From an uncultured Alphaproteobacteria bacterium (GTDB taxonomy: Bacteria > Pseudomonadota > Alphaproteobacteria > Caulobacterales > Caulobacteraceae): 64,000 bases of DNA. A model generated the notes under the pieces. That model saw only the letters and a program-made list of their open reading frames with translations. It had not been told where the DNA came from and ran no database searches. Made by a program: the position numbers and the translations under genes. Location of the stretch: the NCBI GenBank assembly GCA_903909375.1, contig CAIVVM010000051.1, positions 1 to 64,000 of the forward strand, in the 5' to 3' direction. Of this stretch, positions 1 through 64,000 are shown in pieces (position 1 is the stretch's first letter; the number at the start of each line of letters is the position of its first letter).

Positions 1-180
1 CACAAACCGCGCAACACGCTCCCGAAGGTCCAGTGAAAACGGTCGAGTCATGCAGGCTGGCCTCCGGCCCAGCCCCCACCTTGAATCACGATCCGCAAAC
101 CTCGTGAATCCCGAATCCGTCAGATGCGGTCACGCTCTAGGTTCCCTGCGCAAGGGGAATCTATCGGCCTTGATGGGGCC

Positions 181-2652
181 TCAACACGCTTCCAGGCGCA
201 CCGTGCCCTTCACCTGTATGTCGCCCGCCGATCGCCCCACCAGCACCTCATAGTCGCCCGCATCGATCGGCCAGGTCCCGGTTTCCGGGTCATAGGGCGC
301 AAAGGCGCGAGCCTCCAGCATCAGCGTAATCTGCCGGGTCTCGCCGGGATCAAGCCGGACCTTGGCAAAGGCCTTCAACTCCTTCGCCGGGCGCGACAGG
401 CGCGGGTCCAATTGCGCGACATAGACCTGAACCACCTCGGCTCCGGTGCGCGATCCGGTGTTTGACACCGTGACCACCAGAGAAACCGGCTCACCCGCCC
501 GCGCGACGTCTGCCATGCGCAGCTCGCTGATTTCGAAGCTGGTGTAGGTCATGCCGTGCCCGAACGGGAACAGCGGGCGCACCTGGGCGGTGTCATAGAA
601 GCGGTAGCCGATCGCGAGGCCTTCCATGTAGTCGCAGATCAGAGGGTCGGCATTGGGTTTGTGCGCCGGGTGATCGCCGAACGTCTCCGGGAAGGTGACG
701 GGCAGCCGGCCGCCGGGCGCCCGGTCGCCGAACAGCACGGCGGCGAGCGCGTCCGGACCGGTCTCCCCGGGCAGCCACATTTGCAACACCGCCGCGGCCT
801 GGTCGATCCACGGCAGGGCGAAGGGCGACCCGGTGTTCAGGACCACGACGGTATTGGGGTTCGCAGCCAGCACCGCGCGGGCCAAGGCGTTCTGCTCGCC
901 GGGCAGGTCCATATCGGGCCGGTCATATCCTTCTGCCTCTGTGACGCCGGCGGACCCAAGCACCAGGATCACTGCGTCGGCCTTGGCGGCGGCCTCGACG
1001 GCGCGGGTCATGGGCTCGGCCGGGGTGCGTACGCCCAGCGCCAGATAGTCGTTCTCGGCGCTGGCCGGAACGTAGTCGAGTTCGATGCGATAGCCGTGGC
1101 CCGCCACCAGATCGGCGCTGCCCAGCCGTCTGGGCACGAGGCTGCCCATCACGTCGAAGCGGTCCGGCTTCGCCGGATCTCCCGGTGAGATCAGGGCCTT
1201 GCCGTCCAGGCGGAGCGTGGCCTGGCCGGTGGCGCGCAGGCCGAACTCGAACACGCCGGTCTTCTCCGGCCAGTACCAGCCGCTCCAGCGGAACGAGGCG
1301 TAGGCCGTCCGCCGTGCCGAGGCGATGGCCGCGCTCACCCAACGCATCAGGTGCCGCTCGAGCCCGGTGCGGTTGGGCTCGCCGGACAGGTCCGCGGTTT
1401 CGAAATAGGTTGAGGCAAGGCCCTCGCCCGAGCGCTCGGAGTCGGGGCTGAAGTGGCGCCGGTCCGCGGCCGGCGGGAAGGGGTCGTTGTCGACGCCTAA
1501 GGCTTCCAGCACGGTCACCCCCGGTCCGAGCCGATCCCGCAAGCCATCGGCCATGGTGCGCACGCTGTCAGTGGTGACCTGCGAACTACCGCCCCCCTGC
1601 AAGAGTACCCGGGCGGCGTTCGGCCCGATCAGGGCTACGGACTTGACGTCGCTGCGGAGTGGCAAAAGCTCGCCGTCGTTCTTCAGCAGGGTCATGGCTT
1701 CGCAGGCCGCCTCAAAGGCGATGGCCTTGTGTCGGGTCGTGCGCAGTTCACCGACCGGGCGCGGCGCGCCGTCCATCAGGCCGCACCGGACGATCAGCCG
1801 CACGATGCGGCGCGCATTGTCCTCGATCTGGGCCGGGCTCACCTCTCCGGCCTGAACCGCCGCCAGCAGCTTGTCGCCGAACCACCTGGCCGGGCCTGGC
1901 ATCTCCAGATCCATGCCGGCGTTGGCGGCAGGCGCCGTCGAGCGAACGGCCGTCCAGTCGGACACGACCGCGCCCTCATAGCCCCACTCTTCCTTGAGGA
2001 TGGTGGTCAGCAAATGCCGGTGTTCTGACGCCAGGGTTCCGTTCAGCTTGTTGTAGGACGCCATCACGGTCCAGGGATCGGCCTCGGCTACGATCCGCTC
2101 AAAAGCTGCCAGGTAGATTTCGCGCAGGGTCCGCGCATCGACCCGCGCATCGACGTTGAACCGCTCCAGCTCCTGATTGTTGGCCGCATAGTGTTTCAGC
2201 GACGCGCCGATCCCTTCCCCCTGCAACCCCCGGACAAACGCCACCCCCATCACGCCCGCCAGATAGGGATCTTCCGCATAGGTCTCGAAGTTTCTGCCCC
2301 AGGTGGGGATTCGCATCATGTTGACCGTCGGCGCCAGCACCACATGCTCGCCCAGCGCGTGGGCCTCGCGGCCAATCGCGGCGGCGACTTCGCTTGCCGT
2401 TTCGGGGTTCCAGGTCGCAGCGACCGCCACGCCCACCGGGAAGACCGTTGCCGCCTCGCCCTTGATCGAACGCACGCCGGTTGGGCCGTCCGACATCCGG
2501 AGCGAGGGAATGCCCAGGCGTTCGATCCCGTGCAGAGCAAAGGAGCTGACCCCCGCCATCAGCTGGACCTTTTCTTCCAGCGTCAACTGCGCCATCAGCC
2601 CGGCAACCCGGTCATCCAGCGACGCGGAAGGGGCAGGATAGGTGATGGTCAT
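181..2652 (-). CDS. Glycoside hydrolase family 3 beta-glucosidase with PA14 insert
   Basis: This 823-residue protein should hydrolyse terminal beta-linked glucose (or a related sugar) from oligosaccharides. The N-terminal GH3 barrel shows the KH substrate-binding pair near residues 153-154 and the nucleophile region VVSDW, with Asp near 232. The second GH3 domain is split by a PA14 module at about 400-540 (tryptophan/tyrosine-rich, ending in LRLDG), and a fibronectin-III-like domain closes the protein at about 740-815. No signal peptide is visible, so it probably acts in the cytoplasm on imported oligosaccharides. The start has a GGGAGG ribosome site and is divergent from the formaldehyde dehydrogenase 74 bases away. 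The exact sugar cannot be read from sequence. The 180 bases downstream hold nothing I recognise. Confidence 0.93.
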   Translation of the reverse strand: MTITYPAPSASLDDRVAGLMAQLTLEEKVQLMAGVSSFALHGIERLGIPSLRMSDGPTGVRSIKGEAATVFPVGVAVAATWNPETASEVAAAIGREAHALGEHVVLAPTVNMMRIPTWGRNFETYAEDPYLAGVMGVAFVRGLQGEGIGASLKHYAANNQELERFNVDARVDARTLREIYLAAFERIVAEADPWTVMASYNKLNGTLASEHRHLLTTILKEEWGYEGAVVSDWTAVRSTAPAANAGMDLEMPGPARWFGDKLLAAVQAGEVSPAQIEDNARRIVRLIVRCGLMDGAPRPVGELRTTRHKAIAFEAACEAMTLLKNDGELLPLRSDVKSVALIGPNAARVLLQGGGSSQVTTDSVRTMADGLRDRLGPGVTVLEALGVDNDPFPPAADRRHFSPDSERSGEGLASTYFETADLSGEPNRTGLERHLMRWVSAAIASARRTAYASFRWSGWYWPEKTGVFEFGLRATGQATLRLDGKALISPGDPAKPDRFDVMGSLVPRRLGSADLVAGHGYRIELDYVPASAENDYLALGVRTPAEPMTRAVEAAAKADAVILVLGSAGVTEAEGYDRPDMDLPGEQNALARAVLAANPNTVVVLNTGSPFALPWIDQAAAVLQMWLPGETGPDALAAVLFGDRAPGGRLPVTFPETFGDHPAHKPNADPLICDYMEGLAIGYRFYDTAQVRPLFPFGHGMTYTSFEISELRMADVARAGEPVSLVVTVSNTGSRTGAEVVQVYVAQLDPRLSRPAKELKAFAKVRLDPGETRQITLMLEARAFAPYDPETGTWPIDAGDYEVLVGRSAGDIQVKGTVRLEAC

Positions 2653-2726
2653 GAGGCCTCCCGTTGCGCCCGTGCATGGCTTACGGAATGGTATCCGGCG
2701 GCCCCGGTGAATCGAAGGACAGAAAC

Positions 2727-3836
<1,110 letters not shown>

Positions 3837-3838
3837 GG

Positions 3839-4486
3839 TCAGCGGGGCCGGGCGCTCCTGCCCTGCGCGGCGGTCGGCTTCAGGTCGATGAGCCGGGTCA
3901 CGCCATCGCCATCCACATCCAGCACGGCGAAACGCCGGTCAGCCGCGGCGCGGAACTCGTCGGCGCTGACGCTGTAGGACAGATCGGCGTCCGCCCCCCG
4001 GATCGGGTGGGGCTCGTTGATCAGGCTGTAGGGCGCAGCGCCCTGGCTGTAGGTGTCCAGCTCGTTTCGGCCCAGCGGCTGGAACCGGCGTCCGCGCTGG
4101 GTCAAGGCGCGGCCTGCACCGGACCGGGTGGTCTCCGGAACCAGCACGTCCTCCCAGCGGGTGGCCTCCGGCATGTCGATGCGGCCATCGCCATCGACAT
4201 CAAGCGCCTTGAACCAGGCTGAGGCGTCGGCCCTGAACTCATCGCGGGTGAGACGACCATCGCGGTCGCGATCTGCTTCCGCAAACCAGGTCGAGACCGG
4301 ATAGGGCTGGCCCGGTTCCGCGCGGAACGGCTTGCCTGCCGGGCTGATGAACAACTGCTGGACGGGCCCCGGCGGGCCGTCGTCGCGATCGTCATCATCC
4401 AGTCCGGGGGGCGGGGCGCCCGCGCTCGCGCAAGCCACGCAAAGCAACGCCGTCGCCACGATCAGGATTCCGGTTTTCACGCGCAT
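3839..4486 (-). CDS. Exported EF-hand domain protein
   Basis: A 215-residue predicted calcium-binding protein of unknown role. The first 20 or so residues form a hydrophobic export signal. The end of that signal (LLCVACASA) could be either a lipobox with lipidated Cys or a signal peptidase I site. Three EF-hand-like loops follow: DRDRDGRLTRDEF near 72-84, DVDGDGRID near 96-104, and DVDGDGV near 189-195. Proteins of this type are common in Caulobacterales but their partners are unknown. It is convergent with frmA and lies upstream of, and in the same orientation as, the metallo-hydrolase, with a gap of about 95 bases. Confidence 0.8.
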   Translation of the reverse strand: MRVKTGILIVATALLCVACASAGAPPPGLDDDDRDDGPPGPVQQLFISPAGKPFRAEPGQPYPVSTWFAEADRDRDGRLTRDEFRADASAWFKALDVDGDGRIDMPEATRWEDVLVPETTRSGAGRALTQRGRRFQPLGRNELDTYSQGAAPYSLINEPHPIRGADADLSYSVSADEFRAAADRRFAVLDVDGDGVTRLIDLKPTAAQGRSARPR

Positions 4487-4580
4487 GTCTGCTCCTGATG
4501 GTCAGCCGCCGGAACCTCGCGCCCGAAAACGGCGTCAGCGTGACCAGCAGCGCACCATGATGCGGATTGTAGCGTCGCGC

Positions 4581-5597
4581 TCAGTATTTCCCGAACCGGA
4601 CCTCGGCGCTGCCCACCGGCAAGTCGATGGTCATGCCGTCAAAGGCCAGTCGCCAGTCCAGCTTGCCGCCCTCGTCCATGCCCTTGGTGAACGCCTCAGG
4701 CGTATAGAACGGCAGGCCCGCCTGGGTTAGGTGGCTGAGCACCAGGGCCTTGACGCCCGCGGCCCGGGCCAGGTCCGCCGCCTCCACCGGGGTGGTGTGG
4801 TAGGTGAGCGTGTCGGTCATCAGTGAGCTCATCCGCGGGTTGCCCAACATCTTCAGACCGCCGGCCATCTGTCGCGTCATGTCGGCGTTCTGGGCCTCGT
4901 GGATCATCACGTCAGCGCCCTTTGACGCCGTCGCAAGCGGCGGCCAGGGTCGGGTATCACCGCTGATCACCACCGAGCGACCCTTGTAGTCGAAACGATA
5001 GCCGTAGGCTGGCGAGATCGGTTCGTGCGCCACGCGGATAGCGGTCACCGTCAGGTCGCCGTCTTTCCAGGCCTCCGCCGTCTGGGCGGCGGCGGGAATC
5101 GTCACCACCTTTGCCTTCAGCGTGCCGGCGGGGATGTCGAACCTGAACGCTCCATGATCATGGTGGGCCTTGCGAAACTCGTGGTCGTTCTCGTAGGCGA
5201 GGTTCATCCCGGTCGCCAGTTTGTCGACCCCGTCCGGGCCCACCACCGCCAGTGGTTGCGGACGACCAGCGACCCAGCTCTGCATGTTGAACTCGCCAAG
5301 GTCGCCGATGTGATCGGAGTGCAGATGAGTGATGAACACCGCCTTGGCGGTGGCCAGCGGCAGACGCCAGAGCTGGAAGTTTTCTGTCGCCTCCGGCCCG
5401 ATATCCACCAGATAGATCGAGCCGCCAGCCTGAATGGCCGTGCAAGGTTTGGCGCGTCCGACCACTGGCAACGGCCCCGAGGTTCCGCAGAAGATAACCT
5501 TCAGAGTGTCGGGCGCCTGGGCTTGCGCCGGGGCCGACATGAGTGTCAGCGTCAGAAGCGCCAGGGCCGCGCGGCCGAGCCATCGAATAGGGGGCAT
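4581..5597 (-). CDS. Exported metallo-beta-lactamase-fold hydrolase
   Basis: A 338-residue binuclear-zinc hydrolase. Residues 1-28 form a classic signal peptide ending AQAQA, so it is periplasmic or secreted. The zinc motif HLHSDH is at 91-96, a further His is in the VAHEPIS segment, and SGDTRP supplies the bridging Asp. The overall form (arylsulfatase/RNase Z-like branch, with FCGTSGPLPV at the start of the mature protein) suggests a phosphodiester, sulfate ester or lactone substrate, not an antibiotic. The substrate is not readable. It is divergent from the DsbA-like gene across about 100 bases, which must hold both promoters. Confidence 0.85.
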   Translation of the reverse strand: MPPIRWLGRAALALLTLTLMSAPAQAQAPDTLKVIFCGTSGPLPVVGRAKPCTAIQAGGSIYLVDIGPEATENFQLWRLPLATAKAVFITHLHSDHIGDLGEFNMQSWVAGRPQPLAVVGPDGVDKLATGMNLAYENDHEFRKAHHDHGAFRFDIPAGTLKAKVVTIPAAAQTAEAWKDGDLTVTAIRVAHEPISPAYGYRFDYKGRSVVISGDTRPWPPLATASKGADVMIHEAQNADMTRQMAGGLKMLGNPRMSSLMTDTLTYHTTPVEAADLARAAGVKALVLSHLTQAGLPFYTPEAFTKGMDEGGKLDWRLAFDGMTIDLPVGSAEVRFGKY

Positions 5598-5700
5598 GTC
5601 CGTTTCCTTTCGTCGCCGCGACAGGGCGCGGATATTGTGACACGAAGCATGCTACTACTTTTCTGAGGGCCACGACGAGGGTCAAAATGGAGGAACGAAA

Positions 5701-6351
5701 ATGACACTCAGCTACGATCTCTACTGGTCGTTCCGCTCACCCTATTCCTACATGGTGACGCCGCGCCTGCAGGCATTGGACGCCGGGTATGACGCGCACT
5801 GCAATGTCCGGGTGGTCTATCCACTTGCTGTCCGCACGCCTGAGTTTTTCGACAACCGCGACCCGCTGTGGTTCTCCTACTTCATGCAGGACGTGTTCCG
5901 CGAGGCCGCCTTCCTCGGATTGCCGTTCCGATGGCCGCGCCCCGACCCGGTGCAGCAGGCGCCCGGCGTCGGCTACCGGATGGAGCAGCCGTACATCCAC
6001 CGGCTGACCCACCTTGGCGTGGCGGCGACCGAGCGTGGCCGGGGCCTGGCTTTCCTGGCCGAGGTCAGCCGCACGATCTGGGGCGGTGAGGCCGACAACT
6101 GGCACGAGGGCGACCATCTGGCCCGCGCCACCGAACGCGCGGGTCTCGACTATGCCGAACTCAGCGCCGCCGTGGACGGCGACCCGGACCATCACCGCGC
6201 CGTGGTCGAGGAAAACCAGATCGCCCAGCGCGCCGCCGGCCACTGGGGCGTACCCATGATGGTGTTCGGCCAGGAGGCCTTCTATGGCCAGGACCGCTTC
6301 GACCAGATGAAATGGCGGATGGAACAGGCGGGGTTGACCCGGCGGGGCTGA
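5701..6351 (+). CDS. DsbA-family thioredoxin-fold protein, 2-hydroxychromene-2-carboxylate isomerase-like
   Basis: A 216-residue cytoplasmic protein with the FxSPYSY start typical of the HCCA isomerase/kappa-GST branch of the DsbA superfamily. There, a serine replaces the redox CxxC and glutathione is used as cofactor. The late VPMMVFGQEAFYGQDRF segment is the conserved cis-Pro and C-terminal signature. A strong site (GGAGG, 9 bases upstream) fixes the start. HCCA isomerases act in aromatic (naphthalene-type) degradation, but no such pathway is nearby, so the function should be read as an unassigned glutathione-dependent isomerase or oxidoreductase. Confidence 0.85.
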   Translation: MTLSYDLYWSFRSPYSYMVTPRLQALDAGYDAHCNVRVVYPLAVRTPEFFDNRDPLWFSYFMQDVFREAAFLGLPFRWPRPDPVQQAPGVGYRMEQPYIHRLTHLGVAATERGRGLAFLAEVSRTIWGGEADNWHEGDHLARATERAGLDYAELSAAVDGDPDHHRAVVEENQIAQRAAGHWGVPMMVFGQEAFYGQDRFDQMKWRMEQAGLTRRG

Positions 6352-6379
6352 CCGCGTCGCGCGACCCGGGAGGGACAGA

Positions 6380-7444
6380 ATGTTCAGGATGACCCGACGT
6401 GCCGCAATCGTGATTGCCGCCGCTGCAAGCGGCGCCCTTGGCCTGGGCGTGAAGGCGGCGACCAGGCGTGTCAGCGTCCGTCGGCTGGTGGATCATCCGA
6501 TCATCGCGCCGGGCATGGACGTCAGGATGGGGCCGAACATCGAGGGGCCGTCCTTGATCCGGACACCGACCTGGCTGCCGGGGCGCCTCGGGCGCTACTA
6601 CCTCTATTTCGCCGACCACAAGGGCGACTACATCCGCCTTGCCTATGCGGACCGGCTGGAGGGGCCGTGGAAGGTCCATGCCCCGGGGGCCCTGCAACTG
6701 TCGCAGTCGGGCCTTCCCACCACACCACCGCCGCAGCCGCCGAACGCAGCGGCGCTGCTGGCCGTCCAGGGCGCCGCCAATCGGGCGCCGCCAGGTACGC
6801 CCGGGATTCCCACCCTGATCGATGACGCGACCTTGCCGCATATCGCCTCGCCGGATGTCCATGTGGATGAGACCGGGCGGCGAATCGTCATGTACTTTCA
6901 CGGGCTGGAGTCTTTCGGCGTCCAGCGTTCGCGGGTGGCGACATCGACCGATGGGCTGAACTTCCACGCCAGCGGCGGCTCAATCGGATTGTCCTATATG
7001 CGGGTGTTCCATCACGCCGGGCGCCACTACGCCATGGCGATGCCCGGGGTGTTTTCTCGCTCGCTCGATGGCCTGACGGGTTTCGAAACAGGCCCTCGAC
7101 TTTTTGCCGGGGACCAACGCCACAGCGCCCTGCTCAAGCGTGGAAACCTATTGCATGTGTTCTGGACCCGGGTCGGCGATGCGCCCGAGCGGATCTACAT
7201 GTCGACCATCGATCTGACGCCAGACTGGATGTCGTGGACCGTCGGCGAGACGATTGAGGTGCTTCGACCGGAAAGGGATTGGGAGGGCGCCGATCTGCCC
7301 GTCGAGCCGTCCTGGCGCAGCGCGATCAACACCCCGGTCAATCAGCTTCGTGACCCGGCGATCTATGAAGAAGACGGACGCGTGTACCTGCTCTACGCGG
7401 TGAAGGGCGAAGGCGGGATCGCAATTGCGGAACTGACGTTCTGA
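6380..7444 (+). CDS. Tat-exported beta-propeller glycosidase-like protein
   Basis: A 354-residue protein with a twin-arginine leader (MTRRAAIV followed by an alanine-rich helix). The mature part opens with DHPIIAPGMD and carries YLYFADHKGDYIRLAYA and LEGPW. These are the repeated blade features of five-bladed propeller enzymes of the GH43/GH32/GH130 type. A second conserved stretch, LRDPAIYEEDGRVYLLYAV, lies near the C-terminus. I do not recognise a defined family, so activity and sugar are unknown. It sits 28 bases after the DsbA-like gene, behind GGGAGGGA, and about 100 bases before the sulfatase. Glycosidase plus sulfatase suggests processing of a sulfated glycan; that is inference. Confidence 0.6.
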   Translation: MFRMTRRAAIVIAAAASGALGLGVKAATRRVSVRRLVDHPIIAPGMDVRMGPNIEGPSLIRTPTWLPGRLGRYYLYFADHKGDYIRLAYADRLEGPWKVHAPGALQLSQSGLPTTPPPQPPNAAALLAVQGAANRAPPGTPGIPTLIDDATLPHIASPDVHVDETGRRIVMYFHGLESFGVQRSRVATSTDGLNFHASGGSIGLSYMRVFHHAGRHYAMAMPGVFSRSLDGLTGFETGPRLFAGDQRHSALLKRGNLLHVFWTRVGDAPERIYMSTIDLTPDWMSWTVGETIEVLRPERDWEGADLPVEPSWRSAINTPVNQLRDPAIYEEDGRVYLLYAVKGEGGIAIAELTF

Positions 7445-7544
7445 TCCGCTTCAGGTTTCTCGTGACGCCCGCGCGCGATCCGCCTAGCGTGAAGCTTCGA
7501 CGCAGCCAGAGAGCTGCAGAATCGCATGGTTCGGGAGAGACACG

Positions 7545-9089
7545 ATGACGTCGATGACGGTTGGCGCTGTCGCCGCCCTTGCGCTGGCGACCGCAGGATT
7601 TGCATTGCCAGCGGCGGCCAAGACACCGCGACAACCCAATGTCATCGTCATCTTGGCCGACGATCTCGGCTACGGCGATACCGGCGTCTACGGCAGCAAG
7701 ATCGTCAAGACGCCCAACATCGACGCCCTGGCGGCGGACGGCGTGCGCTTCACTCAGGGCTATGTCAGCCATCCGGTCTGTGCGCCGTCACGCTCGGCGA
7801 TCATGACTGGCCGCTATCAGACCCGGTTCGGCTACGAGTTCAATCCGGTTGGCCGTGACAGGACCCGCGGCGTGGCCCTGACCGAGACCTTCATTCCCAA
7901 GGTGCTGAAGTCCGCGGGCTATTCCACGGGATTGGTGGGCAAGTGGCACCTTGGCGAGTCCGGTGACTATCATCCGATGGGCCGGGGGTTCGATCAGTAC
8001 TTCGGAATCCTGGGCGGCGCTGGCGCGTTCATCACCAATGCCAGGGACGGCGATGAATTCCATACCCCACCGGGCTCCAGGGGGACTTACGGAACGGCGG
8101 AAGGCGGCGGTGCAATTCCGGACATGTCGGAAGCGCAGGAAATGGTCGTGATCCGCCAGCGAGCGCCGGTCTATCGCGGTCGCGAGGTGGTTGAGGTCAA
8201 GGACTACCTGACCGACGCCTTCACCGAGGAGGCTGTCCGCTTCATTGGCGAGAACAAGGACAAGCCCTTCTTCCTCTACCTTGCACACACTGCCCCGCAT
8301 ACGCCGCTGCAGGCCACGGCGAAGTACATCGAACGCTACAAGAACATCGAGAACAAGGGGCAGCGCGTCTATGCGGCCATGGTCTCGTCGCTAGATGACA
8401 GCGTCGGCGCCGTGCGGGCCAAACTGAAGGCCGAAGGAATCGACAAGGACACCCTGATCGTCTTCCTGTCCGACAATGGCTGCGCCGGCTATGTGGGCGA
8501 CGCCTGCACCAACACGCCGCTCAACGGTTACAAGGCGGGGCATCTGGAAGGTGGCGTTCGCGTGCCCTTCATCATGGCCATGCCGGGACGGATCAAGGCC
8601 GGACAGGTGGAAACCCGCGTCGTCTCCAGCCTGGATATTGCGCCTACAGCGGCGGCTTTGGCCGGCGCGAAGATGCCCAACGGAACCGATGGGGTCGACC
8701 TGATGCCCTACCTCACCGGCGCCAAGGCCGGGACGCCGAACCCCACCCTCTACTGGCGCTCTGGCCCCAACTTCGCGATCCGCGATGGCGACTGGAAGAT
8801 GTGGGTGGTCAACCGCGCTGACCCGTCCGAGCCTCCGCGCAGCGGAACAGGCGCCGTTGCGGACGGCATCGAGGCCAAGGTCTCGCCCTTGGGCAAGTAT
8901 GTCATGCTCTATGATCTCAAGAACGATCTCGGCGAAAAGACCAACCTCGCAACCGCCCGCCCCGAAGTGGTGGCGCGTCTGCAGGCGAAGCTGGAAGCCT
9001 GGGACAAGCTGAATGTCGCCCCCCAGTGGACCAGCATGCGGCAGGGCGTCTTCCGGCACGAAGGCCAGGCGCTGAAGGCCTATCCCTGA
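7545..9089 (+). CDS. Exported type I sulfatase (arylsulfatase family)
   Basis: A 514-residue sulfatase. A signal peptide covers about residues 1-26. The calcium-binding Asp pair is in ILADDLGYGD (39-40). The active-site motif CAPSRSAIMTGR begins at Cys79, the residue that a formylglycine-generating enzyme converts to formylglycine. GKWHLGE and SDNGC supply further substrate and metal contacts. Substrate class cannot be told from sequence, but the combination of export and neighbouring propeller glycosidase suits carbohydrate sulfate removal. No sulfatase-maturing enzyme is encoded in the window. The stop codon overlaps the next start (TGATG). Confidence 0.93.
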   Translation: MTSMTVGAVAALALATAGFALPAAAKTPRQPNVIVILADDLGYGDTGVYGSKIVKTPNIDALAADGVRFTQGYVSHPVCAPSRSAIMTGRYQTRFGYEFNPVGRDRTRGVALTETFIPKVLKSAGYSTGLVGKWHLGESGDYHPMGRGFDQYFGILGGAGAFITNARDGDEFHTPPGSRGTYGTAEGGGAIPDMSEAQEMVVIRQRAPVYRGREVVEVKDYLTDAFTEEAVRFIGENKDKPFFLYLAHTAPHTPLQATAKYIERYKNIENKGQRVYAAMVSSLDDSVGAVRAKLKAEGIDKDTLIVFLSDNGCAGYVGDACTNTPLNGYKAGHLEGGVRVPFIMAMPGRIKAGQVETRVVSSLDIAPTAAALAGAKMPNGTDGVDLMPYLTGAKAGTPNPTLYWRSGPNFAIRDGDWKMWVVNRADPSEPPRSGTGAVADGIEAKVSPLGKYVMLYDLKNDLGEKTNLATARPEVVARLQAKLEAWDKLNVAPQWTSMRQGVFRHEGQALKAYP

Positions 9090-9574
9090 TGATGCGCCGT
9101 CGTGACACCCTGATCGGCGCCGGCGCGATGCTGGCGGCCGCCACACCGGCGCTGGGGCAATCGGTGAAGCCGCCGCCCGTGAAGCCACAGCATGCCCGCT
9201 TCGCTGCCGAAATTGCGGCGGCGCAGGACCGCCTGGACGCCTTTCTCCTGGCCTTCAACGCCCGCGATCTCGCCGCCTATGAAGCTACGTTCAACTTCCC
9301 GCATGTTCGCTTCGCCTCGAACACGGTGACGATCATCAATCCCGGTTACCACAAGCCCGGGATGTTCGAGAGCGGGTCGCTGACCGATTGGCATCACTCG
9401 GCGTGGGACCGCCGCGATGTGATTCACGCCGGAGCCGACAAGGTGCACATCGACACCCGCTTTACCCGCTATCGCAAGGACGGCAGCGTGCTGGGCGGCT
9501 TTGACTCCATCTACATCGTCACCCGCCTCGACGGCCGATGGGGCATCCAGGGCCGCTCTAGCTTCGCGCCGTAG
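9089..9574 (+). CDS. Exported NTF2-like (SnoaL-like) protein
   Basis: A 161-residue protein with an apparent signal peptide ending near ATPALGQ. The body LDAFLLAFNARDLAAYEATF followed by VRFASNTV and ending RLDGRWGIQGRSSFA has the cone fold pattern of the NTF2/SnoaL superfamily. I chose the ATG that overlaps the sulfatase stop; a second ATG follows immediately. The overlap means the two proteins are translationally coupled and probably act on the same exported substrate. The superfamily covers both enzymes and binding proteins, so no reaction can be assigned. Confidence 0.7.
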   Translation: MMRRRDTLIGAGAMLAAATPALGQSVKPPPVKPQHARFAAEIAAAQDRLDAFLLAFNARDLAAYEATFNFPHVRFASNTVTIINPGYHKPGMFESGSLTDWHHSAWDRRDVIHAGADKVHIDTRFTRYRKDGSVLGGFDSIYIVTRLDGRWGIQGRSSFAP

Positions 9575-9584
9575 GGCAGGTTGA

Positions 9585-9689
9585 GGAGAAGTGGGAACCG
9601 GTTTTCTGCCCGCAACCCGCTCTGAACAAATGAGGGCGATCACGTTTTTCGAGATTGGATTGATTCAATCCAATCTCGACATGATCTAG
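9585..9689. repeat. Intergenic palindromic element with 13-bp hairpin
   Basis: The gap between two convergent genes carries a perfect inverted repeat. The arms are CGAGATTGGATTG at 9650-9662 and its complement at 9666-9678, with spacer ATT. Flanking it are the segment GTGGGAACCGGTTTTC (9591-9606) and ATGATCTAG (9681-9689). Both resemble pieces of small intergenic repeats widespread in alphaproteobacterial genomes. Only one copy is present in this window, so repetitiveness is inferred. A run of T on the left of the hairpin lies on the wrong side for a plus-strand terminator, though the structure could still stop or protect both transcripts. Confidence 0.5.
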
Positions 9690-11014
9690 GCCTCAAACGC
9701 CATGTAGACGAACCGGGCCATGAACAGCGCAGCCAGGGCGAACAGCAGCCAGTCAGTCCTGGTCGCCTGGCGCGAGGCCAGTCTGAGCAGAGCATAGGCG
9801 ATCACACCGAAGGCCAGACCGTTGGCGATGGAAAAGGTCAGCGGAATGGTGATCAGCGTCAGGAAGGCCGGGATGGCGATGACCGGATCGTCCCATGTGA
9901 TCTCGGCCAGCGGCGCCATCATCATCGCCCCCACCAGGATCAACGCCGGCGCCGTGGCCGCGGCCGGGATCGCCTGAGCCCAGGGCGCCACGAACAGGGT
10001 GGCCAGGAACAGCAAGCCTACGACCACGGCGGTCAGGCCGGTGCGGCCACCGGCCGAAACGCCGGATGCGCTCTCAATATAGCTGACGACGGTGCTCGTA
10101 CCGGCGAGGGAGCCAACAATGGTGGCGCCCGCGTCCGCGAACAGAATGCGGTTCAGGCGCGGAATGGTTCCATCCGGTCGCATGAGGCCCGCCTTCTTGC
10201 TCACAGCCACCAGGGTGCCGACGTTGTCGAACAGGTCGACGAACAGGAAGATGAACAGGATCTCCAGTAGCGCCAGCCCGAAACCGTGACCGCCGACCCC
10301 AAGTGCAGCGGGGATATCCAACTGCAAGGCCGTCCCGGTCATCTCCTCGAGGCTGTAGGGTTGTGGCGTCCAGGTTGCCAGACCCAACGCCCAACCCAGC
10401 AGGGCCGTAGCAACGATCCCGATGAAGATGGCGCCGCGCACCTTCAGCACCGTCAGGACCGAAAGGATCACAAGGCCCAGCAGCGCCAACTGGGTGGTTG
10501 GCGCATGCACATCGCCCAGACCCACCAGGGTGGCGTCATTCTTCACTACCAGGCCCGCGCTGCGCAGGCCGATGAAGGCGATGAACAGGCCGATCCCGGC
10601 GGCGATCGCGGCGAACAAGGCGCGAGGGATGGCGCTGACGATCAGCTGTCGAACACCGGCCACTGTGAGCACAAGGAATAGAACGCCCGAGACGAAGACC
10701 AGTCCCAGCGCGGTCTGCCAGGGGATGCCCATCGCGCCCACGACGGTGAAAGCGAAATAGGCGTTCAGGCCCATGCCGGGCGCCAGCGCGATCGGATAGT
10801 TGGCCAGAAAACCCATCAGCAGGCAGCCGATCCCGGCCGCCAGACAGGTGGCCGCCGCGACGCCCGCCAGAGGCATGCCGGTGGTCGACAGGATCGCCGG
10901 ATTGACCAGGACGATATAGGCCATGGTCAGGAACGTGGTGAAGCCCGCCAGCAGTTCGGTGCGGACCGATGTGCCGTGCTCGGACAATTTGAAGGTACGT
11001 TGCAGCAGGCTCAT
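9686..11014 (-). CDS. NCS2/AzgA-type purine permease
   Basis: A 442-residue inner-membrane protein with about 12-14 hydrophobic segments. It probably imports guanine, hypoxanthine or adenine with protons. Diagnostic stretches are the start (FKLSEHGTSVRTELLAGFTTFLTMAYIV), the GLNAYFAF segment and the central FVDLFDNVGTLVAVS, all typical of the AzgA-like (guanine/hypoxanthine) branch. Its start overlaps the stop of the upstream NUP gene by 4 bases, so it is the last gene of the ureF-guaD-NUP-permease operon. Together with guanine deaminase next door, guanine is the most likely substrate. Confidence 0.92.
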   Translation of the reverse strand: MSLLQRTFKLSEHGTSVRTELLAGFTTFLTMAYIVLVNPAILSTTGMPLAGVAAATCLAAGIGCLLMGFLANYPIALAPGMGLNAYFAFTVVGAMGIPWQTALGLVFVSGVLFLVLTVAGVRQLIVSAIPRALFAAIAAGIGLFIAFIGLRSAGLVVKNDATLVGLGDVHAPTTQLALLGLVILSVLTVLKVRGAIFIGIVATALLGWALGLATWTPQPYSLEEMTGTALQLDIPAALGVGGHGFGLALLEILFIFLFVDLFDNVGTLVAVSKKAGLMRPDGTIPRLNRILFADAGATIVGSLAGTSTVVSYIESASGVSAGGRTGLTAVVVGLLFLATLFVAPWAQAIPAAATAPALILVGAMMMAPLAEITWDDPVIAIPAFLTLITIPLTFSIANGLAFGVIAYALLRLASRQATRTDWLLFALAALFMARFVYMAFEA

Positions 11015-12033
11015 CGCGCGGCCTGCGGGAGTTGGTCGGCGAACTGGTCCCAGCCGGCTACCAACGCTTTCACGACGGGCTCTCCGACCCGATAGGCGGC
11101 CTCGACCCCGGCTTCCAAGCCACCTGGCGCGAAGTCAAACACGGGATCTGCGCCCGGGGCTGCGGCGGTGTAGTTGCTGGCAGTACGCAGGACCAGAACC
11201 CTTCGCCGATCCACGCGCCCGGAGGGGCCCAGAAGGTCGAGCGCGTCCATCACCTGATGATCCTCACAGTCCGACATCGCGAACTGCCCCTGGCCGTCGG
11301 TCCAGATCCGGACCCAGTCGCGAGCCCATGCCGTGCGCTTGTCGCCATGCCAGAATCTCGCGGTCCCGATGGCGTCGCCGAGATAGACCTTAGGCGGCTG
11401 TCTTGCAGGGGCCGCGACATAGTTGGCGCGTGCGGCCTGAAGCTGCGGGGTGTCGGCCAGCGGTGTTGTGCGCGTCAGGCTGTAGGCCCAGTCTACCAGC
11501 CCGGGATCCAGTTTCCACGCCATGCCGCTGGCGCCGGCGGCCGATCCCTTGAGGCCAGGTTTGCGGGTCCCCAGGGAATAGATCCCCCAGGGCCAGTCTG
11601 CCGGCGCTTCGCGATCGTCCATATCGTGGGCGGCGTCGGCGTCCACAACCCACCGCACCCAGGCTGCGCTGCCGATGGAACCGGACGCCGGATCAACCCC
11701 GGCGATACCGGCGATCAGCCAGTAGGCCCTGGAGGTGTCGAAGCGCGGGTCGAGCGCCAGTGCGGTCACGCTCTGTCGTGATCGGGCGTTCATGCCGGCC
11801 AGCACCAGCACGACGCCGTCCCTCGACACCCGCACGGGATGCTCGATGCCAGGGACCTTGACCTTCTCCGTGAAGGGATAGCGCTCCGCCCAATGCTGGA
11901 ACTCGCCGGCGACATCGCCGGTCTCTTCACCAACCTCGAACATCGTCAGCACGACCACCTTGACGGTCATCGGCTTTGCGAAGGCGGGAAACGGCGCAAG
12001 CAGGGCCGCAATCAGCAGAAATGGTCGAAACAC
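11011..12033 (-). CDS. Exported NUP-family protein (purine nucleoside permease / phosphorylase-like)
   Basis: A 340-residue protein that I place in the NUP family, named after yeast purine nucleoside permeases. It starts at a GTG behind AGGGGGCC and has a clear signal peptide (FLLIAALLAPFPAFA). The rest shows no membrane segments, so it cannot itself be a channel. Features such as YWLIAGIAGVDPASGSIGSAAWVRWVVD and the late MDALDLLG and RVLVLRTASNY resemble the nucleoside phosphorylase fold. I infer a periplasmic enzyme or binder that processes nucleosides and hands purine bases to the co-transcribed NCS2 permease. The inferred function is weaker than the family call. Confidence 0.75.
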   Translation of the reverse strand: MFRPFLLIAALLAPFPAFAKPMTVKVVVLTMFEVGEETGDVAGEFQHWAERYPFTEKVKVPGIEHPVRVSRDGVVLVLAGMNARSRQSVTALALDPRFDTSRAYWLIAGIAGVDPASGSIGSAAWVRWVVDADAAHDMDDREAPADWPWGIYSLGTRKPGLKGSAAGASGMAWKLDPGLVDWAYSLTRTTPLADTPQLQAARANYVAAPARQPPKVYLGDAIGTARFWHGDKRTAWARDWVRIWTDGQGQFAMSDCEDHQVMDALDLLGPSGRVDRRRVLVLRTASNYTAAAPGADPVFDFAPGGLEAGVEAAYRVGEPVVKALVAGWDQFADQLPQAAR

Positions 12034-12043
12034 GCGAGGCCCC

Positions 12044-13393
12044 CTAGCAAGGGCTCGTTATAGGCCGCCATGCCGTATCCCGGGCAAGTCCTGAGACGCC
12101 ATTTCGGCTATGCGCCAGACGGCCTGCAAGAAAGGTATGCGCGACCACGCGGTCATCGCCCAGGATCGAGAGGATGAACATGGTTTCAGCCAGGCTTGCT
12201 GCGCCTGCAGTACGCCGGGCCAGTAGCGGCGTGGCCGCCAGATCAAGCACCAGAAAATCCGCCTCCTTGCCCGGCTCAAGGTTGCCCACCCGATCCTCGA
12301 TATGCAGCGCCCGCGCGCCGGCCAGGGTGGCCAGATAGAAGGCATGCAGCGGGTCAAGGGCGTCGCCGGAAAGCTGCCCCACCTTGTAGGCCTCTCCCAT
12401 CATCGACAGCATGGAAAAGCTGGCTCCGGCGCCAACGTCAGAAGCCAGTGCCGTGTTGACCCCACAAGCGCAGGCTCGCTTCAGTCCGAACAGACCGCTG
12501 CCCAACATCAGGTTGGAGGAGGGACAGAAGGCCACAGACGCGCCCGCCTTCGCCAGCCGCCTCAGGGCGTCGTCGTCGCTGTGCACACAGTGGGCGAATA
12601 CCGAGCGCGATCCGACAAGGCCATATCGCGCATAGACATCCAGGTAGTCGCCCGCGTCGGGGAAGAGCTGCGCCACCCGGGTTATCTCCTCCGTGTTCTC
12701 CGACATGTGCGTGTGGATCAGGATGTCGGTATGGGCCGCAGCGATGTCGCCGGCCATGGCAAGCTGACCCGGGCTGGACGTGACGGCGAAGCGCGGCGTC
12801 ACGGCGTAGCCAAGCCGTCCGCGCCCGTGCCAGGCGCGGATCAGCGCTTCTGTGTCCTCGCGACCACGCTCGATCGTGTCTGTCAGGCCCTCCGGCGCGT
12901 TGCGATCCATCAGCACCTTGCCGCCGATCAGGCGCATGTTACGAGCCAGAGCAGCCTCGAACAGCGCCTCAACGGACGTCTTGTGGACCGAGCCGAACAC
13001 CAGGGCGCTGGTGGTTCCGTTCGCCAGCAACTGATCCAGGAAGAAGGCAGCGGCCGCATCCGCATGAGCGCGTTCAGCGAAGGCCTGCTCGGTTGGGAAA
13101 GTATGGTGCTCCAACCAATCGAGGAGCCGGGCGCCCCAGGCCGCCATCACGTCTGTCTGGGGGAAATGAATGTGGGCGTCGATAAAGCCTGGTGTGATCA
13201 GATGACCGGGGAAATGCGTGACCGGCGTATCATCGGGCAGGGTGGCGCGCAGGTCATCATGCGGGCCAAAGGTGGCCACCTGGCCGTCTTCGACCACCAA
13301 CAGGCCGTCCGGATGATAGACAGCGGCCTCCGGCGACCGGGTGGGATCGTCCAGGGTATGAAACAGGGCGGCGCGGTAGGCGTGGCGGCTCAT
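12044..13393 (-). CDS. guaD: Guanine deaminase
   Basis: A 449-residue cytosolic amidohydrolase that deaminates guanine to xanthine and ammonia. The zinc motif HIH is at 74-76 in PGFIDAHIHFPQTD, a signature of guanine deaminases. Further metal and substrate residues are in TPRFAVTSS, HTHMSENTEE, FAHCVHSDDD and ALASDVGAGASFSML. It lies 10 bases upstream of the NUP gene and 87 bases after ureF in the same direction. Context (exported nucleoside-processing protein plus purine permease) supports a purine nitrogen-scavenging role. No xanthine dehydrogenase or uricase gene is in the window. Confidence 0.93.
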   Translation of the reverse strand: MSRHAYRAALFHTLDDPTRSPEAAVYHPDGLLVVEDGQVATFGPHDDLRATLPDDTPVTHFPGHLITPGFIDAHIHFPQTDVMAAWGARLLDWLEHHTFPTEQAFAERAHADAAAAFFLDQLLANGTTSALVFGSVHKTSVEALFEAALARNMRLIGGKVLMDRNAPEGLTDTIERGREDTEALIRAWHGRGRLGYAVTPRFAVTSSPGQLAMAGDIAAAHTDILIHTHMSENTEEITRVAQLFPDAGDYLDVYARYGLVGSRSVFAHCVHSDDDALRRLAKAGASVAFCPSSNLMLGSGLFGLKRACACGVNTALASDVGAGASFSMLSMMGEAYKVGQLSGDALDPLHAFYLATLAGARALHIEDRVGNLEPGKEADFLVLDLAATPLLARRTAGAASLAETMFILSILGDDRVVAHTFLAGRLAHSRNGVSGLARDTAWRPITSPC

Positions 13394-13480
13394 AGGGGGC
13401 CCGGAATCCGATCAGGGTCAGCTGTAAGCCAATCATAGCCCGGGCCAGGGCCGCAGTCCCGCTGAGCCTTTTCGTCACCG

Positions 13481-14113
13481 CTACGCGACGCGTTGCGGGA
13501 TGCTCGAGAGATCGGGACCCGCGGCGCCCAGGTCGTCGAGCGTCGGGTCGGCGGCTCGGGTCGCGGTGCGCAATATCACGCGTTCGAGACTGGCGATCAC
13601 CGCCACGGCGTCGGACTGGCCAAGTGGAATTGCCCGCGTCGCCAAGCCGGTGAGATGGGCGGCAAAAGCGTGAAGCCAGGCCGCCAGAGCAGGCTCCAAC
13701 GGAATTCCGGCGGCGCCGGCGGTCGCCCCCACAGCCACCGGATAAGGCGCGCTCAGTATCGGCGGCGGGTTCCAGGCGGCCACCGCGACGAGAAACGCCT
13801 TGCCCTGCGCCAGGCTCTCCCGACGCCTGTGAGGTGAGGCGATCTGTTGCTCTGCAAGGGCAGCGATGCGATCCAGAGCCACGTGGTCTTCTGCGGTGAC
13901 CGCAATCCAGGCGGCGCGCGCCAACACGGCGTCGGTCCAGCCCGATCCATGTTCAATCAGGTTGGAGATCCAGGCGGTGAGCCCCAAGGTGTCGGTGACT
14001 GTCCTGTCTCGAATGGCTGACTCAAGGCCATGAGCATAGCCAAAGGTTCCCGCCGCAAAGGCGGGCGTAAGCCATGTCAGAAGCCGCAGGAGGCGGGTCT
14101 CGGACGGGATCAT
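13481..14113 (-). CDS. ureF: Orphan urease accessory protein UreF
   Basis: A 210-residue protein with the UreF hallmarks: LLRLLTWLTPAFAAGTFGYAHGLE at the start, a middle ESLAQGKAFL segment, and PYPVAVGATAGAAGIPLEPALAAWLHAF leading to IPLGQSDAV. UreF works with UreD/H and UreG to load nickel into urease. I use the ATG behind AAAGGGA and not the upstream in-frame codon at 14140. The length is close to normal and no frameshift is seen, so it looks intact. No other urease gene is in the window. It is in line with guaD, which links it to purine nitrogen recovery. Confidence 0.85.
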   Translation of the reverse strand: MIPSETRLLRLLTWLTPAFAAGTFGYAHGLESAIRDRTVTDTLGLTAWISNLIEHGSGWTDAVLARAAWIAVTAEDHVALDRIAALAEQQIASPHRRRESLAQGKAFLVAVAAWNPPPILSAPYPVAVGATAGAAGIPLEPALAAWLHAFAAHLTGLATRAIPLGQSDAVAVIASLERVILRTATRAADPTLDDLGAAGPDLSSIPQRVA

Positions 14114-14510
14114 GACAATCCCTTTGCCTCGCCGTCGCACATCGGCGCGCTTTGGGTTGGTGGGGAAGCGGCTAGTGTCGTCACCTGATCAGGTTGTACC
14201 CTGGCTGCGACGTGTCCAGCAGGGAGCTCGAGGCAAAGACAAGTCCCTCGAGGGCGCCCACTTTTCGGGCGCCACCTAGATTGAACCGCCCGTATCCCCT
14301 GGGCCAGGGTGTCCGGACCGTTTCGATGACAAACCGGGCGCCGGAGCGTGATTTTGCCAAAAACCTGCGCGTCGAGGTCTTCCCCGAACATGTTTCGGCC
14401 AATCCAATTGCTTGCGCGTTGATCGAAGTCAGATTGGTTTTGCCCTCTCAGGGCGTTCTCCTTTCTCAACTTCGCGCCGGGCGGGAACCCCGCCCGGTGT
14501 CTTTTGAGGG
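14114..14510. other. 397-base gap with palindromes; possible decayed ORF
   Basis: No convincing gene fills this gap. It contains a perfect 12-bp palindrome ACCTGATCAGGT (14183-14194, about 70 bases upstream of ureF, so a possible operator). It also has CCCTCGAGGG (14245-14254), a 7-bp hairpin 14253-14259/14267-14273, and a strong GC hairpin near its right end. On the minus strand a frame ending at 14181 has coding-like composition (ETVRTPWPRGYGRFNLGGAR) but starts only with TTG and no ribosome site. The plausible upstream part (NMFGEDLDAQVFGKITLR) is in another frame. This could be a frameshifted small gene; I cannot name it. Confidence 0.35.
14477..14497 (-). terminator. GC-rich hairpin after the CoA-transferase gene
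   Basis: A perfect 9-bp stem (14477-14485 with 14489-14497, loop AAC) begins 14 bases beyond the stop codon of the minus-strand CoA-transferase. The T-rich side (TGTCTTTT) is on the right, so only a plus-strand transcript would end in U. For the minus strand it lacks a U tract. It may be a weak or bidirectional terminator or an RNA 3-prime stabiliser. Confidence 0.4.
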
Positions 14511-15689
14511 TCAGGGCCGCATCAGGGCGTCTATCTCTTCGGCGTGCAAGCCCGCCGCCTCAAGTACCTCACGGGTGTGCTGACCCAGCTTCGGCGCAGC
14601 CCGCCCCACGGGCGGCGCGCCCTCCGGGAAGCGGGCAGGGGCCGCTGGCGCGCGGAACGAACCGCCCCAACCATCCTCGACCGTCACGAAGCAGCCGGCT
14701 GTTTCCGCCATCTCGGAGGCGGCCAGCTCAGCAAGCGTCGCCATGGGCGCCCAGGCCAGATCCTGCTCGTCGAGGCGCGCGCCGGCTTCTGCCAACGTCA
14801 GCTTTGCGAACCCTTCGTCGCACATGGCGCGGACTTCGCGCGTGGTCTCCATGTCAACTATGGGCGGTTCAAACCGGGGTTCCGCCAGGACCTCCGGGCG
14901 ATCAATCACCAGCATCATCTTCATGAAGCAATCCAGTGTCCGCGGCACGATGCAGAGCCACCGGTCGTCGGCAGTCCGGAAGAAGCCGGAGATGCCGCTA
15001 GGCCGGTCATTTCGCGCCTGGGTGGTCACCACCTCGCCATATCGAAGCTGCAGGCCCAGGTCCCAGCCAATGGCGTAGGCGCCTGCGCGGATAAGGCTGG
15101 TTTCGACCAGCCTGCCACGCCCGGTGCTGGTCCGCTCGTGCAGGGCCGCGAGTACTGCCGATACTGTCGCCAGCGCCGTGACATGATCGCCAAAGCCCGG
15201 GCGCGAGGAGAACGGCTCTTGATCCGGCGGGATCATCGCGCGCGCCATGCCGCTGCGCGTCCAGAAGGCGGTAATGTCAAAGGCGGCGACGTCCGCCTCC
15301 GGGCCCGTCAGGCCATAGCCAGTCACGGCTGCATAGATCAGGCGGGGCATTGCGGACTTCACGCTGTCGTAGTCCAGGCCGAGACGCTTCAGTGACCCCG
15401 GCCGTGTGTTTGTAATGAAGATGTCCGCCTGGCTCATCAGCAGCTTCAGGGCGTCGCGGCCCTGCGGCGTGCCTATGTCGAGGACAATGCCCTTCTTGCC
15501 GCGGTTCTCGTTGCTGAAGATGGGATTGCCGGGGCTCTCGGCCGTGTCGGGCTGGAAAGCCCGGGTGGCGTCGCCCGCAGGGCTTTCCACCTTGATGACG
15601 TCGGCGCCCCAGTCGGCCATGACAGCTGCGCTACCGGGGGCGGCGACCCATGTCGCCATTTCCACCACCTTCAGTCCCTGAAGCAGCAT
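14511..15689 (-). CDS. CaiB/BaiF-type (class III) CoA-transferase
   Basis: A 392-residue enzyme that moves coenzyme A between carboxylic acids. The start LLQGLKVVEMATWVAAPGSAAVMADWGADVIKVE is the family N-terminus. NRGKKGIVLDI, ADIFITNTRPGSLKRLGLDYD and the YAAVTGYGLTGP segment are conserved CoA-site stretches; the catalytic aspartate is expected in the ADVAAFD region. A strong ribosome site (GGAGGAGA) supports the start. It is transcribed alone. The acid it activates is unknown; the thiolase, SDR and acyl-CoA dehydrogenases further along the window would fit a CoA-dependent degradation pathway. Confidence 0.9.
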   Translation of the reverse strand: MLLQGLKVVEMATWVAAPGSAAVMADWGADVIKVESPAGDATRAFQPDTAESPGNPIFSNENRGKKGIVLDIGTPQGRDALKLLMSQADIFITNTRPGSLKRLGLDYDSVKSAMPRLIYAAVTGYGLTGPEADVAAFDITAFWTRSGMARAMIPPDQEPFSSRPGFGDHVTALATVSAVLAALHERTSTGRGRLVETSLIRAGAYAIGWDLGLQLRYGEVVTTQARNDRPSGISGFFRTADDRWLCIVPRTLDCFMKMMLVIDRPEVLAEPRFEPPIVDMETTREVRAMCDEGFAKLTLAEAGARLDEQDLAWAPMATLAELAASEMAETAGCFVTVEDGWGGSFRAPAAPARFPEGAPPVGRAAPKLGQHTREVLEAAGLHAEEIDALMRP

Positions 15690-15785
15690 GCCTGTCTCCT
15701 CCGCCTTGCAGAGCGCAGACTATGTCAAAGCCTGGAAGGATGCGCGCCTGAGAATCTCGTGACCGTCACAACTTGAACGGCCCTA

Positions 15786-16229
15786 TCAGGTCTCCTCTGC
15801 GACGACGCAGACCAGTTCTATGATCTTGCGGCGGACAGAAGCTTCGGTGATGCGGGGGAAAGCGGCCATCAGTTCGATACCGTCGGTGGACAGCAGGAAG
15901 TCCTGGGCGGCGTCGCGTTGAGCCGCCGCCGACTCGCGGTCACTCAGGCCATCATAGAAGTAGGACACGGGCGTGCGTAGCGCGGTCGCGATTTCCCAGA
16001 GCTTCGAGGCGCTGACGCGGTTGGCCCCACGCTCATACTTTTGAACCTGCTGAAATGTGATCCCAAGCGATTCTGCGAGACGCTCCTGGCTGACGCCCAT
16101 CTCCTTGCGGCGCATGCGGATGCGCAGGCCCACGTGGGAGTCCACTGGATGAGGTCCATCACCTTTGCCACCATCGACGACGCTGGCCAAGGCTAGACTC
16201 GGGCCTTCCGGTTCCAATTCGGTTGTCAT
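15786..16229 (-). CDS. XRE/Cro-C1 family transcriptional regulator
   Basis: A 147-residue DNA-binding protein. The helix-turn-helix lies at about 30-85: LRIRMRRKEMGVSQERLAESLGITFQQVQKYERGANRVSASKLWEIA, the standard Cro/C1 pattern. A C-terminal helical tail (about 100-147) probably mediates dimerisation. This compact architecture is frequent in Caulobacterales. It starts behind GGGGAAC and is transcribed alone; the 150 bases upstream are AT-richer than the surroundings and likely hold its own promoter. The target genes are unknown. Confidence 0.88.
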   Translation of the reverse strand: MTTELEPEGPSLALASVVDGGKGDGPHPVDSHVGLRIRMRRKEMGVSQERLAESLGITFQQVQKYERGANRVSASKLWEIATALRTPVSYFYDGLSDRESAAAQRDAAQDFLLSTDGIELMAAFPRITEASVRRKIIELVCVVAEET

Positions 16230-16382
16230 GTTCCCCGACCCGCAACGCAGAGGCCGCGCGACTTCCCGTCAACGCAGCTTCTACGACAACATCCCATGAA
16301 AATTACGGCCTTAAGTTGAAACATCTGTCGCACAATTGGAAATGCCGAGCTACTCATTTTGGGGTGATGGCGTCTATCTCCG

Positions 16383-16772
16383 TTACACGGCAGGTCTGCA
16401 ATCCCGCCCGCGATCCCGTTCGAGGATCACACCTAACTCCGCCAGGCCGGAAAGCAGCCTGTGCAGATTGCCTTCATTGGCCAGCGCGAATTCGACCAGG
16501 ACGCCTTCGTTCGGGACCCGAGAGGACATCCAGTAGCCGTTTTCGTCGCATTCGCATCTGTTCCTGGCGACGAGATTCGCCAGCCGCCGCCGGACGGTCT
16601 CGAGGGGCATGCCAAGGTTCCGCGCCACATCCGCTGCTGAGATGGGGCGGCGATCCGAATGGTGCTGTTTGCTGACGCTTGCGCCATGTCTGCCGGGCTT
16701 CCGAGCATCTGTTTGTGAGGCGGCGGACCATGGATTTTGACATTCCGCATCGCGTCGTTGGGTGAGCTGTGA
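16383..16772 (-). pseudogene. Remnant of an HTH regulator gene (C-terminal part)
   Basis: The minus-strand frame from 16772 to the TAA at 16383 encodes a winged-helix-like segment. It reads ISAADVARNLGMPLETVRRRLANLVARN, then NGYWMSSRVPN and a helical end. There is no ATG, GTG or TTG between the upstream stop and a GTG at 16628, and that GTG falls inside the helix-turn-helix (ADVARNLG), so it is not a natural start. The N-terminal part of the gene therefore appears lost or frameshifted. The surviving domain looks like an MarR/IclR-type DNA-binding wing. A real short protein starting at 16628 is the alternative. Confidence 0.5.
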
Positions 16773-16829
16773 TCACCCGGAATTCTATGGGGTTTGCCCC
16801 CCGGCTTTCGCGGTCTAGAAGGCCAGCTT

Positions 16830-17333
16830 ATGGCCGAAGCCTTCAATGAACTGACCCTCCCGGACGAGAAAGCTCGCCGTTATGAAGTCGTCGCGGAAGA
16901 AATCGCGGCTGTACTGGCGGGCGAGCCCAATTTGGTGGCTCGCATGGCGACAGTCACGTCGATGCTGGCCAACAGCTTCGATCACTACTTCTGGACGGGA
17001 TTCTATTTGGTCGATCCCTTGAGGGGCGACGAGCTGGTTGTGGGGCCCTACCAGGGCACGCTCGGTTGCATGCGGATCGCCTTCGGGCGCGGCGTCTGCG
17101 GAACGGCGGCGGCGACAAGGACGACCCAGCTGGTAGAAGACGTGCATGCATTCCCCGGTCACATCGCCTGCGACGGACGCTCGGCCAGCGAGATTGTGGC
17201 GCCGGTGTTTGGGCCGGACGGGGCGTTGATGGCGGTGTTTGACGTGGATTCCGAGGAACCCGCCGCGTTCGACGCTGTGGATCGGGATTGGCTCGAGCGC
17301 ATCCTTGCGGCCACGTTCTCCCATCCCCTCTGA
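16830..17333 (+). CDS. msrC: Free methionine-(R)-sulfoxide reductase (GAF domain)
   Basis: A 167-residue cytosolic single-GAF-domain enzyme that reduces free L-methionine-(R)-sulfoxide. The three cysteines of this family are present at 80, 90 and 114 (TLGC, GVCG, IACD). Their 10- and 24-residue spacing matches the E. coli enzyme. DHYFWTGFYLVD and the SEIVAPVFGPDGALMAVFDVDS end are also typical. The ATG at 16830 follows GAAGG; an upstream in-frame ATG at 16794 would add 12 uncharacteristic residues. It is expressed alone and probably repairs oxidised methionine during oxidative stress. Confidence 0.93.
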   Translation: MAEAFNELTLPDEKARRYEVVAEEIAAVLAGEPNLVARMATVTSMLANSFDHYFWTGFYLVDPLRGDELVVGPYQGTLGCMRIAFGRGVCGTAAATRTTQLVEDVHAFPGHIACDGRSASEIVAPVFGPDGALMAVFDVDSEEPAAFDAVDRDWLERILAATFSHPL

Positions 17334-17426
17334 CAGGCACGTCGCCCTCCGTTGTCTTACGTTGCGGCGCCTTCGTTAGATCGGTTTTGACGCGCCCGGG
17401 TGGCGCACTGCGAACGGAGCATTCCC

Positions 17427-18599
17427 ATGGCCGAGGCCTATATTGTCGCCGCAACCCGCACCGCTGGAGGCCGAAAGGGTGGCCGTATGCGCGGCTGGCA
17501 CCCCGCGGATCTGGCCGGAAGCGTCCTGGACGAGCTGATCGTCCGCACCGGGATCGACCCGGCCGTTGTCGAGGACGTGATCATGGGCTGCGTCACCCAG
17601 GCTGGCGAGCAGAGCACCAACATCGCGCGCAACGCGGTGCTGGCGTCCAAGCTACCCGAAAGCGTACCCGGCACCTCCGTCGATCGTCAGTGCGGATCCT
17701 CTCAGCAGGCGCTGCAGTTCGCGGCCCAGGCGGTCATGAGCGGCACCATGGATGTCGTGATCGCGTCGGGCGTCGAGAGCATGACCCGCGCCCCGATGGG
17801 CATGTCGGTGATGCTTCCTGCCAAGGCGGGCATGGGCGTGCCCAAGAGCCCACGCATGGAAGATCGCTATCCCAACATCCAGTTCAGCCAGTTCGCCGGC
17901 GCCGAGATGGTTGCGGCCAAATACGGCCTGACCAAGGATCAGCTCGACGAGTACGGCTATCACAGCCACCAGCGCGCCATCGCCGCCACCCAGGCCGGCG
18001 CGTTCCGTGATGAGATCCTGGCGCTCGACGGCATGGACGCCGAAGGCAATGCCGTCCGCCACGATAGTGACGAAGGAATCCGCTACGACGTCAGCCTGGA
18101 CGGTATGCGCGGCGTGAAACTTCTGCAGGAAGGCGGCCGGATCACGGCGGCCACGTCCAGCCAGATCTGCGACGGCGCTTCGGGTGTGATGGTGGTTTCG
18201 GAGCGCGCGCTCAAGGAACACAACCTGACTCCCATGGCCCGCGTGCATCACTTGTCGCTGCTGGGCCATGACCCGGTGATCATGCTGGAAGCCCCGATCC
18301 CGGCGACCGAGCGGGCGCTGAAGCGGGCCGGAATGTCGATCGACGACATTGACCTTTTCGAGGTCAACGAAGCCTTTGCTTCAGTGCCGGTGGCCTTCAT
18401 CCAGAAGCTGGGTGCGGACCATGCCAAGGTCAACGTCAACGGCGGCGCCATTGCGTTGGGCCACCCGCTCGGCGCTTCGGGAACCAAGCTGATGACGACG
18501 CTGCTCTACGCCCTGCAGGCCCGCGGCAAGAAGTACGGCCTGCAGACCATGTGCGAAGGCGGTGGCCTGGCTAACGTCACCATCGTCGAGCGGCTGTAA
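17427..18599 (+). CDS. Acetyl-CoA C-acyltransferase (thiolase)
   Basis: A 390-residue thiolase that cleaves 3-ketoacyl-CoA (or condenses two acyl-CoAs). The nucleophile Cys89 is in [12 protein letters not shown]. The C-terminal active-site motifs are [15 protein letters not shown] (His) and [11 protein letters not shown] (second Cys). An extended start at 17400 is possible, but [12 protein letters not shown] is the family beginning. Degradative and biosynthetic thiolases cannot be told apart with certainty; the sequence and the adjoining SDR suggest a degradative, steroid- or fatty-acid-type role. The following SDR starts 5 bases after its stop. Confidence 0.93.
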
Positions 18600-18604
18600 G
18601 GCGC

Positions 18605-19297
18605 TTGGCCGGACGCGTCATCGCCATCACTGGCGCGTTCGGCGTTCTCGGGTCCGCCGTGGCCAGGGCTGCGGCGGCGCAGGGTGCAAGGCTGGCGCTG
18701 ATCGATTTTGCGAACGCGCCGCCGCCGGATTTGCCGGATTGCCCGGATGTTCTGGTGCTCGGCGGCGTTGACCTCACCGACACGATCGCTGCGGGTGCGG
18801 CGGTCGACGCCGTCGCCGACCGGTTTGGCGGTCTCGATGCGCTGCTCAACATTGCAGGCGGATTCCGGTGGGAAACGCTGGAGGCCAGCGGGTTCGACAG
18901 CTGGCACAGAATGTTCCTGATGAATGTCCAGACGGCGGCCAACACCAGTCGTTCAGCGGCGTCCCACCTGCGCCGCAGTTCCGCCGGTCGGATCGTCAAC
19001 GTCGGCGCTAATGCGGCGCTCAAGGCCTCGCTTGGTATGGGGCCGTATGCGGCCTCGAAAGCTGGCGTCCACAGCCTCACGCAGAGCCTGGCTGAAGAGC
19101 TGAAGGCCGATGGTGTCACGGTCAATGCGGTGTTGCCGTCGATCCTGGACACGCCAGCCAACCGGGTCGATATGCCCCAGGCCGACTTCGGCAGCTGGGT
19201 CGCGCCGGACGAACTGGCGGCTGTAATCCTGTTCCTCGCCAGCGAGGCCGCCAGCGGGGTGACCGGTGCGCTGATCCCGGTAACCGGGCGGGTTTAA
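18605..19297 (+). CDS. Short-chain dehydrogenase/reductase (SDR)
   Basis: A 230-residue NAD(P)-dependent oxidoreductase. The nucleotide-binding motif TGAFGVLG is at about 9-16, NIAGG marks the central strand, and the catalytic Tyr/Lys pair is in YAASKAG. The C-terminal PVTGRV is typical of SDRs. It starts with TTG only 5 bases after the thiolase stop, with the TAAGG of that stop serving as ribosome site, so the two are an operon. A 3-hydroxyacyl-CoA or related alcohol would be the natural substrate beside a thiolase; this is inference. Confidence 0.88.
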   Translation: MAGRVIAITGAFGVLGSAVARAAAAQGARLALIDFANAPPPDLPDCPDVLVLGGVDLTDTIAAGAAVDAVADRFGGLDALLNIAGGFRWETLEASGFDSWHRMFLMNVQTAANTSRSAASHLRRSSAGRIVNVGANAALKASLGMGPYAASKAGVHSLTQSLAEELKADGVTVNAVLPSILDTPANRVDMPQADFGSWVAPDELAAVILFLASEAASGVTGALIPVTGRV

Positions 19298-19407
19298 GGA
19301 CAGCGCCGGATCGGCCGGGTCTGCCCTTCGCATTTCACGGCTGCAACTGATCAGCCATAGCTCGATCCTGCGAAGTAGGAGAGACTATCGGCAGGGAGGG
19401 GACCCCA

Positions 19408-21495
19408 ATGCTGGGTTCTATGATGCTGGCGGCGGCAACGGCAGCCGCGCCACAGGCGGCGCCCGTAGCGTCCGCACCGTCGACGCCGCTTGCGGCGGAC
19501 GCGGCGCGTGGGGTCATCGCCTATCCCCCGAGCTTTTTCGCGGAATCCCAGCCGGCCAACGCCTACGACATGGTTTTGCGGGTTCCCGGCTTCGCCTTCG
19601 ACAAGGGCGCTGCTGTGCGTGGCCTCGCCGGCGCCGGCGGCAATGTCCTGATCGACGGTCAGACGCCGGTTTCCAAGACCGATTCGCTGGACGAAATCCT
19701 GAAACGCATTCCTGCAGGTGGCGTCGAGCGCATCGAGCTGATCCGCGGCGGGGCGCCGGGAATCGACATGGAAGGCCGCACCATACTGGCCAATGTGGTG
19801 CGTCGTCAGGCTGCCGGGTTTCGGGGCGCCGTCTCGCCGGCCCTTTTCGCCATTTACAATGGCCGGGTATTACCGAGCCTTCGGTTCGAGGGCCAATGGA
19901 GCTGGCCTGGCGGGCGCTCGGCGGAATTCAGCCAGGTGATTGGTAGCGGGCACATGCCTAACCCGGACCTCGGCGTTGGGCAGCGAACCCGATTCAATGC
20001 GGACGAAACCGTGCGCCTGAAATCCCAGGTCGAGGCCTTCGGATTTGGCGTCCGGATGTACACAAACGGCGCTTACGAGACGCCTCTGCTGGGTGGCAAG
20101 GTGCGCCTGACGGGCACTTTGCAGATCAACCCTGGCTGGACCGAGATCTACGATCACTATCGCAGCGCCGCGGGGCTTGAGTACCAGTTCAACGACATCC
20201 AGCGAAAGCAACTGGAACTCGGGGGCCGCTTTACCCGCGTCCTGAACGAGTACGTCTCACTGGAGAGCGTGGCCTTCCAGTCGTTCGGCAAGCTTGTGAC
20301 GGATGTTCGCTTTGAGGGGCCCGGGCTGACCCGGGACTTCCTGTCGGATCGGAAGACCTCGGAAAGTGTCGGGCGGATGCAGTTCCGGGTTAAGGGTTTT
20401 GCGGACCTGACCTTCGAAACCGGGGCGGAGGGTGCGTTCAACAAGCTGGACAGCGCGACGGACCTGACCATCAACGATCGCGCCGTTCTGGTGCCTGCCG
20501 CCAACGTGCAGGTCGAGGAGTTGCGCGGCGAGGTGTTTCTGCGCTGGACCTGGCGGCCGTCAGCGGCCTTCTCCATGGACATGGGGCTGCGTCAGGAGGC
20601 GTCACGCGTCACTTCGGCGGGTGATGTCAGCCTGAAGAAGTCGCAAAACTTCCTGAAGCCCAGGGCAGCGATTACCTGGGTTCCTTACAAGAACGGCCAG
20701 GTCCGCCTGAGGGTGGAACGGGAAGTCGGGCAGCTCAACTTCGACGACTTCGTGGCGTCGTCGAATGTGGCCGCGACCGGCACGGTCGTGGCGGGTAATC
20801 CCGACCTGACGCCCCAGCAGGCCTGGGTCTATGAGGCGGCCTTGGAGCAGCGTTTCTGGGGGGCCGGATCGGCTGCCCTGACGGTGCGCCATTTTGCAAT
20901 CAACGACACCGTCGATCGCGGCCCCGCACGCGACGCGTCCGGCGCGATAATCCGAAATCCGGTCACGGGACTGCCTGCCGCCGATCGCCCGGACAATATC
21001 GGCAAGGGGACCAAGACCGAAATTCAGGCCAGCGTGACCCTGCCGCTGGATCGCCTGGGCGTCCCTGCCGCCCAGTTGAAAACCCAGGCCACCTGGCGTG
21101 ACACCAAGGTCACCGATCCGCTGGATGACCGCTCGCGGGAGATCTCGGCGGCGCACCCTCTTGATTGGGAAGTCCACTATAGCCAGGACCTGCCCCGGCT
21201 AAATGCGACCTGGGGTGTCGACGTGATCGGCGGGTACCGCGAACGCTTTTACCGGCTGGCGGAGATCGAGACCCAGAAGTTCTCGCCCTGGGTGGTTCTG
21301 TTCACAGAGTTCAAGCCGCGAAAGGACCTGTCCGTCCGCATCGAGGCCAATGGCGTCACCTTCCGGAATTCCCAGCGCATCCGCGAGGTGTTCATCGGTC
21401 CCCGAAATCTGGGCCGACTGGACTACACCGATGTGCGTGATCTGGAATGGCGCGGCAGCGTGAACGTCCGGGTGCGCAAGGCGCTGGGCGGCTAG
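19408..21495 (+). CDS. TonB-dependent receptor, copy 1
   Basis: A 695-residue outer-membrane protein. After an export signal, residues about 40-135 form a plug domain (YDMVLRVPGFAFDKG, then GGNVLIDGQTPVSK and IELIRGGAPGIDM). The rest alternates polar and aromatic strands of a 22-strand barrel. Conserved barrel blocks include NFLKPRAAITW, VGQLNFDDFVASSN and VAGNPDLTPQQAWVYE. No clear TonB box is seen. It is a close paralogue of the receptor at 21863-23929 along its whole length. The cargo is unknown; the acylase and glutamyltransferase genes nearby suggest amide-bonded compounds. A GGGAGGGG ribosome site precedes the start. Confidence 0.88.
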   Translation: MLGSMMLAAATAAAPQAAPVASAPSTPLAADAARGVIAYPPSFFAESQPANAYDMVLRVPGFAFDKGAAVRGLAGAGGNVLIDGQTPVSKTDSLDEILKRIPAGGVERIELIRGGAPGIDMEGRTILANVVRRQAAGFRGAVSPALFAIYNGRVLPSLRFEGQWSWPGGRSAEFSQVIGSGHMPNPDLGVGQRTRFNADETVRLKSQVEAFGFGVRMYTNGAYETPLLGGKVRLTGTLQINPGWTEIYDHYRSAAGLEYQFNDIQRKQLELGGRFTRVLNEYVSLESVAFQSFGKLVTDVRFEGPGLTRDFLSDRKTSESVGRMQFRVKGFADLTFETGAEGAFNKLDSATDLTINDRAVLVPAANVQVEELRGEVFLRWTWRPSAAFSMDMGLRQEASRVTSAGDVSLKKSQNFLKPRAAITWVPYKNGQVRLRVEREVGQLNFDDFVASSNVAATGTVVAGNPDLTPQQAWVYEAALEQRFWGAGSAALTVRHFAINDTVDRGPARDASGAIIRNPVTGLPAADRPDNIGKGTKTEIQASVTLPLDRLGVPAAQLKTQATWRDTKVTDPLDDRSREISAAHPLDWEVHYSQDLPRLNATWGVDVIGGYRERFYRLAEIETQKFSPWVVLFTEFKPRKDLSVRIEANGVTFRNSQRIREVFIGPRNLGRLDYTDVRDLEWRGSVNVRVRKALGG

Positions 21496-21496
21496 A

Positions 21497-21754
21497 TCAA
21501 TCTACCCAGGGGCCCGCCAGGTTCACCGCCTCGCGGCCGTGGCGAAGCGGCACGTAGCCGCGCGCTGCCTGGAGCGGGAACAGGTCGCGATAATGCGGGC
21601 TCAACGGGTCTCCGGACTGGCCAGGTGTGTTGATGGCCATGGAGTTGTCCCAGGCGCCTACGTCCATGGCGAACAGCACAGACGCGCCAGCGGCCTGGCT
21701 GAAATCGGTCATTGAATAGATGGCGGTCGCCCCGGGGGTGATGTCGCCCGTCAT
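21497..21754 (-). pseudogene. C-terminal remnant of a penicillin-acylase gene
   Basis: This 85-codon frame matches the end of the intact acylase at 25748-28126. Over the 66 aligned residues from YSM to EAVN I count 57 identities (86 percent), including DVGAWDNS, NTPGQSGDPLSPHYRDLFPL and GYVPLR. The intact gene's last dozen residues are replaced by a short unrelated tail. There is no ribosome site before the ATG at 21754 and no sign of the other 700 residues, so it is a truncated second acylase copy. It sits 1 base from the convergent stop of TonB receptor copy 1. Confidence 0.85.
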
Positions 21755-21862
21755 GTCACGTCAAAGCCGCACCGGACTTTCGAAATCGGAGCGATGTTTG
21801 AACACTGGTAGCTTGAGCGCGCGAACCTTGGAAAGGTAGCGATCTGGGAGGAAACCCCGAAG

Positions 21863-23929
21863 ATGGGTACTTGGCTTTTCATCGCCGCTGCGTTCGCACC
21901 GCAGGCGGCCGAGGCGCAAGCTGCGCCTCCGTCCACTCAGCAGGTGGCGCCGTTGGCGGCTGAGCGGGGCGTGATCGCCTATCCGCCAGCCTTCTTCGCC
22001 GATATCCGGCCCGTCAGCGCCTACGACATGGTGATCCGCGTGCCCGGCTTCACCTTCGACAAGGGCTCGACGGTCCGTGGCCTGGAAGGCTCGGGCGGCA
22101 ACGTGCTGATCGACGGCCACCCGCCGCTGGCCAAGAACGACCCCCTGGAAGACATTCTCAGGCGCATTCCAGCCGACTCGGTCGCGCACGTGGAGGTGAT
22201 CCGTGGTGGCGCGCCCGGCATCGACATGGAAGGCCGCTCGGTGCTCGCCAACGTCGTGCGCAAGCAGGTGGCCGGCTTCCGGGGCTCGGTGCAGCCCTAC
22301 TTCGACGCGGTCTACGACGGCCGGTTCCTGCCCGGCGTCCGCTTCGAGGGGCTGTGGACCCTGCCAGGCGGTCGCACGGCGGAACTCAGCCAGACGTTCA
22401 GCACCGGCCATTTCCCGAACGACGAGAACGGCGACGGCGACCGCATCCGGTATGCGCCCGACGGCCGGACCCGGCTGATCGATTCCGAAGTCGACGCCGA
22501 CCAGCACGGCCACCGCATCCAGACGACGGGCGCCTTCACGGCCCCCTTCTTGGGTGGGCTGCTCAGCCTCAACGGCGCGCTCCAGTTCAACTACGGCGCA
22601 CTGGAGCTCTATGACACCGACCGGATCTCAGGCGGGGTCGAGTACGAGAAGTCGCCGAACAATCGGGGTCAGCACGAGGCGGGCATGCGTTTCAGCCGCC
22701 GGCTGAGCGACATCGTCGGCCTCGAGGCCGTCCTGTTCCAGCAGGTGTTCATCCAGGACCAGCGCTCGCACTTCCAGGCGCCGACGCTGACACGCGACTT
22801 CGCCCTCGACCGCAAGAACTACGAGACCGTCGGGCGGATACAGTTCAACGTCACGCCCCGGCCGGGCATGAAGATCGAGATCGGGAGCGAGGGCGCCTAC
22901 AACCGGCTGGACAGCCAGACGCGGCTTAGCGTCAACGGTCGGGCCGTGGCGCTGCCCGCGGGCGACGTCCTGGTGGAAGAGCTGCGCGCCAACGCGATCC
23001 TGCGCGGGACCTGGCAGGCGACGCCCCAGCTGACCCTCGAGGCTGGCGGGCGGCAGGAGGTGTCGAGGGTGACGTCCGAGGGCGACGTGACCCTGGAGAA
23101 GTCGCTGCATTTTTTGAAGCCTCGGGCGGCTGTGACCTGGAACCCGAACGCGCTGATGCAGGTGCGAATGCGCGTCGAGCGTGAGGTGGGCCAGCTCAAC
23201 TTCGACGACTTCGTCGCCTCGCCGAACGTGGCCTCGACGGGCGTGGTCGTAGCCGGCAACCCCGACCTGACGCCGCAGCAGGCGTGGGTCTATGAAGCGA
23301 CGCTTGAGCGGCGCTTCTGGAAGGACGGCTCGATTGTCCTGACGTATCGCCTGTTCGACCTGTCGGACGTGGTTGACCGCCTGCCCATCGTGAGTGCGGC
23401 CGGCGTGGTGCTGGCCGACGCGCCGGGTAACATCGACGCCGGGTCAAAGAATGAGATCGCCGTCGGCCTGACCGTGCCGCTGGATCGCCTGGGCCTCAAA
23501 GCGGCGCAGTTGAAGGGTCAGGTGACCTGGCGCGACACGAAGGTGCTGGACCCGCTGACCTCGTCGAACCGCCAGATCTCGACGCTGCATCCCGTCGATT
23601 GGGAGGTCCATTTCAGCCAGGCGCTGCCGGACTGGAAGATGACCTGGGGCCTCGACCTGCTGGGCGGGTTCCGGGAGCGGGTGTTCCGGCTGACCGAGAT
23701 CGAGACCAAGAAGGTCTCGCCCTACCTGATCTTGTTCACCGAGCATCGCCTGGCGCCGGATCTGACCCTGCGCGTCGAGGCCAACGGCATCAACATGCGC
23801 GCCGCAAAACGCATCCGCGAGGTCTATGTGGGCCCGCGCAGCCAGGGCCGGCTGAACTACACCGACGTCCGCGACCTGGAGTGGGGCGGAAACCTGTTGG
23901 TGCGGCTGCGCAAGACATTCGGGCGTTGA
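21863..23929 (+). CDS. TonB-dependent receptor, copy 2
   Basis: A 688-residue outer-membrane receptor with signal peptide (LFIAAAFAPQAAEAQA), plug domain (about 35-130; VIRVPGFTFDKG, GGNVLIDGHPPL, RGGAPGIDMEG) and barrel. It shares blocks such as GQLNFDDFVAS, VAGNPDLTPQQAWVYE and YTDVRDLEW with copy 1. The C-terminus VRLRKTFGR is compatible with outer-membrane insertion. The start follows GGGAGGAAACC. Codon use is more strictly G/C-ending than in copy 1, which may reflect different ages or origins of the copies. It is convergent with the gamma-glutamyltransferase gene. Confidence 0.88.
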   Translation: MGTWLFIAAAFAPQAAEAQAAPPSTQQVAPLAAERGVIAYPPAFFADIRPVSAYDMVIRVPGFTFDKGSTVRGLEGSGGNVLIDGHPPLAKNDPLEDILRRIPADSVAHVEVIRGGAPGIDMEGRSVLANVVRKQVAGFRGSVQPYFDAVYDGRFLPGVRFEGLWTLPGGRTAELSQTFSTGHFPNDENGDGDRIRYAPDGRTRLIDSEVDADQHGHRIQTTGAFTAPFLGGLLSLNGALQFNYGALELYDTDRISGGVEYEKSPNNRGQHEAGMRFSRRLSDIVGLEAVLFQQVFIQDQRSHFQAPTLTRDFALDRKNYETVGRIQFNVTPRPGMKIEIGSEGAYNRLDSQTRLSVNGRAVALPAGDVLVEELRANAILRGTWQATPQLTLEAGGRQEVSRVTSEGDVTLEKSLHFLKPRAAVTWNPNALMQVRMRVEREVGQLNFDDFVASPNVASTGVVVAGNPDLTPQQAWVYEATLERRFWKDGSIVLTYRLFDLSDVVDRLPIVSAAGVVLADAPGNIDAGSKNEIAVGLTVPLDRLGLKAAQLKGQVTWRDTKVLDPLTSSNRQISTLHPVDWEVHFSQALPDWKMTWGLDLLGGFRERVFRLTEIETKKVSPYLILFTEHRLAPDLTLRVEANGINMRAAKRIREVYVGPRSQGRLNYTDVRDLEWGGNLLVRLRKTFGR

Positions 23930-23948
23930 GGCTCGACCGTCCACAGGC

Positions 23949-25739
<1,791 letters not shown>

Positions 25740-25747
25740 TTGAGTTC

Positions 25748-28126
25748 CTACTTCGCCGGCGCGAACCGCACCACCGTCTCGGCGTCCCGGTTCACCGCCT
25801 CGCGGCTGTAGCGCAGCGGCACGTAACCGCCCGCTGCCCAGAGCGGGAACAAATCCCGATAATGCGGGCTCAAAGGGTCTCCGGATTGGCCCGGCGTGTT
25901 GATGGCCACGGAGTTGTCCCAGGCGCCGACATCCATCACGAACCGCACCGAGGCGCCGGCCGTCTGGCTGAAATCGCTCATGGAATAGGTCGCGGCGCGA
26001 GGCGATGAGGCGGACCCCGGGATCTGCAAGGGGCCGAGGCTCATCTGGGCGGCGAGTTCCGGTCCCGCCAGGGCGGCGATGGCGGGTGTGAACCGCGCCA
26101 CATGCAGCCGCCCCCAGGCCCACGTCGACATGTCCGGGCCGAGTCTGCTTTTCAGCTCGGCGATGGCACCGGCGAGGCTCGACAGGAGGATCGGATCGCG
26201 GACGGCGGGCGGCGCAGCCTCCAGCCAGGTCAGGATCGGGTCAGGCGAACTGTTACCGATCATCTCCCGCACGGCCTCTGGCGCAGCGACGGCGACGGTT
26301 GCCCGTCCCAAATGCTTGTTGGCCCAGACTTCATAGATGGCGGCGGCGGCGCTATCGACCGCGAGGTTGCTGTCCCAGGTCTTCAGGGTATCCAGCGCGC
26401 GGGCGACCTCGGGATCGGCCGAGGCCAATGTCCGGACAAGCGCGATACCGCGGCGGGACTGGGCGCTGACGGCATCCGTCTGCAGGGCCATGGAATCGGC
26501 CAGCGTGCCCTTGGGCGTGGCCGCCAGCACTTCCTTGATCCGCACCGAGCGGGTCGCGTCCGCCCATTCATAGCTCAGCTTGCGCTCGTCGCGCGGATAG
26601 TCGGTGGGCAGGTTCATCTCATTGGCGGTGGCGAAGAAACCGGCCGCCGGATTGCGGCTGACCGGCAGGCCGCCATCCTCCAGAAAGCCCTTCCACTCAT
26701 AGCGTCCGTCGCCCGGCACCGGGAACAGGCCGTCCCAGTTGGGTCGCACCGGCGTTCGGCCTGCCGCCGACCAGCCCACCTCGCCGGAGGTGTCGGCATA
26801 GACGAGGTTCAGCGGCGGCGCGCCCCACTTGTTGCGGGCGGTCTGGAAGTCCTCCCAGCCCTTGGCGCGCCACATGCGGGCCGAGCCGAAATAGCCCGCC
26901 AGCCCCGGTTCACCCCAGATGGTGCGTATCGCGAAGGCCCGGCCCCTGGCGGCATCCTCCGACACCACCGGACCATGCCGGGTGAACCGCAGCTCGACTT
27001 CGCGGGGCGCCTCACCCTTGACCTCGATGGTCTCGCGGACCGTAGTCATCGGCGCCCAGCCGCCCCTGTAACGGTAGGCGGCCCCCTTGGTTTCGTAGAC
27101 GTAGAGGTCTTCCTGATCGATGTAGAAGATGGTGATACCGAAGGCGGTCGTCCCGTTGTGGCCAAAGGAGATGCCCGGCAGCGCCGGCTCTCCAGCGCCG
27201 ATGATCGACAGACCGGGCGCTTCCAGATGGGCGATGTAGCGCAGCGCTGGCACGCCTACGGGCCGGTGCGGATCATTGGCCAGGATCGGCCGACCCGTCG
27301 CCGTGCGCGCGCCAGAAATCGTCCAGTTGTTGGAGCCTTCCGCCGCCCGGCGATCGATCACCTCGGCAAGCTTGATGTCCGTATCGACCTCGGCGGTCCT
27401 GGCGTCGGCCAGAGCCTTGAAGTTCACCGGCTCGGTCGCCAGCACATAGTCCTTGAGCACATCGGCGGGCACGTCGCAGGGGTTAAGTCCCTTGGGCACG
27501 CTCAGCTTGTGGGCGGGTTCCAGCTTGCGGCGCAGCGCGTCAGCTTCAACGCCGCCTGCACAAACCACGCGGGCGCGGGCCACCTCGGACGTCACGTTTG
27601 ACACCAGGGCGTGGCTGCGGATGCGCAGCACATCCTCCGGCTTCCAGTCTTCGGGCTGGCTCTTCGTCAGGCCGAACTCGACGGGCAGGGGGCGTTTGCC
27701 GGCTCGAACCTCGGCGACATAGGCATTGATCCCGGCAGCGAAGGCCTCCACGGATTCACGCCCGCCCGGTCCATAGGCCGCCCATTCCGCCGTCATGTCA
27801 CCGCGATAGAGGAACAGTCGCGCCGCGCGATCCTGCGCCAAATAGGCCGGACCCAGGCTGGCCGAAAGCCGACCCAGTCCGCGCTTGCGCCACAGGTCGA
27901 TCTGCCAGAGGCGGTCTCGCGCCGCATTGTAGCCCTGGAGGAAGAAGGCGTCGCGAGCGCTCTGGGCATAGATGTGCGGGATGCCCCACCGGTCGATGAC
28001 CATTTCAGCGGGTTGGGCTAGCCCGGCCAGCGTGCGGTCCTCCTGCCGGACGGCCGTTGACACCTCCGCGTGCGCGGCGCCAGCCAGCAGCGTCAGCGCC
28101 GCTAGAATCCCTGACCCCCGAACCAT
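25748..28126 (-). CDS. Penicillin acylase family amidase (Ntn-hydrolase)
   Basis: A 792-residue exported amidase, made as a precursor and self-cleaved into alpha and beta chains. The signal peptide ends near GAAHA. The alpha part shows DRWGIPHIYAQS and GYNAARDRLWQ. The new N-terminal Ser of the beta chain lies in EGSNNWTISG near residue 265. The C-terminal block SGDPLSPHYRDLF is typical. Relatives cleave penicillins, acyl-homoserine lactones, cyclic lipopeptides or other N-acyl compounds; substrate cannot be read here. I use the ATG behind GGGGAG, which precedes the signal peptide directly. It is followed 8 bases later by ggt. Confidence 0.92.
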   Translation of the reverse strand: MVRGSGILAALTLLAGAAHAEVSTAVRQEDRTLAGLAQPAEMVIDRWGIPHIYAQSARDAFFLQGYNAARDRLWQIDLWRKRGLGRLSASLGPAYLAQDRAARLFLYRGDMTAEWAAYGPGGRESVEAFAAGINAYVAEVRAGKRPLPVEFGLTKSQPEDWKPEDVLRIRSHALVSNVTSEVARARVVCAGGVEADALRRKLEPAHKLSVPKGLNPCDVPADVLKDYVLATEPVNFKALADARTAEVDTDIKLAEVIDRRAAEGSNNWTISGARTATGRPILANDPHRPVGVPALRYIAHLEAPGLSIIGAGEPALPGISFGHNGTTAFGITIFYIDQEDLYVYETKGAAYRYRGGWAPMTTVRETIEVKGEAPREVELRFTRHGPVVSEDAARGRAFAIRTIWGEPGLAGYFGSARMWRAKGWEDFQTARNKWGAPPLNLVYADTSGEVGWSAAGRTPVRPNWDGLFPVPGDGRYEWKGFLEDGGLPVSRNPAAGFFATANEMNLPTDYPRDERKLSYEWADATRSVRIKEVLAATPKGTLADSMALQTDAVSAQSRRGIALVRTLASADPEVARALDTLKTWDSNLAVDSAAAAIYEVWANKHLGRATVAVAAPEAVREMIGNSSPDPILTWLEAAPPAVRDPILLSSLAGAIAELKSRLGPDMSTWAWGRLHVARFTPAIAALAGPELAAQMSLGPLQIPGSASSPRAATYSMSDFSQTAGASVRFVMDVGAWDNSVAINTPGQSGDPLSPHYRDLFPLWAAGGYVPLRYSREAVNRDAETVVRFAPAK

Positions 28127-28241
28127 CGTCGCACTCCCCGTTTGGACGGAGTTTGAAACCATTGAACCCGCGCTGTCACGCAACGCTTGCGCTTACGTGA
28201 AGGTTATCCGCTAGGATCACCTCTCATCGGGAGGATTTCAC

Positions 28242-28613
28242 ATGATCAGCTACGCAACCATCGGCACCAACGACCTGGAACGCGCAACCAAGTTCTATGA
28301 CGCCCTGCTGGCGCCGCTGGGCGGACGACGCACCTTCGCCAATGGCGATCGCATGCAGTTCTACGGCAGCAAGGAAACACCCGGGATGCTGGCGGTCAGC
28401 AAGCCCTATGACGAGCAGCCGGCGACCGCCGGCAATGGCACGATGTTCGGCCTGCCCGCCGGCACAAAGGAACAGGTCGACGCCGCGCACGCTGCCGCCG
28501 TCGCCGCGGGCGGAACCTGCGACGGCCCTCCTGGCCAGCGCATGCCCACCTTCTACGGCGCCTATGTCCGCGACCCGGACGGCAACAAGGTTTGCATCTT
28601 CAACATGGGCTGA
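28242..28613 (+). CDS. VOC superfamily (glyoxalase-like) protein
   Basis: A 123-residue protein of the vicinal-oxygen-chelate fold. It opens with MISYATIGTNDLERATKFYDALLAPLG and ends with YVRDPDGNKVCIFNMG, the paired beta-alpha-beta-beta-beta signature of this superfamily. Proteins of this size and pattern are usually annotated as glyoxalase/bleomycin-resistance-like, but few have known substrates. It starts behind GGGAGGATTTC and is divergent from the acylase gene. The GNAT remnant follows 16 bases later in the same direction. Confidence 0.88.
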   Translation: MISYATIGTNDLERATKFYDALLAPLGGRRTFANGDRMQFYGSKETPGMLAVSKPYDEQPATAGNGTMFGLPAGTKEQVDAAHAAAVAAGGTCDGPPGQRMPTFYGAYVRDPDGNKVCIFNMG

Positions 28614-28629
28614 CGGCGAAGGGCCGGAA

Positions 28630-28788
28630 ATGATTGAAACGGCGCGCGTTCGCCTGCGTCCCTGGCGCGAGAGCGACCGCGCGCCGCTGGCCGCCATGCA
28701 CTCCGACGAGGAGGTCATGGCGGACTATGGCGAACAGCCGTTCGTAAGTCTGGTCTGGGCCGCGCGGCCTGAGATGGACTGTTCATGA
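28630..28788 (+). pseudogene. N-terminal remnant of a GNAT acetyltransferase
   Basis: This 52-codon frame begins IETARVRLRPWRESDRAPLAAMHSDEEVM, which is the opening strand and helix of RimJ/RimL-type GNAT acetyltransferases. After about 33 residues the similarity stops and the frame ends at 28788. The acetyl-CoA-binding motif is missing. The stop overlaps the start of the complete GNAT gene (ATGA). It probably is a deletion remnant that now serves only as a short leader frame. Confidence 0.6.
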
Positions 28789-29348
28789 TGTCGCTGGAAC
28801 TGGTGAAACCGTCGCTGGAGACCCTGCCGGGGTTCGTCGACGCCTTGGAGCGCGGATGGTCGCGGGACAACATCGGTCTCGAGAAGACGATCCGTTCTGA
28901 CCTGGCCCGGATCGCGCGCGACGCGGCAGGGTTCGTGGCCTCGCTGGACGACATAGAGGCCCGAGGCGCGCCGATCACGCTACCGGACGGCAGTCAGGCG
29001 CAGCGCCTGCCGGGGTACAATCGCTGGCTCTGGGATGGGGCGTTCTGCGGGTCGATCGGTTTTCGTTGGCAGCCGGGGACCAGTGAGCTGCCGGCGCATG
29101 TGTTTGGCCATATGGGCTATGCCGTCGTCCCCTGGAAGCGCGGCTGCGGTTACGCCAGTCAGGCGTTGCGTCTGTTGCTGCCTCACGCCCGCGCTGAAGG
29201 CCTGACCTGGGTCGAGCTGACGACGGATCCCGACAACATCGCCTCGCAGAAGGTGATCACCAACAATGGCGGCCACCTGGTCGAAGCGTTCGATATGCCA
29301 CCGGCCTATGGTGAGGGCGTCAAGCTGCGCTATCGAATCCCGCTTTAG
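28785..29348 (+). CDS. GNAT family N-acetyltransferase
   Basis: A 187-residue acetyltransferase. The central FCGSIGFRWQPG strand, GHMGYAVVPWKRGCGYASQALRLLLPHA (the acetyl-CoA-binding motif A) and ELTTDPDNIASQKVITNNGG (motif B) are all present and complete. The substrate is unknown. Translation is likely coupled to the GNAT remnant by the 4-base overlap. Its stop overlaps that of the convergent amidase gene by 4 bases. Confidence 0.85.
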   Translation: MMSLELVKPSLETLPGFVDALERGWSRDNIGLEKTIRSDLARIARDAAGFVASLDDIEARGAPITLPDGSQAQRLPGYNRWLWDGAFCGSIGFRWQPGTSELPAHVFGHMGYAVVPWKRGCGYASQALRLLLPHARAEGLTWVELTTDPDNIASQKVITNNGGHLVEAFDMPPAYGEGVKLRYRIPL

Positions 29349-30826
29349 GCGTGGATGGCCGGCATCCGGTGCGCCCAGGGCCGCGCGACTTCCAGTTGAT
29401 ACGCCAGCTGGAACAACAGACCCTCACCGCCGACGCGGGCGGCGAACTGGGTACCCACCGGCAGGCCGCCGGGCGTCCAGTTGAGCGGCACGCTCATGGC
29501 AGGTGCGCCGGCGACATTGTGCTGAGTGGTATAGCCGACGTACTCGATGAGCCGCGCCCTGAGAGTTTCGAAAGGCACGTCTGGCCCGACCTGGCCCAGC
29601 AGGGGTGGCGCCCAGGCCAACACGGGCGACAGGACAACATCTAACCGGTTGTCGACGAACCAGCGATCATAGGCCCTGGCGGCCGCCTGAAGCTTCCGGA
29701 TTGCTTGCGGCAGGGCGTCCCTGGGCGCCCTGGTGGCCATCTCGGCCATGCTGAGGCTGAAGCTTTCCAGCACGTCGGGCCCAGGCGGGTGGCCCATGAC
29801 CTTGGTGAGCGTTTCCGCCAGATCGGCCGCGCCGGCCGCCCACAGGAGCAGGAAGTCATCGATAAAATCCTGGCCGACGGGCCAGGCGGTCGGAATCACC
29901 TGGTGACCCAGGCTCTCCATCAGTTGCACCGAACTCTCGGTGGCAGAGCGAACTTCAGCCGAAGACGCGACGCCGGCGACGCCGTTCATGACCACGCCGA
30001 CGCGAAGACGGCGTTTCAGCGGCGCGGTCACAAGGCCGACAGCGGGGAGCTGGGCGTTCGGACCTGGGTCTTCGGTCAATGCGAACATCGCGGCGGAATC
30101 TCGGACGCTGCGGCTGACCACATGTGAAACGTTGATGTTCGTGACCTGCGTGTCGCCGCGGGTTTCCAGCATGCGCCCGCGCGATGGCTTGAGACCAAAC
30201 AGACCGCAGCAGGACGCCGGGATGCGAATCGAACCGCCGCCGTCGCTGGCGTGGGCGAAAGGGACCACACCTGAGGCCACGGCCACCGCAGCGCCGCCGG
30301 ACGAGCCGCCCGAAGACCGGTCGGGGTCCCAGGGATTGCGCGTCGGCCCGAAGCCGGTCGGTTCCGTGGTCGGGAGAAACCCGAACTCCGGTGTTGATGA
30401 CTTGCCGATCACATTGACGCCGGCCTTGTCGTAGGCGTTGATCAGCGCGTCCTGGCGCGTCGCTGGCGGCATCCGCAGCATGGCGCGCGAGCCCGAGCGC
30501 GTCGGCAGCCCCTTGTAGTCGTCCAGGTCCTTGATCAGGAACGGTACGCTGGCGAACGGTCCGGTCATCGCCGCGATCTCGCCGCGTTCAAGGGCGCGGT
30601 CGAAGTCCGAGGCCACGAGGAAGTTCAGTTTCGGCTGCAGGCGCTCCGCCCGAGCCACGGCTGCCTTTGCCGCCTCCAGCGCCGACATCCTGCCGGATCG
30701 AATCATCGCCGCCGTCTCCGTGGCGTCCGGCCAGGCCGCCTTCAGGGCCGGAGCTTTTGCGAAGGCCTGCGCGGCTACGCCCGCAAGGCCAAGTCCGCCC
30801 AGGGCGCGACGTGTGATCTGGCTCAT
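29345..30826 (-). CDS. Exported amidase-signature hydrolase
   Basis: A 493-residue serine amidase of the amidase signature family. The leader MSQITRRALGGLGLAGVAAQAFA looks like a Tat signal. The Ser-cisSer-Lys triad is visible: Lys in VPFLIKDLDD and serines in RSSGGSSGGAAVAVASG. The expected GSIRIPASCCGLFGLKPS follows. I start at the ATG with an excellent AAGGAGGAA site; upstream in-frame codons give non-typical sequence. The substrate (an amide, aryl amide or peptide amide) is not readable. It is divergent from the ion-channel gene. Confidence 0.9.
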   Translation of the reverse strand: MSQITRRALGGLGLAGVAAQAFAKAPALKAAWPDATETAAMIRSGRMSALEAAKAAVARAERLQPKLNFLVASDFDRALERGEIAAMTGPFASVPFLIKDLDDYKGLPTRSGSRAMLRMPPATRQDALINAYDKAGVNVIGKSSTPEFGFLPTTEPTGFGPTRNPWDPDRSSGGSSGGAAVAVASGVVPFAHASDGGGSIRIPASCCGLFGLKPSRGRMLETRGDTQVTNINVSHVVSRSVRDSAAMFALTEDPGPNAQLPAVGLVTAPLKRRLRVGVVMNGVAGVASSAEVRSATESSVQLMESLGHQVIPTAWPVGQDFIDDFLLLWAAGAADLAETLTKVMGHPPGPDVLESFSLSMAEMATRAPRDALPQAIRKLQAAARAYDRWFVDNRLDVVLSPVLAWAPPLLGQVGPDVPFETLRARLIEYVGYTTQHNVAGAPAMSVPLNWTPGGLPVGTQFAARVGGEGLLFQLAYQLEVARPWAHRMPAIHA

Positions 30827-30971
30827 GTTTCCTCCTTGCCGGGCGTCGTTGCATCCGGCCGGGGCCCAGCTTGGCTGCGTGAGCAATGACGCGCAATGAC
30901 CAACGGCGCCATGGTCGCGCGGCGGCATGAACGGTAACGTTCGCCGGACAGAGTCGACAGGAGTCAACGGC

Positions 30972-31754
30972 GTGGCAGATCCGGTCAGTCAGAAAACACC
31001 GGCCACGCCCGGGATGTCGCAACTGCGCGCCCGGCTTCGCGAGCTCTACTTCGGCGCCACGCCCGGCGCCATCCGCTTCCGCTACTGGGTCATAGCCGTT
31101 GATCTGCTGCTTATCGGCTTCTTCATCGCCTCACCTTTCCTGAAGGAGTACCCCGGCTATCTGGTCGTCGACTATGCAATCGCCCTCGTCATGGCGGTTG
31201 AGGTCAGCGCGCGCGGGCTGGCCCACGACAGACTGAAGGACTGGATCCGCAAACCGGCGACCTGGATCGATCTCTTCGTCCTGGCGACGCTATTGTTCCC
31301 GTTCTGGCTGTTCAACCTGGCGTTCCTGCGCGTGCTTCGCATCTGGTCGCTGTTCCACAGTGAGCTCTTCTGGACGACGATTGGACGCCGCTACGATGGA
31401 ACGCGCTGGGAAGAGGTGTCCAAGGCGCTGTCGACGATGGTCACATTCGTCTTCGTGGCCACGGGCTTTGTCTATACCAGCTTCGCCCGGACCCACCCCG
31501 GCATCGAGGGCTATGTCGATGCGCTCTATTTCACCGTTACCGCGCTGACGACTACCGGATTCGGCGACATCACCCTGCCTGGCGTTTGGGGAAAGCTGCT
31601 GTCGATCATGATCATGATCAGCGGCATCACCCTTTTTGTGCGCCTGGCCCAGACCCTGATCCGGCCTACAAGGTCTACTACCCCTGTCCCAGTTGCGGTC
31701 TTTCGCGGCATGACGCCGACGCGGTTCACTGCAAGGCCTGCGGCGTGGTGCTGA
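30972..31754 (+). CDS. Potassium-channel-like ion transporter, C-terminus frameshifted
   Basis: A 260-residue inner-membrane channel with several hydrophobic helices. An arginine-bearing helix (LAFLRVLRIWSLF) resembles a voltage sensor, and the pore loop holds the selectivity filter TTTGFGDI. The GTG start at 30972 has AGGAG 8 bases upstream; an earlier ATG at 30927 has no ribosome site. After LAQTLIRP the frame runs into low-complexity sequence (TRSTTPVPVAV) and stops. The expected zinc-ribbon tail of this family is encoded just downstream in another frame (see next entry). It is therefore either a pseudogene with an altered tail or a sequencing error of one base. Confidence 0.8.
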   Translation: MADPVSQKTPATPGMSQLRARLRELYFGATPGAIRFRYWVIAVDLLLIGFFIASPFLKEYPGYLVVDYAIALVMAVEVSARGLAHDRLKDWIRKPATWIDLFVLATLLFPFWLFNLAFLRVLRIWSLFHSELFWTTIGRRYDGTRWEEVSKALSTMVTFVFVATGFVYTSFARTHPGIEGYVDALYFTVTALTTTGFGDITLPGVWGKLLSIMIMISGITLFVRLAQTLIRPTRSTTPVPVAVFRGMTPTRFTARPAAWC

Positions 31755-31774
31755 ACATTCCCAACGAGGAATAA
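31667..31774 (+). other. Out-of-frame zinc-ribbon tail of the ion channel
   Basis: From 31667 the minus-one frame reads YKVYYPCPSCGLSRHDADAV followed by CKACG and ends LNIPNEE with a TAA at 31772-31774. The four cysteines form a CxxC...CxxC zinc ribbon, and the text continues naturally from LIRP in the channel frame if one base is added around 31665-31667. I therefore read the original gene as 30972-31774 with a one-base deletion here. Confidence 0.75.
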
Positions 31775-31851
31775 CCGCACGGCGATTTCCTGCGGCCTTG
31801 AAAGGTTTTATGAGTTCGGGGGCGGCATAGCGCGCCGAAGGGCAAGTCACC

Positions 31852-32856
31852 ATGGCTTCGACGATCAAGGACGTGTCGGCAATCGCCGGTGTCTCCATGA
31901 AGACCGTCTCGCGCGTGCTCAACAAGGAGCGCTATGTCTCCGAGTCGACCCGGCTACGCGTCGAGAAGGCGGTCGCAGAGCTGAATTTCCGTCCCAGCGT
32001 GGCGGCTCGCATACTGGCGGGCAAGCGGAGCTATCAGATCGCCCTGATCTACGACAATCACAGTCCTCATTACATTCATCAAATCCAGAACGGAGTCTGG
32101 GCGCGATGCATCGAGGAAGGGGTCCGGCTTCTGGCCCAGCCCTCCGACGTGGCCTCGCCCAATCTGGCGCGCGAGATCGGCGGTCTGATCGATCAGACCC
32201 AGGTGGACGGTGTGATCCTCTCCTCTCCGGTGACTGACGCGCCGGGTGCGCTGGAGGAGCTTGAACAGCGCGGCATCCCCTATGTGCGGATATCGCCGGG
32301 CACGGACTACGACCGCAGTTCGTCGGTTTCGATGGATGACGTGCAGGCGGCCGACGACATGACCCGGCACCTGATCGCGCTCGGCCATCGGCGTATCGGG
32401 TTCATCATTGGCCATACAAACCATACGGCCAGTGATCAGCGGCTGTTTGGATACCGTCGTGCCCTGGATCGCGCGGGGTTGTCGTTCGAACCCAAGTACG
32501 TGCGGCCAGGCGCCTTTGATTTCACGTCAGGCGAGGCGGCGGGGGACGTGCTTCTGGACCTGGCCCAGCCGCCCACAGCGATCTTCGCCAGCAATGACGA
32601 CATGGCCGCGGGCGTGCTTACGGTGGCCCACCGCCGGGGCCTTTCCGTACCGGGCGATCTGTCCGTGGTCGGCTTTGACGACACTGCGCTGGCCAGCCAG
32701 CTCTGGCCGCCCCTGACCACGGTGCGGCAGCCCACGCGGGAACTGGCCTATGCTGCTGCCGGGCTACTGTTTGACGCCACCGGCGAGGTGGTGCACCGCC
32801 GTCTGCCGCATGAGCTTGTGATCCGTGCGTCCACGGCGGGACCTGGGGGAGGCTGA
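31852..32856 (+). CDS. LacI/GalR family transcriptional regulator
   Basis: A 334-residue sugar-responsive repressor. The helix-turn-helix and hinge are at about 5-60 (IKDVSAIAGVSMKTVSRVLN, then ILAGKRSYQIALIY). A periplasmic-binding-protein-like sensor domain follows (DDVQAADDMTRHLIALGHRRIGFI, AIFASNDDMAAGVL, VVGFDDTALASQLWPPLTTVRQP). The next genes downstream in the same direction are the aldo/keto reductase and flavin monooxygenase, and a LacI-type palindrome lies between. These are its most likely targets. The inducer is not known. Confidence 0.93.
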   Translation: MASTIKDVSAIAGVSMKTVSRVLNKERYVSESTRLRVEKAVAELNFRPSVAARILAGKRSYQIALIYDNHSPHYIHQIQNGVWARCIEEGVRLLAQPSDVASPNLAREIGGLIDQTQVDGVILSSPVTDAPGALEELEQRGIPYVRISPGTDYDRSSSVSMDDVQAADDMTRHLIALGHRRIGFIIGHTNHTASDQRLFGYRRALDRAGLSFEPKYVRPGAFDFTSGEAAGDVLLDLAQPPTAIFASNDDMAAGVLTVAHRRGLSVPGDLSVVGFDDTALASQLWPPLTTVRQPTRELAYAAAGLLFDATGEVVHRRLPHELVIRASTAGPGGG

Positions 32857-32912
32857 CAAACCCCGGTTTCTCGTCGGGTCGTCTTGCCAACGTCACAAGG
32901 CGGGGCTTATCA

Positions 32913-32932
32913 GTATGACAGCGCTATCATAC
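32913..32932. promoter_or_regulatory. LacI-type operator palindrome
   Basis: A 20-bp inverted repeat, GTATGACAGCGCTATCATAC, matches itself at 9 of 10 positions and is centred on AGCGCT. A central CG in an even palindrome is the usual operator form for LacI-family repressors. It lies 65 bases upstream of the aldo/keto reductase start and about 55 bases after the LacI-family regulator gene. Binding by that regulator is inferred. Confidence 0.6.
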
Positions 32933-32996
32933 GACGATCCGGCGACCGCCGAACTCATTCCAAACGACTGAAAACGCCCCAGGGACCGCATCCAGC

Positions 32997-33911
32997 ATGA
33001 CGACCAGCACTCTACCTCAGCCCGCCGCCAGTCGACCGTTGTACGAGGGCGGTCCGATGGTCTCATCGGTGGCCTGGGGAATGTGGCGCTTTGCTGGCGA
33101 CGACGTTGGCGCAGCCACGGCTCGCGTGCAGGCCGCCCTCGACGCCGGAGTGACCCTGTTCGACACCGCCGATATCTACGGTCCGGACAACAACGAGCCC
33201 TTTGGCGCCGCCGAGATGTTGCTGGGTCGCGTCCTGGCCGCAAATCCGGCGCTGGCCCAAAACATGGTGATCGCCACCAAGGGCGGGATCAGCATGGGCG
33301 TGCCCTACGATTCAAGCGCCAGCTATCTGGCGTCGGCCATTGACGCGTCGCTCAAGCGCATGGGCCTGGATCATGTGGCGCTCTGGCAGATTCACCGGCC
33401 TGACATGCTGACCCACCCGGCCGAGGTGGCGCGGGCTCTGGAAGCCGCGCACAAGGCCGGAAAGATCGGTGCGATTGGCGTGTCCAACTTCACGCCTTCG
33501 CAGGTCGAGGCCCTGGCCGCCCACAGCGCGTTGCCTATCGTGAGCTGTCAGCCGGAGTTCTCTCCGCTGGCGACGGCGCCGCTGAGCAATGGCATTCTGG
33601 ATCAGGCAATGGCGCGCAGCATGGCCGTGCTGGCGTGGTCGCCACTGGGGCAAGGACGCCTCGGCGACCCGAAGGACGCCCGCAGTCAGGCCGCCGCCAG
33701 GGCGCTGGATGTGAAGGCGGAAAGCTTCGGCGTCTCCCGGGCGGCTGCGGCGTATAGCTGGATCATGGCTCACCCGGCGCGGCCGATCCCTATTGTTGGC
33801 ACCCAGACCCCGGCGCGGATTGCCGAGATCCCCGACGCCTACAAGCCCGCCTGGACCCGAGCTGACTGGTACGAGGTACTGGTCGCCGCCACTGGAGAAG
33901 CCCTGCCATGA
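32997..33911 (+). CDS. Aldo/keto reductase
   Basis: A 304-residue NAD(P)H-dependent oxidoreductase of the AKR superfamily with a TIM-barrel fold. The catalytic tetrad is recognisable: Asp and Tyr in DTADIYG, Lys in VIATKGG and His in WQIHRPD. GKIGAIGVSNFTPSQVE and the cofactor block PIPIVGTQTPARI complete it. The stop overlaps the next gene's start (ATGA), so it forms an operon with the flavin monooxygenase. The upstream LacI operator suggests induction by a sugar or sugar-like compound. Confidence 0.92.
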   Translation: MTTSTLPQPAASRPLYEGGPMVSSVAWGMWRFAGDDVGAATARVQAALDAGVTLFDTADIYGPDNNEPFGAAEMLLGRVLAANPALAQNMVIATKGGISMGVPYDSSASYLASAIDASLKRMGLDHVALWQIHRPDMLTHPAEVARALEAAHKAGKIGAIGVSNFTPSQVEALAAHSALPIVSCQPEFSPLATAPLSNGILDQAMARSMAVLAWSPLGQGRLGDPKDARSQAAARALDVKAESFGVSRAAAAYSWIMAHPARPIPIVGTQTPARIAEIPDAYKPAWTRADWYEVLVAATGEALP

Positions 33912-34975
33912 CCCGCCCGCCCTGCGAGATCAGCTGGTTTTCGGCGCTCTGCGATGACGACTATGAGTTTCTGGGCGTGCCAGACCCCATGCTGCGGTCC
34001 AGTTGGGAGCACTGCCGGGACATCGTGATGCAGGCCGAGGCTGGCGGGTTCGACAACATCCTGTTGCCGTCGGGATATGAGCTGGGCATTGACACCACCG
34101 CCTTCGCCGCCGGGATCGCGCCGTTGCTGAAGCGCATGCGCCTGCTGATGGCGGTTCGTATTGGCGAGATGTGGCCGCCGCAGTTGGCCCGTCAGATCGC
34201 CACCATTGACCGCATGCTGGGCGGTCGTCTGACCGTCAATATCATCTCGTCCGACATGCCCGGCGAGAAGCTGGCGTCCGCGCCGCGCTATGCCCGCACG
34301 GTCGAGGCGATGAGCATCCTGAAGACCATGCTGAACGGCCAGCCGCTGGATCACGACGGCGAATTCTGGAAGCTCAAGCTGGACCCGCCCCGGATCGGCA
34401 CGCTCTCGGGCAAGGCGCCGCAGTTGTATTTTGGCGGTCTGTCCGAAGACGCCCGCGAGGCTGCCGCCAAGGGTTGCGATGTCTTCCTGATGTGGCCGGA
34501 CAAGAAGGAAACCATTGCGGCCATCATCGCCGACATGACCGCGCGCGCCGCCAAATACGGGCGGACGCTCAGGTACGGCTACCGCGCCCACATGATCGTG
34601 CGCGATACCGAGACCGAAGCCCGCGCCGCCGCCGACCGGCTGCTGTCAAAACTGGACGCGGCCACGGGCGACGCCATCCGCGCCAAATCGCTGGATTCCA
34701 CCTCGGTCGGCGTTCAGGCGCAGGCTGCCTTGCGGGAAGCTGCGGCGGCGGACGACGGCTATGCCGAGGCCAATCTCTGGACCGGCGTAGGCCGTGCCCG
34801 CTCAGGCTGCGGCGCCGCGATTGTCGGCGATCCGGACCAGGTGCTGGCCAAGCTCAATGACTACCGCGACATGGGTATCGAGGCATTCATTCTGTCCGGC
34901 TATCCCCATGCGGCGGAGGCGGACCTGTTCGCGCGTCACGTGCTGCCGAAGATCGACCACGGGCCGCTGGTCTGA
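33908..34975 (+). CDS. LLM-class flavin-dependent oxidoreductase (SsuD-like)
   Basis: A 355-residue bacterial-luciferase-type monooxygenase, which would use reduced FMN and oxygen. It shows the SsuD-like elements EAGGFDNILLPSGYELGIDTTAFAAGIAPLLKRMRLLMAVRIGEMWP, RLTVNIISSDMPGE, GEFWKLKLDPP and QLYFGGLSEDAREAA, and ends in AFILSGYPHAAEADLFA. Alkanesulfonate monooxygenase is the nearest well-known relative, but no sulfonate transporter or flavin reductase gene is adjacent. Its real substrate may be one set by the LacI-controlled operon. Confidence 0.9.
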   Translation: MTRPPCEISWFSALCDDDYEFLGVPDPMLRSSWEHCRDIVMQAEAGGFDNILLPSGYELGIDTTAFAAGIAPLLKRMRLLMAVRIGEMWPPQLARQIATIDRMLGGRLTVNIISSDMPGEKLASAPRYARTVEAMSILKTMLNGQPLDHDGEFWKLKLDPPRIGTLSGKAPQLYFGGLSEDAREAAAKGCDVFLMWPDKKETIAAIIADMTARAAKYGRTLRYGYRAHMIVRDTETEARAAADRLLSKLDAATGDAIRAKSLDSTSVGVQAQAALREAAAADDGYAEANLWTGVGRARSGCGAAIVGDPDQVLAKLNDYRDMGIEAFILSGYPHAAEADLFARHVLPKIDHGPLV

Positions 34976-35018
34976 GGGGGTGGGTCGCCTAGGCGACTGA
35001 AGCGGCGTATTAGCGTCG

Positions 35019-36086
35019 GTGTCGAAAGAGATCGAACCCGCAAGCCCATTGAGCCAGTCCCAGCCCCATCGCCTTTCCGTCGCCCCCATGATGGACTGGA
35101 CGGATCGCCATTGCCGGGTCCTGCATCGCACCCTGACGGGGCGAAGCCTGCTCTATACGGAAATGGTGACCACCGGGGCTGTGCTGCATGGCGACCGGCC
35201 GCGATTGCTGGGTTTTGATCCTGCCGAGCACCCCGTGGCCCTTCAACTCGGCGGTTCGGACCCAAAAGACCTCGTCGCGGCTGCGCGCATCGGCGAGGCG
35301 GAAGGGTATGATGAGATCAACCTGAATGTCGGCTGTCCTTCGGACCGGGTTCAGTCGGGGCGGTTCGGCGCGTGCCTGATGCGCGAGCCGGAGCTGGTGG
35401 CCGAGTGCATGGCGGCCATGGGTGCGGCGGTGTCGGTCCCGGTGACGGTAAAGTGCCGGATCGGGGTAGATGACCAGGATCCGGAAGAGAGCCTGTTCCG
35501 GCTGGTGGAGCTATCCTCGCAAGCCGGCGTGAAGCTCTTTGTGGTGCATGCGCGCAAGGCGTTGCTGAAGGGGTTGTCGCCCAAGGAAAACCGCGATGTG
35601 CCGCCGTTGAACTATCCGTTGGTCTGGCGGTTGAAGCAGGAGCGGCCGGACCTGACCATTGTCATCAACGGCGGGATCGGATCGCTGGACGAGGCTGAGG
35701 AGCATCTGGCCCATGTGGATGGGGTGATGCTGGGCCGGGCGGCCTATCATACCCCGGCGATCCTGGCCGACGTGGACGCCCGCATCTTTGGTGGGTCGGC
35801 AGGACAGGGCCCGTTTGAGGCGGTGGAACTCTACAAGAGGTATGTGGCTCGGGAGCTGGCGCGCGGTACGTACCTGGCAGCCATGACGCGCCACATGCTG
35901 GGACTGTTCCACGGCGCGCCCGGCGCCCGAACCTGGCGGAGAGTCCTCACCGTCGAGGGGGTGAAGCCGGGAGCGGGCCTTGAGGTGATCGACCAGGCGC
36001 TGGCCGCGGTCTCAGGGCTGCAGGCGCAGCGTGTCGCGCGTGGCTTCGAAGCGGGTGAGGCGGCCCAGGTAGCTCATGCCCAATAG
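35019..36086 (+). CDS. dusA: tRNA-dihydrouridine synthase A
   Basis: A 355-residue FMN enzyme that reduces uridines at positions 20/20a of the tRNA D-loop using NADPH. The family start SVAPMMDWTDRHCR, the catalytic Cys region NVGCPSDRVQSGRFGACLM, VKCRIGVDD and the INGGIGSLDEAEEHL-VDGVMLGRAAY stretch are all DusA signatures. The frame starts with a GTG at 35019; a TTG at 35049 is an alternative. Its last 75 bases overlap the convergent protease gene. Confidence 0.95.
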   Translation: MSKEIEPASPLSQSQPHRLSVAPMMDWTDRHCRVLHRTLTGRSLLYTEMVTTGAVLHGDRPRLLGFDPAEHPVALQLGGSDPKDLVAAARIGEAEGYDEINLNVGCPSDRVQSGRFGACLMREPELVAECMAAMGAAVSVPVTVKCRIGVDDQDPEESLFRLVELSSQAGVKLFVVHARKALLKGLSPKENRDVPPLNYPLVWRLKQERPDLTIVINGGIGSLDEAEEHLAHVDGVMLGRAAYHTPAILADVDARIFGGSAGQGPFEAVELYKRYVARELARGTYLAAMTRHMLGLFHGAPGARTWRRVLTVEGVKPGAGLEVIDQALAAVSGLQAQRVARGFEAGEAAQVAHAQ

Positions 36087-36518
36087 GGACACGTCCAGCC
36101 CCTCGGCGACAACCAGAGCCTTGACGTCCTGAATCCGGGCGCCGTCGATCGAGACCGAGGTCAGGGTTACCGCCGCGGCCCGAGTTGAACCCGTAGCCGT
36201 GGTTACATTGTAGCCGTACTTCAAATCCGCCGGCTTGAAGCCTAGCTTTTCCGCATCGGCAGGCGTCAGCGCCACGGCGGTCGCGCCGGTGTCCACAAGA
36301 AACCGAACGGTCTGGCCGTTGACGTCAGCGTTGGCCCAGAAATGGCCGTCGGCAGCCTTGGCGACCGCGCCGGTTCCGGGCTTCGGGGCGGAAGGGGCAA
36401 ACCCCTGAACCTCGAAGCGGGCGATCCGAAGCGGCGCTGAGTCCATCGCCGCGACTGCGCTGGCCCCGGCCATCGCCGCCAGAGCGGACGCCACGATCAG
36501 TTTAACGAGAGAAAACAC
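36012..36518 (-). CDS. Exported retropepsin-like clan AA aspartic protease
   Basis: A 168-residue protein with an N-terminal hydrophobic leader (signal peptide or anchor, about residues 5-24). The single catalytic motif VRFLVDTGATAVALT is that of retroviral-type pepsins, so it would work as a dimer. GYNVTTATGSTRAAAVTL and LLGMSYLGRLTRFEATRDTLRL follow the same family (TIGR02281-type). The substrate is unknown. It overlaps the convergent dusA by 75 bases, so both reading frames share the overlap. Confidence 0.88.
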   Translation of the reverse strand: MFSLVKLIVASALAAMAGASAVAAMDSAPLRIARFEVQGFAPSAPKPGTGAVAKAADGHFWANADVNGQTVRFLVDTGATAVALTPADAEKLGFKPADLKYGYNVTTATGSTRAAAVTLTSVSIDGARIQDVKALVVAEGLDVSLLGMSYLGRLTRFEATRDTLRLQP

Positions 36519-36622
36519 CCGACATCACCCGGAGAAGCAGCCATTGCGGCCCGTCTTGCGGGGGCAAGCTAGGTCAACGAGGTTGGGAAGCTGTGAACCG
36601 GCAGGGTTTCCGAGGTGTAAAC

Positions 36623-36829
36623 TCAGAACATCGCCAGCTTCTCGGGGCGGATCAGGCGGCGTCGGTCGGGTAGAGCGGCCATGATCGCGTCGCGCTCGGC
36701 GTCATCGAGGCGGCCCCAGGTAGCGACCTCGTTGAGCTTGCGATAGCAGCCCATGCAAAGGCCGCTCTCGCCGTCGACGATACAGACCTTGATGCAGGGG
36801 GTCTTTATGGGGGCAGGGGTGGCGCTCAT
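36623..36829 (-). CDS. DUF1289 small zinc-ribbon-like protein
   Basis: A 68-residue protein. It has the DUF1289 pattern: CIKVCIVDGESGLCMGCYR, then EVATW and a short charged helical end. Four cysteines in CxxxC...CxxC spacing probably bind a metal. Its function is unknown. Its ATG overlaps the thioesterase stop by 4 bases, so the two are co-transcribed and translationally coupled. Confidence 0.9.
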   Translation of the reverse strand: MSATPAPIKTPCIKVCIVDGESGLCMGCYRKLNEVATWGRLDDAERDAIMAALPDRRRLIRPEKLAMF

Positions 36830-37254
36830 CCGGGAATAGCGTAGGTGACATTGGCCTGGGCCGCCAGCCGGTCCGGGCTCTCGGTCCAGATCCGGATGTC
36901 GCAGACGGCCAGTCTGCGGCCCAGCCGCAACAGTTCCGCCTCGGCATGCATGTCGCCGGGCTGGGCGCCGCGCAGAAAGCTCATGTTGAGTTGCGAGGTC
37001 ACCGCCATGAGCTGATCGCCGATGTGCGCCAGAACCAGCGCGTAGGCCGCCGAGTCTGCCAGCGACATCAGGGTCGGGCCAGAAATCACGCCGCCCGGGC
37101 GCAACAAACCCTCGCGATAGCGACCGGTCATGCGGATGCGCCCTGGCTCGACCGAGGTCACCAGGATCGTCTGCGACTGCCCGACCGCCGGGAAGGCGCG
37201 CGCAAACAGCGCGTTCAACTCATCGACGTCGAGCTTCGGCGTGAAGATAGCCAT
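36826..37254 (-). CDS. PaaI-type hotdog thioesterase
   Basis: A 142-residue hotdog-fold acyl-CoA thioesterase. LRPGGVISGPTLMSLADSAAYALVLAHIG is the family's central helix with the catalytic Asp and G region, and VTSQLNMSFLRGAQPGDMHAEAELLRLGRRLAVCDIRIW is its standard second half. The start is uncertain: I use the ATG at 37254, but in-frame codons at 37305 and 37323 would add up to 23 residues. It lies upstream of, and overlaps, the DUF1289 gene. Confidence 0.85.
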   Translation of the reverse strand: MAIFTPKLDVDELNALFARAFPAVGQSQTILVTSVEPGRIRMTGRYREGLLRPGGVISGPTLMSLADSAAYALVLAHIGDQLMAVTSQLNMSFLRGAQPGDMHAEAELLRLGRRLAVCDIRIWTESPDRLAAQANVTYAIPG

Positions 37255-37327
37255 GCTGCTTTCTGGGCCCGGAACCACCGGTGAGACAAGGGTGATGTCA
37301 CGCATGTAACTCGCATTTATCATGACC

Positions 37328-37346
37328 TAATTGTAATACACAATTA
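37328..37346. promoter_or_regulatory. Inverted repeat in a divergent promoter region
   Basis: TAATTGT and ACAATTA (7-bp arms, 5-base spacer) form a small AT-rich palindrome between the divergent thioesterase and the 111-residue protein. This form is typical of MarR- or TetR-family operators, and its position would let it control both directions. No such regulator is encoded next to it. Confidence 0.4.
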
Positions 37347-37423
37347 CAGATCATTGCTGGTTGTTCATTTGAATATGAAGATGAACCAAGTTCTTTTTCT
37401 CCCAGTTTCGAAGGAGAGTTTGA

Positions 37424-37759
37424 ATGAAGTTCGCTGCGTTTGCACTGACCGCCGCCACGCTTGCCGCCGGCTCGGCCTCAGCCACGGAGAGCATGACCGA
37501 CCTGCAGTACATCAAGGCCAACCGTTGCAAGGGCCTTGCCACCACACTCAGCACAGCCGTCGATCCGGCGGCTATAGAGGCCTTCATCAAGGCAGATCGC
37601 AGGACGCGGATGCCCTACGTCCAGGAACGCGCGGGAAACGAGTTTCAGCGCGCCAGGCGTGAGGCCAGGAGCGAAGACCGCAGGGCCCGACTGACCGCTG
37701 AACTAACCGGTCCATGTCAGGCGCTCATGGCCACAGGTGCAGCGACCTCAAAACAATAG
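37424..37759 (+). CDS. Small exported protein of unknown function
   Basis: A 111-residue protein I do not recognise. Residues 1-22 form a signal peptide (FALTAATLAAGSASA). The mature part has two cysteines (RCKG near 35-38 and PCQAL near 98-102) that could form a disulfide, and a highly charged central helix. AAGGAGAGTTTG precedes the start. It is followed by the TonB-like gene after about 140 bases. Confidence 0.6.
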   Translation: MKFAAFALTAATLAAGSASATESMTDLQYIKANRCKGLATTLSTAVDPAAIEAFIKADRRTRMPYVQERAGNEFQRARREARSEDRRARLTAELTGPCQALMATGAATSKQ

Positions 37760-37896
37760 AACCCAAACGGACTTGGACCGATAGCCAGCGGGCCGGTCCG
37801 CCGGCGCGTTTTTCTTTGGGTTTTGATCCCGCATTGCGATTGAGTTCCGGGTGGTGTCGCTCCAGAATTCAACCCAAGAGTTTCGGGAGACTCAGA

Positions 37897-38841
37897 ATGA
37901 TAGTCTTGGTTGCTATGCTCTTGCAGGCTCCGGCGATCAGTTCCCTGGCATCGGACGTCAAAACGCCAGCCGCACCAAGCGTGATCACCAATCCCGATTG
38001 GGCGCGCATGGTGACCGGTAAGGAGATCGCGAAGTACTATCCAAAAGCGGCACTTGTTGAGGATCTGGCAGGTCGAGCGGTGTTAAACTGCAATGTCAGC
38101 GTTGCCGGAACGCTGGAGCAGTGTGGAGTGACCAACGTCGATCCGGAAGGGGTCGGGTTTGGCGAGGCGGCATTGGCGATGAGAGTCGCCTTCCGGATGC
38201 GACCCTTGACGCGCGACGGGGTTCCCGTTGCGGGTGGCATAGTCAGAATCCCTCTCAACTTCCGTAAGCCTGTTGATCTCCGCGCAGCTTCAATCACGAC
38301 ACGGAATGCCGACATCGAAGGCGAAGTCGTGGAATTGGATTGTCGCTACAAGTCATTTCATCTCGACAACTGTTTCCCGCGCGGCGCGAGCAGTCCAAAA
38401 GCTGCTGAGGTGGCGATTCGCCTGGCTGCCGACGTCACGCTTCCGCCCATGCCGCGTGCGCAAGGTCGCATTTTACTGCCTGTGATATTCGCGAGTTCAG
38501 CCGGGGCTCCGGTCCAGCCCGACCTCGTGACAACTCCAAAATGGCTTCAGGTGCCGAGCCGTGTTGATGTTTACCGGGCCTATCCTGAAACGGCACGGCG
38601 GGACCGGCGAGTAGGGAGCGTGGTTGCCGAATGTACGGTGACGGCGGAGGGAACGCTGGCACAGTGTTCGACCGTTTCTGAGGCTCCATTGGGAATGGGC
38701 TTTGGTCAGGGCGGAGTAAAGCTAATGCCGGAGTTCAAGATGGCCCCTCTCGACAGTTTTGGGATCAAGGTTGAAGGCCGGAAGATAAGAATCCCAATTC
38801 GCTTCTCGCCTGCCGCGCCTTCTAAGCGCGGAACGGGCTGA
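37897..38841 (+). CDS. Exported protein with two TonB-C-like repeats
   Basis: A 314-residue protein beginning with a short hydrophobic export signal. It contains two copies of the same domain, at about 30-125 and 205-310. Each has YP.AA/YPETA, a G..V...C.V...GTL.QC core, then P.G.GFG, a ...F.M.PL segment and a final IRIP stretch. These are the features of TonB C-terminal domains, with paired cysteines. Without a membrane anchor or proline-rich linker it is probably not a working energy transducer. GC content and codon use are lower than in neighbouring genes, which may indicate recent acquisition. Its function is unknown. Confidence 0.65.
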   Translation: MIVLVAMLLQAPAISSLASDVKTPAAPSVITNPDWARMVTGKEIAKYYPKAALVEDLAGRAVLNCNVSVAGTLEQCGVTNVDPEGVGFGEAALAMRVAFRMRPLTRDGVPVAGGIVRIPLNFRKPVDLRAASITTRNADIEGEVVELDCRYKSFHLDNCFPRGASSPKAAEVAIRLAADVTLPPMPRAQGRILLPVIFASSAGAPVQPDLVTTPKWLQVPSRVDVYRAYPETARRDRRVGSVVAECTVTAEGTLAQCSTVSEAPLGMGFGQGGVKLMPEFKMAPLDSFGIKVEGRKIRIPIRFSPAAPSKRGTG

Positions 38842-38939
38842 CTTCCCTTGACGTAAGGGTCATCTTTTCACCCGCCCGACATACGGGTATAGGCATTCGC
38901 CATACACATACGCTGTAATCCAGCCTGCGGAGGACGCTC

Positions 38940-40145
38940 ATGAACCTCGATTTCACGCCTGAAGAAAACGCCTTCCGCGACGAGGTCCGGGCCTTCATCA
39001 AGGACAACTATCCCGCCCGGTTGCGCGCCGCCCAGGACGAGGGCCGGGCGCTCACCAAGGAAGAGTATCTCCTCTGGCACAAGGTGCTGGCCAAGAAGGG
39101 CTGGTTGGCGCCGTCCTGGCCCGTGGAGCATGGTGGCACCGGCTGGACGCCCACCCAGAAGTACATCTGGTCCGAGGAGACCGCACGCGCCGATTGCCTG
39201 GCCGTACTGCCGTTTGGCGTGTCGATGCTGGCGCCCGTCCTCTACACCTTCGGCACCGAGGAGCAGAAGAAGCGCTTTCTGCCTGACATCTACAACGGTG
39301 AGGTCTGGTGGTGTCAGGGCTACTCCGAGCCGGGCGCCGGATCGGACCTTGCCAGCCTGAAGTGCAAGGCCGAGCGGATGACCGCCGATGACGGCAAGGA
39401 ATACTACATCGTCAACGGCCAGAAGACGTGGACGACCCTGGGCCAGCATGCGGACTGGGGCTTTTTCCTGGTGCGGACGGACCCTGACTCCAAGCCTCAG
39501 TCGGGTATCTCGTTCCTGCTGATCGACATGAAGACGCCGGGTATTTCGGTGCGACCGATCATCACCCTGGAAGGCGGCCATGAGGTCAACGACGTCTTCC
39601 TCGACAATGTGAAGGTGCCAGTCGAAAACCGCATCTTCCACGAAAACCAGGGTTGGACCTGCGCCAAGGCGCTGCTGGCCCACGAGCGCAGCGGCATCGC
39701 GGGCGTGGCGCGCTCCAAGCGCAACCTCGAAAAGCTGCGCACCATCGCGGGCACCGAGCGCTCGGATGTAGGCGGTTCTCTGATCGATGAGGCCTTCTTC
39801 AAGCGCAAGGTGGCCGAGCTGGAAATTGACCTGACCGCGCTGGAGTTTACCGAGCTGCGCACCCTGGCCGGCGAGAGCAGCGGCAAGGGCCCTGGCCCGG
39901 AAAGCTCGATCCTGAAGATCAAGGGCACCGAGATCCAGCAGCGCCTGCAGGAGCTGGCGCTGGAGGCGGTGGGCCACTACGGCGCGCCCTTCCTGCGCGA
40001 CCTGCAGGGCAACAATCTGGGCATCGGACCGGACTATGCCGACGGCCTGGCCGGCGAGATGTTCAACGGTCGCAAGACCTCTATCTACGGCGGCTCGAAC
40101 GAAATTCAGCGCAACATCATCGCCAAAGCTGTTCTGGGGCTCTAA
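38940..40145 (+). CDS. Acyl-CoA dehydrogenase, large partner of a pair
   Basis: A 401-residue FAD enzyme. Conserved blocks are YIWSEETARADCLAVLPFG, CQGYSEPGAGSDLASLKCKAE (FAD/substrate site), VNGQKTWTTLG and a C-terminal YGGSNEIQRNIIAKAVLGL. The usual YEG catalytic glutamate is replaced by YGG, so the base must lie elsewhere or the protein must act with a partner. It is followed 41 bases later by a second acyl-CoA dehydrogenase. The pair resembles the PimC/PimD pimeloyl-CoA dehydrogenase subunits, and also the heteromeric enzymes of steroid side-chain degradation. Confidence 0.92.
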   Translation: MNLDFTPEENAFRDEVRAFIKDNYPARLRAAQDEGRALTKEEYLLWHKVLAKKGWLAPSWPVEHGGTGWTPTQKYIWSEETARADCLAVLPFGVSMLAPVLYTFGTEEQKKRFLPDIYNGEVWWCQGYSEPGAGSDLASLKCKAERMTADDGKEYYIVNGQKTWTTLGQHADWGFFLVRTDPDSKPQSGISFLLIDMKTPGISVRPIITLEGGHEVNDVFLDNVKVPVENRIFHENQGWTCAKALLAHERSGIAGVARSKRNLEKLRTIAGTERSDVGGSLIDEAFFKRKVAELEIDLTALEFTELRTLAGESSGKGPGPESSILKIKGTEIQQRLQELALEAVGHYGAPFLRDLQGNNLGIGPDYADGLAGEMFNGRKTSIYGGSNEIQRNIIAKAVLGL

Positions 40146-40186
40146 GCCACCTTCCACAAGAAACGACCTGACGGAGTAACGCACCC

Positions 40187-41329
40187 GTGGATTTCAGCTT
40201 CACCGAAGAACAATCGATGCTGCGCGACACGGTCGCCAGCTATCTGGCCGACCACTATGATTTCGACAAGCGCCGCGCGGCGGTGTCGAAGGAGCCGGGC
40301 TGGCGGCCGGAAGTCTGGAAGGCGTTTGCCGAGGAACTGGGTATCCTCGGCGCGCCGTTTTCTGAGGATCTTGGCGGTCTGGGCGGTGGTCCGATCGACA
40401 ACATGATCGTCATGGAAGAGTTCGGCAAAGCGCTGGTCGTCGAGCCCTACCTCGGCACTGTCGTGATCGGCGGCGGCTTCCTGAAGCATTCGGGCCACGC
40501 CGGCGCGGCCGATCTGATTGGCGGCATCATCGAGGGCAAGAACCTGTTCGCCTTCGCCCAGGCCGAACCGCAGAGCCGCTACAACCTGGCCTCGGTGGCG
40601 ACGACGGCGAAAAAAGACGGCGCCGGCTGGATCCTGAACGGCCACAAGGCCGTCGTTATGGGCGCGCCCTTCGCCACCCACCTGTTCGTTACGGCCCGCA
40701 CATCCGGCGCCGAGCGTGATGCTGGCGGGATCTCGGTCTTCCTTGTCGACAAGGCCGCCAAGGGCGTGACCACCCGCGACTATCCCACGGTCGACGGCAA
40801 CCGCGCCTCGGAAGTCTATTTCGAGAACGTCTCGGTAGGCGCCGACGCCCTGATCGGAACCGCCGACAATGGCTTGCCGCTGGTGGAAAAGGTTGTCGAT
40901 GAGACGATCGCCGCCATGTGCGCCGAGGCATGCGGCGTGCTCAGCAAGCTGCACACCGGCACCGTCGAATACACCAAGCAACGCAAGCAGTTCGGCGCGC
41001 CGATCTCCTCGTTCCAGGTGCTGCAGCACCGGATGGTGGACATGTTCATCAATGTCGAACAGGCGATCTCGATGACCTACATGGCCAATATCAAGGTCAC
41101 CGACGAAGCCGAGCGGGCCAAGGCGATCTCGGCCGCCAAGGTGCAGATCGGCAAGGCCTGCCGCTTTGTCGGCCAGAACGCCATCCAGTTGCACGGCGGC
41201 ATGGGCATGACCGACGAAATGGCCATCGGCCACTACTTCAAGCGCGCCACCATGATCGAAAGTGCGTTCGGATCTGTGGATCACCACCTGGCCCGCTACG
41301 AGCGCCTGAGCCTGGGCAAGGCGGCCTAG
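40187..41329 (+). CDS. Acyl-CoA dehydrogenase, small partner of a pair
   Basis: A 380-residue acyl-CoA dehydrogenase that starts with GTG. MDFSFTEEQSMLRDTVASYLADHYDF and FGALG-type segments are typical. The C-terminal region IQLHGGMGMTDEMAIGHYFKRATMIESAFGSVDHH lacks the standard glutamate motif of single-subunit enzymes. Together with the preceding gene it probably makes an alpha2-beta2 enzyme, as in PimC/PimD. The fatty or dicarboxylic acyl-CoA substrate is not known. An ACGGAG ribosome site precedes the GTG. Confidence 0.9.
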   Translation: MDFSFTEEQSMLRDTVASYLADHYDFDKRRAAVSKEPGWRPEVWKAFAEELGILGAPFSEDLGGLGGGPIDNMIVMEEFGKALVVEPYLGTVVIGGGFLKHSGHAGAADLIGGIIEGKNLFAFAQAEPQSRYNLASVATTAKKDGAGWILNGHKAVVMGAPFATHLFVTARTSGAERDAGGISVFLVDKAAKGVTTRDYPTVDGNRASEVYFENVSVGADALIGTADNGLPLVEKVVDETIAAMCAEACGVLSKLHTGTVEYTKQRKQFGAPISSFQVLQHRMVDMFINVEQAISMTYMANIKVTDEAERAKAISAAKVQIGKACRFVGQNAIQLHGGMGMTDEMAIGHYFKRATMIESAFGSVDHHLARYERLSLGKAA

Positions 41330-41342
41330 GTCAAGCCTCTTC

Positions 41343-41375
41343 CTACCCCTCCCGCCCCTGTGCGGGAGCGGGTAG
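41343..41375 (+). terminator. Hairpin after the acyl-CoA dehydrogenase pair
   Basis: A two-step stem (CTACCC plus CTCCCGC pairing with GCGGGAG and GGGTAG, one bulged C, 6-base loop) starts 13 bases after the stop. No U tract follows, so it may be a structural stop or a 3-prime stabiliser rather than a classic intrinsic terminator. Confidence 0.4.
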
Positions 41376-41424
41376 AACAAGACCAACAGTTGCCCCGCGT
41401 CTCAGGGCGACGTAACCCCCGGCC

Positions 41425-42318
41425 ATGGCCCTCCGCGATTTCGCGCTCCTGATCCTGATGTGCCTGGTATGGGCCTTCAACACCATACTGTCGAAGTATG
41501 TGGTGAGCGGGCTTGAGGTGCCGCCGCTGTTCTATGCGGCGGCGCGGTTCGCGATCCTGACGGTGGTGCTGATCCCGTTCCTGCGCCCGGCGCCGAGGCC
41601 GATCTGGCGGCTGGTGTTGACGGCGCTGCTGATGGGCGGCGGCAATTTTGCGCTGATGTTCGTTGGTCTGAAAATGTCGACACCGTCGGCGGTTTCGGTG
41701 GTTTTCCAGCTAGGCCTGCCGATGACGGTATTGCTGTCGGTCCTGATGCTGCACGAGCGCATCGGGCTGTGGCGTGGCTTCGGGATTGGCCTGACGTTCG
41801 CAGGCGTCATGATCGTGATCTTTGATCCGAAGGGCCTGGAGATCTCGACCGGCCTGTTGCTGGTGGTGGCGGCCACCTTCATGTCGTCGCTGGGTGCGGT
41901 TATGACCAAGCAGATCGAAGGCATGCGGCCCCTGACCTTCCAGGCCTGGGTGGGGTTCTCCTCGGTCTGGCCACTGGCGGCCCTGTCAGCCTGGCTGGAG
42001 CCGGGGCAGGTGGATATCGCCCTGCGCGCCGGATGGCCGTTCCTGGGCGCCTTGCTGTTTTCGGCCCTGATCGTGTCGCTGTTCGCGCACACCAGCTACG
42101 TGATGCTCCTGCAAAAGTATGAGGCCAACCTGATCTCGGCGCTCACGCTCATGACGCCTCTGATCACCATCGGGATGGGCGTGGTGCTGCTGGGTGATCC
42201 CTTTGGACCCCGTATGATCATCGGCAGCGCGCTTGCGATCAGCGGCGTGCTTATCATTGCGCTTCGGCGCAATCAGATCATGGCGATGCTGATGGCGGTC
42301 CGGAGCCGGCTGAAATGA
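41425..42318 (+). CDS. DMT/EamA family transporter
   Basis: A 297-residue inner-membrane protein with about ten hydrophobic segments arranged as two EamA repeats. It starts FALLILMCLVWAFNTILSKYVV, typical of the drug/metabolite transporter superfamily. The cargo (metabolite, drug or amino acid) cannot be told. Its stop overlaps the ATG of the amidase by 4 bases, so it leads a three-gene operon with the amidase and an FMN-binding protein. Confidence 0.9.
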   Translation: MALRDFALLILMCLVWAFNTILSKYVVSGLEVPPLFYAAARFAILTVVLIPFLRPAPRPIWRLVLTALLMGGGNFALMFVGLKMSTPSAVSVVFQLGLPMTVLLSVLMLHERIGLWRGFGIGLTFAGVMIVIFDPKGLEISTGLLLVVAATFMSSLGAVMTKQIEGMRPLTFQAWVGFSSVWPLAALSAWLEPGQVDIALRAGWPFLGALLFSALIVSLFAHTSYVMLLQKYEANLISALTLMTPLITIGMGVVLLGDPFGPRMIIGSALAISGVLIIALRRNQIMAMLMAVRSRLK

Positions 42319-43034
42319 ACATCATCGAGGCGCCTTCGCCGAACTTCGACACGCGGACGGCGCCGCCCAGCCTGCTGGTGCTGCACTACACCGGCATGAG
42401 GACCGGGCCGGAGGCGCTGGAGCGGTTGTGCGATCCGGATGCGAAGGTCTCGGCACACTATCTGGTCGAGGAGGACGGTCGGGTGTTCCGGCTGGTGGCC
42501 GAAGAGCGCCGGGCCTGGCATGCCGGGGTGTCTTACTGGCGTGGCCGGCGCAACGTGAACGGCGAGTCCATCGGTATCGAGATCGTCAATCCTGGGCATG
42601 AGTGGGGCTATCGCTCGTTTCCGGACGCCCAGATCGAGAGTGTCATCGCGCTGGTGGCCGACATCCGCAGCCGCTGGGATATCGAGGATCGCGACATCGT
42701 AGGCCACTCCGATGTGGCGCCCGACCGCAAGGATGATCCTGGTGAACTGTTTCCCTGGAAACGCCTGGCTGAGGCGGGACATGGGCTCTGGGCCGACTGG
42801 CCGCCGGCGCCCGGTGCACCGATCGGCGAGGGTGAAGAGGGGGCGGCGGTGTTTGCCTTGCAGGCCGGTTTGACCAGACTGGGCTTTGACCTGCCGCCGT
42901 CGGGGCGGTTTGATGCGGCCACGACGGTTGCGGTGCGCGCTTTCCAGCGGCATTGGCGGCCGGAAAAGGTGGATGGGATTGCGGATGGGGATACCCGCGC
43001 GCGGCTCATTGCCCTGCTGAGGATCTCGACCTGA
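42315..43034 (+). CDS. AmpD-like N-acetylmuramoyl-L-alanine amidase with peptidoglycan-binding domain
   Basis: A 239-residue zinc amidase of the Amidase_2 family. LLVLHYTGM holds the first zinc His, and DIVGHSDVAPDRKDDPGELFPW holds the later His and Asp ligands. GRVFRLVAEERRAWHAG and IGIEIVNPGHEW match AmpD. A C-terminal three-helix PG_binding_1 domain covers about 170-235 (FALQAGLTRLGF, FDAATTVAVRAFQRHWR). No signal peptide is present, which fits a cytosolic enzyme recycling anhydro-muropeptides. It overlaps both neighbours by a few bases. Confidence 0.9.
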   Translation: MNIIEAPSPNFDTRTAPPSLLVLHYTGMRTGPEALERLCDPDAKVSAHYLVEEDGRVFRLVAEERRAWHAGVSYWRGRRNVNGESIGIEIVNPGHEWGYRSFPDAQIESVIALVADIRSRWDIEDRDIVGHSDVAPDRKDDPGELFPWKRLAEAGHGLWADWPPAPGAPIGEGEEGAAVFALQAGLTRLGFDLPPSGRFDAATTVAVRAFQRHWRPEKVDGIADGDTRARLIALLRIST

Positions 43035-43639
43035 TGCATCCGGCCCCGGCGTTTGCCGTCAAGGACGAACAGAGACTGCTGGCCTGGATCGAAGCCCATC
43101 CGTTCATGACGCTGGCCGCGGCGCCCCAGGGCCGTCCGTTGATCGCCCAGGCGCCCGTGGTGATCCGGAGCTTGCCCGGCGGTCTGGCGCTGGACTTCCA
43201 CCTCTCGCGGGGCAACGCACTCGCCCCGGCGCTGGCCGGCGGGTTTCGAGGGGTTTTGCTGAGCCTGGGACCAGACGCCTACATCAGTCCCGATTGGTAT
43301 GAGAGCGTCGACCAGGTGCCGACCTGGAACTATGTCTCGGTCGAGGCCGAGGGGAGCGTCACCGCTCTGGATGAGACTGGCCTGGTCGCGCTGCTTGACG
43401 ATCTGTCTGCGCAGGAGGAGGCGCGGCTTCTGCCCAAGACGCCGTGGACCCGGGCCAAGATGAGTTCCGGTGTTTTCGAGCGAATGCAGGCGGCCATTCT
43501 GGGAGGTCGCCTCAGCATCGAACGGCTGGAGGGGACGTTCAAACTCAGCCAAAACAAAGGGGTTACGGATCGAGCCGGAGCCGCGGCCGGCCTTGGCGAT
43601 CATCCTGTGGCCGGGTTGATGCGGGGCGAGGACGCCTGA
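43034..43639 (+). CDS. FMN-binding PaiB-like protein
   Basis: A 201-residue protein similar to the FMN-binding split-barrel family of PaiB, described as a negative transcriptional regulator in Bacillus. DEQRLLAWIEAHPFMTLAAAPQGRPLIAQAPV, HLSRGNALAP, DQVPTWNYVSVEAEG and EGTFKLSQNKG are its conserved parts. Its ATG overlaps the amidase stop. The role may be flavin-dependent or regulatory and is not evident here. The rnpB gene starts 48 bases downstream. Confidence 0.85.
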   Translation: MHPAPAFAVKDEQRLLAWIEAHPFMTLAAAPQGRPLIAQAPVVIRSLPGGLALDFHLSRGNALAPALAGGFRGVLLSLGPDAYISPDWYESVDQVPTWNYVSVEAEGSVTALDETGLVALLDDLSAQEEARLLPKTPWTRAKMSSGVFERMQAAILGGRLSIERLEGTFKLSQNKGVTDRAGAAAGLGDHPVAGLMRGEDA

Positions 43640-43687
43640 GCGCCCTGGGGCGTTGACCCCGGCCCCTGCAGCGACCATGGTCCGCGC

Positions 43688-44087
<400 letters not shown>

Positions 44088-44164
44088 ACTCTTCCTTCAT
44101 CCGTGAGGGGTGACGCTGCCACTTCGGCAACGCGTCCGCGGCTTGGCCACTATACTTTCCCACA

Positions 44165-44217
44165 ATGGTTAACATGTTCCGAGTATGTTCTGTGGATAAC
44201 CATTGTTCATTAACCAT
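44165..44217. promoter_or_regulatory. CtrA-type half-sites upstream of mraZ
   Basis: The 8-mer TTAACCAT, the half-site of the CtrA cell-cycle regulator, occurs perfectly at 44210-44217 and in inverted form (ATGGTTAA) at 44165-44172. A one-mismatch copy, ATAACCAT, is at 44196-44203. The two direct copies are 14 bp apart. The region is AT-rich in a GC-rich genome and lies 150-210 bases before mraZ. Function is inferred from the motif; I find no full TTAA-N7-TTAA pair. Confidence 0.55.
44191..44199 (-). promoter_or_regulatory. Perfect DnaA box
   Basis: TGTGGATAA on the plus strand is the exact complement of the consensus DnaA box TTATCCACA. It partly overlaps a CtrA-like half-site (44196-44203). 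A lone box may titrate DnaA or regulate transcription of the division cluster by DnaA; a replication origin would need more boxes. Confidence 0.6.
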
Positions 44218-44271
44218 TGTGTCGCGCGAGTTCTTTGTTTTTGCCTCATTTCGTCAGCAAGTGTCATTGAA

Positions 44272-44296
44272 ACCCATTTGATCCCATGTTAACCCA
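44272..44296 (-). promoter_or_regulatory. Three-repeat MraZ binding site
   Basis: Three TGGGN pentamers lie on the minus strand, at 44292-44296, 44282-44286 and 44272-44276, with exactly 5 bases between them. This is the arrangement bound by E. coli MraZ. Here they are in the opposite orientation to mraZ, about 80-100 bases before its start. They probably give MraZ autoregulation of the whole cluster. Confidence 0.7.
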
Positions 44297-44373
44297 ATTG
44301 TCATTCGCTCACCAAAGTGGCGCGTCGGTGCGCGTCCAGATCCGGTGGCGAGGGCAGGGGATCGTTGGCCAAG

Positions 44374-44841
44374 ATGTTTCTCTCGACGTTCGAGAAACAA
44401 CTGGACCTGAAGCGGCGCATCGTTGTGCCGCAGGAATTTCGCGCCGTCGTCTCGGGTCCGTTTGACGGCGTCTTCTGTTTTCCTTCCATCGAGGCCGACT
44501 GCCTTGAAGGCGGCGGAAAGGCGCTGTTCGACCGCTACAACAGCGTGATCGAGGAGCTTCCGTTCGGTGATCCGGTGCGCTCGGCGCTGGAAACATCGGT
44601 GCTGGGCGGCATGGTGCAGCTGTCGTTTGACACCGCTGGCCGCATCACCCTGCCGGACCTGATGTGCAAGGCCTTTGGTCTGACCGACTGGGTGAGCGTT
44701 GTCGGGCTCGGCGACCGGTTCCAGATCTGGGAGCGGGACGCGTTCAACGCGCATCGCGCCGCCCAGCGCGACATGGCTCGGGCCGGCCTTGCCGATCTTC
44801 GCGCCCAGCAGCGCGCGGCGCGACTGGGTGGCGGTGCATGA
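44374..44841 (+). CDS. mraZ: Transcriptional regulator MraZ
   Basis: A 155-residue DNA-binding protein, first gene of the division and cell-wall cluster. It has two AbrB/SpoVT-like halves: [23 protein letters not shown] at the start and [36 protein letters not shown] in the second. MraZ forms a ring and binds phased TGGGN repeats, which are present upstream. The start is either this ATG or a TTG at 44365 with a better-spaced AGGGG site; the ATG gives the usual N-terminus. It overlaps rsmH by 4 bases. Confidence 0.93.
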
Positions 44842-45770
44842 CGGTGTCCCACATTCCGGTTCTGCTGGACGAGGTCATCCGCAATCTTGATGTCGGCCCT
44901 GGCGATACGGTCGTGGATGGCACCTTCGGCGCCGGCGGCTATTCTCGGGCGATCCTGGCAACCGGCGCCAAGGTTGTTGCTTTCGACCGTGATCCCACCG
45001 TCCGCCATTTTGCCGAGGGGCTTTCTGCTGACCGCTTCCGACTGGTGGAAGGCGTGTTCTCCCGGATGGACGACGAACTGGGCGAGGGAAGCGTGGACGG
45101 CGTTGCGCTGGACCTGGGCGTGTCTTCCATGCAGATCGATCAGGCCGAGCGCGGGTTCTCCTTCATGCAGGACGGGCCGCTGGATATGCGGATGGGCGGC
45201 GACGGGCCCACGGCGGCGGACCTCGTGAACAACGCGGAGCAGGAAGAGCTTGCCCGGATCATCTTCGTCTATGGCGAGGAGCGGGAAAGCCGACGCGTGG
45301 CGCGCGCGATCGTGCGACGCCGGGAGGAGCAGCCCTTCAGCCGCACGCTCGAACTCGCCGACTTTGTCGAGCGGGCGCTGGGTGGTCGACGGGGCGCCAA
45401 GATCCATCCGGCCACCCGTACCTTTCAGGGTTTGCGGATTGCGGTGAACGAAGAGCTTGCCGAACTCGAGGCAGGCCTGGTGGCCGCTGAGCGAGCCCTG
45501 AAGACGGGCGGCCGCCTCTGTGTGGTGACCTTTCACTCGCTCGAGGATCGCATCGTAAAGAGTTTTCTGTCGACGCGGTCCGGACGCGTGCCCGGCGGCT
45601 CGCGCTATGCGCCGCCGGTGGTCCAGGATGCGGCGCCCAGCTTCCGTCTGATCTTCAATGGCGCCCAGGCGTCGTCCGACGCCGAGGCCCGCGCCAATCC
45701 CCGTGCCCGCTCGGCAAAACTCCGCGCCGCCGTCCGTACCGACGCGCCAGTCTGGAAGGCGGCGGCATGA
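44838..45770 (+). CDS. rsmH: 16S rRNA (cytosine-1402 N4)-methyltransferase
   Basis: A 310-residue S-adenosylmethionine methyltransferase that modifies C1402 of 16S r[13 protein letters not shown] and [16 protein letters not shown] (SAM loop), [20 protein letters not shown] and [13 protein letters not shown] are the family's motifs. The open frame begins earlier, but the ATG at 44838 overlapping the mraZ stop (ATGA) gives the standard N-terminus. It is the second gene of the cluster and shares 4 bases with ftsL. Confidence 0.95.
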
Positions 45771-46207
45771 ATGTCTTCACCCGCCGGGTCCGGGGCTTTC
45801 GCCTGGTCGATCTTGTAGGCCTCGGCCTGCTGGTGGTCATCATTCTGGGCGTCTACCTGGCCAAGACGCTGGCGGGTCGCGAACGGGCCGAGATTGCCAG
45901 GGTTGAGCGTCAGATCGTCGCTGAACGGGCGCGCATCCGGCTTCTTCAAGCCGAGGTGGCCCATCTGGAGCAGCCCGGGCGTATCGAGCGGCTGGCGGTG
46001 GGCTACCTGAAGATGACGCCGGTTCCGGCGATCCGCGAGGCCCACCCCGATCAACTGGTGGAACTTGCCCGCGCCGGCGCCGCGCCCAGCGCGGCGGCGG
46101 TGTCCGATGTCGCGTCCATGGTGGATGGCGAGGGTGTGATCCCGGGCGTGCCGCCGCCGCCGCCGCCGGAGGCCTTGCCGTCGCAAATGGCCGAGGCGGC
46201 GCGATGA
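45767..46207 (+). CDS. ftsL: Cell division protein FtsL
   Basis: A 146-residue bitopic membrane protein of the divisome. One transmembrane helix at about 14-32 ([20 protein letters not shown]) is followed by a periplasmic coiled coil at about 38-75 ([30 protein letters not shown]). The remaining tail is proline- and alanine-rich ([10 protein letters not shown]), longer than in most FtsL proteins. The identification rests on position between rsmH and ftsI and on topology, since FtsL sequences diverge greatly. It overlaps both neighbours by 4 bases. Confidence 0.88.
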
Positions 46208-47961
46208 GCTTCATCTCCCAGACGTTCGGTCGGACCGGTCTGCCGCGCTGGCTGATCGAGCGAATCTGGGGTCTTGAGCATGCCTTTGAGCGGGCCCGCG
46301 CGTCCGGGCGCGTCGAGGATGACACCCGACTGCGCATCTTCTTCGTGCTGGCGCTGTTCTCGCTGTTCTTCATCACCCTGGCTGTGGGCGCGACGCGGGC
46401 GGTGATGTTCTCCGACGCGGCTCGAAACGCGGGTATCTCTCCCTCGCTGGGCGCGTCCAGGGCCGATCTGGTGGACCGCAACGGCAAGATGCTGGCGGCC
46501 AATCTGCTGCACTACGGGCTCTACATCGATCCGCGTGAGATCTGGGATCAGGCCGAAACACGCCGCGGGCTAATGGGCGTCCTGCCGGGCCTAGACGCCG
46601 AGCGGCTGGAGCGGGCCCTGCGCGGCAATCGCAGGGTATTTCTGGTTGGCGCACTGAACCCCAGCGACCGCAACCGTATCCACGAACTGGGATTGCCCGG
46701 CGTCAGCTTCGAGCCCGAGCAACACCGCGTCTATCCTCTGGGCACAACCGCCGCTCACATCATCGGGTTCTCGGATTCGGGTGGCGAGGGTCTGGCCGGG
46801 GCGGAGGCCGCCTTCGACCAGGAGATCCGCTCCGCCGCCATGAACGGTGGAGCCGTGCCGCTCTCCATCGATCTGCGTGTTCAGGGCGCGCTGGAGGACG
46901 AGATCTACAAGGCCGTGGCTGAGTTCACACCCAAGAGCGCAGTCGGCATCGTCACGGACGTCCAGACCGGCGAGATCCTGGGGATGAGCAGTTGGCCGGT
47001 GTTCGATCCGAACAAGCCCGGCAAATCCAGTGACTACACCCGTACCAACCGCGCGGCTGCCTCTGTGTTCGAGATGGGTTCGACCTTCAAGGCGTTCACG
47101 GTGGCCATTGGTCTGGACAGCGGCGTCGCCACACCTGAGACCACGTTTGACGCGCGGTTCCCCTATAAGCTGGGCTACCGGACCATCCATGACTACCACG
47201 CCGCCCGCGCCATCCTGAACCTGGTCGAGGTGTTCCAGCACTCGTCCAACATCGGCACGGCGAAACTGGCCGAGGCCGTGGGGCCATCGCGGATGGGCGA
47301 GTATTTCAACGGCCTGGGTCTGACCACGCCGGCCAAGGTGGAGTTGATCGAAAGCGCCCGGCCGCTGACGCCGAAGGTCTGGAATGACGATGCGGTGGCG
47401 TCCACCTCCTTCGGTCACGGCATCAATGTCAGCCCGCTGGCGCTGTCGCGCGCCTATGGCGCGGTGCTGAATGGCGGCAAGCTGGTCCCCATGACCATCC
47501 GCAAGATCCAGCCGGGCGCAAAGGTCGAGAGCTCCCGCGTGATGTCGGAGCGGACCTCGCTGCAGATGCTGTCGATCATGCGCGCCAACGTCACCGGCGG
47601 CAGCGGCAAGTCCGCCAACGTACCTGGTCTGTCGGTGGGCGGCAAAACTGGCACGGGGGAGAAATATGATCCCGCGATCCGGGCCTACAATCAGAACCGG
47701 CAGGTTTCTTCGTTTGCGGCGGTGTTCCCGACCACCGGCGGAGTCGATACGAAACGCTTCTTCGTGCTGGTCCTGCTGGATGAGCCGAACGGGACGGCCA
47801 ATAGCGCAGGCTACTCGACAGGTGGCTGGGTGGCGGCGCCGGCGGCCGGACGGATTATCGAGCGGATCGCACCGTTCCTCGGCGTCCAGCGCCGCAATGA
47901 TGTCGGCCAGGCCATACCTGTCGAGGCGCCGGTCGCCGCAAGCGCAGGCGACGATCAATGA
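46204..47961 (+). CDS. ftsI: Peptidoglycan transpeptidase FtsI (PBP3)
   Basis: A 585-residue septal class B penicillin-binding protein. A short cytoplasmic segment leads to a transmembrane helix at about 44-62. The pedestal domain contains RADLVDRNGKMLAANL. The transpeptidase domain has the three active-site motifs: STFK with catalytic Ser293, SSN at 347-349 and KTG at 481-483. It crosslinks septal peptidoglycan with FtsW in the divisome. The start overlaps ftsL and the stop overlaps murE, each by 4 bases. Confidence 0.96.
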   Translation: MSFISQTFGRTGLPRWLIERIWGLEHAFERARASGRVEDDTRLRIFFVLALFSLFFITLAVGATRAVMFSDAARNAGISPSLGASRADLVDRNGKMLAANLLHYGLYIDPREIWDQAETRRGLMGVLPGLDAERLERALRGNRRVFLVGALNPSDRNRIHELGLPGVSFEPEQHRVYPLGTTAAHIIGFSDSGGEGLAGAEAAFDQEIRSAAMNGGAVPLSIDLRVQGALEDEIYKAVAEFTPKSAVGIVTDVQTGEILGMSSWPVFDPNKPGKSSDYTRTNRAAASVFEMGSTFKAFTVAIGLDSGVATPETTFDARFPYKLGYRTIHDYHAARAILNLVEVFQHSSNIGTAKLAEAVGPSRMGEYFNGLGLTTPAKVELIESARPLTPKVWNDDAVASTSFGHGINVSPLALSRAYGAVLNGGKLVPMTIRKIQPGAKVESSRVMSERTSLQMLSIMRANVTGGSGKSANVPGLSVGGKTGTGEKYDPAIRAYNQNRQVSSFAAVFPTTGGVDTKRFFVLVLLDEPNGTANSAGYSTGGWVAAPAAGRIIERIAPFLGVQRRNDVGQAIPVEAPVAASAGDDQ

Positions 47962-49412
47962 TCCAGCGCCTGACATCGCTCATCAAACGTCACGTCGGCG
48001 TCGACCCCGAGATCACGGGCGTGACGGCTGACAGCCGCAAGGTGAAACCCGGCTACCTGTTCGCCGCGCTTCCCGGCTCGCTGGCGGATGGCGCCACCTT
48101 TGCTGCCAAAGCGGTTGAGGCGGGCGCCGCGGCGGTGCTGGCTGATCAGGATCTCAATCTGGCGGTCCCGACCATCGTCTGTCGTGACCCGCGACGGGGC
48201 TATGCGCTGGCTGCGGCCAACTTCTGGGGGCGCCAGCCACAGACCTGCGTCGCGGTGACCGGCACCAATGGCAAGACCTCGGTGGCCACCTTCTGCCGAC
48301 AGATGTTCGCGCACGCCGGGCACGTTTCCGCCAGCATGGGCACTCTGGGCGTTACAGTCTCGCGTCCCGGCGGCGTAACCGATCAGATCACCCCTCCCGG
48401 TCTGACCACCCCCGACGCCGGTGATGTGGCCGAGCTTCTGATGCGGATCGCTCAGTTGGGCGTTACGCACTTTGCCATGGAGGCATCCTCTCACGGTATC
48501 GACCAGCGCCGGCTGGACGGCGTACGGCTGACTGCCTCGGGGTTCCTAAATCTCACCCAGGACCATCTCGACTACCACGGGACGATGGAGGGTTACCGCT
48601 CCGCCAAGCTCCGGCTGTTCGAACAACTGATGCCGCGTGGTGCGACGGCGGTGCTGAATGCGGATGCCGAGGCCTTTCCGTTCTTTGCCGCCGCCTCGGT
48701 GGTCTCGGGCCAGCGGGTGATGAGCGTCGGCGAAACCGGTCAGGCGCTGAAACTGATGGCGAGGACGCCGCTTCCTGATGGCCAGCGGCTGTCGATCCGC
48801 GCCGAGGGTCGGATGTACGATGTACACCTGCCGCTGGTGGGCGCGTTTCAGGCCTCCAACGCCCTGGTCGCCGCTGGCTTGTGCCGGGCTGCGGGCCTGA
48901 GTTACGACGAAACCTTCGCCGCGCTGGAGAACATCGATGGCGCGCCCGGTCGACTCCAGCGGGTCGGCGCCAGCGCGCGTGGCGGCGAGGCCTATGTTGA
49001 CTACGCCCATACGCCGGACGGGCTGGAGACGGTGCTGCGAGCCCTGCGCCCGCACACCCGGGGCAAGCTGATGGTCGTGTTCGGCGCGGGGGGAGACCGG
49101 GACCGCACCAAGCGCCCATTGATGGGGGCGATCGCGTCGACCCTGGCCGATGTGGCGATCGTCACCGACGACAACCCGCGCTCCGAGGTTCCGGCAGCCA
49201 TCCGCGCAGAGGTGCTGGCGGGCGGCGCGGGCATGTCCGAGGTTGGCGACCGGCGTGAGGCGATCCAGGCCGCCGTCGCCCGTATGCAGGACGGCGACAT
49301 CCTGGTGGTGGCGGGCAAGGGGCACGAGCAGGGTCAGACGGTGGGCAACGTCGTGCTTCCCTTTGACGACGTGGCCGAGACGGCCCGCGCACTGGAGTTG
49401 GTCCATGGCTGA
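47958..49412 (+). CDS. murE: UDP-MurNAc-tripeptide synthetase MurE (meso-DAP type)
   Basis: A 484-residue cytoplasmic ligase that adds meso-diaminopimelate to UDP-MurNAc-L-Ala-D-Glu. The Rossmann-like start gives GVTADSRKVKPGYLFAAL. The ATP loop GTNGKTS is at 102-108. The DNPR motif near residue 405 (TDDNPRSEVP) is the marker for meso-DAP specificity as against lysine. GKGHEQGQ closes the C-terminal domain. The 8-base overlap with murF indicates tight coupling. Confidence 0.96.
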   Translation: MIQRLTSLIKRHVGVDPEITGVTADSRKVKPGYLFAALPGSLADGATFAAKAVEAGAAAVLADQDLNLAVPTIVCRDPRRGYALAAANFWGRQPQTCVAVTGTNGKTSVATFCRQMFAHAGHVSASMGTLGVTVSRPGGVTDQITPPGLTTPDAGDVAELLMRIAQLGVTHFAMEASSHGIDQRRLDGVRLTASGFLNLTQDHLDYHGTMEGYRSAKLRLFEQLMPRGATAVLNADAEAFPFFAAASVVSGQRVMSVGETGQALKLMARTPLPDGQRLSIRAEGRMYDVHLPLVGAFQASNALVAAGLCRAAGLSYDETFAALENIDGAPGRLQRVGASARGGEAYVDYAHTPDGLETVLRALRPHTRGKLMVVFGAGGDRDRTKRPLMGAIASTLADVAIVTDDNPRSEVPAAIRAEVLAGGAGMSEVGDRREAIQAAVARMQDGDILVVAGKGHEQGQTVGNVVLPFDDVAETARALELVHG

Positions 49413-50808
49413 ACCGCTGTGGACCTCGGCCGAGATTGCCAGGGCGACGGGCGGTGTTGAGCACGGTGGATTTTCGGCCACCGGCGTCTCGATTGACACC
49501 CGCAGTCTCGAGGCTGGCGACCTGTTTGTGGCGCTGGCGGGCGCGCGCGACGGCCATACGTTTCTGGAGGCCGCCAGGGCGGGCGGCGCGACGGGCGCCC
49601 TGGTGACGCAGGACTGGGCCGGACCCTGCGTCGCGGTGTCCGACACGCTGACGGCGCTGGAGGCCCTGGGCGTCGCGGCCCGCGATCGGGCCGTCGAAGC
49701 CAGGCGGGGCGCGGTGACCGGTTCGGTGGGCAAGACCAGCATCACCCAGGCTGTGATGGCAGGGCTCCGACTTGCCGGACGGGCGCATAGCTCGGTGAAG
49801 TCCTACAACAACCACATCGGCGTTCCGCTGACCCTGGCGCGGATGCCGCGCGACACGGAGCGCGCCGTCTTCGAGATCGGGATGAATCATGCCGACGAGA
49901 TCCGCCCGCTGACCCGCATGGTCCGGCCGCATGCCGCCATGGTCACGACGGTGGGGCCCGTTCATACCGAGAACTTCGCCGACGGTGTCCTGGGCGTGGC
50001 CCGCGCCAAGTCGGAGATCTTTGAAGGCCTAGAGCCCGGCGGCGTAGCGATCCTCAACGCCGATAACGAATGGTTTGATTTCCTGAAGGCTGCCGCCGAC
50101 CGGGCCGGCGCCGTGATCCGCACCTTCGGGACGGCCCCCACCTGCGACGCACAGCTGACGGGTTTTGAGGTCGAGGGATCTCGCGCCATCGTTCAGGCGC
50201 GGTTTGGCGGCAAGGCGACGGCGTTCCCGATCCTGCAAACCGGCGGCCATTGGGGCCTGAACAGCATGGCCGTTCTGCTGATGCTGGAGGCTCTGGGTGT
50301 CGAGGCGGCTACGGGACAGGCGGCGCTGGGGGCGTTCGAGCCCCTCGATGGGCGGGGGGCCGAGCGGACATTGGCCTGCGCCGGGGGCGCCTTTACCCTC
50401 ATCGACGAGAGCTACAACGCCAATCCGATTTCAATGGCCTCCGCCATCGCCACTCTGGGCGCGCGAAAGGGGGCTGGTCGCAGGATCGTGGCGCTGACCG
50501 ACATGCTGGAACTGGGCCCCGAGGCCCTGGCGTTTCATGCCGGTCTGGCCCCGCATATTGAAGCTGCATCAATTGACCTCGTGTTCTGCGCCGGACCTCT
50601 GATGAAATCGCTCCGGGACGCCCTTCCGCCGACTCGACGGGGCGGCTACGCGGAGACGGCCTCGGAACTCGCACCGCGGCTCGCTCAGGTCGTTCAGGCC
50701 GGCGACGTTGTGATGGTGAAGGGGTCGAACGGATCGAAGGCCGGGCTGGTGGCCCAGGCCCTGATCGCGATCGGCGACTCCCGGGCCGGACTTGAGGAGG
50801 CGCGCTGA
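49405..50808 (+). CDS. murF: UDP-MurNAc-tripeptide-D-alanyl-D-alanine ligase MurF
   Basis: A 467-residue cytoplasmic ligase that adds the D-Ala-D-Ala dipeptide to complete UDP-MurNAc-pentapeptide. [17 protein letters not shown] is the usual N-terminal domain, GSVGKTS at about 106-112 is the ATP loop, [12 protein letters not shown] and [10 protein letters not shown] are central, and [11 protein letters not shown] lies in the third domain. The start ATG at 49405 lies within the end of murE, although the open frame reaches much further upstream. Its stop shares one base with the mraY start. Confidence 0.96.
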
Positions 50809-51917
50809 TGTTTTACTGGCTGTACGAACAGTATGCCGCCTCGGGCTATGTGCCGATCCTCAACCTGCTGAAGTATCAGACCTTCCGGACCGGCCTCGCG
50901 ATCTTTACGGCCCAGTTGGTGGTGGTGGCTCTTGGCTCGCGCTTCATCCGCTGGATGAAGGTCAAGCAGGGCAAGGGGCAGCCGATGCGCGCCGAGGGTA
51001 TTCAACGGCACGTGATCGAGAAGACCGGCACGCCCACCATGGGCGGGGTAATGATCCTGGCGGGTCTCTTCACAGGCACTCTGCTGTGGGCTGATCTCAG
51101 CAATGTCTATATCTGGGCGGTGCTGCTGGTCACCGGCGGCTACGGGATGGTGGGGTTCCTTGACGACTACGCCAAGGTGACCAAGCAGACGACGGCCGGG
51201 ATTTCCAGCCGGGCCCGGCTTGGTCTTGAGGCCCTGATCGCAGTCGCGGCGGTCGCCCTGATCATCCTTTTTGCAGCCAAGCCTCCGGAGAGCCCGGAAC
51301 TGCTGACCTCGGTGACGTTCCCGGTGTTCAAGCAGCTGTTTCTGGACATGGGCTGGTTCTATCTGGCCTTCGGCGCGTTCGTGATTGTCGGTGCGGCCAA
51401 TGCCGTGAACTTTACCGACGGGCTCGACGGCCTGGCCACTGTGCCGGTGATGATCGCGGCAGCCGCCTACGGATTGATCGCCTATCTGGTCGGCAACTTC
51501 ATCTTCGCAAACTACCTGCAGCTTCACTTCGTACCGGGCGTGGGCGAACTGGCCGTGTTCTGCGGCGCCTTGATCGGCTCGGGGCTGGGCTTCCTCTGGT
51601 ACAATGCCCCGCCGGCCAAGATCTACATGGGCGACACCGGCTCCCTGGCCCTGGGCGGTGCGGTCGGAACCATCGCCGTGGCCACCCGCCACGAGGTGGT
51701 GCTGGCGATCATCGGGGGCCTGTTTGTCGCCGAGTTGCTGTCGGTCGTGATCCAGGTGGCCTGGTTCAAGCGCACCGGACGCCGGATATTCCTGATGGCG
51801 CCGATCCATCACCACTTCGAGAAACTGGGCTGGTCAGAGTCGACGATTGTGGTCCGGTTCTGGATCGTGTCGATCATGCTGGCGCTGATCGGCCTCGCCA
51901 CCCTGAAACTCAGGTAG
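50808..51917 (+). CDS. mraY: Phospho-N-acetylmuramoyl-pentapeptide transferase MraY
   Basis: A 369-residue polytopic membrane enzyme that couples UDP-MurNAc-pentapeptide to undecaprenyl phosphate, giving lipid [12 protein letters not shown], the metal-binding [33 protein letters not shown] and the cytoplasmic loop [14 protein letters not shown] are all present. Around ten hydrophobic segments span the length. It lies between murF (1-base overlap) and murD (19-base gap). Confidence 0.97.
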
Positions 51918-51936
51918 GGGGCCGGGCCGCAACCTC

Positions 51937-53352
51937 ATGATCCCCGTCACCGCCTTCGCCGGAAAGACCGTCGCCGTCTTCGGCCTGGCCCGCACGGGTC
52001 TTGCTGCTGCGCGCGCGCTGCTCGCCGGCGGGGCCACGGTAGCGCTCTGGGATGACAAGCCGGCCTCACGCGACGCGGCCCTCGCCGAAGGCTTTGAACT
52101 GACCGATATCTCCCGGTCCGACTGGGCCGGCTACGACGCCCTGATGCTGTCGCCTGGCGTGCCCCTCACGCACCCGGAACCGCACTGGGCGGTGGCGAAG
52201 GCCAAGGCCTCGAATCTGGAGATCCTGGGGGACATCGAGCTCTTCGCCCGCACGGTCAATGCCTCACCGGAACACAGGCGGCCCAGGATCATCGCCATCA
52301 CCGGCACCAATGGAAAGTCTACGACCACGGCCCTCATCGGCCACATCTGCGCCGAGGCCGGGCGCGATGTGCGGGTGGGCGGCAATATCGGTCAGGGCGT
52401 GCTGAGTCTCGACGACATGCATGGCGGGGCGGTCTATGTGCTGGAACTCTCGTCCTACCAACTGGACCTGACCACCAGCCTGAGGCCAGACGTCTCGATC
52501 ATCCTGAACATCTCGCCTGACCATCTGGAACGCCATGGGACCATGGCCAACTATGTGGCCGCGAAGCGCCGGATCCTGCTGAACCAGGGGAAGGGTGACA
52601 CAGCGGTCATCGGAGTCGACGACGAATGGTGCAGTCAGATCTGCACGGAAATCACCGCCGCCAACCGCCGGACGACTGTCGCCATCTCGGCCAGCAAGAC
52701 CATCGGACGCGGAGTCTATGCCCTTGATGGGCTACTCTATGACGCTACAGGCGAACGCACGACGGAGGTCTGCGATCTGAAGCGGGCACGCTCACTGCCG
52801 GGTCGCCACAACTGGCAAAACGCTGCCGCCGCCTACGCCGCCGTCCGCGGGATCGGGATCGACGCGGGTCAGGCCCGCCGGGCCCTGATGTCGTTCCCCG
52901 GACTGGCCCATCGCATGGAGACAGTCACGATCCTGGGCAAGGTCCGGTTCGTGAACGATAGCAAGGCCACGAACGCCGACGCCGCGCGCCAGGCGCTGTC
53001 GAGCTATCCCAAGGTCTACTGGATCGCCGGAGGTCAGCCGAAGTCCGGCGGTATCGAGGATCTGGCGGATCTGTTTCCCCGCGTCGTTCGCGCTTACCTG
53101 ATCGGCGAGGCAAGTGAGGCATTCGCCGGGACCCTTGAGGGAAAGGCCGAGGCGGTCAGGTGCGGCGATCTCGCCACCGCCGTTCAGGCTGCATTCCAGG
53201 ACGCCAGGGCCTCCGGGCGCGAGGCGATCGTGCTGCTGTCTCCGGCGTGTGCCTCCTTCGACCAGTTCGCCGACTTCGAAGCCCGCGGTGATGCGTTCCG
53301 GGCCGCCGTTCAGACGCTCGCTGCCACGCATTCGACAGGAAACGCCGCATGA
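51937..53352 (+). CDS. murD: UDP-MurNAc-L-alanine-D-glutamate ligase MurD
   Basis: A 471-residue cytoplasmic ligase that adds D-glutamate to UDP-MurNAc-L-Ala. The start FAGKTVAVFGLARTGLAAARAL is the UDP-binding domain. GTNGKSTT at 123-130 is the ATP loop, and ELSSYQLDLT, NISPDHLERHG and NDSKATNADAARQAL are later signatures. It follows mraY by 19 bases with only a weak ribosome site and overlaps ftsW by 4 bases. Confidence 0.96.
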   Translation: MIPVTAFAGKTVAVFGLARTGLAAARALLAGGATVALWDDKPASRDAALAEGFELTDISRSDWAGYDALMLSPGVPLTHPEPHWAVAKAKASNLEILGDIELFARTVNASPEHRRPRIIAITGTNGKSTTTALIGHICAEAGRDVRVGGNIGQGVLSLDDMHGGAVYVLELSSYQLDLTTSLRPDVSIILNISPDHLERHGTMANYVAAKRRILLNQGKGDTAVIGVDDEWCSQICTEITAANRRTTVAISASKTIGRGVYALDGLLYDATGERTTEVCDLKRARSLPGRHNWQNAAAAYAAVRGIGIDAGQARRALMSFPGLAHRMETVTILGKVRFVNDSKATNADAARQALSSYPKVYWIAGGQPKSGGIEDLADLFPRVVRAYLIGEASEAFAGTLEGKAEAVRCGDLATAVQAAFQDARASGREAIVLLSPACASFDQFADFEARGDAFRAAVQTLAATHSTGNAA

Positions 53353-54524
53353 CGACCGCCGGCAACGCGCACGCCTTTCCACGATCCGACCGTTCTGTGC
53401 TGGGAGTCTGGTGGTGGACCGTCGACCGCTGGATGCTGGGGATGGTCGCCGTTCTGATCTGTATCGGTGTCGTGGTCTCGTTTGCTGCCAGCCCGGCGGC
53501 TGCGGCGCGGATGAACATCGGCGACCCGTTTCACTTCGCGGTCCGCCAGTGTGTCTTCGCCTGCGTGGCGGCTGTTGTGCTGATCGGTATTTCCATGCTC
53601 GACGTAAAAGGGGTGCGGCGCGCGGCGTTCTTCATATGGGTGGCGGCGATCGCCATCATGATCGCCTTGCCGTTCATCGGTCACGAGGCCAAAGGCGCCA
53701 ACCGCTGGATCGAGTTCGCCGGTTTCACCTTTCAGCCTTCGGAGTACATGAAGCCGGCATTGATCATCCTGGTCGCCTGGATGTTTTCCGAGGGTCAGAA
53801 GGGCAACGGGGTTCCGGGTGTCTCCATCGCATTCGCCCTGTTCGCCGTCTCGGTCGGGTTGCTGTTGATCCAGCCGGACGTCGGCCAGACAGTGCTGATC
53901 ACCATCGCGTTCGGGGCAGTTTTCTGGATGGCGGGTGTTCCGATGTCGTGGGTGATCCTGCTGGCTGTCGCGGCGCTGGCCGGCCTGTCATCGACCTATT
54001 TCCTGTTCCCGCACGTGGCCAGCCGGGTAGATCGGTTCTTTTCGCCTGAGAAGGCGGACACCCACCAGGTGGATGCCGCCGGGGTGGCGCAGGCCGCAGG
54101 TGGCCTGTTTGGTCGTGGGCCCGGGGAGGGCGTCATGAAGCGCCACGTGCCGGACCTGCATACGGACTTCGCCGCCTCGGTGGGCGCCGAGGAGTTCGGG
54201 CTGGTGTTCCTGCTGGCGGTTATCGCGCTGTTCGGCTTCGTGGTGATCCGGGGCCTGCAGCGCGCCATGAAGCTCAATGACCCGTTCCAGCAGGTGGCGG
54301 CCGCCGGGCTCTTCGTTCTGGTCGGTCAGCAGGCGGCCATCAACCTTGCGGTCAACCTCAACATGATCCCGACCAAGGGCATGACGCTGCCTTTCATCTC
54401 CTACGGCGGGTCCTCGATGATTGCGATGGGACTGACGCTGGGGCTTGCCCTGGCCCTGACGCGCCGCCGCCCTGGCGCCTACAGCCACAATGACGGCCTG
54501 TCCAAGGCCGGGACCTACAGCTAG
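53349..54524 (+). CDS. ftsW: Septal peptidoglycan glycosyltransferase FtsW
   Basis: A 391-residue SEDS-family membrane protein that polymerises septal glycan strands with FtsI. Hydrophobic segments cover most of the chain. The conserved stretch GANRWIEFAGFTFQPSEYMKPALII holds the region essential in SEDS proteins. LIQPDVGQTVLI, LHTDFAASVGAEEFGLVF and TKGMTLPFISYGGSSMI follow. It overlaps murD by 4 bases, with murG 12 bases downstream. Confidence 0.96.
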   Translation: MTTAGNAHAFPRSDRSVLGVWWWTVDRWMLGMVAVLICIGVVVSFAASPAAAARMNIGDPFHFAVRQCVFACVAAVVLIGISMLDVKGVRRAAFFIWVAAIAIMIALPFIGHEAKGANRWIEFAGFTFQPSEYMKPALIILVAWMFSEGQKGNGVPGVSIAFALFAVSVGLLLIQPDVGQTVLITIAFGAVFWMAGVPMSWVILLAVAALAGLSSTYFLFPHVASRVDRFFSPEKADTHQVDAAGVAQAAGGLFGRGPGEGVMKRHVPDLHTDFAASVGAEEFGLVFLLAVIALFGFVVIRGLQRAMKLNDPFQQVAAAGLFVLVGQQAAINLAVNLNMIPTKGMTLPFISYGGSSMIAMGLTLGLALALTRRRPGAYSHNDGLSKAGTYS

Positions 54525-54536
54525 GGACACGGCATC

Positions 54537-55631
54537 ATGCGAAGGATCGCCGTCGTCGCTGCGGGAGGCACCGGAGGCCATCTCTTTCCAGCACAGGCGC
54601 TGGCCGAGGCGCTGATCGCGCGGGGTTGGGGTATTGTGCTGGCGTCGGATGAGCGCGTGGCGGGCCTGGCCCAGGACTTCCCGGCAGAGCGGCAGATCGG
54701 CCTTTCGGCGGCGACGTTCCGACCCGGTGACCCCGTCGGCATGGCCCGCGCCGGCTTCGCGGTCATGCGTGGCGCCCTGCAGGCCCGGGCCCTGTTCCAC
54801 CAGATCAACCCAAGTGTGGTGGTAGGCTTCGGCGGCTACCCGTCAGCGCCGGCCCTGGTCGCCGCGATCCTGGATCGCCGACCCACGGTGATCCATGAGC
54901 AGAACGCCGTCATGGGACGCGCCAACCGCATGCTGGCGCCCTGGGTGAAGACGGTGGCCTGCGCATTTCCGACACTGATGAAGGCTCCGGCCAAGGTCGC
55001 TGGTCGGGCCAAGGTGGTGGGAAATCCTGTGCGTCCGCCCATCCGGGCTCTGGCAGATGTCGCCTATGTGCCGCCCGAGCGCGACGGGCCATTGCGACTA
55101 CTGGTCACCGGCGGCAGTCAGGGTGCGCGCCTGTTGTCGGAACTGGTACCCGAAGCGGTGAAGGCGCTACCCGAGGCCCTTCGCGCCAGGCTGACAGTGC
55201 AGCAGCAGACCCGGAAAGAATCCATGGACACCGCGCGCCGGATCTATCGGGATGCGCTGGTCGACGCCGAGATCGCGCCCTTTTTCCGGGACATGGCTGG
55301 ACGCCTGAAGGAGGCTCATCTGGTGATCGGCCGGGCGGGCGCCGGGACAGTGTGTGAGTTTGCGGTGGCGGGCCGGCCTTCAATCCTCGTGCCACTGGCG
55401 ATCGCGCTGGATGATGACCAGGGCCAGAACGCGCGACTGCTGGCGGAGGCGGGCGGCGCCGAAATCGCACGGGAAAGCCAACTCACCGTAGCCTCGCTGT
55501 CCGGGGCGATGGTGAAGCTGCTGGAGAACCCCGAGCGGTTGGCGCGGATGGCGGCGGCGGCGCGCTCCGTAGCGATCCCTGATGCAGCCGAACGTCTGGC
55601 TGATGTCGTTGAGGCTACGGCGAGCGGCTGA
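54537..55631 (+). CDS. murG: Lipid II synthase (GlcNAc transferase) MurG
   Basis: A 364-residue peripheral membrane glycosyltransferase that adds GlcNAc to lipid I, forming lipid II. The N-terminal glycine loop AAGGTGGHLFPAQALAEAL (about 8-26), VVGFGGYPSAPALVAA, HEQNAVMGRANR and the UDP-GlcNAc site VIGRAGAGTVCEFAVAGRPSILVPLAIALDDDQGQNA are all canonical. It is the tenth gene of the cluster. A gap of 82 bases, with a hairpin, separates it from murC. Confidence 0.96.
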   Translation: MRRIAVVAAGGTGGHLFPAQALAEALIARGWGIVLASDERVAGLAQDFPAERQIGLSAATFRPGDPVGMARAGFAVMRGALQARALFHQINPSVVVGFGGYPSAPALVAAILDRRPTVIHEQNAVMGRANRMLAPWVKTVACAFPTLMKAPAKVAGRAKVVGNPVRPPIRALADVAYVPPERDGPLRLLVTGGSQGARLLSELVPEAVKALPEALRARLTVQQQTRKESMDTARRIYRDALVDAEIAPFFRDMAGRLKEAHLVIGRAGAGTVCEFAVAGRPSILVPLAIALDDDQGQNARLLAEAGGAEIARESQLTVASLSGAMVKLLENPERLARMAAAARSVAIPDAAERLADVVEATASG

Positions 55632-55685
55632 GCATCGACAAGGTCTGAACCACCTGGCCGCCTGCTTGCGTTCTGATATTCCGTG

Positions 55686-55705
55686 GCTAGCCCGAATGGG
55701 CTAGC
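55686..55705 (+). promoter_or_regulatory. Hairpin just before murC
   Basis: GCTAGCCC and GGGCTAGC form a perfect 8-bp stem with a GAAT loop, ending 8 bases before the murC ATG. It lies in the only sizeable gap within the later part of the cluster. No U tract follows, so it is not a plain terminator; it could affect access of ribosomes to the weak CGAG site or protect a processed end. Confidence 0.4.
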
Positions 55706-55713
55706 ACATCGAG

Positions 55714-57126
55714 ATGACTCGTCGCCCCGTCCCCTTCGAAATCGGCCCCGTGCACTTCATTGGCATCGGGGGCATCGGCATGAGCGGTATCGCCGAGATC
55801 ATGATGCGCACCGGCTACACAGTTCAGGGCTCCGACGCCAAGGCCAGCGCCAACACCGAACGGCTGGAGAAGCTGGGCGCGAAGATCTTCATCGGCCAGG
55901 ATCCGGCCAATGTGGAGGGCGCCTACGCCATCGTCTATTCGACCGCGGTAAAGCACGACAATCCAGAGATGGTGGCCGCCCGCGACCGGCGACTGCCGCT
56001 GGTCCGCCGGGCCGAGATGCTGGCCGAACTGATGCGACTACAGTTCTCCATCGCGGTGGGCGGCACGCACGGCAAGACCACCACCACCTCGATTATCGCC
56101 AGCCTGCTGGACGCGGGTGGGCTGGACCCGACCGTCGTCAATGGCGGGATCATCAATGCCTATGGCACCAACGCCAAGGTGGGGACCGGCGACTGGATCG
56201 TGGTGGAGGCCGACGAAAGCGACGGCACGTTCCTGAAGCTGAAGTCGACGTGCGCCGTGGTCACCAACATCGACCCTGAGCATCTGGACCACTACGGCGA
56301 CTTCGACGCCGTGAAGAAGGCGTTCCGCGACTTCGTGGAGAACATCCCCTTCTACGGTTTCGCCGCGATCTGTACGGACCATCCCGAAGTGCTGGCCATG
56401 GCCGCCCGGGTGGAGAACCGCAGACTGGTCACCTACGGAGTCAATCCCCAGGCCGAGGTGCGTGCCGAGAACATCACAATGGGTCCGGACGGCGCCCGTT
56501 TCGACGTGGTGATCCGGCCGCGTGAAGGCGAGTTGCTCCGCTACGCAGACCTACACCTGCCGATGGCGGGCCAGCACAATGTGCTCAATTCCCTGGCCGC
56601 CGTCGCGGTCGCCCGCGAACTGGGCCTGGACGAGGCGGCGATCCGCAAGGGCCTTGCCGGGTTTGGCGGAGTCAAACGGCGCTTCACGACCACAGGGGTA
56701 GCCGGCGGCGTTCGCGTGGTGGACGACTACGCCCACCATCCCGTTGAGATCTTCTCGGTATTGAAAGCGGCGCGCGCAGTAACATCCGGAAAGGTGGTGG
56801 CAGTCGTCCAGCCGCACCGCTATTCGCGCCTGAAGGATCTGTTTGACGAGTTCTGCGCCTGTTTCGCTGACGCCGATACGGTGATCGTGACTGACGTCTA
56901 TGCTGCAGGCGAGGCCCCAATTGAGGGCGTCAGCCGCGACAGCCTCGCCGAGGGCCTTCGCCGCTATGGCCACCGACGCGTACTGGCGCTGGGGGCGCCG
57001 GCGGATCTGGCGGCCATGGTGCGACAGGAGACCACGGCTGGCGACCTGGTAGTGCTGCTGGGCGCCGGCGACATCACCAGCTGGGCCTACGCCTTGCCCG
57101 GCGAACTGGACGCGCTGGCGACGTGA
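55714..57126 (+). CDS. murC: UDP-MurNAc-L-alanine ligase MurC
   Basis: A 470-residue cytoplasmic ligase that adds the first L-alanine to UDP-MurNAc. [21 protein letters not shown] is the UDP-binding start. The ATP loop GTHGKTTTT is at 117-125. [28 protein letters not shown] and [12 protein letters not shown] mark the catalytic and C-terminal domains. Its stop overlaps murB by 4 bases. The separation from murG by 82 bases could allow some independent control. Confidence 0.97.
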
Positions 57127-58022
57127 GCAACTGGCTGGAAACCCTGCCGAAGGTGCGCGGCAAGCTGCTGCGCGACGAGCCTCTGGGACCGTTCACCTGG
57201 TTCCGGGTGGGCGGGGCGGCGGAAGTCCTGTTCCTGCCGGCGGACGCCGACGATCTGGCCGGGTTTCTGCGGGACCTCCCACAAGACGTGCCTGTCACGG
57301 TACTGGGGGTTGGTTCCAATGTGATCATCCGCGATGGCGGCGTGGCGGGTGTTGTCATCCGACTGGCCGGGCGCGCGTTCGCCGGGATCCAGGTAGAGGC
57401 AAACCACATCATCGCCGGCTCTGCTGCGCTGGACGCAGCGATGGCGCGGGCTGCATCAAGGGCGGGTCTGGCAGGCCTTGAATTCTACGCGGGCATCCCG
57501 GGCACAATCGGGGGCGCGCTGACGATGAACGCCGGCTGCTATGGAGCCGAGACGAATGACGTTCTGGTATCGGCCTGGGGCTACGATCGCACCGGCGCGC
57601 GACGAGACCTAGCCGTGGCAGATTTCGGGTACACCTATCGGCACAGCGCGGCGCCGGCGGACATCATCTGGGTCGAGGCGACTTTTCAGGGGCGACCTGA
57701 CGATCCAGCGGCGGTGCAGGCCCGCATGGACGAGATCACCGCGCGCCGCGAGACGACCCAGCCGATCCGCGAAAAGACCGGCGGATCCACGTTCAAGAAC
57801 CCGCCCGGCCACTCATCCTGGAAACTGGTGGATGAGGCTGGCTGGCGCGGCAAACCGCACGGCGGGGCGATGTTCTCGCCGCTGCATTCCAACTTCATGA
57901 TCAATACCGGGACGGCCACCGCCGCTGACCTCGAGGGCCTTGGCGAGGCGGTGCGCGCCGATGTCAAAGCCAAGACCGGCATCGACCTGCAGTGGGAGAT
58001 CAAGCGGATCGGGCGGTCCTGA
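57123..58022 (+). CDS. murB: UDP-N-acetylenolpyruvoylglucosamine reductase MurB
   Basis: A 299-residue FAD enzyme that reduces the enolpyruvyl group to form UDP-MurNAc. NTWFRVGG-like [27 protein letters not shown] (FAD-binding) and [24 protein letters not shown] are family motifs. The proton-donor serine is in [11 protein letters not shown], with the final Glu probably near the C-terminus. Length and sequence suit the shorter (type II) MurB form. It is the last gene of the cluster here and is convergent with infA. Confidence 0.96.
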
Positions 58023-58040
58023 TCCCGCGCCAGTGGCAGA

Positions 58041-58322
58041 CTAGCGCTTGCGATAGACCGGTCGTTGGCCGCCGCCCGGGCCGCCGCCCACGCGGGGGGT
58101 TGCGTCGCGGTGACGGAAGGTGATCCGGCCCCGGTCCATGTCGTAGGGGGTCATCTCGACCGTGACCTTGTCGCCGACCATCGAGCGGATGCGGTTCTTC
58201 TTCATCTTGCCGGCCGTGTAGGCCAGGATCTCGTGATCGTTCTCGAGCCGCACACGGAAGCGGCCCTCCGGAAGGAGCTCGGTGATCAGGCCGTCGAACT
58301 CGACGAGTTCTTCCTTCGCCAT
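58041..58322 (-). CDS. infA: Translation initiation factor IF-1, extended form
   Basis: A 93-residue S1-fold protein that binds the ribosomal A site during initiation. [60 protein letters not shown] is the IF-1 fold, which normally ends at about residue 72. Here a further 20 or so residues rich in Gly, Arg and Pro follow ([17 protein letters not shown]). The tail may be a lineage-specific extension, or this may be a second IF-1 gene. It is transcribed behind the cold-shock gene but separated from it by a terminator. Confidence 0.92.
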
Positions 58323-58370
58323 GCAGTTCAGTCCTCTCTCAATTCAGGCGGCGACCGGCGGGCGCCAACC

Positions 58371-58397
58371 AAAACGGGCCGGCGCTGAGCCGACCCG
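58371..58397 (-). terminator. Rho-independent terminator of the cold-shock gene
   Basis: On the minus strand a 9-bp stem (CGGGTCGGC pairing with GCCGGCCCG, one G-U pair, loop TCAGC) is followed at once by TTTT. It lies about 40 bases after the cold-shock stop and about 50 bases before the infA start, so it should separate the two transcripts. Confidence 0.75.
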
Positions 58398-58434
58398 TTG
58401 ATAGTCCAGCGGGCGCGTGCCCGCCAAGTGGGTA

Positions 58435-58644
58435 TTAGCCGGCCTGCAATTGACCAGCCGACGTCTTGCCGCTGCGCTGGTCGCGTTCCAGCTCGTAGGA
58501 AACCTTCTGGCCCTCGCTGAGCGAGCCGAGACCGGCGCGTTCCACGGCGGAGATATGCACGAACACGTCCGGGCCCCCTTGATCCGGCTGAATGAAACCG
58601 AAGCCTTTGGTGGCGTTGAACCACTTCACGACGCCGCTAGCCAT
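58435..58644 (-). CDS. Cold-shock domain protein
   Basis: A 69-residue single cold-shock domain that binds single-stranded RNA and [21 protein letters not shown] holds RNP1, and [13 protein letters not shown] holds RNP2. I start at the ATG with GGGGACTG upstream, since MASGVVKWF is the standard opening; a longer in-frame start at 58674 adds 10 residues. The size and C-terminal [22 protein letters not shown] are typical. It should act as an RNA chaperone. Confidence 0.95.
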
Positions 58645-58875
58645 AGTCAGTCCCCTTTCGGGAGATGAGGTCACGCGGACGACGCGCCCGCGAGATCAAT
58701 ATGTTGAAGAGGATCGTTTGGGCTCGGGGCTCAATCCGGAGAAAGAACGTGGAGAGCGCGCGAACCCTGGAACGTTTGACGAAACCATTATCGCATCTTG
58801 CGCCTATGCTGGCAAACGCATTCCCGTACAAGAGGTTTCCAGCGGCGTGTCAGTCGCAGTATTGAAGGGGTCTTG

Positions 58876-59058
58876 ATGGCGGGTCTGAAGGACAAGCGGG
58901 GGTTCATTGACAAGGAACGCCTCGACCTGACCGAGCGCAAGGCGGTCGAGTACTGGATGAAACGCTGGGGCGTGACGCGCGATCAGCTGACCGCCGCACA
59001 CCGGAAGGTCGGCCGCCTGACCAAGGACATCGCAGCCGAACTCGGAAAGAAGCGATAG
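58876..59058 (+). CDS. DUF3606 family small protein
   Basis: A 60-residue protein. LTERKAVEYWMKRWGVTRDQLTAAHRKVGRLTKDIAAELGKK matches the DUF3606 form: a positively charged helix with a WGVT turn. These are common, uncharacterised proteobacterial proteins. The ATG at 58876 follows AAGGGG. It is convergent with the next gene. Function is unknown; a nucleic-acid-binding role is conceivable from its charge. Confidence 0.75.
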   Translation: MAGLKDKRGFIDKERLDLTERKAVEYWMKRWGVTRDQLTAAHRKVGRLTKDIAAELGKKR

Positions 59059-59066
59059 GGCCGGGC

Positions 59067-59270
59067 TTAGACGGGGTAGAAGCCTGTCTCGCCGCTGACG
59101 CGGACCTGGCAGGGTCGACCGCCCTCCTGGACAACGCGGGCGCGCTTGTTGGCGGCGGCCTTGGCGACTTCCTTGTCAACAGAGTGGCCGAAGAACTCCC
59201 CGGCGCTTTCGACGGCCCAGACGCCGTCATGACGGATCACGGTAAACACGCAACGCTCAACAACGGCCAT
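59067..59270 (-). CDS. DUF2188-like small protein
   Basis: A 67-residue protein with FTVIRHDGVWAVESAGEFFGHSVDKEVAKAAANKRAR. This is the DUF2188 pattern: a short beta-strand pair with a conserved W, then an alanine-rich helix with charged residues. Function is unknown. It is expressed alone, convergent with the DUF3606 gene. The 157 bases upstream (59271-59427) hold no gene I can see. Confidence 0.65.
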   Translation of the reverse strand: MAVVERCVFTVIRHDGVWAVESAGEFFGHSVDKEVAKAAANKRARVVQEGGRPCQVRVSGETGFYPV

Positions 59271-59427
59271 AGACCCAGCAACCTTTCGGGGGGGAGGTTT
59301 GGGGGCCAGAAGATATCCGCGAGCGCCCTGAATTCCTTAATCTTCTGTAAACGACAAACCCGTTCAGGCCCAGAAGATTCGGTACGTGCCGGGCGTCAGG
59401 ACCGGGGGGCAGACCGCAGTGAGCGCG

Positions 59428-59529
59428 TCAGGCGACGAGGGTGACCGTCGCAAATCCCAGCGCCAGCGCGCCCATGGCGATGGTGAGTACGAGCGGCGCC
59501 AGTCGGCGATAGAGGTTTGACATGGCCAT
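59428..59529 (-). CDS. Possible single-span membrane microprotein
   Basis: A 33-residue frame: a short basic start (MAMSNLYRRLAP) and one hydrophobic helix (LVLTIAMGALALGFATVTLVA) that runs to the stop. The ATG at 59529 has CAGGT at reasonable spacing; a second ATG at 59523 is also possible. The pattern of positive residues before a single helix is that of a small inner-membrane protein. I have only sequence form as support, and no family is recognised. Confidence 0.4.
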   Translation of the reverse strand: MAMSNLYRRLAPLVLTIAMGALALGFATVTLVA

Positions 59530-59670
59530 ATGGACCTGAACCTGGGTGGGTCCCCGCCGCACGCGGGGCTGTCCGACTGGACAACTCATCCATAGCAGCT
59601 TCTGGTGAATCGATTACTGCCGGTGTCGGCATGATTTTCATGCATTTCCGGTGCAGCACGGGACGCGGAA

Positions 59671-60771
59671 ATGGACCCGGACGAACTCGAGGATCTGAGG
59701 CTGATTTTGCCGCCGCTGCTTCACGCAGTTGAGGCGTTGGGGTTTGTCAGCCGGTATCTCCACCCGCCTGACCTTGCCGCGGTGGTGGACGCCTGTGGGC
59801 AGCCGGACCTTAAGCTGATCGCCCTGCTCCCGCGACTGGAGGGCTGGGCGCCCGGCCTGACGGACCTGGGCGCCGCGCTTCGGACCGCAGGCGAGGCGAC
59901 GATCCAGGCTTTCGTCGAGCTCCGCGCCGCCGTTGATCAAGCGGACGACATCGGCCCGGTTTTCCGCGCGCTGCGCCATCGGCCGCGCGCGCTGGAGGCG
60001 CTCTATCCGCTGGTGGAGTACCTGCCGCCCGTTAGCCGCCTGTTCCTGGACCCGCGTCATCGCGATGACGCCGACCTACTGGCCCGCCTGGCGAGCCCGG
60101 GGCCTGACACAGGCGTGCATCACGTCGACAATGATGCCGCCGCCAGGGGAGGTTACTCGGTCTATGTGCCGGAAGACCACGACCCGGATGTTCAGGCGCC
60201 TCTGGTGATGGCGCTACATGGCGGCAGCGGTCATGGCCGGTCGTTTCTCTGGAGCTGGCTTCGGGATGCCCGGACCTACGGCGCGATCCTGGTGGCGCCG
60301 ACCTCGGTGGGCCGGACCTGGGCGATCAGCGGCGCTGACCCGGACACGCCCAACCTGGCCCGAATTCTCGAGAATGTGCGGCGGCGCTGGAACGTGGATC
60401 CGGAGCGGCTGTTGCTGGCCGGGATGAGCGACGGGGGCACGTTCGCAGCCGTCAGTGGCCTCGAACCAGGCTCGCCGTTTACACACCTTGCGCTTACGTC
60501 GTCGGCCTTCCACCCCATGCTGGCCCAGATGGCTGACCCCGCCAGGATCACGGGCCTGCCGGTCTATCTGACGCATGGCGCGCTGGACTGGATGTTCCCG
60601 GTGTCCATGGCAAGGTCGGCGTATCAGGGATTGGAGCGGGCTGGCGCCAGGGCCTCCTATCGCGAAGTCGACGATCTGAGCCACACCTATCCCAGCGAGC
60701 TCAATGCAGACGTGCTGGCCTGGTTGCGATCCGTCGACAGGGTGGCGCCGGCGCCGGGACACCTTATCTGA
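59671..60771 (+). CDS. Alpha/beta-hydrolase with helical N-terminal domain
   Basis: A 366-residue protein. The C-terminal half is an esterase/carboxylesterase-type alpha/beta hydrolase: oxyanion HGGSG at 183-187, nucleophile Ser253 in GMSDGG, Asp306 in GALDWMFP and His338 in LSHTYP. The N-terminal 150 residues are mostly helical and leucine-rich (LILPPLLHAVEALGFVSRYL), with no family I recognise. No signal peptide is seen. Phospholipase/carboxylesterase and polyhydroxybutyrate-depolymerase-like proteins share the fold. It is followed 5 bases later by the VanZ-like gene. Confidence 0.75.
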   Translation: MDPDELEDLRLILPPLLHAVEALGFVSRYLHPPDLAAVVDACGQPDLKLIALLPRLEGWAPGLTDLGAALRTAGEATIQAFVELRAAVDQADDIGPVFRALRHRPRALEALYPLVEYLPPVSRLFLDPRHRDDADLLARLASPGPDTGVHHVDNDAAARGGYSVYVPEDHDPDVQAPLVMALHGGSGHGRSFLWSWLRDARTYGAILVAPTSVGRTWAISGADPDTPNLARILENVRRRWNVDPERLLLAGMSDGGTFAAVSGLEPGSPFTHLALTSSAFHPMLAQMADPARITGLPVYLTHGALDWMFPVSMARSAYQGLERAGARASYREVDDLSHTYPSELNADVLAWLRSVDRVAPAPGHLI

Positions 60772-60776
60772 GCTGC

Positions 60777-61130
60777 ATGCAGACCCTCACCCTCTGGGCC
60801 GGCCGCGCCGCCCTCATCGCTGTTCTGGCCGTCGTTGTCTCAGGCGCGCTGGATCCGATGCATGACGCGTCGCGGTTCGCGCCGGCGCCCGATGTTGTGG
60901 AGCATGTGGCGTACGGCTACCTGATGACGTTGCTGACGATTGTCTCTTTTCCCAGGATCAGTCCCTGGTTGATCGGCGGGGTTTTCCTGGGTCTCGGGGC
61001 CGGCTTCGAGGTGGCTCAGATCTTTGGGCTGGTATCCGGAACCTTCCAGTGGAAGGACCTCGTATCCAACACCGCAGGCGTCGCCGCCGCCCTGGGGCCG
61101 CTCGCTGTGGGCCGCCTCCGCACTTCGTAA
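60777..61130 (+). CDS. VanZ-like membrane protein
   Basis: A 117-residue membrane protein with about four hydrophobic segments and the VanZ-like pattern. DVVEHVAYGYLMTLLTIVSFP, GGVFLGLGAGFEVAQIFGLVSGTFQWKDLVSNTAGVAAA holds the acidic and aromatic residues (HxxAY, E, DxxxN) common to the family. VanZ proteins are linked to glycopeptide response in Gram-positive bacteria, but this homologue's role is unknown. It is probably co-transcribed with the hydrolase. The next gene, wecB, starts 195 bases on. Confidence 0.8.
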   Translation: MQTLTLWAGRAALIAVLAVVVSGALDPMHDASRFAPAPDVVEHVAYGYLMTLLTIVSFPRISPWLIGGVFLGLGAGFEVAQIFGLVSGTFQWKDLVSNTAGVAAALGPLAVGRLRTS

Positions 61131-61325
61131 AGCAATCTTGTTCAATCGGGTTCGAGTTGAAATTTGGCTGGAGTCCGCGTTCAGCCTTGCTAGACAGCGC
61201 GATTGTCCATCGCGATCTCGAGGCGCCGCCACCGAAGGCGCAAACAGCCGATACTCAGCGCACGTTCATGATTAACTGACAAAAGGCGTGCGACTGTTTC
61301 AAGTATCCAGGCAAGTGGCGACGCC

Positions 61326-62549
61326 ATGATCGGGCCATTCGTAAAAAGGCGTAGGACTTTGAAGGTACTGACGATTATCGGGACACGACCGGAGGCCATC
61401 AAGCTGGCGCCGGTCATACTGGCCCTGGCGGGCCGGCCCGATATTGAGTCCGTGGTTTGCGTCACCGGGCAGCACCGCGACCTCGTGGCGCCGGTACTGC
61501 GGCTGTTCGGCATCCGCCAGGATTTCGACCTTGGCCTGATGCGGGCCGGGCAGAATCTCAATGAACTGACCGCAGGGGTCGTGGCCGGCGTCGACGCTGT
61601 GCTGACCCAGGTCCAGCCGGACTGGGTGGTTGTGCAGGGGGACACGACCAGTGCGATGGGCGGGGCCATGGCGGCGTTCGGGCGCGGCGTTCCGGTCGCT
61701 CATGTGGAGGCCGGTCTGCGGACCCACAATCTTCAGAGCCCCCGGCCCGAGGAAATGAACCGGCGTGTGATCGACGCCTTCAGTGAGCTACTGTTTGCGC
61801 CCACGCTCCAGGCGCGTGAGAACCTTTTGCTGGAAGCTGCACCGGGGCGCGTTGTGGTCACCGGAAACACCGTGATTGATGCGCTGCAGGCCTGCGCGAC
61901 GTTGCTGACCAACGATGACGCACTGCTACGCAGCGTGGATGCCGGCTTGCCGACGCTGGATCCCGCTCGACGCACGCTGCTGGTCACGGGCCACCGGCGT
62001 GAGAACATGGGCGAGGGCGTGCGCGGGGTCTGCGACGCCCTGCTGCGGTTGGCCAAGCGCGACGACCTGCAGATTGTCTATGTTCTGCATCCAAATCCGG
62101 AGGCCGAGCTCCCGGTGCGGCACGCGTTGAGCGAGCAAGCCAACATCCTTCTGACTCCGCCGCTCGATTATCTCGCTTTCATCCGGCTTATGCAGCTTTC
62201 CGACCTGATCCTTACTGACTCCGGCGGTGTTCAGGAGGAAGCCCCGGCGCTCGGAAAGCCGGTGATCGTGACGCGCGATTTCACCGAGCGGCAGGAAGCC
62301 GCCGCGGCGGGAGTTGCGCGCCTGGTCGGCTCTGATCCTGATCTGATCGTGTCGGCGGTGAACCATCTGCTGGATGACGCCGACGCCTACAGGACGCAGG
62401 CGAGCCGGCGGCAGTTGTTCGGCGATGGCGCGGCCGCCGCCCGGATCGTGCGCGTGCTCGCTGGCCAGTCTGTTGAGGCATGGCGACCCGCCAACGCACC
62501 CCGTCTCGTGGACGATGCGAGGGCGACGGCCAGTCGTCGACGAGCGTGA
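61326..62549 (+). CDS. wecB: UDP-N-acetylglucosamine 2-epimerase
   Basis: A 407-residue cytoplasmic non-hydrolysing enzyme that interconverts UDP-GlcNAc and UDP-ManNAc. The N-terminal VLTIIGTRPEAIKLAPVI, VVCVTGQHRDLV, VQGDTTSAMGGAMAAF and VAHVEAGLRTHN are its first-domain signatures. VTGHRRENMGEG, LDYLAFIRLMQLSDLILTDSGGVQEEAPALGKPVIVTRDFTERQE form the UDP site. The start is at the ATG at 61326 or a TTG at 61359. It runs into a membrane glycosyltransferase 35 bases later, and probably supplies UDP-ManNAc for a surface polysaccharide. Confidence 0.95.
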   Translation: MIGPFVKRRRTLKVLTIIGTRPEAIKLAPVILALAGRPDIESVVCVTGQHRDLVAPVLRLFGIRQDFDLGLMRAGQNLNELTAGVVAGVDAVLTQVQPDWVVVQGDTTSAMGGAMAAFGRGVPVAHVEAGLRTHNLQSPRPEEMNRRVIDAFSELLFAPTLQARENLLLEAAPGRVVVTGNTVIDALQACATLLTNDDALLRSVDAGLPTLDPARRTLLVTGHRRENMGEGVRGVCDALLRLAKRDDLQIVYVLHPNPEAELPVRHALSEQANILLTPPLDYLAFIRLMQLSDLILTDSGGVQEEAPALGKPVIVTRDFTERQEAAAAGVARLVGSDPDLIVSAVNHLLDDADAYRTQASRRQLFGDGAAAARIVRVLAGQSVEAWRPANAPRLVDDARATASRRRA

Positions 62550-62584
62550 CGGCGATGCGCCGCGAACGTCAGCCAGGCTAGATC

Positions 62585-64000
62585 ATGATCGAGGCCTATA
62601 TCCTGGCCCTGCAGATCGCCACGGTCGTCGTGGGCGTGCTGATCGCGATATTCTCCATCGATGATCTGCTGGTCGACGGCTGGTACTGGGTGCGGGAGAT
62701 CTACCGCGCGCTGGTCGTTCGGCCTCGCCATACGCCGCTGCCGGTGTCCGCCTTGCATGAGCGCGCCGAACAGCCGCTCGCCATCATGATCCCGGCCTGG
62801 CAGGAGGAGGCGGTGATCTCGGCGATGATAGAGAACGCGGTCAGTGTTCTCGACTATCAGGACTACAAGATATTTGTCGGCACCTATCCCAACGATGCAG
62901 CCACCATCGCCGAGGTGGAACGCGCCCGACGTCGTCACAAGCGGGTTGTGCGGGTACAGACGACCTATCCCGGGCCGACCTCCAAGGCCGATTGCCTGAA
63001 CCACATTCTGGAGGCCATCCGGCAGGAGGAGCTGGCCACGGGCCGTGAGTACGCCGGTGTCGTCCTGCACGACTGCGAGGATGTGCTGCATCCGCTGGAG
63101 CTGAAGTTCTTCAACTATCTGTTGCCGCGCAAGGACATGATCCAGTTGCCCGTGATGGCGCTTGAGCGGGGCTTGAGCAAGTTGATCGCTGGCACCTACA
63201 TGGATGAGTTCGCCGAGTGGCACGCCAAAGACCTGGTAGTGCGCGAGTCCTTCGCGGGAACGGTGCCCTCGGCAGGCGTCGGGACCTGCTTTTCTCACCG
63301 CGCGATCACGGTCCTGCGCAACGGCAAGGGGCAGCCGTTCAATACCAGCACGCTCACCGAAGACTACGACGTAGGCGAACGTCTCGCCGCCAAGGGCCTT
63401 CGGGCCATCATGGCCCGATATGATGTCGACTACCGGTTCTACCGACCGGGCCGGAACGCCGATAGGGACGGCTACGTCACCGTGCGCCTGCCCTTGTGTG
63501 TCCGTGAGTACTTCCCCAACACCTTCCGGACATCCTTCCGTCAGAAGGCGCGCTGGATGATCGGCATCACCCTGCAGGGCTGGGCGCAACTGGGGTGGTC
63601 AAAATCATTCCGGACCAATTACTTCCTCGTCCGGGACCGCAAGGCCCTGTTGTCGGCGCCTCTGGTCGTCGCCGCCTATCTGCTGTTGCTGAACTACCTG
63701 GGTGCGATGATCGTTCTCGGCTGGGACCGGCTGGCGTTTCCTGAGGCGTGGCAGGCTCTGGTGGCGACGGTGTTTGGTTTCAATACATTCGCCCTTGTGC
63801 TTCGCATCGCCCAGCGGATGTATTTCGTGAACCGGATCTATGGCTGGCAGCAGGCGTTGGTCTCCGCGCCGCGCATGGTGGCCGGCACGCTCGTTAGTTT
63901 CGCAGCGACACTCCGCGCAGTGCGGATCTATTCCGGGCACCTGATCTCCAGGGTTCCGATCGCCTGGGACAAGACGGCCCACGAGTTTCCCGCCGGCGCG
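62585..64000 (+). CDS. NfrB-like membrane glycosyltransferase (cut by window end)
   Basis: An open frame of 472 codons reaching the window edge. After a transmembrane helix (about 8-27) it has the motifs of processive family-2 glycosyltransferases: IPAWQEE at 69-75, the DxD-like LHDCEDVLHP at about 161-170, TED at 258-260 (TLTEDYDVGERL) and RQKARW at 319-324. Two or more helices follow (about 357-410). This arrangement matches NfrB, the E. coli phage N4 adsorption protein, whose c-di-GMP-binding domain would lie beyond residue 472. The adjacent wecB strengthens the call. BcsA-like synthases share the motifs, so NfrB is likely rather than certain. Confidence 0.8.
   Translation, partial: MIEAYILALQIATVVVGVLIAIFSIDDLLVDGWYWVREIYRALVVRPRHTPLPVSALHERAEQPLAIMIPAWQEEAVISAMIENAVSVLDYQDYKIFVGTYPNDAATIAEVERARRRHKRVVRVQTTYPGPTSKADCLNHILEAIRQEELATGREYAGVVLHDCEDVLHPLELKFFNYLLPRKDMIQLPVMALERGLSKLIAGTYMDEFAEWHAKDLVVRESFAGTVPSAGVGTCFSHRAITVLRNGKGQPFNTSTLTEDYDVGERLAAKGLRAIMARYDVDYRFYRPGRNADRDGYVTVRLPLCVREYFPNTFRTSFRQKARWMIGITLQGWAQLGWSKSFRTNYFLVRDRKALLSAPLVVAAYLLLLNYLGAMIVLGWDRLAFPEAWQALVATVFGFNTFALVLRIAQRMYFVNRIYGWQQALVSAPRMVAGTLVSFAATLRAVRIYSGHLISRVPIAWDKTAHEFPAGA

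Follow-up and report, generated by a model that had tools for sequence, protein, structure and literature searches.

The locus analysed here lies at the end of a stretch of 64,000 nucleotides (the window), corresponding to the start (bases 1-64000) of contig C51, 151,221 bases long, from a Caulobacteraceae genome of 3.69 Mb that is 99.97% complete. Three genes, wecB, nfrB and nfrA, followed one another on the plus strand (Table 1), all three frames being open and tightly packed, with nfrA overlapping the stop codon of nfrB by a single base (TGATG). The earlier note, which was based on the window, had described a complete wecB followed 35 bases later by an NfrB-like gene with the four motifs of processive glycosyltransferases, and both were seen. 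Base 64000 fell inside nfrB and the contig continued past it; a reading of the locus as the two genes wecB and nfrB was dropped, since an NfrA-type gene appeared when the contig was read past the window end. The nfrA-like partner expected after nfrB was thereby found.

Table 1. Genes, motifs and domains of the wecB-nfrB-nfrA locus, in contig positions, which are also those of the window up to base 64000
Feature	Coordinates	Strand	Details
wecB, non-hydrolysing UDP-GlcNAc 2-epimerase	61326..62549	+	407 aa from ATG; TIGR00236 408.6 bits, cut-off 210
nfrB-type processive family-2 glycosyltransferase	62585..64000 in the window	+	472 of 688 aa in the window; gene end 64651 on the contig
NfrB motif K134-A-D136 (first GT2 aspartate)	62984..62992	+	K134 and D136 invariant in 22 aligned rows
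NfrB motif H162-D-C-E-D166 (DxD position)	63068..63082	+	H162, D163, E165 and D166 invariant in 22 rows
NfrB motif T258-E-D260	63356..63364	+	Invariant in 22 rows
NfrB motif Q320-x-x-R-W324	63542..63556	+	Q320, R323 and W324 invariant in 22 rows
MshE-type c-di-GMP domain of NfrB (predicted)	about 64022-64648, outside the window	+	NF053729
nfrA-type gene	64651-66111, outside the window	+	486 aa; PF13283 (NfrA_C) 134.9 bits

The first gene encodes the predicted supplier of UDP-ManNAc, whose residues 12-381 aligned with the solved WecB 1vgv (355 bits). A start at TTG 61359 is likelier than one at the upstream ATG, since the protein then opens with MKVLT, in register with residue 1 of E. coli WecB. 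Of the 11 residues gained with the ATG, no more than one or two were aligned in the solved relatives shown. This wecB was the sole match to TIGR00236 in the window's genome. A search of the same genome with E. coli WecC revealed two sugar dehydrogenases, one apparently TviB-like (556.4 bits, cut-off 592) and one apparently UDP-glucose-dehydrogenase-like, whose scores with the WecC model, 185.6 and 174.6 bits, were far under its cut-off of 459. On these grounds, the feeding of UDP-ManNAc into a WecC-type pathway was rejected, and no other consumer of UDP-ManNAc was recognised in the genome.

The assignment of the second gene to the NfrB type was based on the model NF012033, on which the window's protein scored 858.9 bits (cut-off 537), while the E. 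coli-type NfrB model NF008411 gave 592.5 bits, under its cut-off of 1170. The predicted structure resembled cellulose and hyaluronan synthases, and mannosyl synthases fitted equally. Two other identities of the synthase were considered and rejected: that of a PNAG synthase, since the score on the PgaC model was 16.7 bits where the cut-off is 422.3, and that of a cellulose synthase (BcsA), since no PilZ match at E 0.1 was found behind the transferase, where an MshE-type domain was placed instead. The presence of a C-terminal MshEN-type domain past base 64000, which the earlier note had proposed to look for, was confirmed by NF053729 (90.7 bits, cut-off 38), matching in two stretches with the best one at residues 480-532, and by the similarity of the C-terminal part of NfrB to MshE (PDB 5htl, E 2.6e-05). 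The Pfam MshEN model gave no match at E 0.1 in the window's NfrB and 52.9 bits in E. coli NfrB. By eye, a second MshEN-like pair could be made out around residues 628-682, and E. coli NfrB has a corresponding pair. Moreover, G491 and G519 of E. coli NfrB aligned to G482 and G511 here, both invariant in 22 rows, and the second glycine of the first MshE motif corresponded to E489 in the window's NfrB and was likewise absent from the E. coli protein. According to Sellner et al. (PMC8669472), N4 killing of E. coli was abolished completely by the substitution G491L and partially by G519S, and was left unchanged by the majority of other substitutions at that site.

The product of the third gene was considered through the model of a relative 92% identical to it, which presented helices at residues 24-250 fitting TPR proteins, followed by 12 strands at residues 253-485; the model had a pTM of 0.53, and VIA-align covered the TPR part alone, the rows shown being TPR proteins. 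No YbcH match was found in the fetched locus, and the Pfam scan of the eight proteins at and after nfrB gave no PgaB-like match. Downstream of nfrA there were a weak 3-keto-disaccharide-hydrolase-like gene (29.2 bits; L002:8227-8979, contig 66226-66978) and a gene for a PEPxxWA-CTERM protein (41.2 bits; L002:9150-10022, contig 67149-68021). A protein similar to the latter was also found 3′ of nfrA in another family genome (G091, locus L016).

The association of these genes was assessed in the Caulobacteraceae, where 27 of 390 genomes, from 7 of 22 genera, were found to carry NfrB (profile A1, E ≤1e-60, the window's genome counted). In the window's own genus the distribution was patchy, as only 6 of 100 genomes matched in a single-sequence search at E ≤1e-3. 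The occurrence of wecB (66 of 390 genomes; TIGR00236, E ≤1e-60) followed that of NfrB closely, with 26 of the 27 NfrB genomes carrying it versus 40 of 363 genomes without NfrB (Fisher p 1.6e-21, with no correction for kinship); the NfrB genome in which it was missing, G091, had its nfrB cut by a contig end. Twenty-six of the 27 NfrB loci were read, and that of G230 was placed by coordinates only. In 22 of the 27 genomes, the window's own included, wecB was located directly upstream of nfrB on the same strand, so that a pairing by chance was excluded in practice, and the adjacency that the earlier note had made conditional on comparison with relatives proved to be conserved. The called gap between the two genes ranged from -80 to 35 bases in the 20 family loci with wecB directly upstream, the negative values probably arising from starts called too far upstream. 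The wecB of G031 was placed about 2 kb from nfrB on the other strand, and that of G100, G101 and G374 was found elsewhere, beside genes that looked by eye like sugar-dehydrogenase or ABC-exporter genes for surface polysaccharides.

The flanks of the loci differed, since protein clusters were counted in 28 loci for nfrB, 23 for wecB, 16 for nfrA and 6 for the next-commonest cluster. Moreover, the distances among wecB genes correlated with those among nfrB genes (r 0.98, 0 of 2000 permutations; 21 loci, two of them from Collimonas), and relatives sharing about 54-56% identity also showed the compact layout. Two seemingly conserved neighbours, c46 and c33 (a 1697-aa call), were set aside, as they looked like antisense shadows produced by a simple gene caller. 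The linkage of wecB with nfrB and the occasional occurrence of NfrB in Alphaproteobacteria were published in 2021, and the rule given by Junkermeier and Hengge ties nfrB to wecB in genomes lacking any further wecB (PMC8669469); the pattern observed in the family fits this rule.

The layout was also compared with that of named genomes, taking the best 80 of 563 confirmed relatives, a sample that leans to close relatives. Among these best 80 of 563 loci, 69 had wecB within the stretch fetched (in four of the 11 without it, L020, L031, L037 and L072, that stretch breaks off immediately upstream) and 73 an NfrA-type gene; in 76 a BcsB-like gene was located directly upstream of nfrB, with the order wecB-bcsB-nfrB-nfrA plain in 55. 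The identity of the BcsB-like gene was supported by PF03170 in the four cases tested (24.7-41.0 bits, cut-off 21), and the named loci devoid of it were L017 (on the G095 contig), those of Collimonas (L065 and L088) and that of Erythrobacter vulgaris (L062). Conversely, the BcsB-like profile A5 matched none of the 27 NfrB genomes of the family and all three control genomes, and PF03170 gave no match in the window's own genome while matching the E. coli control. Since the BcsB-like gene is found in most named loci and was matched in none of the NfrB genomes of the family, the compact layout differs from the usual arrangement. Achromobacter has been reported to carry a BcsB homologue within a cluster of nfr genes (PMC8669472). 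In Acinetobacter, the adsorption of phage StAb3 requires a BcsB homologue from a locus with NfrB- and WecB-like genes (PMC12507263).

The length of NfrA differed between the two layouts when measured from the nfrB stop. Loci with the BcsB-like gene showed a median of 847 residues (n=65, range 414-1201), and those without it 446-524 in nine complete-looking loci and 741 in both Collimonas loci; L131, L138, L140, L012/L017, L013 and L124, being split, cut or odd, were excluded from this statement. In L131, L138 and L140, which come from three related genomes, the NfrA-type frame was broken into two or three pieces.

The history of the compact layout was approached by means of a quick NfrB tree of 103 rows, rooted at the midpoint, with long branches, two of which come together within the window's clade. 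Omitted from it were L015 and L016, whose genes are cut, L128, whose gene the caller missed, and L017, which shares its contig with G095. The window's NfrB grouped with those of four other family genomes and of Erythrobacter in a clade of six (SH-aLRT 100), which joined, with a support of 96, Xanthobacter rows carrying the BcsB-like gene. G031 and the remaining 17 family rows made up a distant clade, drawn beside E. coli NfrB. The absence of a BcsB-like gene required three changes on this tree against a mean of 24.1 for shuffled labels. On the rooting as drawn, the window's clade may have lost the BcsB-like gene, a direction of change that is held loosely.

We consider, with a probability of roughly 0.8, that the locus is a compact and self-contained Nfr-type (NGR-like) exopolysaccharide operon, producing a ManNAc-containing chain under a c-di-GMP switch and with export through NfrA. 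In this operon, WecB would convert UDP-GlcNAc into UDP-ManNAc, and NfrB, once switched on by the binding of c-di-GMP to its C-terminal MshE-type domain, would polymerise the ManNAc-containing chain and thread it through the inner membrane. NfrA, as a short TPR protein joined to a putative outer-membrane barrel, would then carry the chain across the periplasm and out of the cell. The choice of ManNAc as the donor sugar is drawn from E. coli genetics and from the linkage of wecB. The suggestion of a ManNAc-based surface-glycan locus of the NGR type, put forward from the window, was thus upheld up to the point of function by the domain, the partner gene and the adjacency.

The kind of system is already known, and it is the layout that differs. 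The E. coli Nfr/NGR system (nfrBA-ybcH) shares with the locus a processive family-2 transferase with an MshE-type domain, a TPR-containing NfrA partner and a WecB-type epimerase, the latter joined here by linkage. However, E. coli wecB is located in the ECA cluster and not next to nfrB, as had been stated at the outset, whereas here it is inside the operon; E. coli NfrA has 990 residues, twice or so the 486 found here, and the window's locus combines an NfrB below the E. coli-type cut-off with the lack of a YbcH match. The loci of Pseudomonas, Paraburkholderia, Stenotrophomonas and others carry wecB, nfrB and nfrA in the same order on one strand, and the window's NfrB clade falls inside their BcsB-bearing group in the quick tree, but they have a BcsB-like gene (PF03170) and a longer NfrA, neither of which is present here. 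Similarly, the PGR locus of Acinetobacter, proposed to make a ManNAc glycan, brings together genes of the NfrB, WecB and outer-membrane-porin types, but includes the BcsB homologue pgrD and a PgaB-like protein (PMC12507263); neither was found here. The Bcs and Pga systems resemble the locus in the modelled synthase fold and in c-di-GMP control in general, and differ from it in the features by which they were rejected above. The variant with a short NfrA and no BcsB-like gene was not found described among the matches listed from the open-licence literature searched, and a search for nfr genes in relatives of Caulobacter retrieved general matches only among the matches listed.

The glycan may in addition serve as a phage receptor in this host, which would complement the operon reading and not compete with it. 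This role is suggested by analogy with NGR in E. coli (PMC8669472, PMC8669469) and PGR in Acinetobacter (PMC12507263), two related systems that act as phage receptors, but smooth LPS is reported to be required by Circe, the one N4-like Caulobacter phage found in the literature (PMC12633290), and we regard such a role as possible but rather doubtful. A different donor is a less probable alternative, in which NfrB would polymerise GlcNAc or another UDP-sugar into a PNAG-like or mixed chain, with WecB adding a minor or modifying sugar. Neither membership of the GT2 family nor the modelled fold fixes the donor, given that mannosyl, cellulose and hyaluronan synthases fit alike, and in PMC8669472 the ManNAc-containing polymer of E. 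coli is itself a proposal. Nevertheless, wecB travels with nfrB in both the family and the named genomes, N4 infection of E. coli is abolished by the loss of wecB and not of wecA or wecC (PMC8669472, PMC8669469), and the low PgaC score speaks against a PNAG-like synthase, which makes this alternative unlikely. That the operon is a degraded remnant devoid of export, as the missing BcsB-like gene, the shortened NfrA and the need for a BcsB homologue in Acinetobacter (PMC12507263) might suggest, is very improbable in view of the open frames, the invariance of the catalytic residues and key glycines in 22 rows, the maintenance of the compact layout at about 54-56% identity, and the functioning of E. 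coli nfrBA, which has no BcsB-like neighbour in its annotation.

Under the preferred reading, the locus would represent a minimal three-gene, c-di-GMP-gated glycan system in a bacterial group with a well-studied c-di-GMP biology. In E. coli, wecB also feeds the common antigen; deletion tests of the role of UDP-ManNAc would be cleaner here, since wecB is the sole copy in the genome and is located inside the operon.

NfrA itself was not universal in the family, as NfrA_C was detected in 16 of the 27 NfrB genomes. A ShlB/FhaC-like outer-membrane protein adjoined nfrB in six loci, all of them devoid of NfrA; its gene was convergent to nfrB in five (L133, L126, L129, L130 and L143) and upstream on the same strand in G374 (L132). 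On PF03865, the G374 copy reached 42.0 bits and the G347 copy 17.7, under the cut-off of 22.7. With the G347 protein as query, a close subfamily was delimited in 8 of the 390 family genomes (E ≤1.5e-88, the next genome at 1.8e-45, with at most three candidates scored per genome), comprising the six that adjoin nfrB and those of G100 and G101 on other contigs; 29 of 390 genomes were reached at E 1e-30 when more distant ShlB-type copies were included. All eight genomes carried NfrB and lacked NfrA_C, and the subfamily was present in none of the 16 genomes with NfrA_C (p 7.4e-5) and in none of the 363 without NfrB (p 1.8e-10), kinship being ignored in both tests and five of the eight genomes belonging to one NfrB clade. 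The NfrA-less genomes G031, G034 (locus cut) and G383 were also without the close subfamily, and the window's genome carried NfrA together with no ShlB copy other than a distant one, located on C68 next to a gene with the passenger domain.

The service of a two-partner adhesin, the alternative role for this ShlB-like protein, was weakened by the distribution of the passenger domain PF05860. It gave no match in four of the eight genomes (G331, G335, G341 and G347), a negative that rests on the 7 of 14 searched genomes that did match, with none of 14 control genomes matching. In G100 and G101 the passenger was found beside a different, distant ShlB copy, and in G374 on other contigs; in G351 it was about 17 kb from the ShlB-like gene on the same contig. 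Tentatively, the Nfr systems of the family may do without a BcsB-like partner in two separate NfrB lineages, and in one set of genomes NfrA may have been replaced by an orphan TpsB-type barrel exporting polysaccharide, a reading that we hold to be less likely than not. We know of no such task in polysaccharide export for the protein-secreting ShlB/FhaC (TpsB) family; the matches listed in a literature search linking NfrB with ShlB, FhaC, TpsB or Omp85 included no paper with NfrB, and no paper was found that connects TpsB to the export or secretion of polysaccharide. Which periplasmic and outer-membrane parts such machines need is a question raised both by the lack of the BcsB-like part and by the possible swap. 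A further protein cluster, c7, was observed near nfrB in four loci (L014, L135, L065 and L088), and its copy in G031 is presumably polysaccharide-deacetylase-like.
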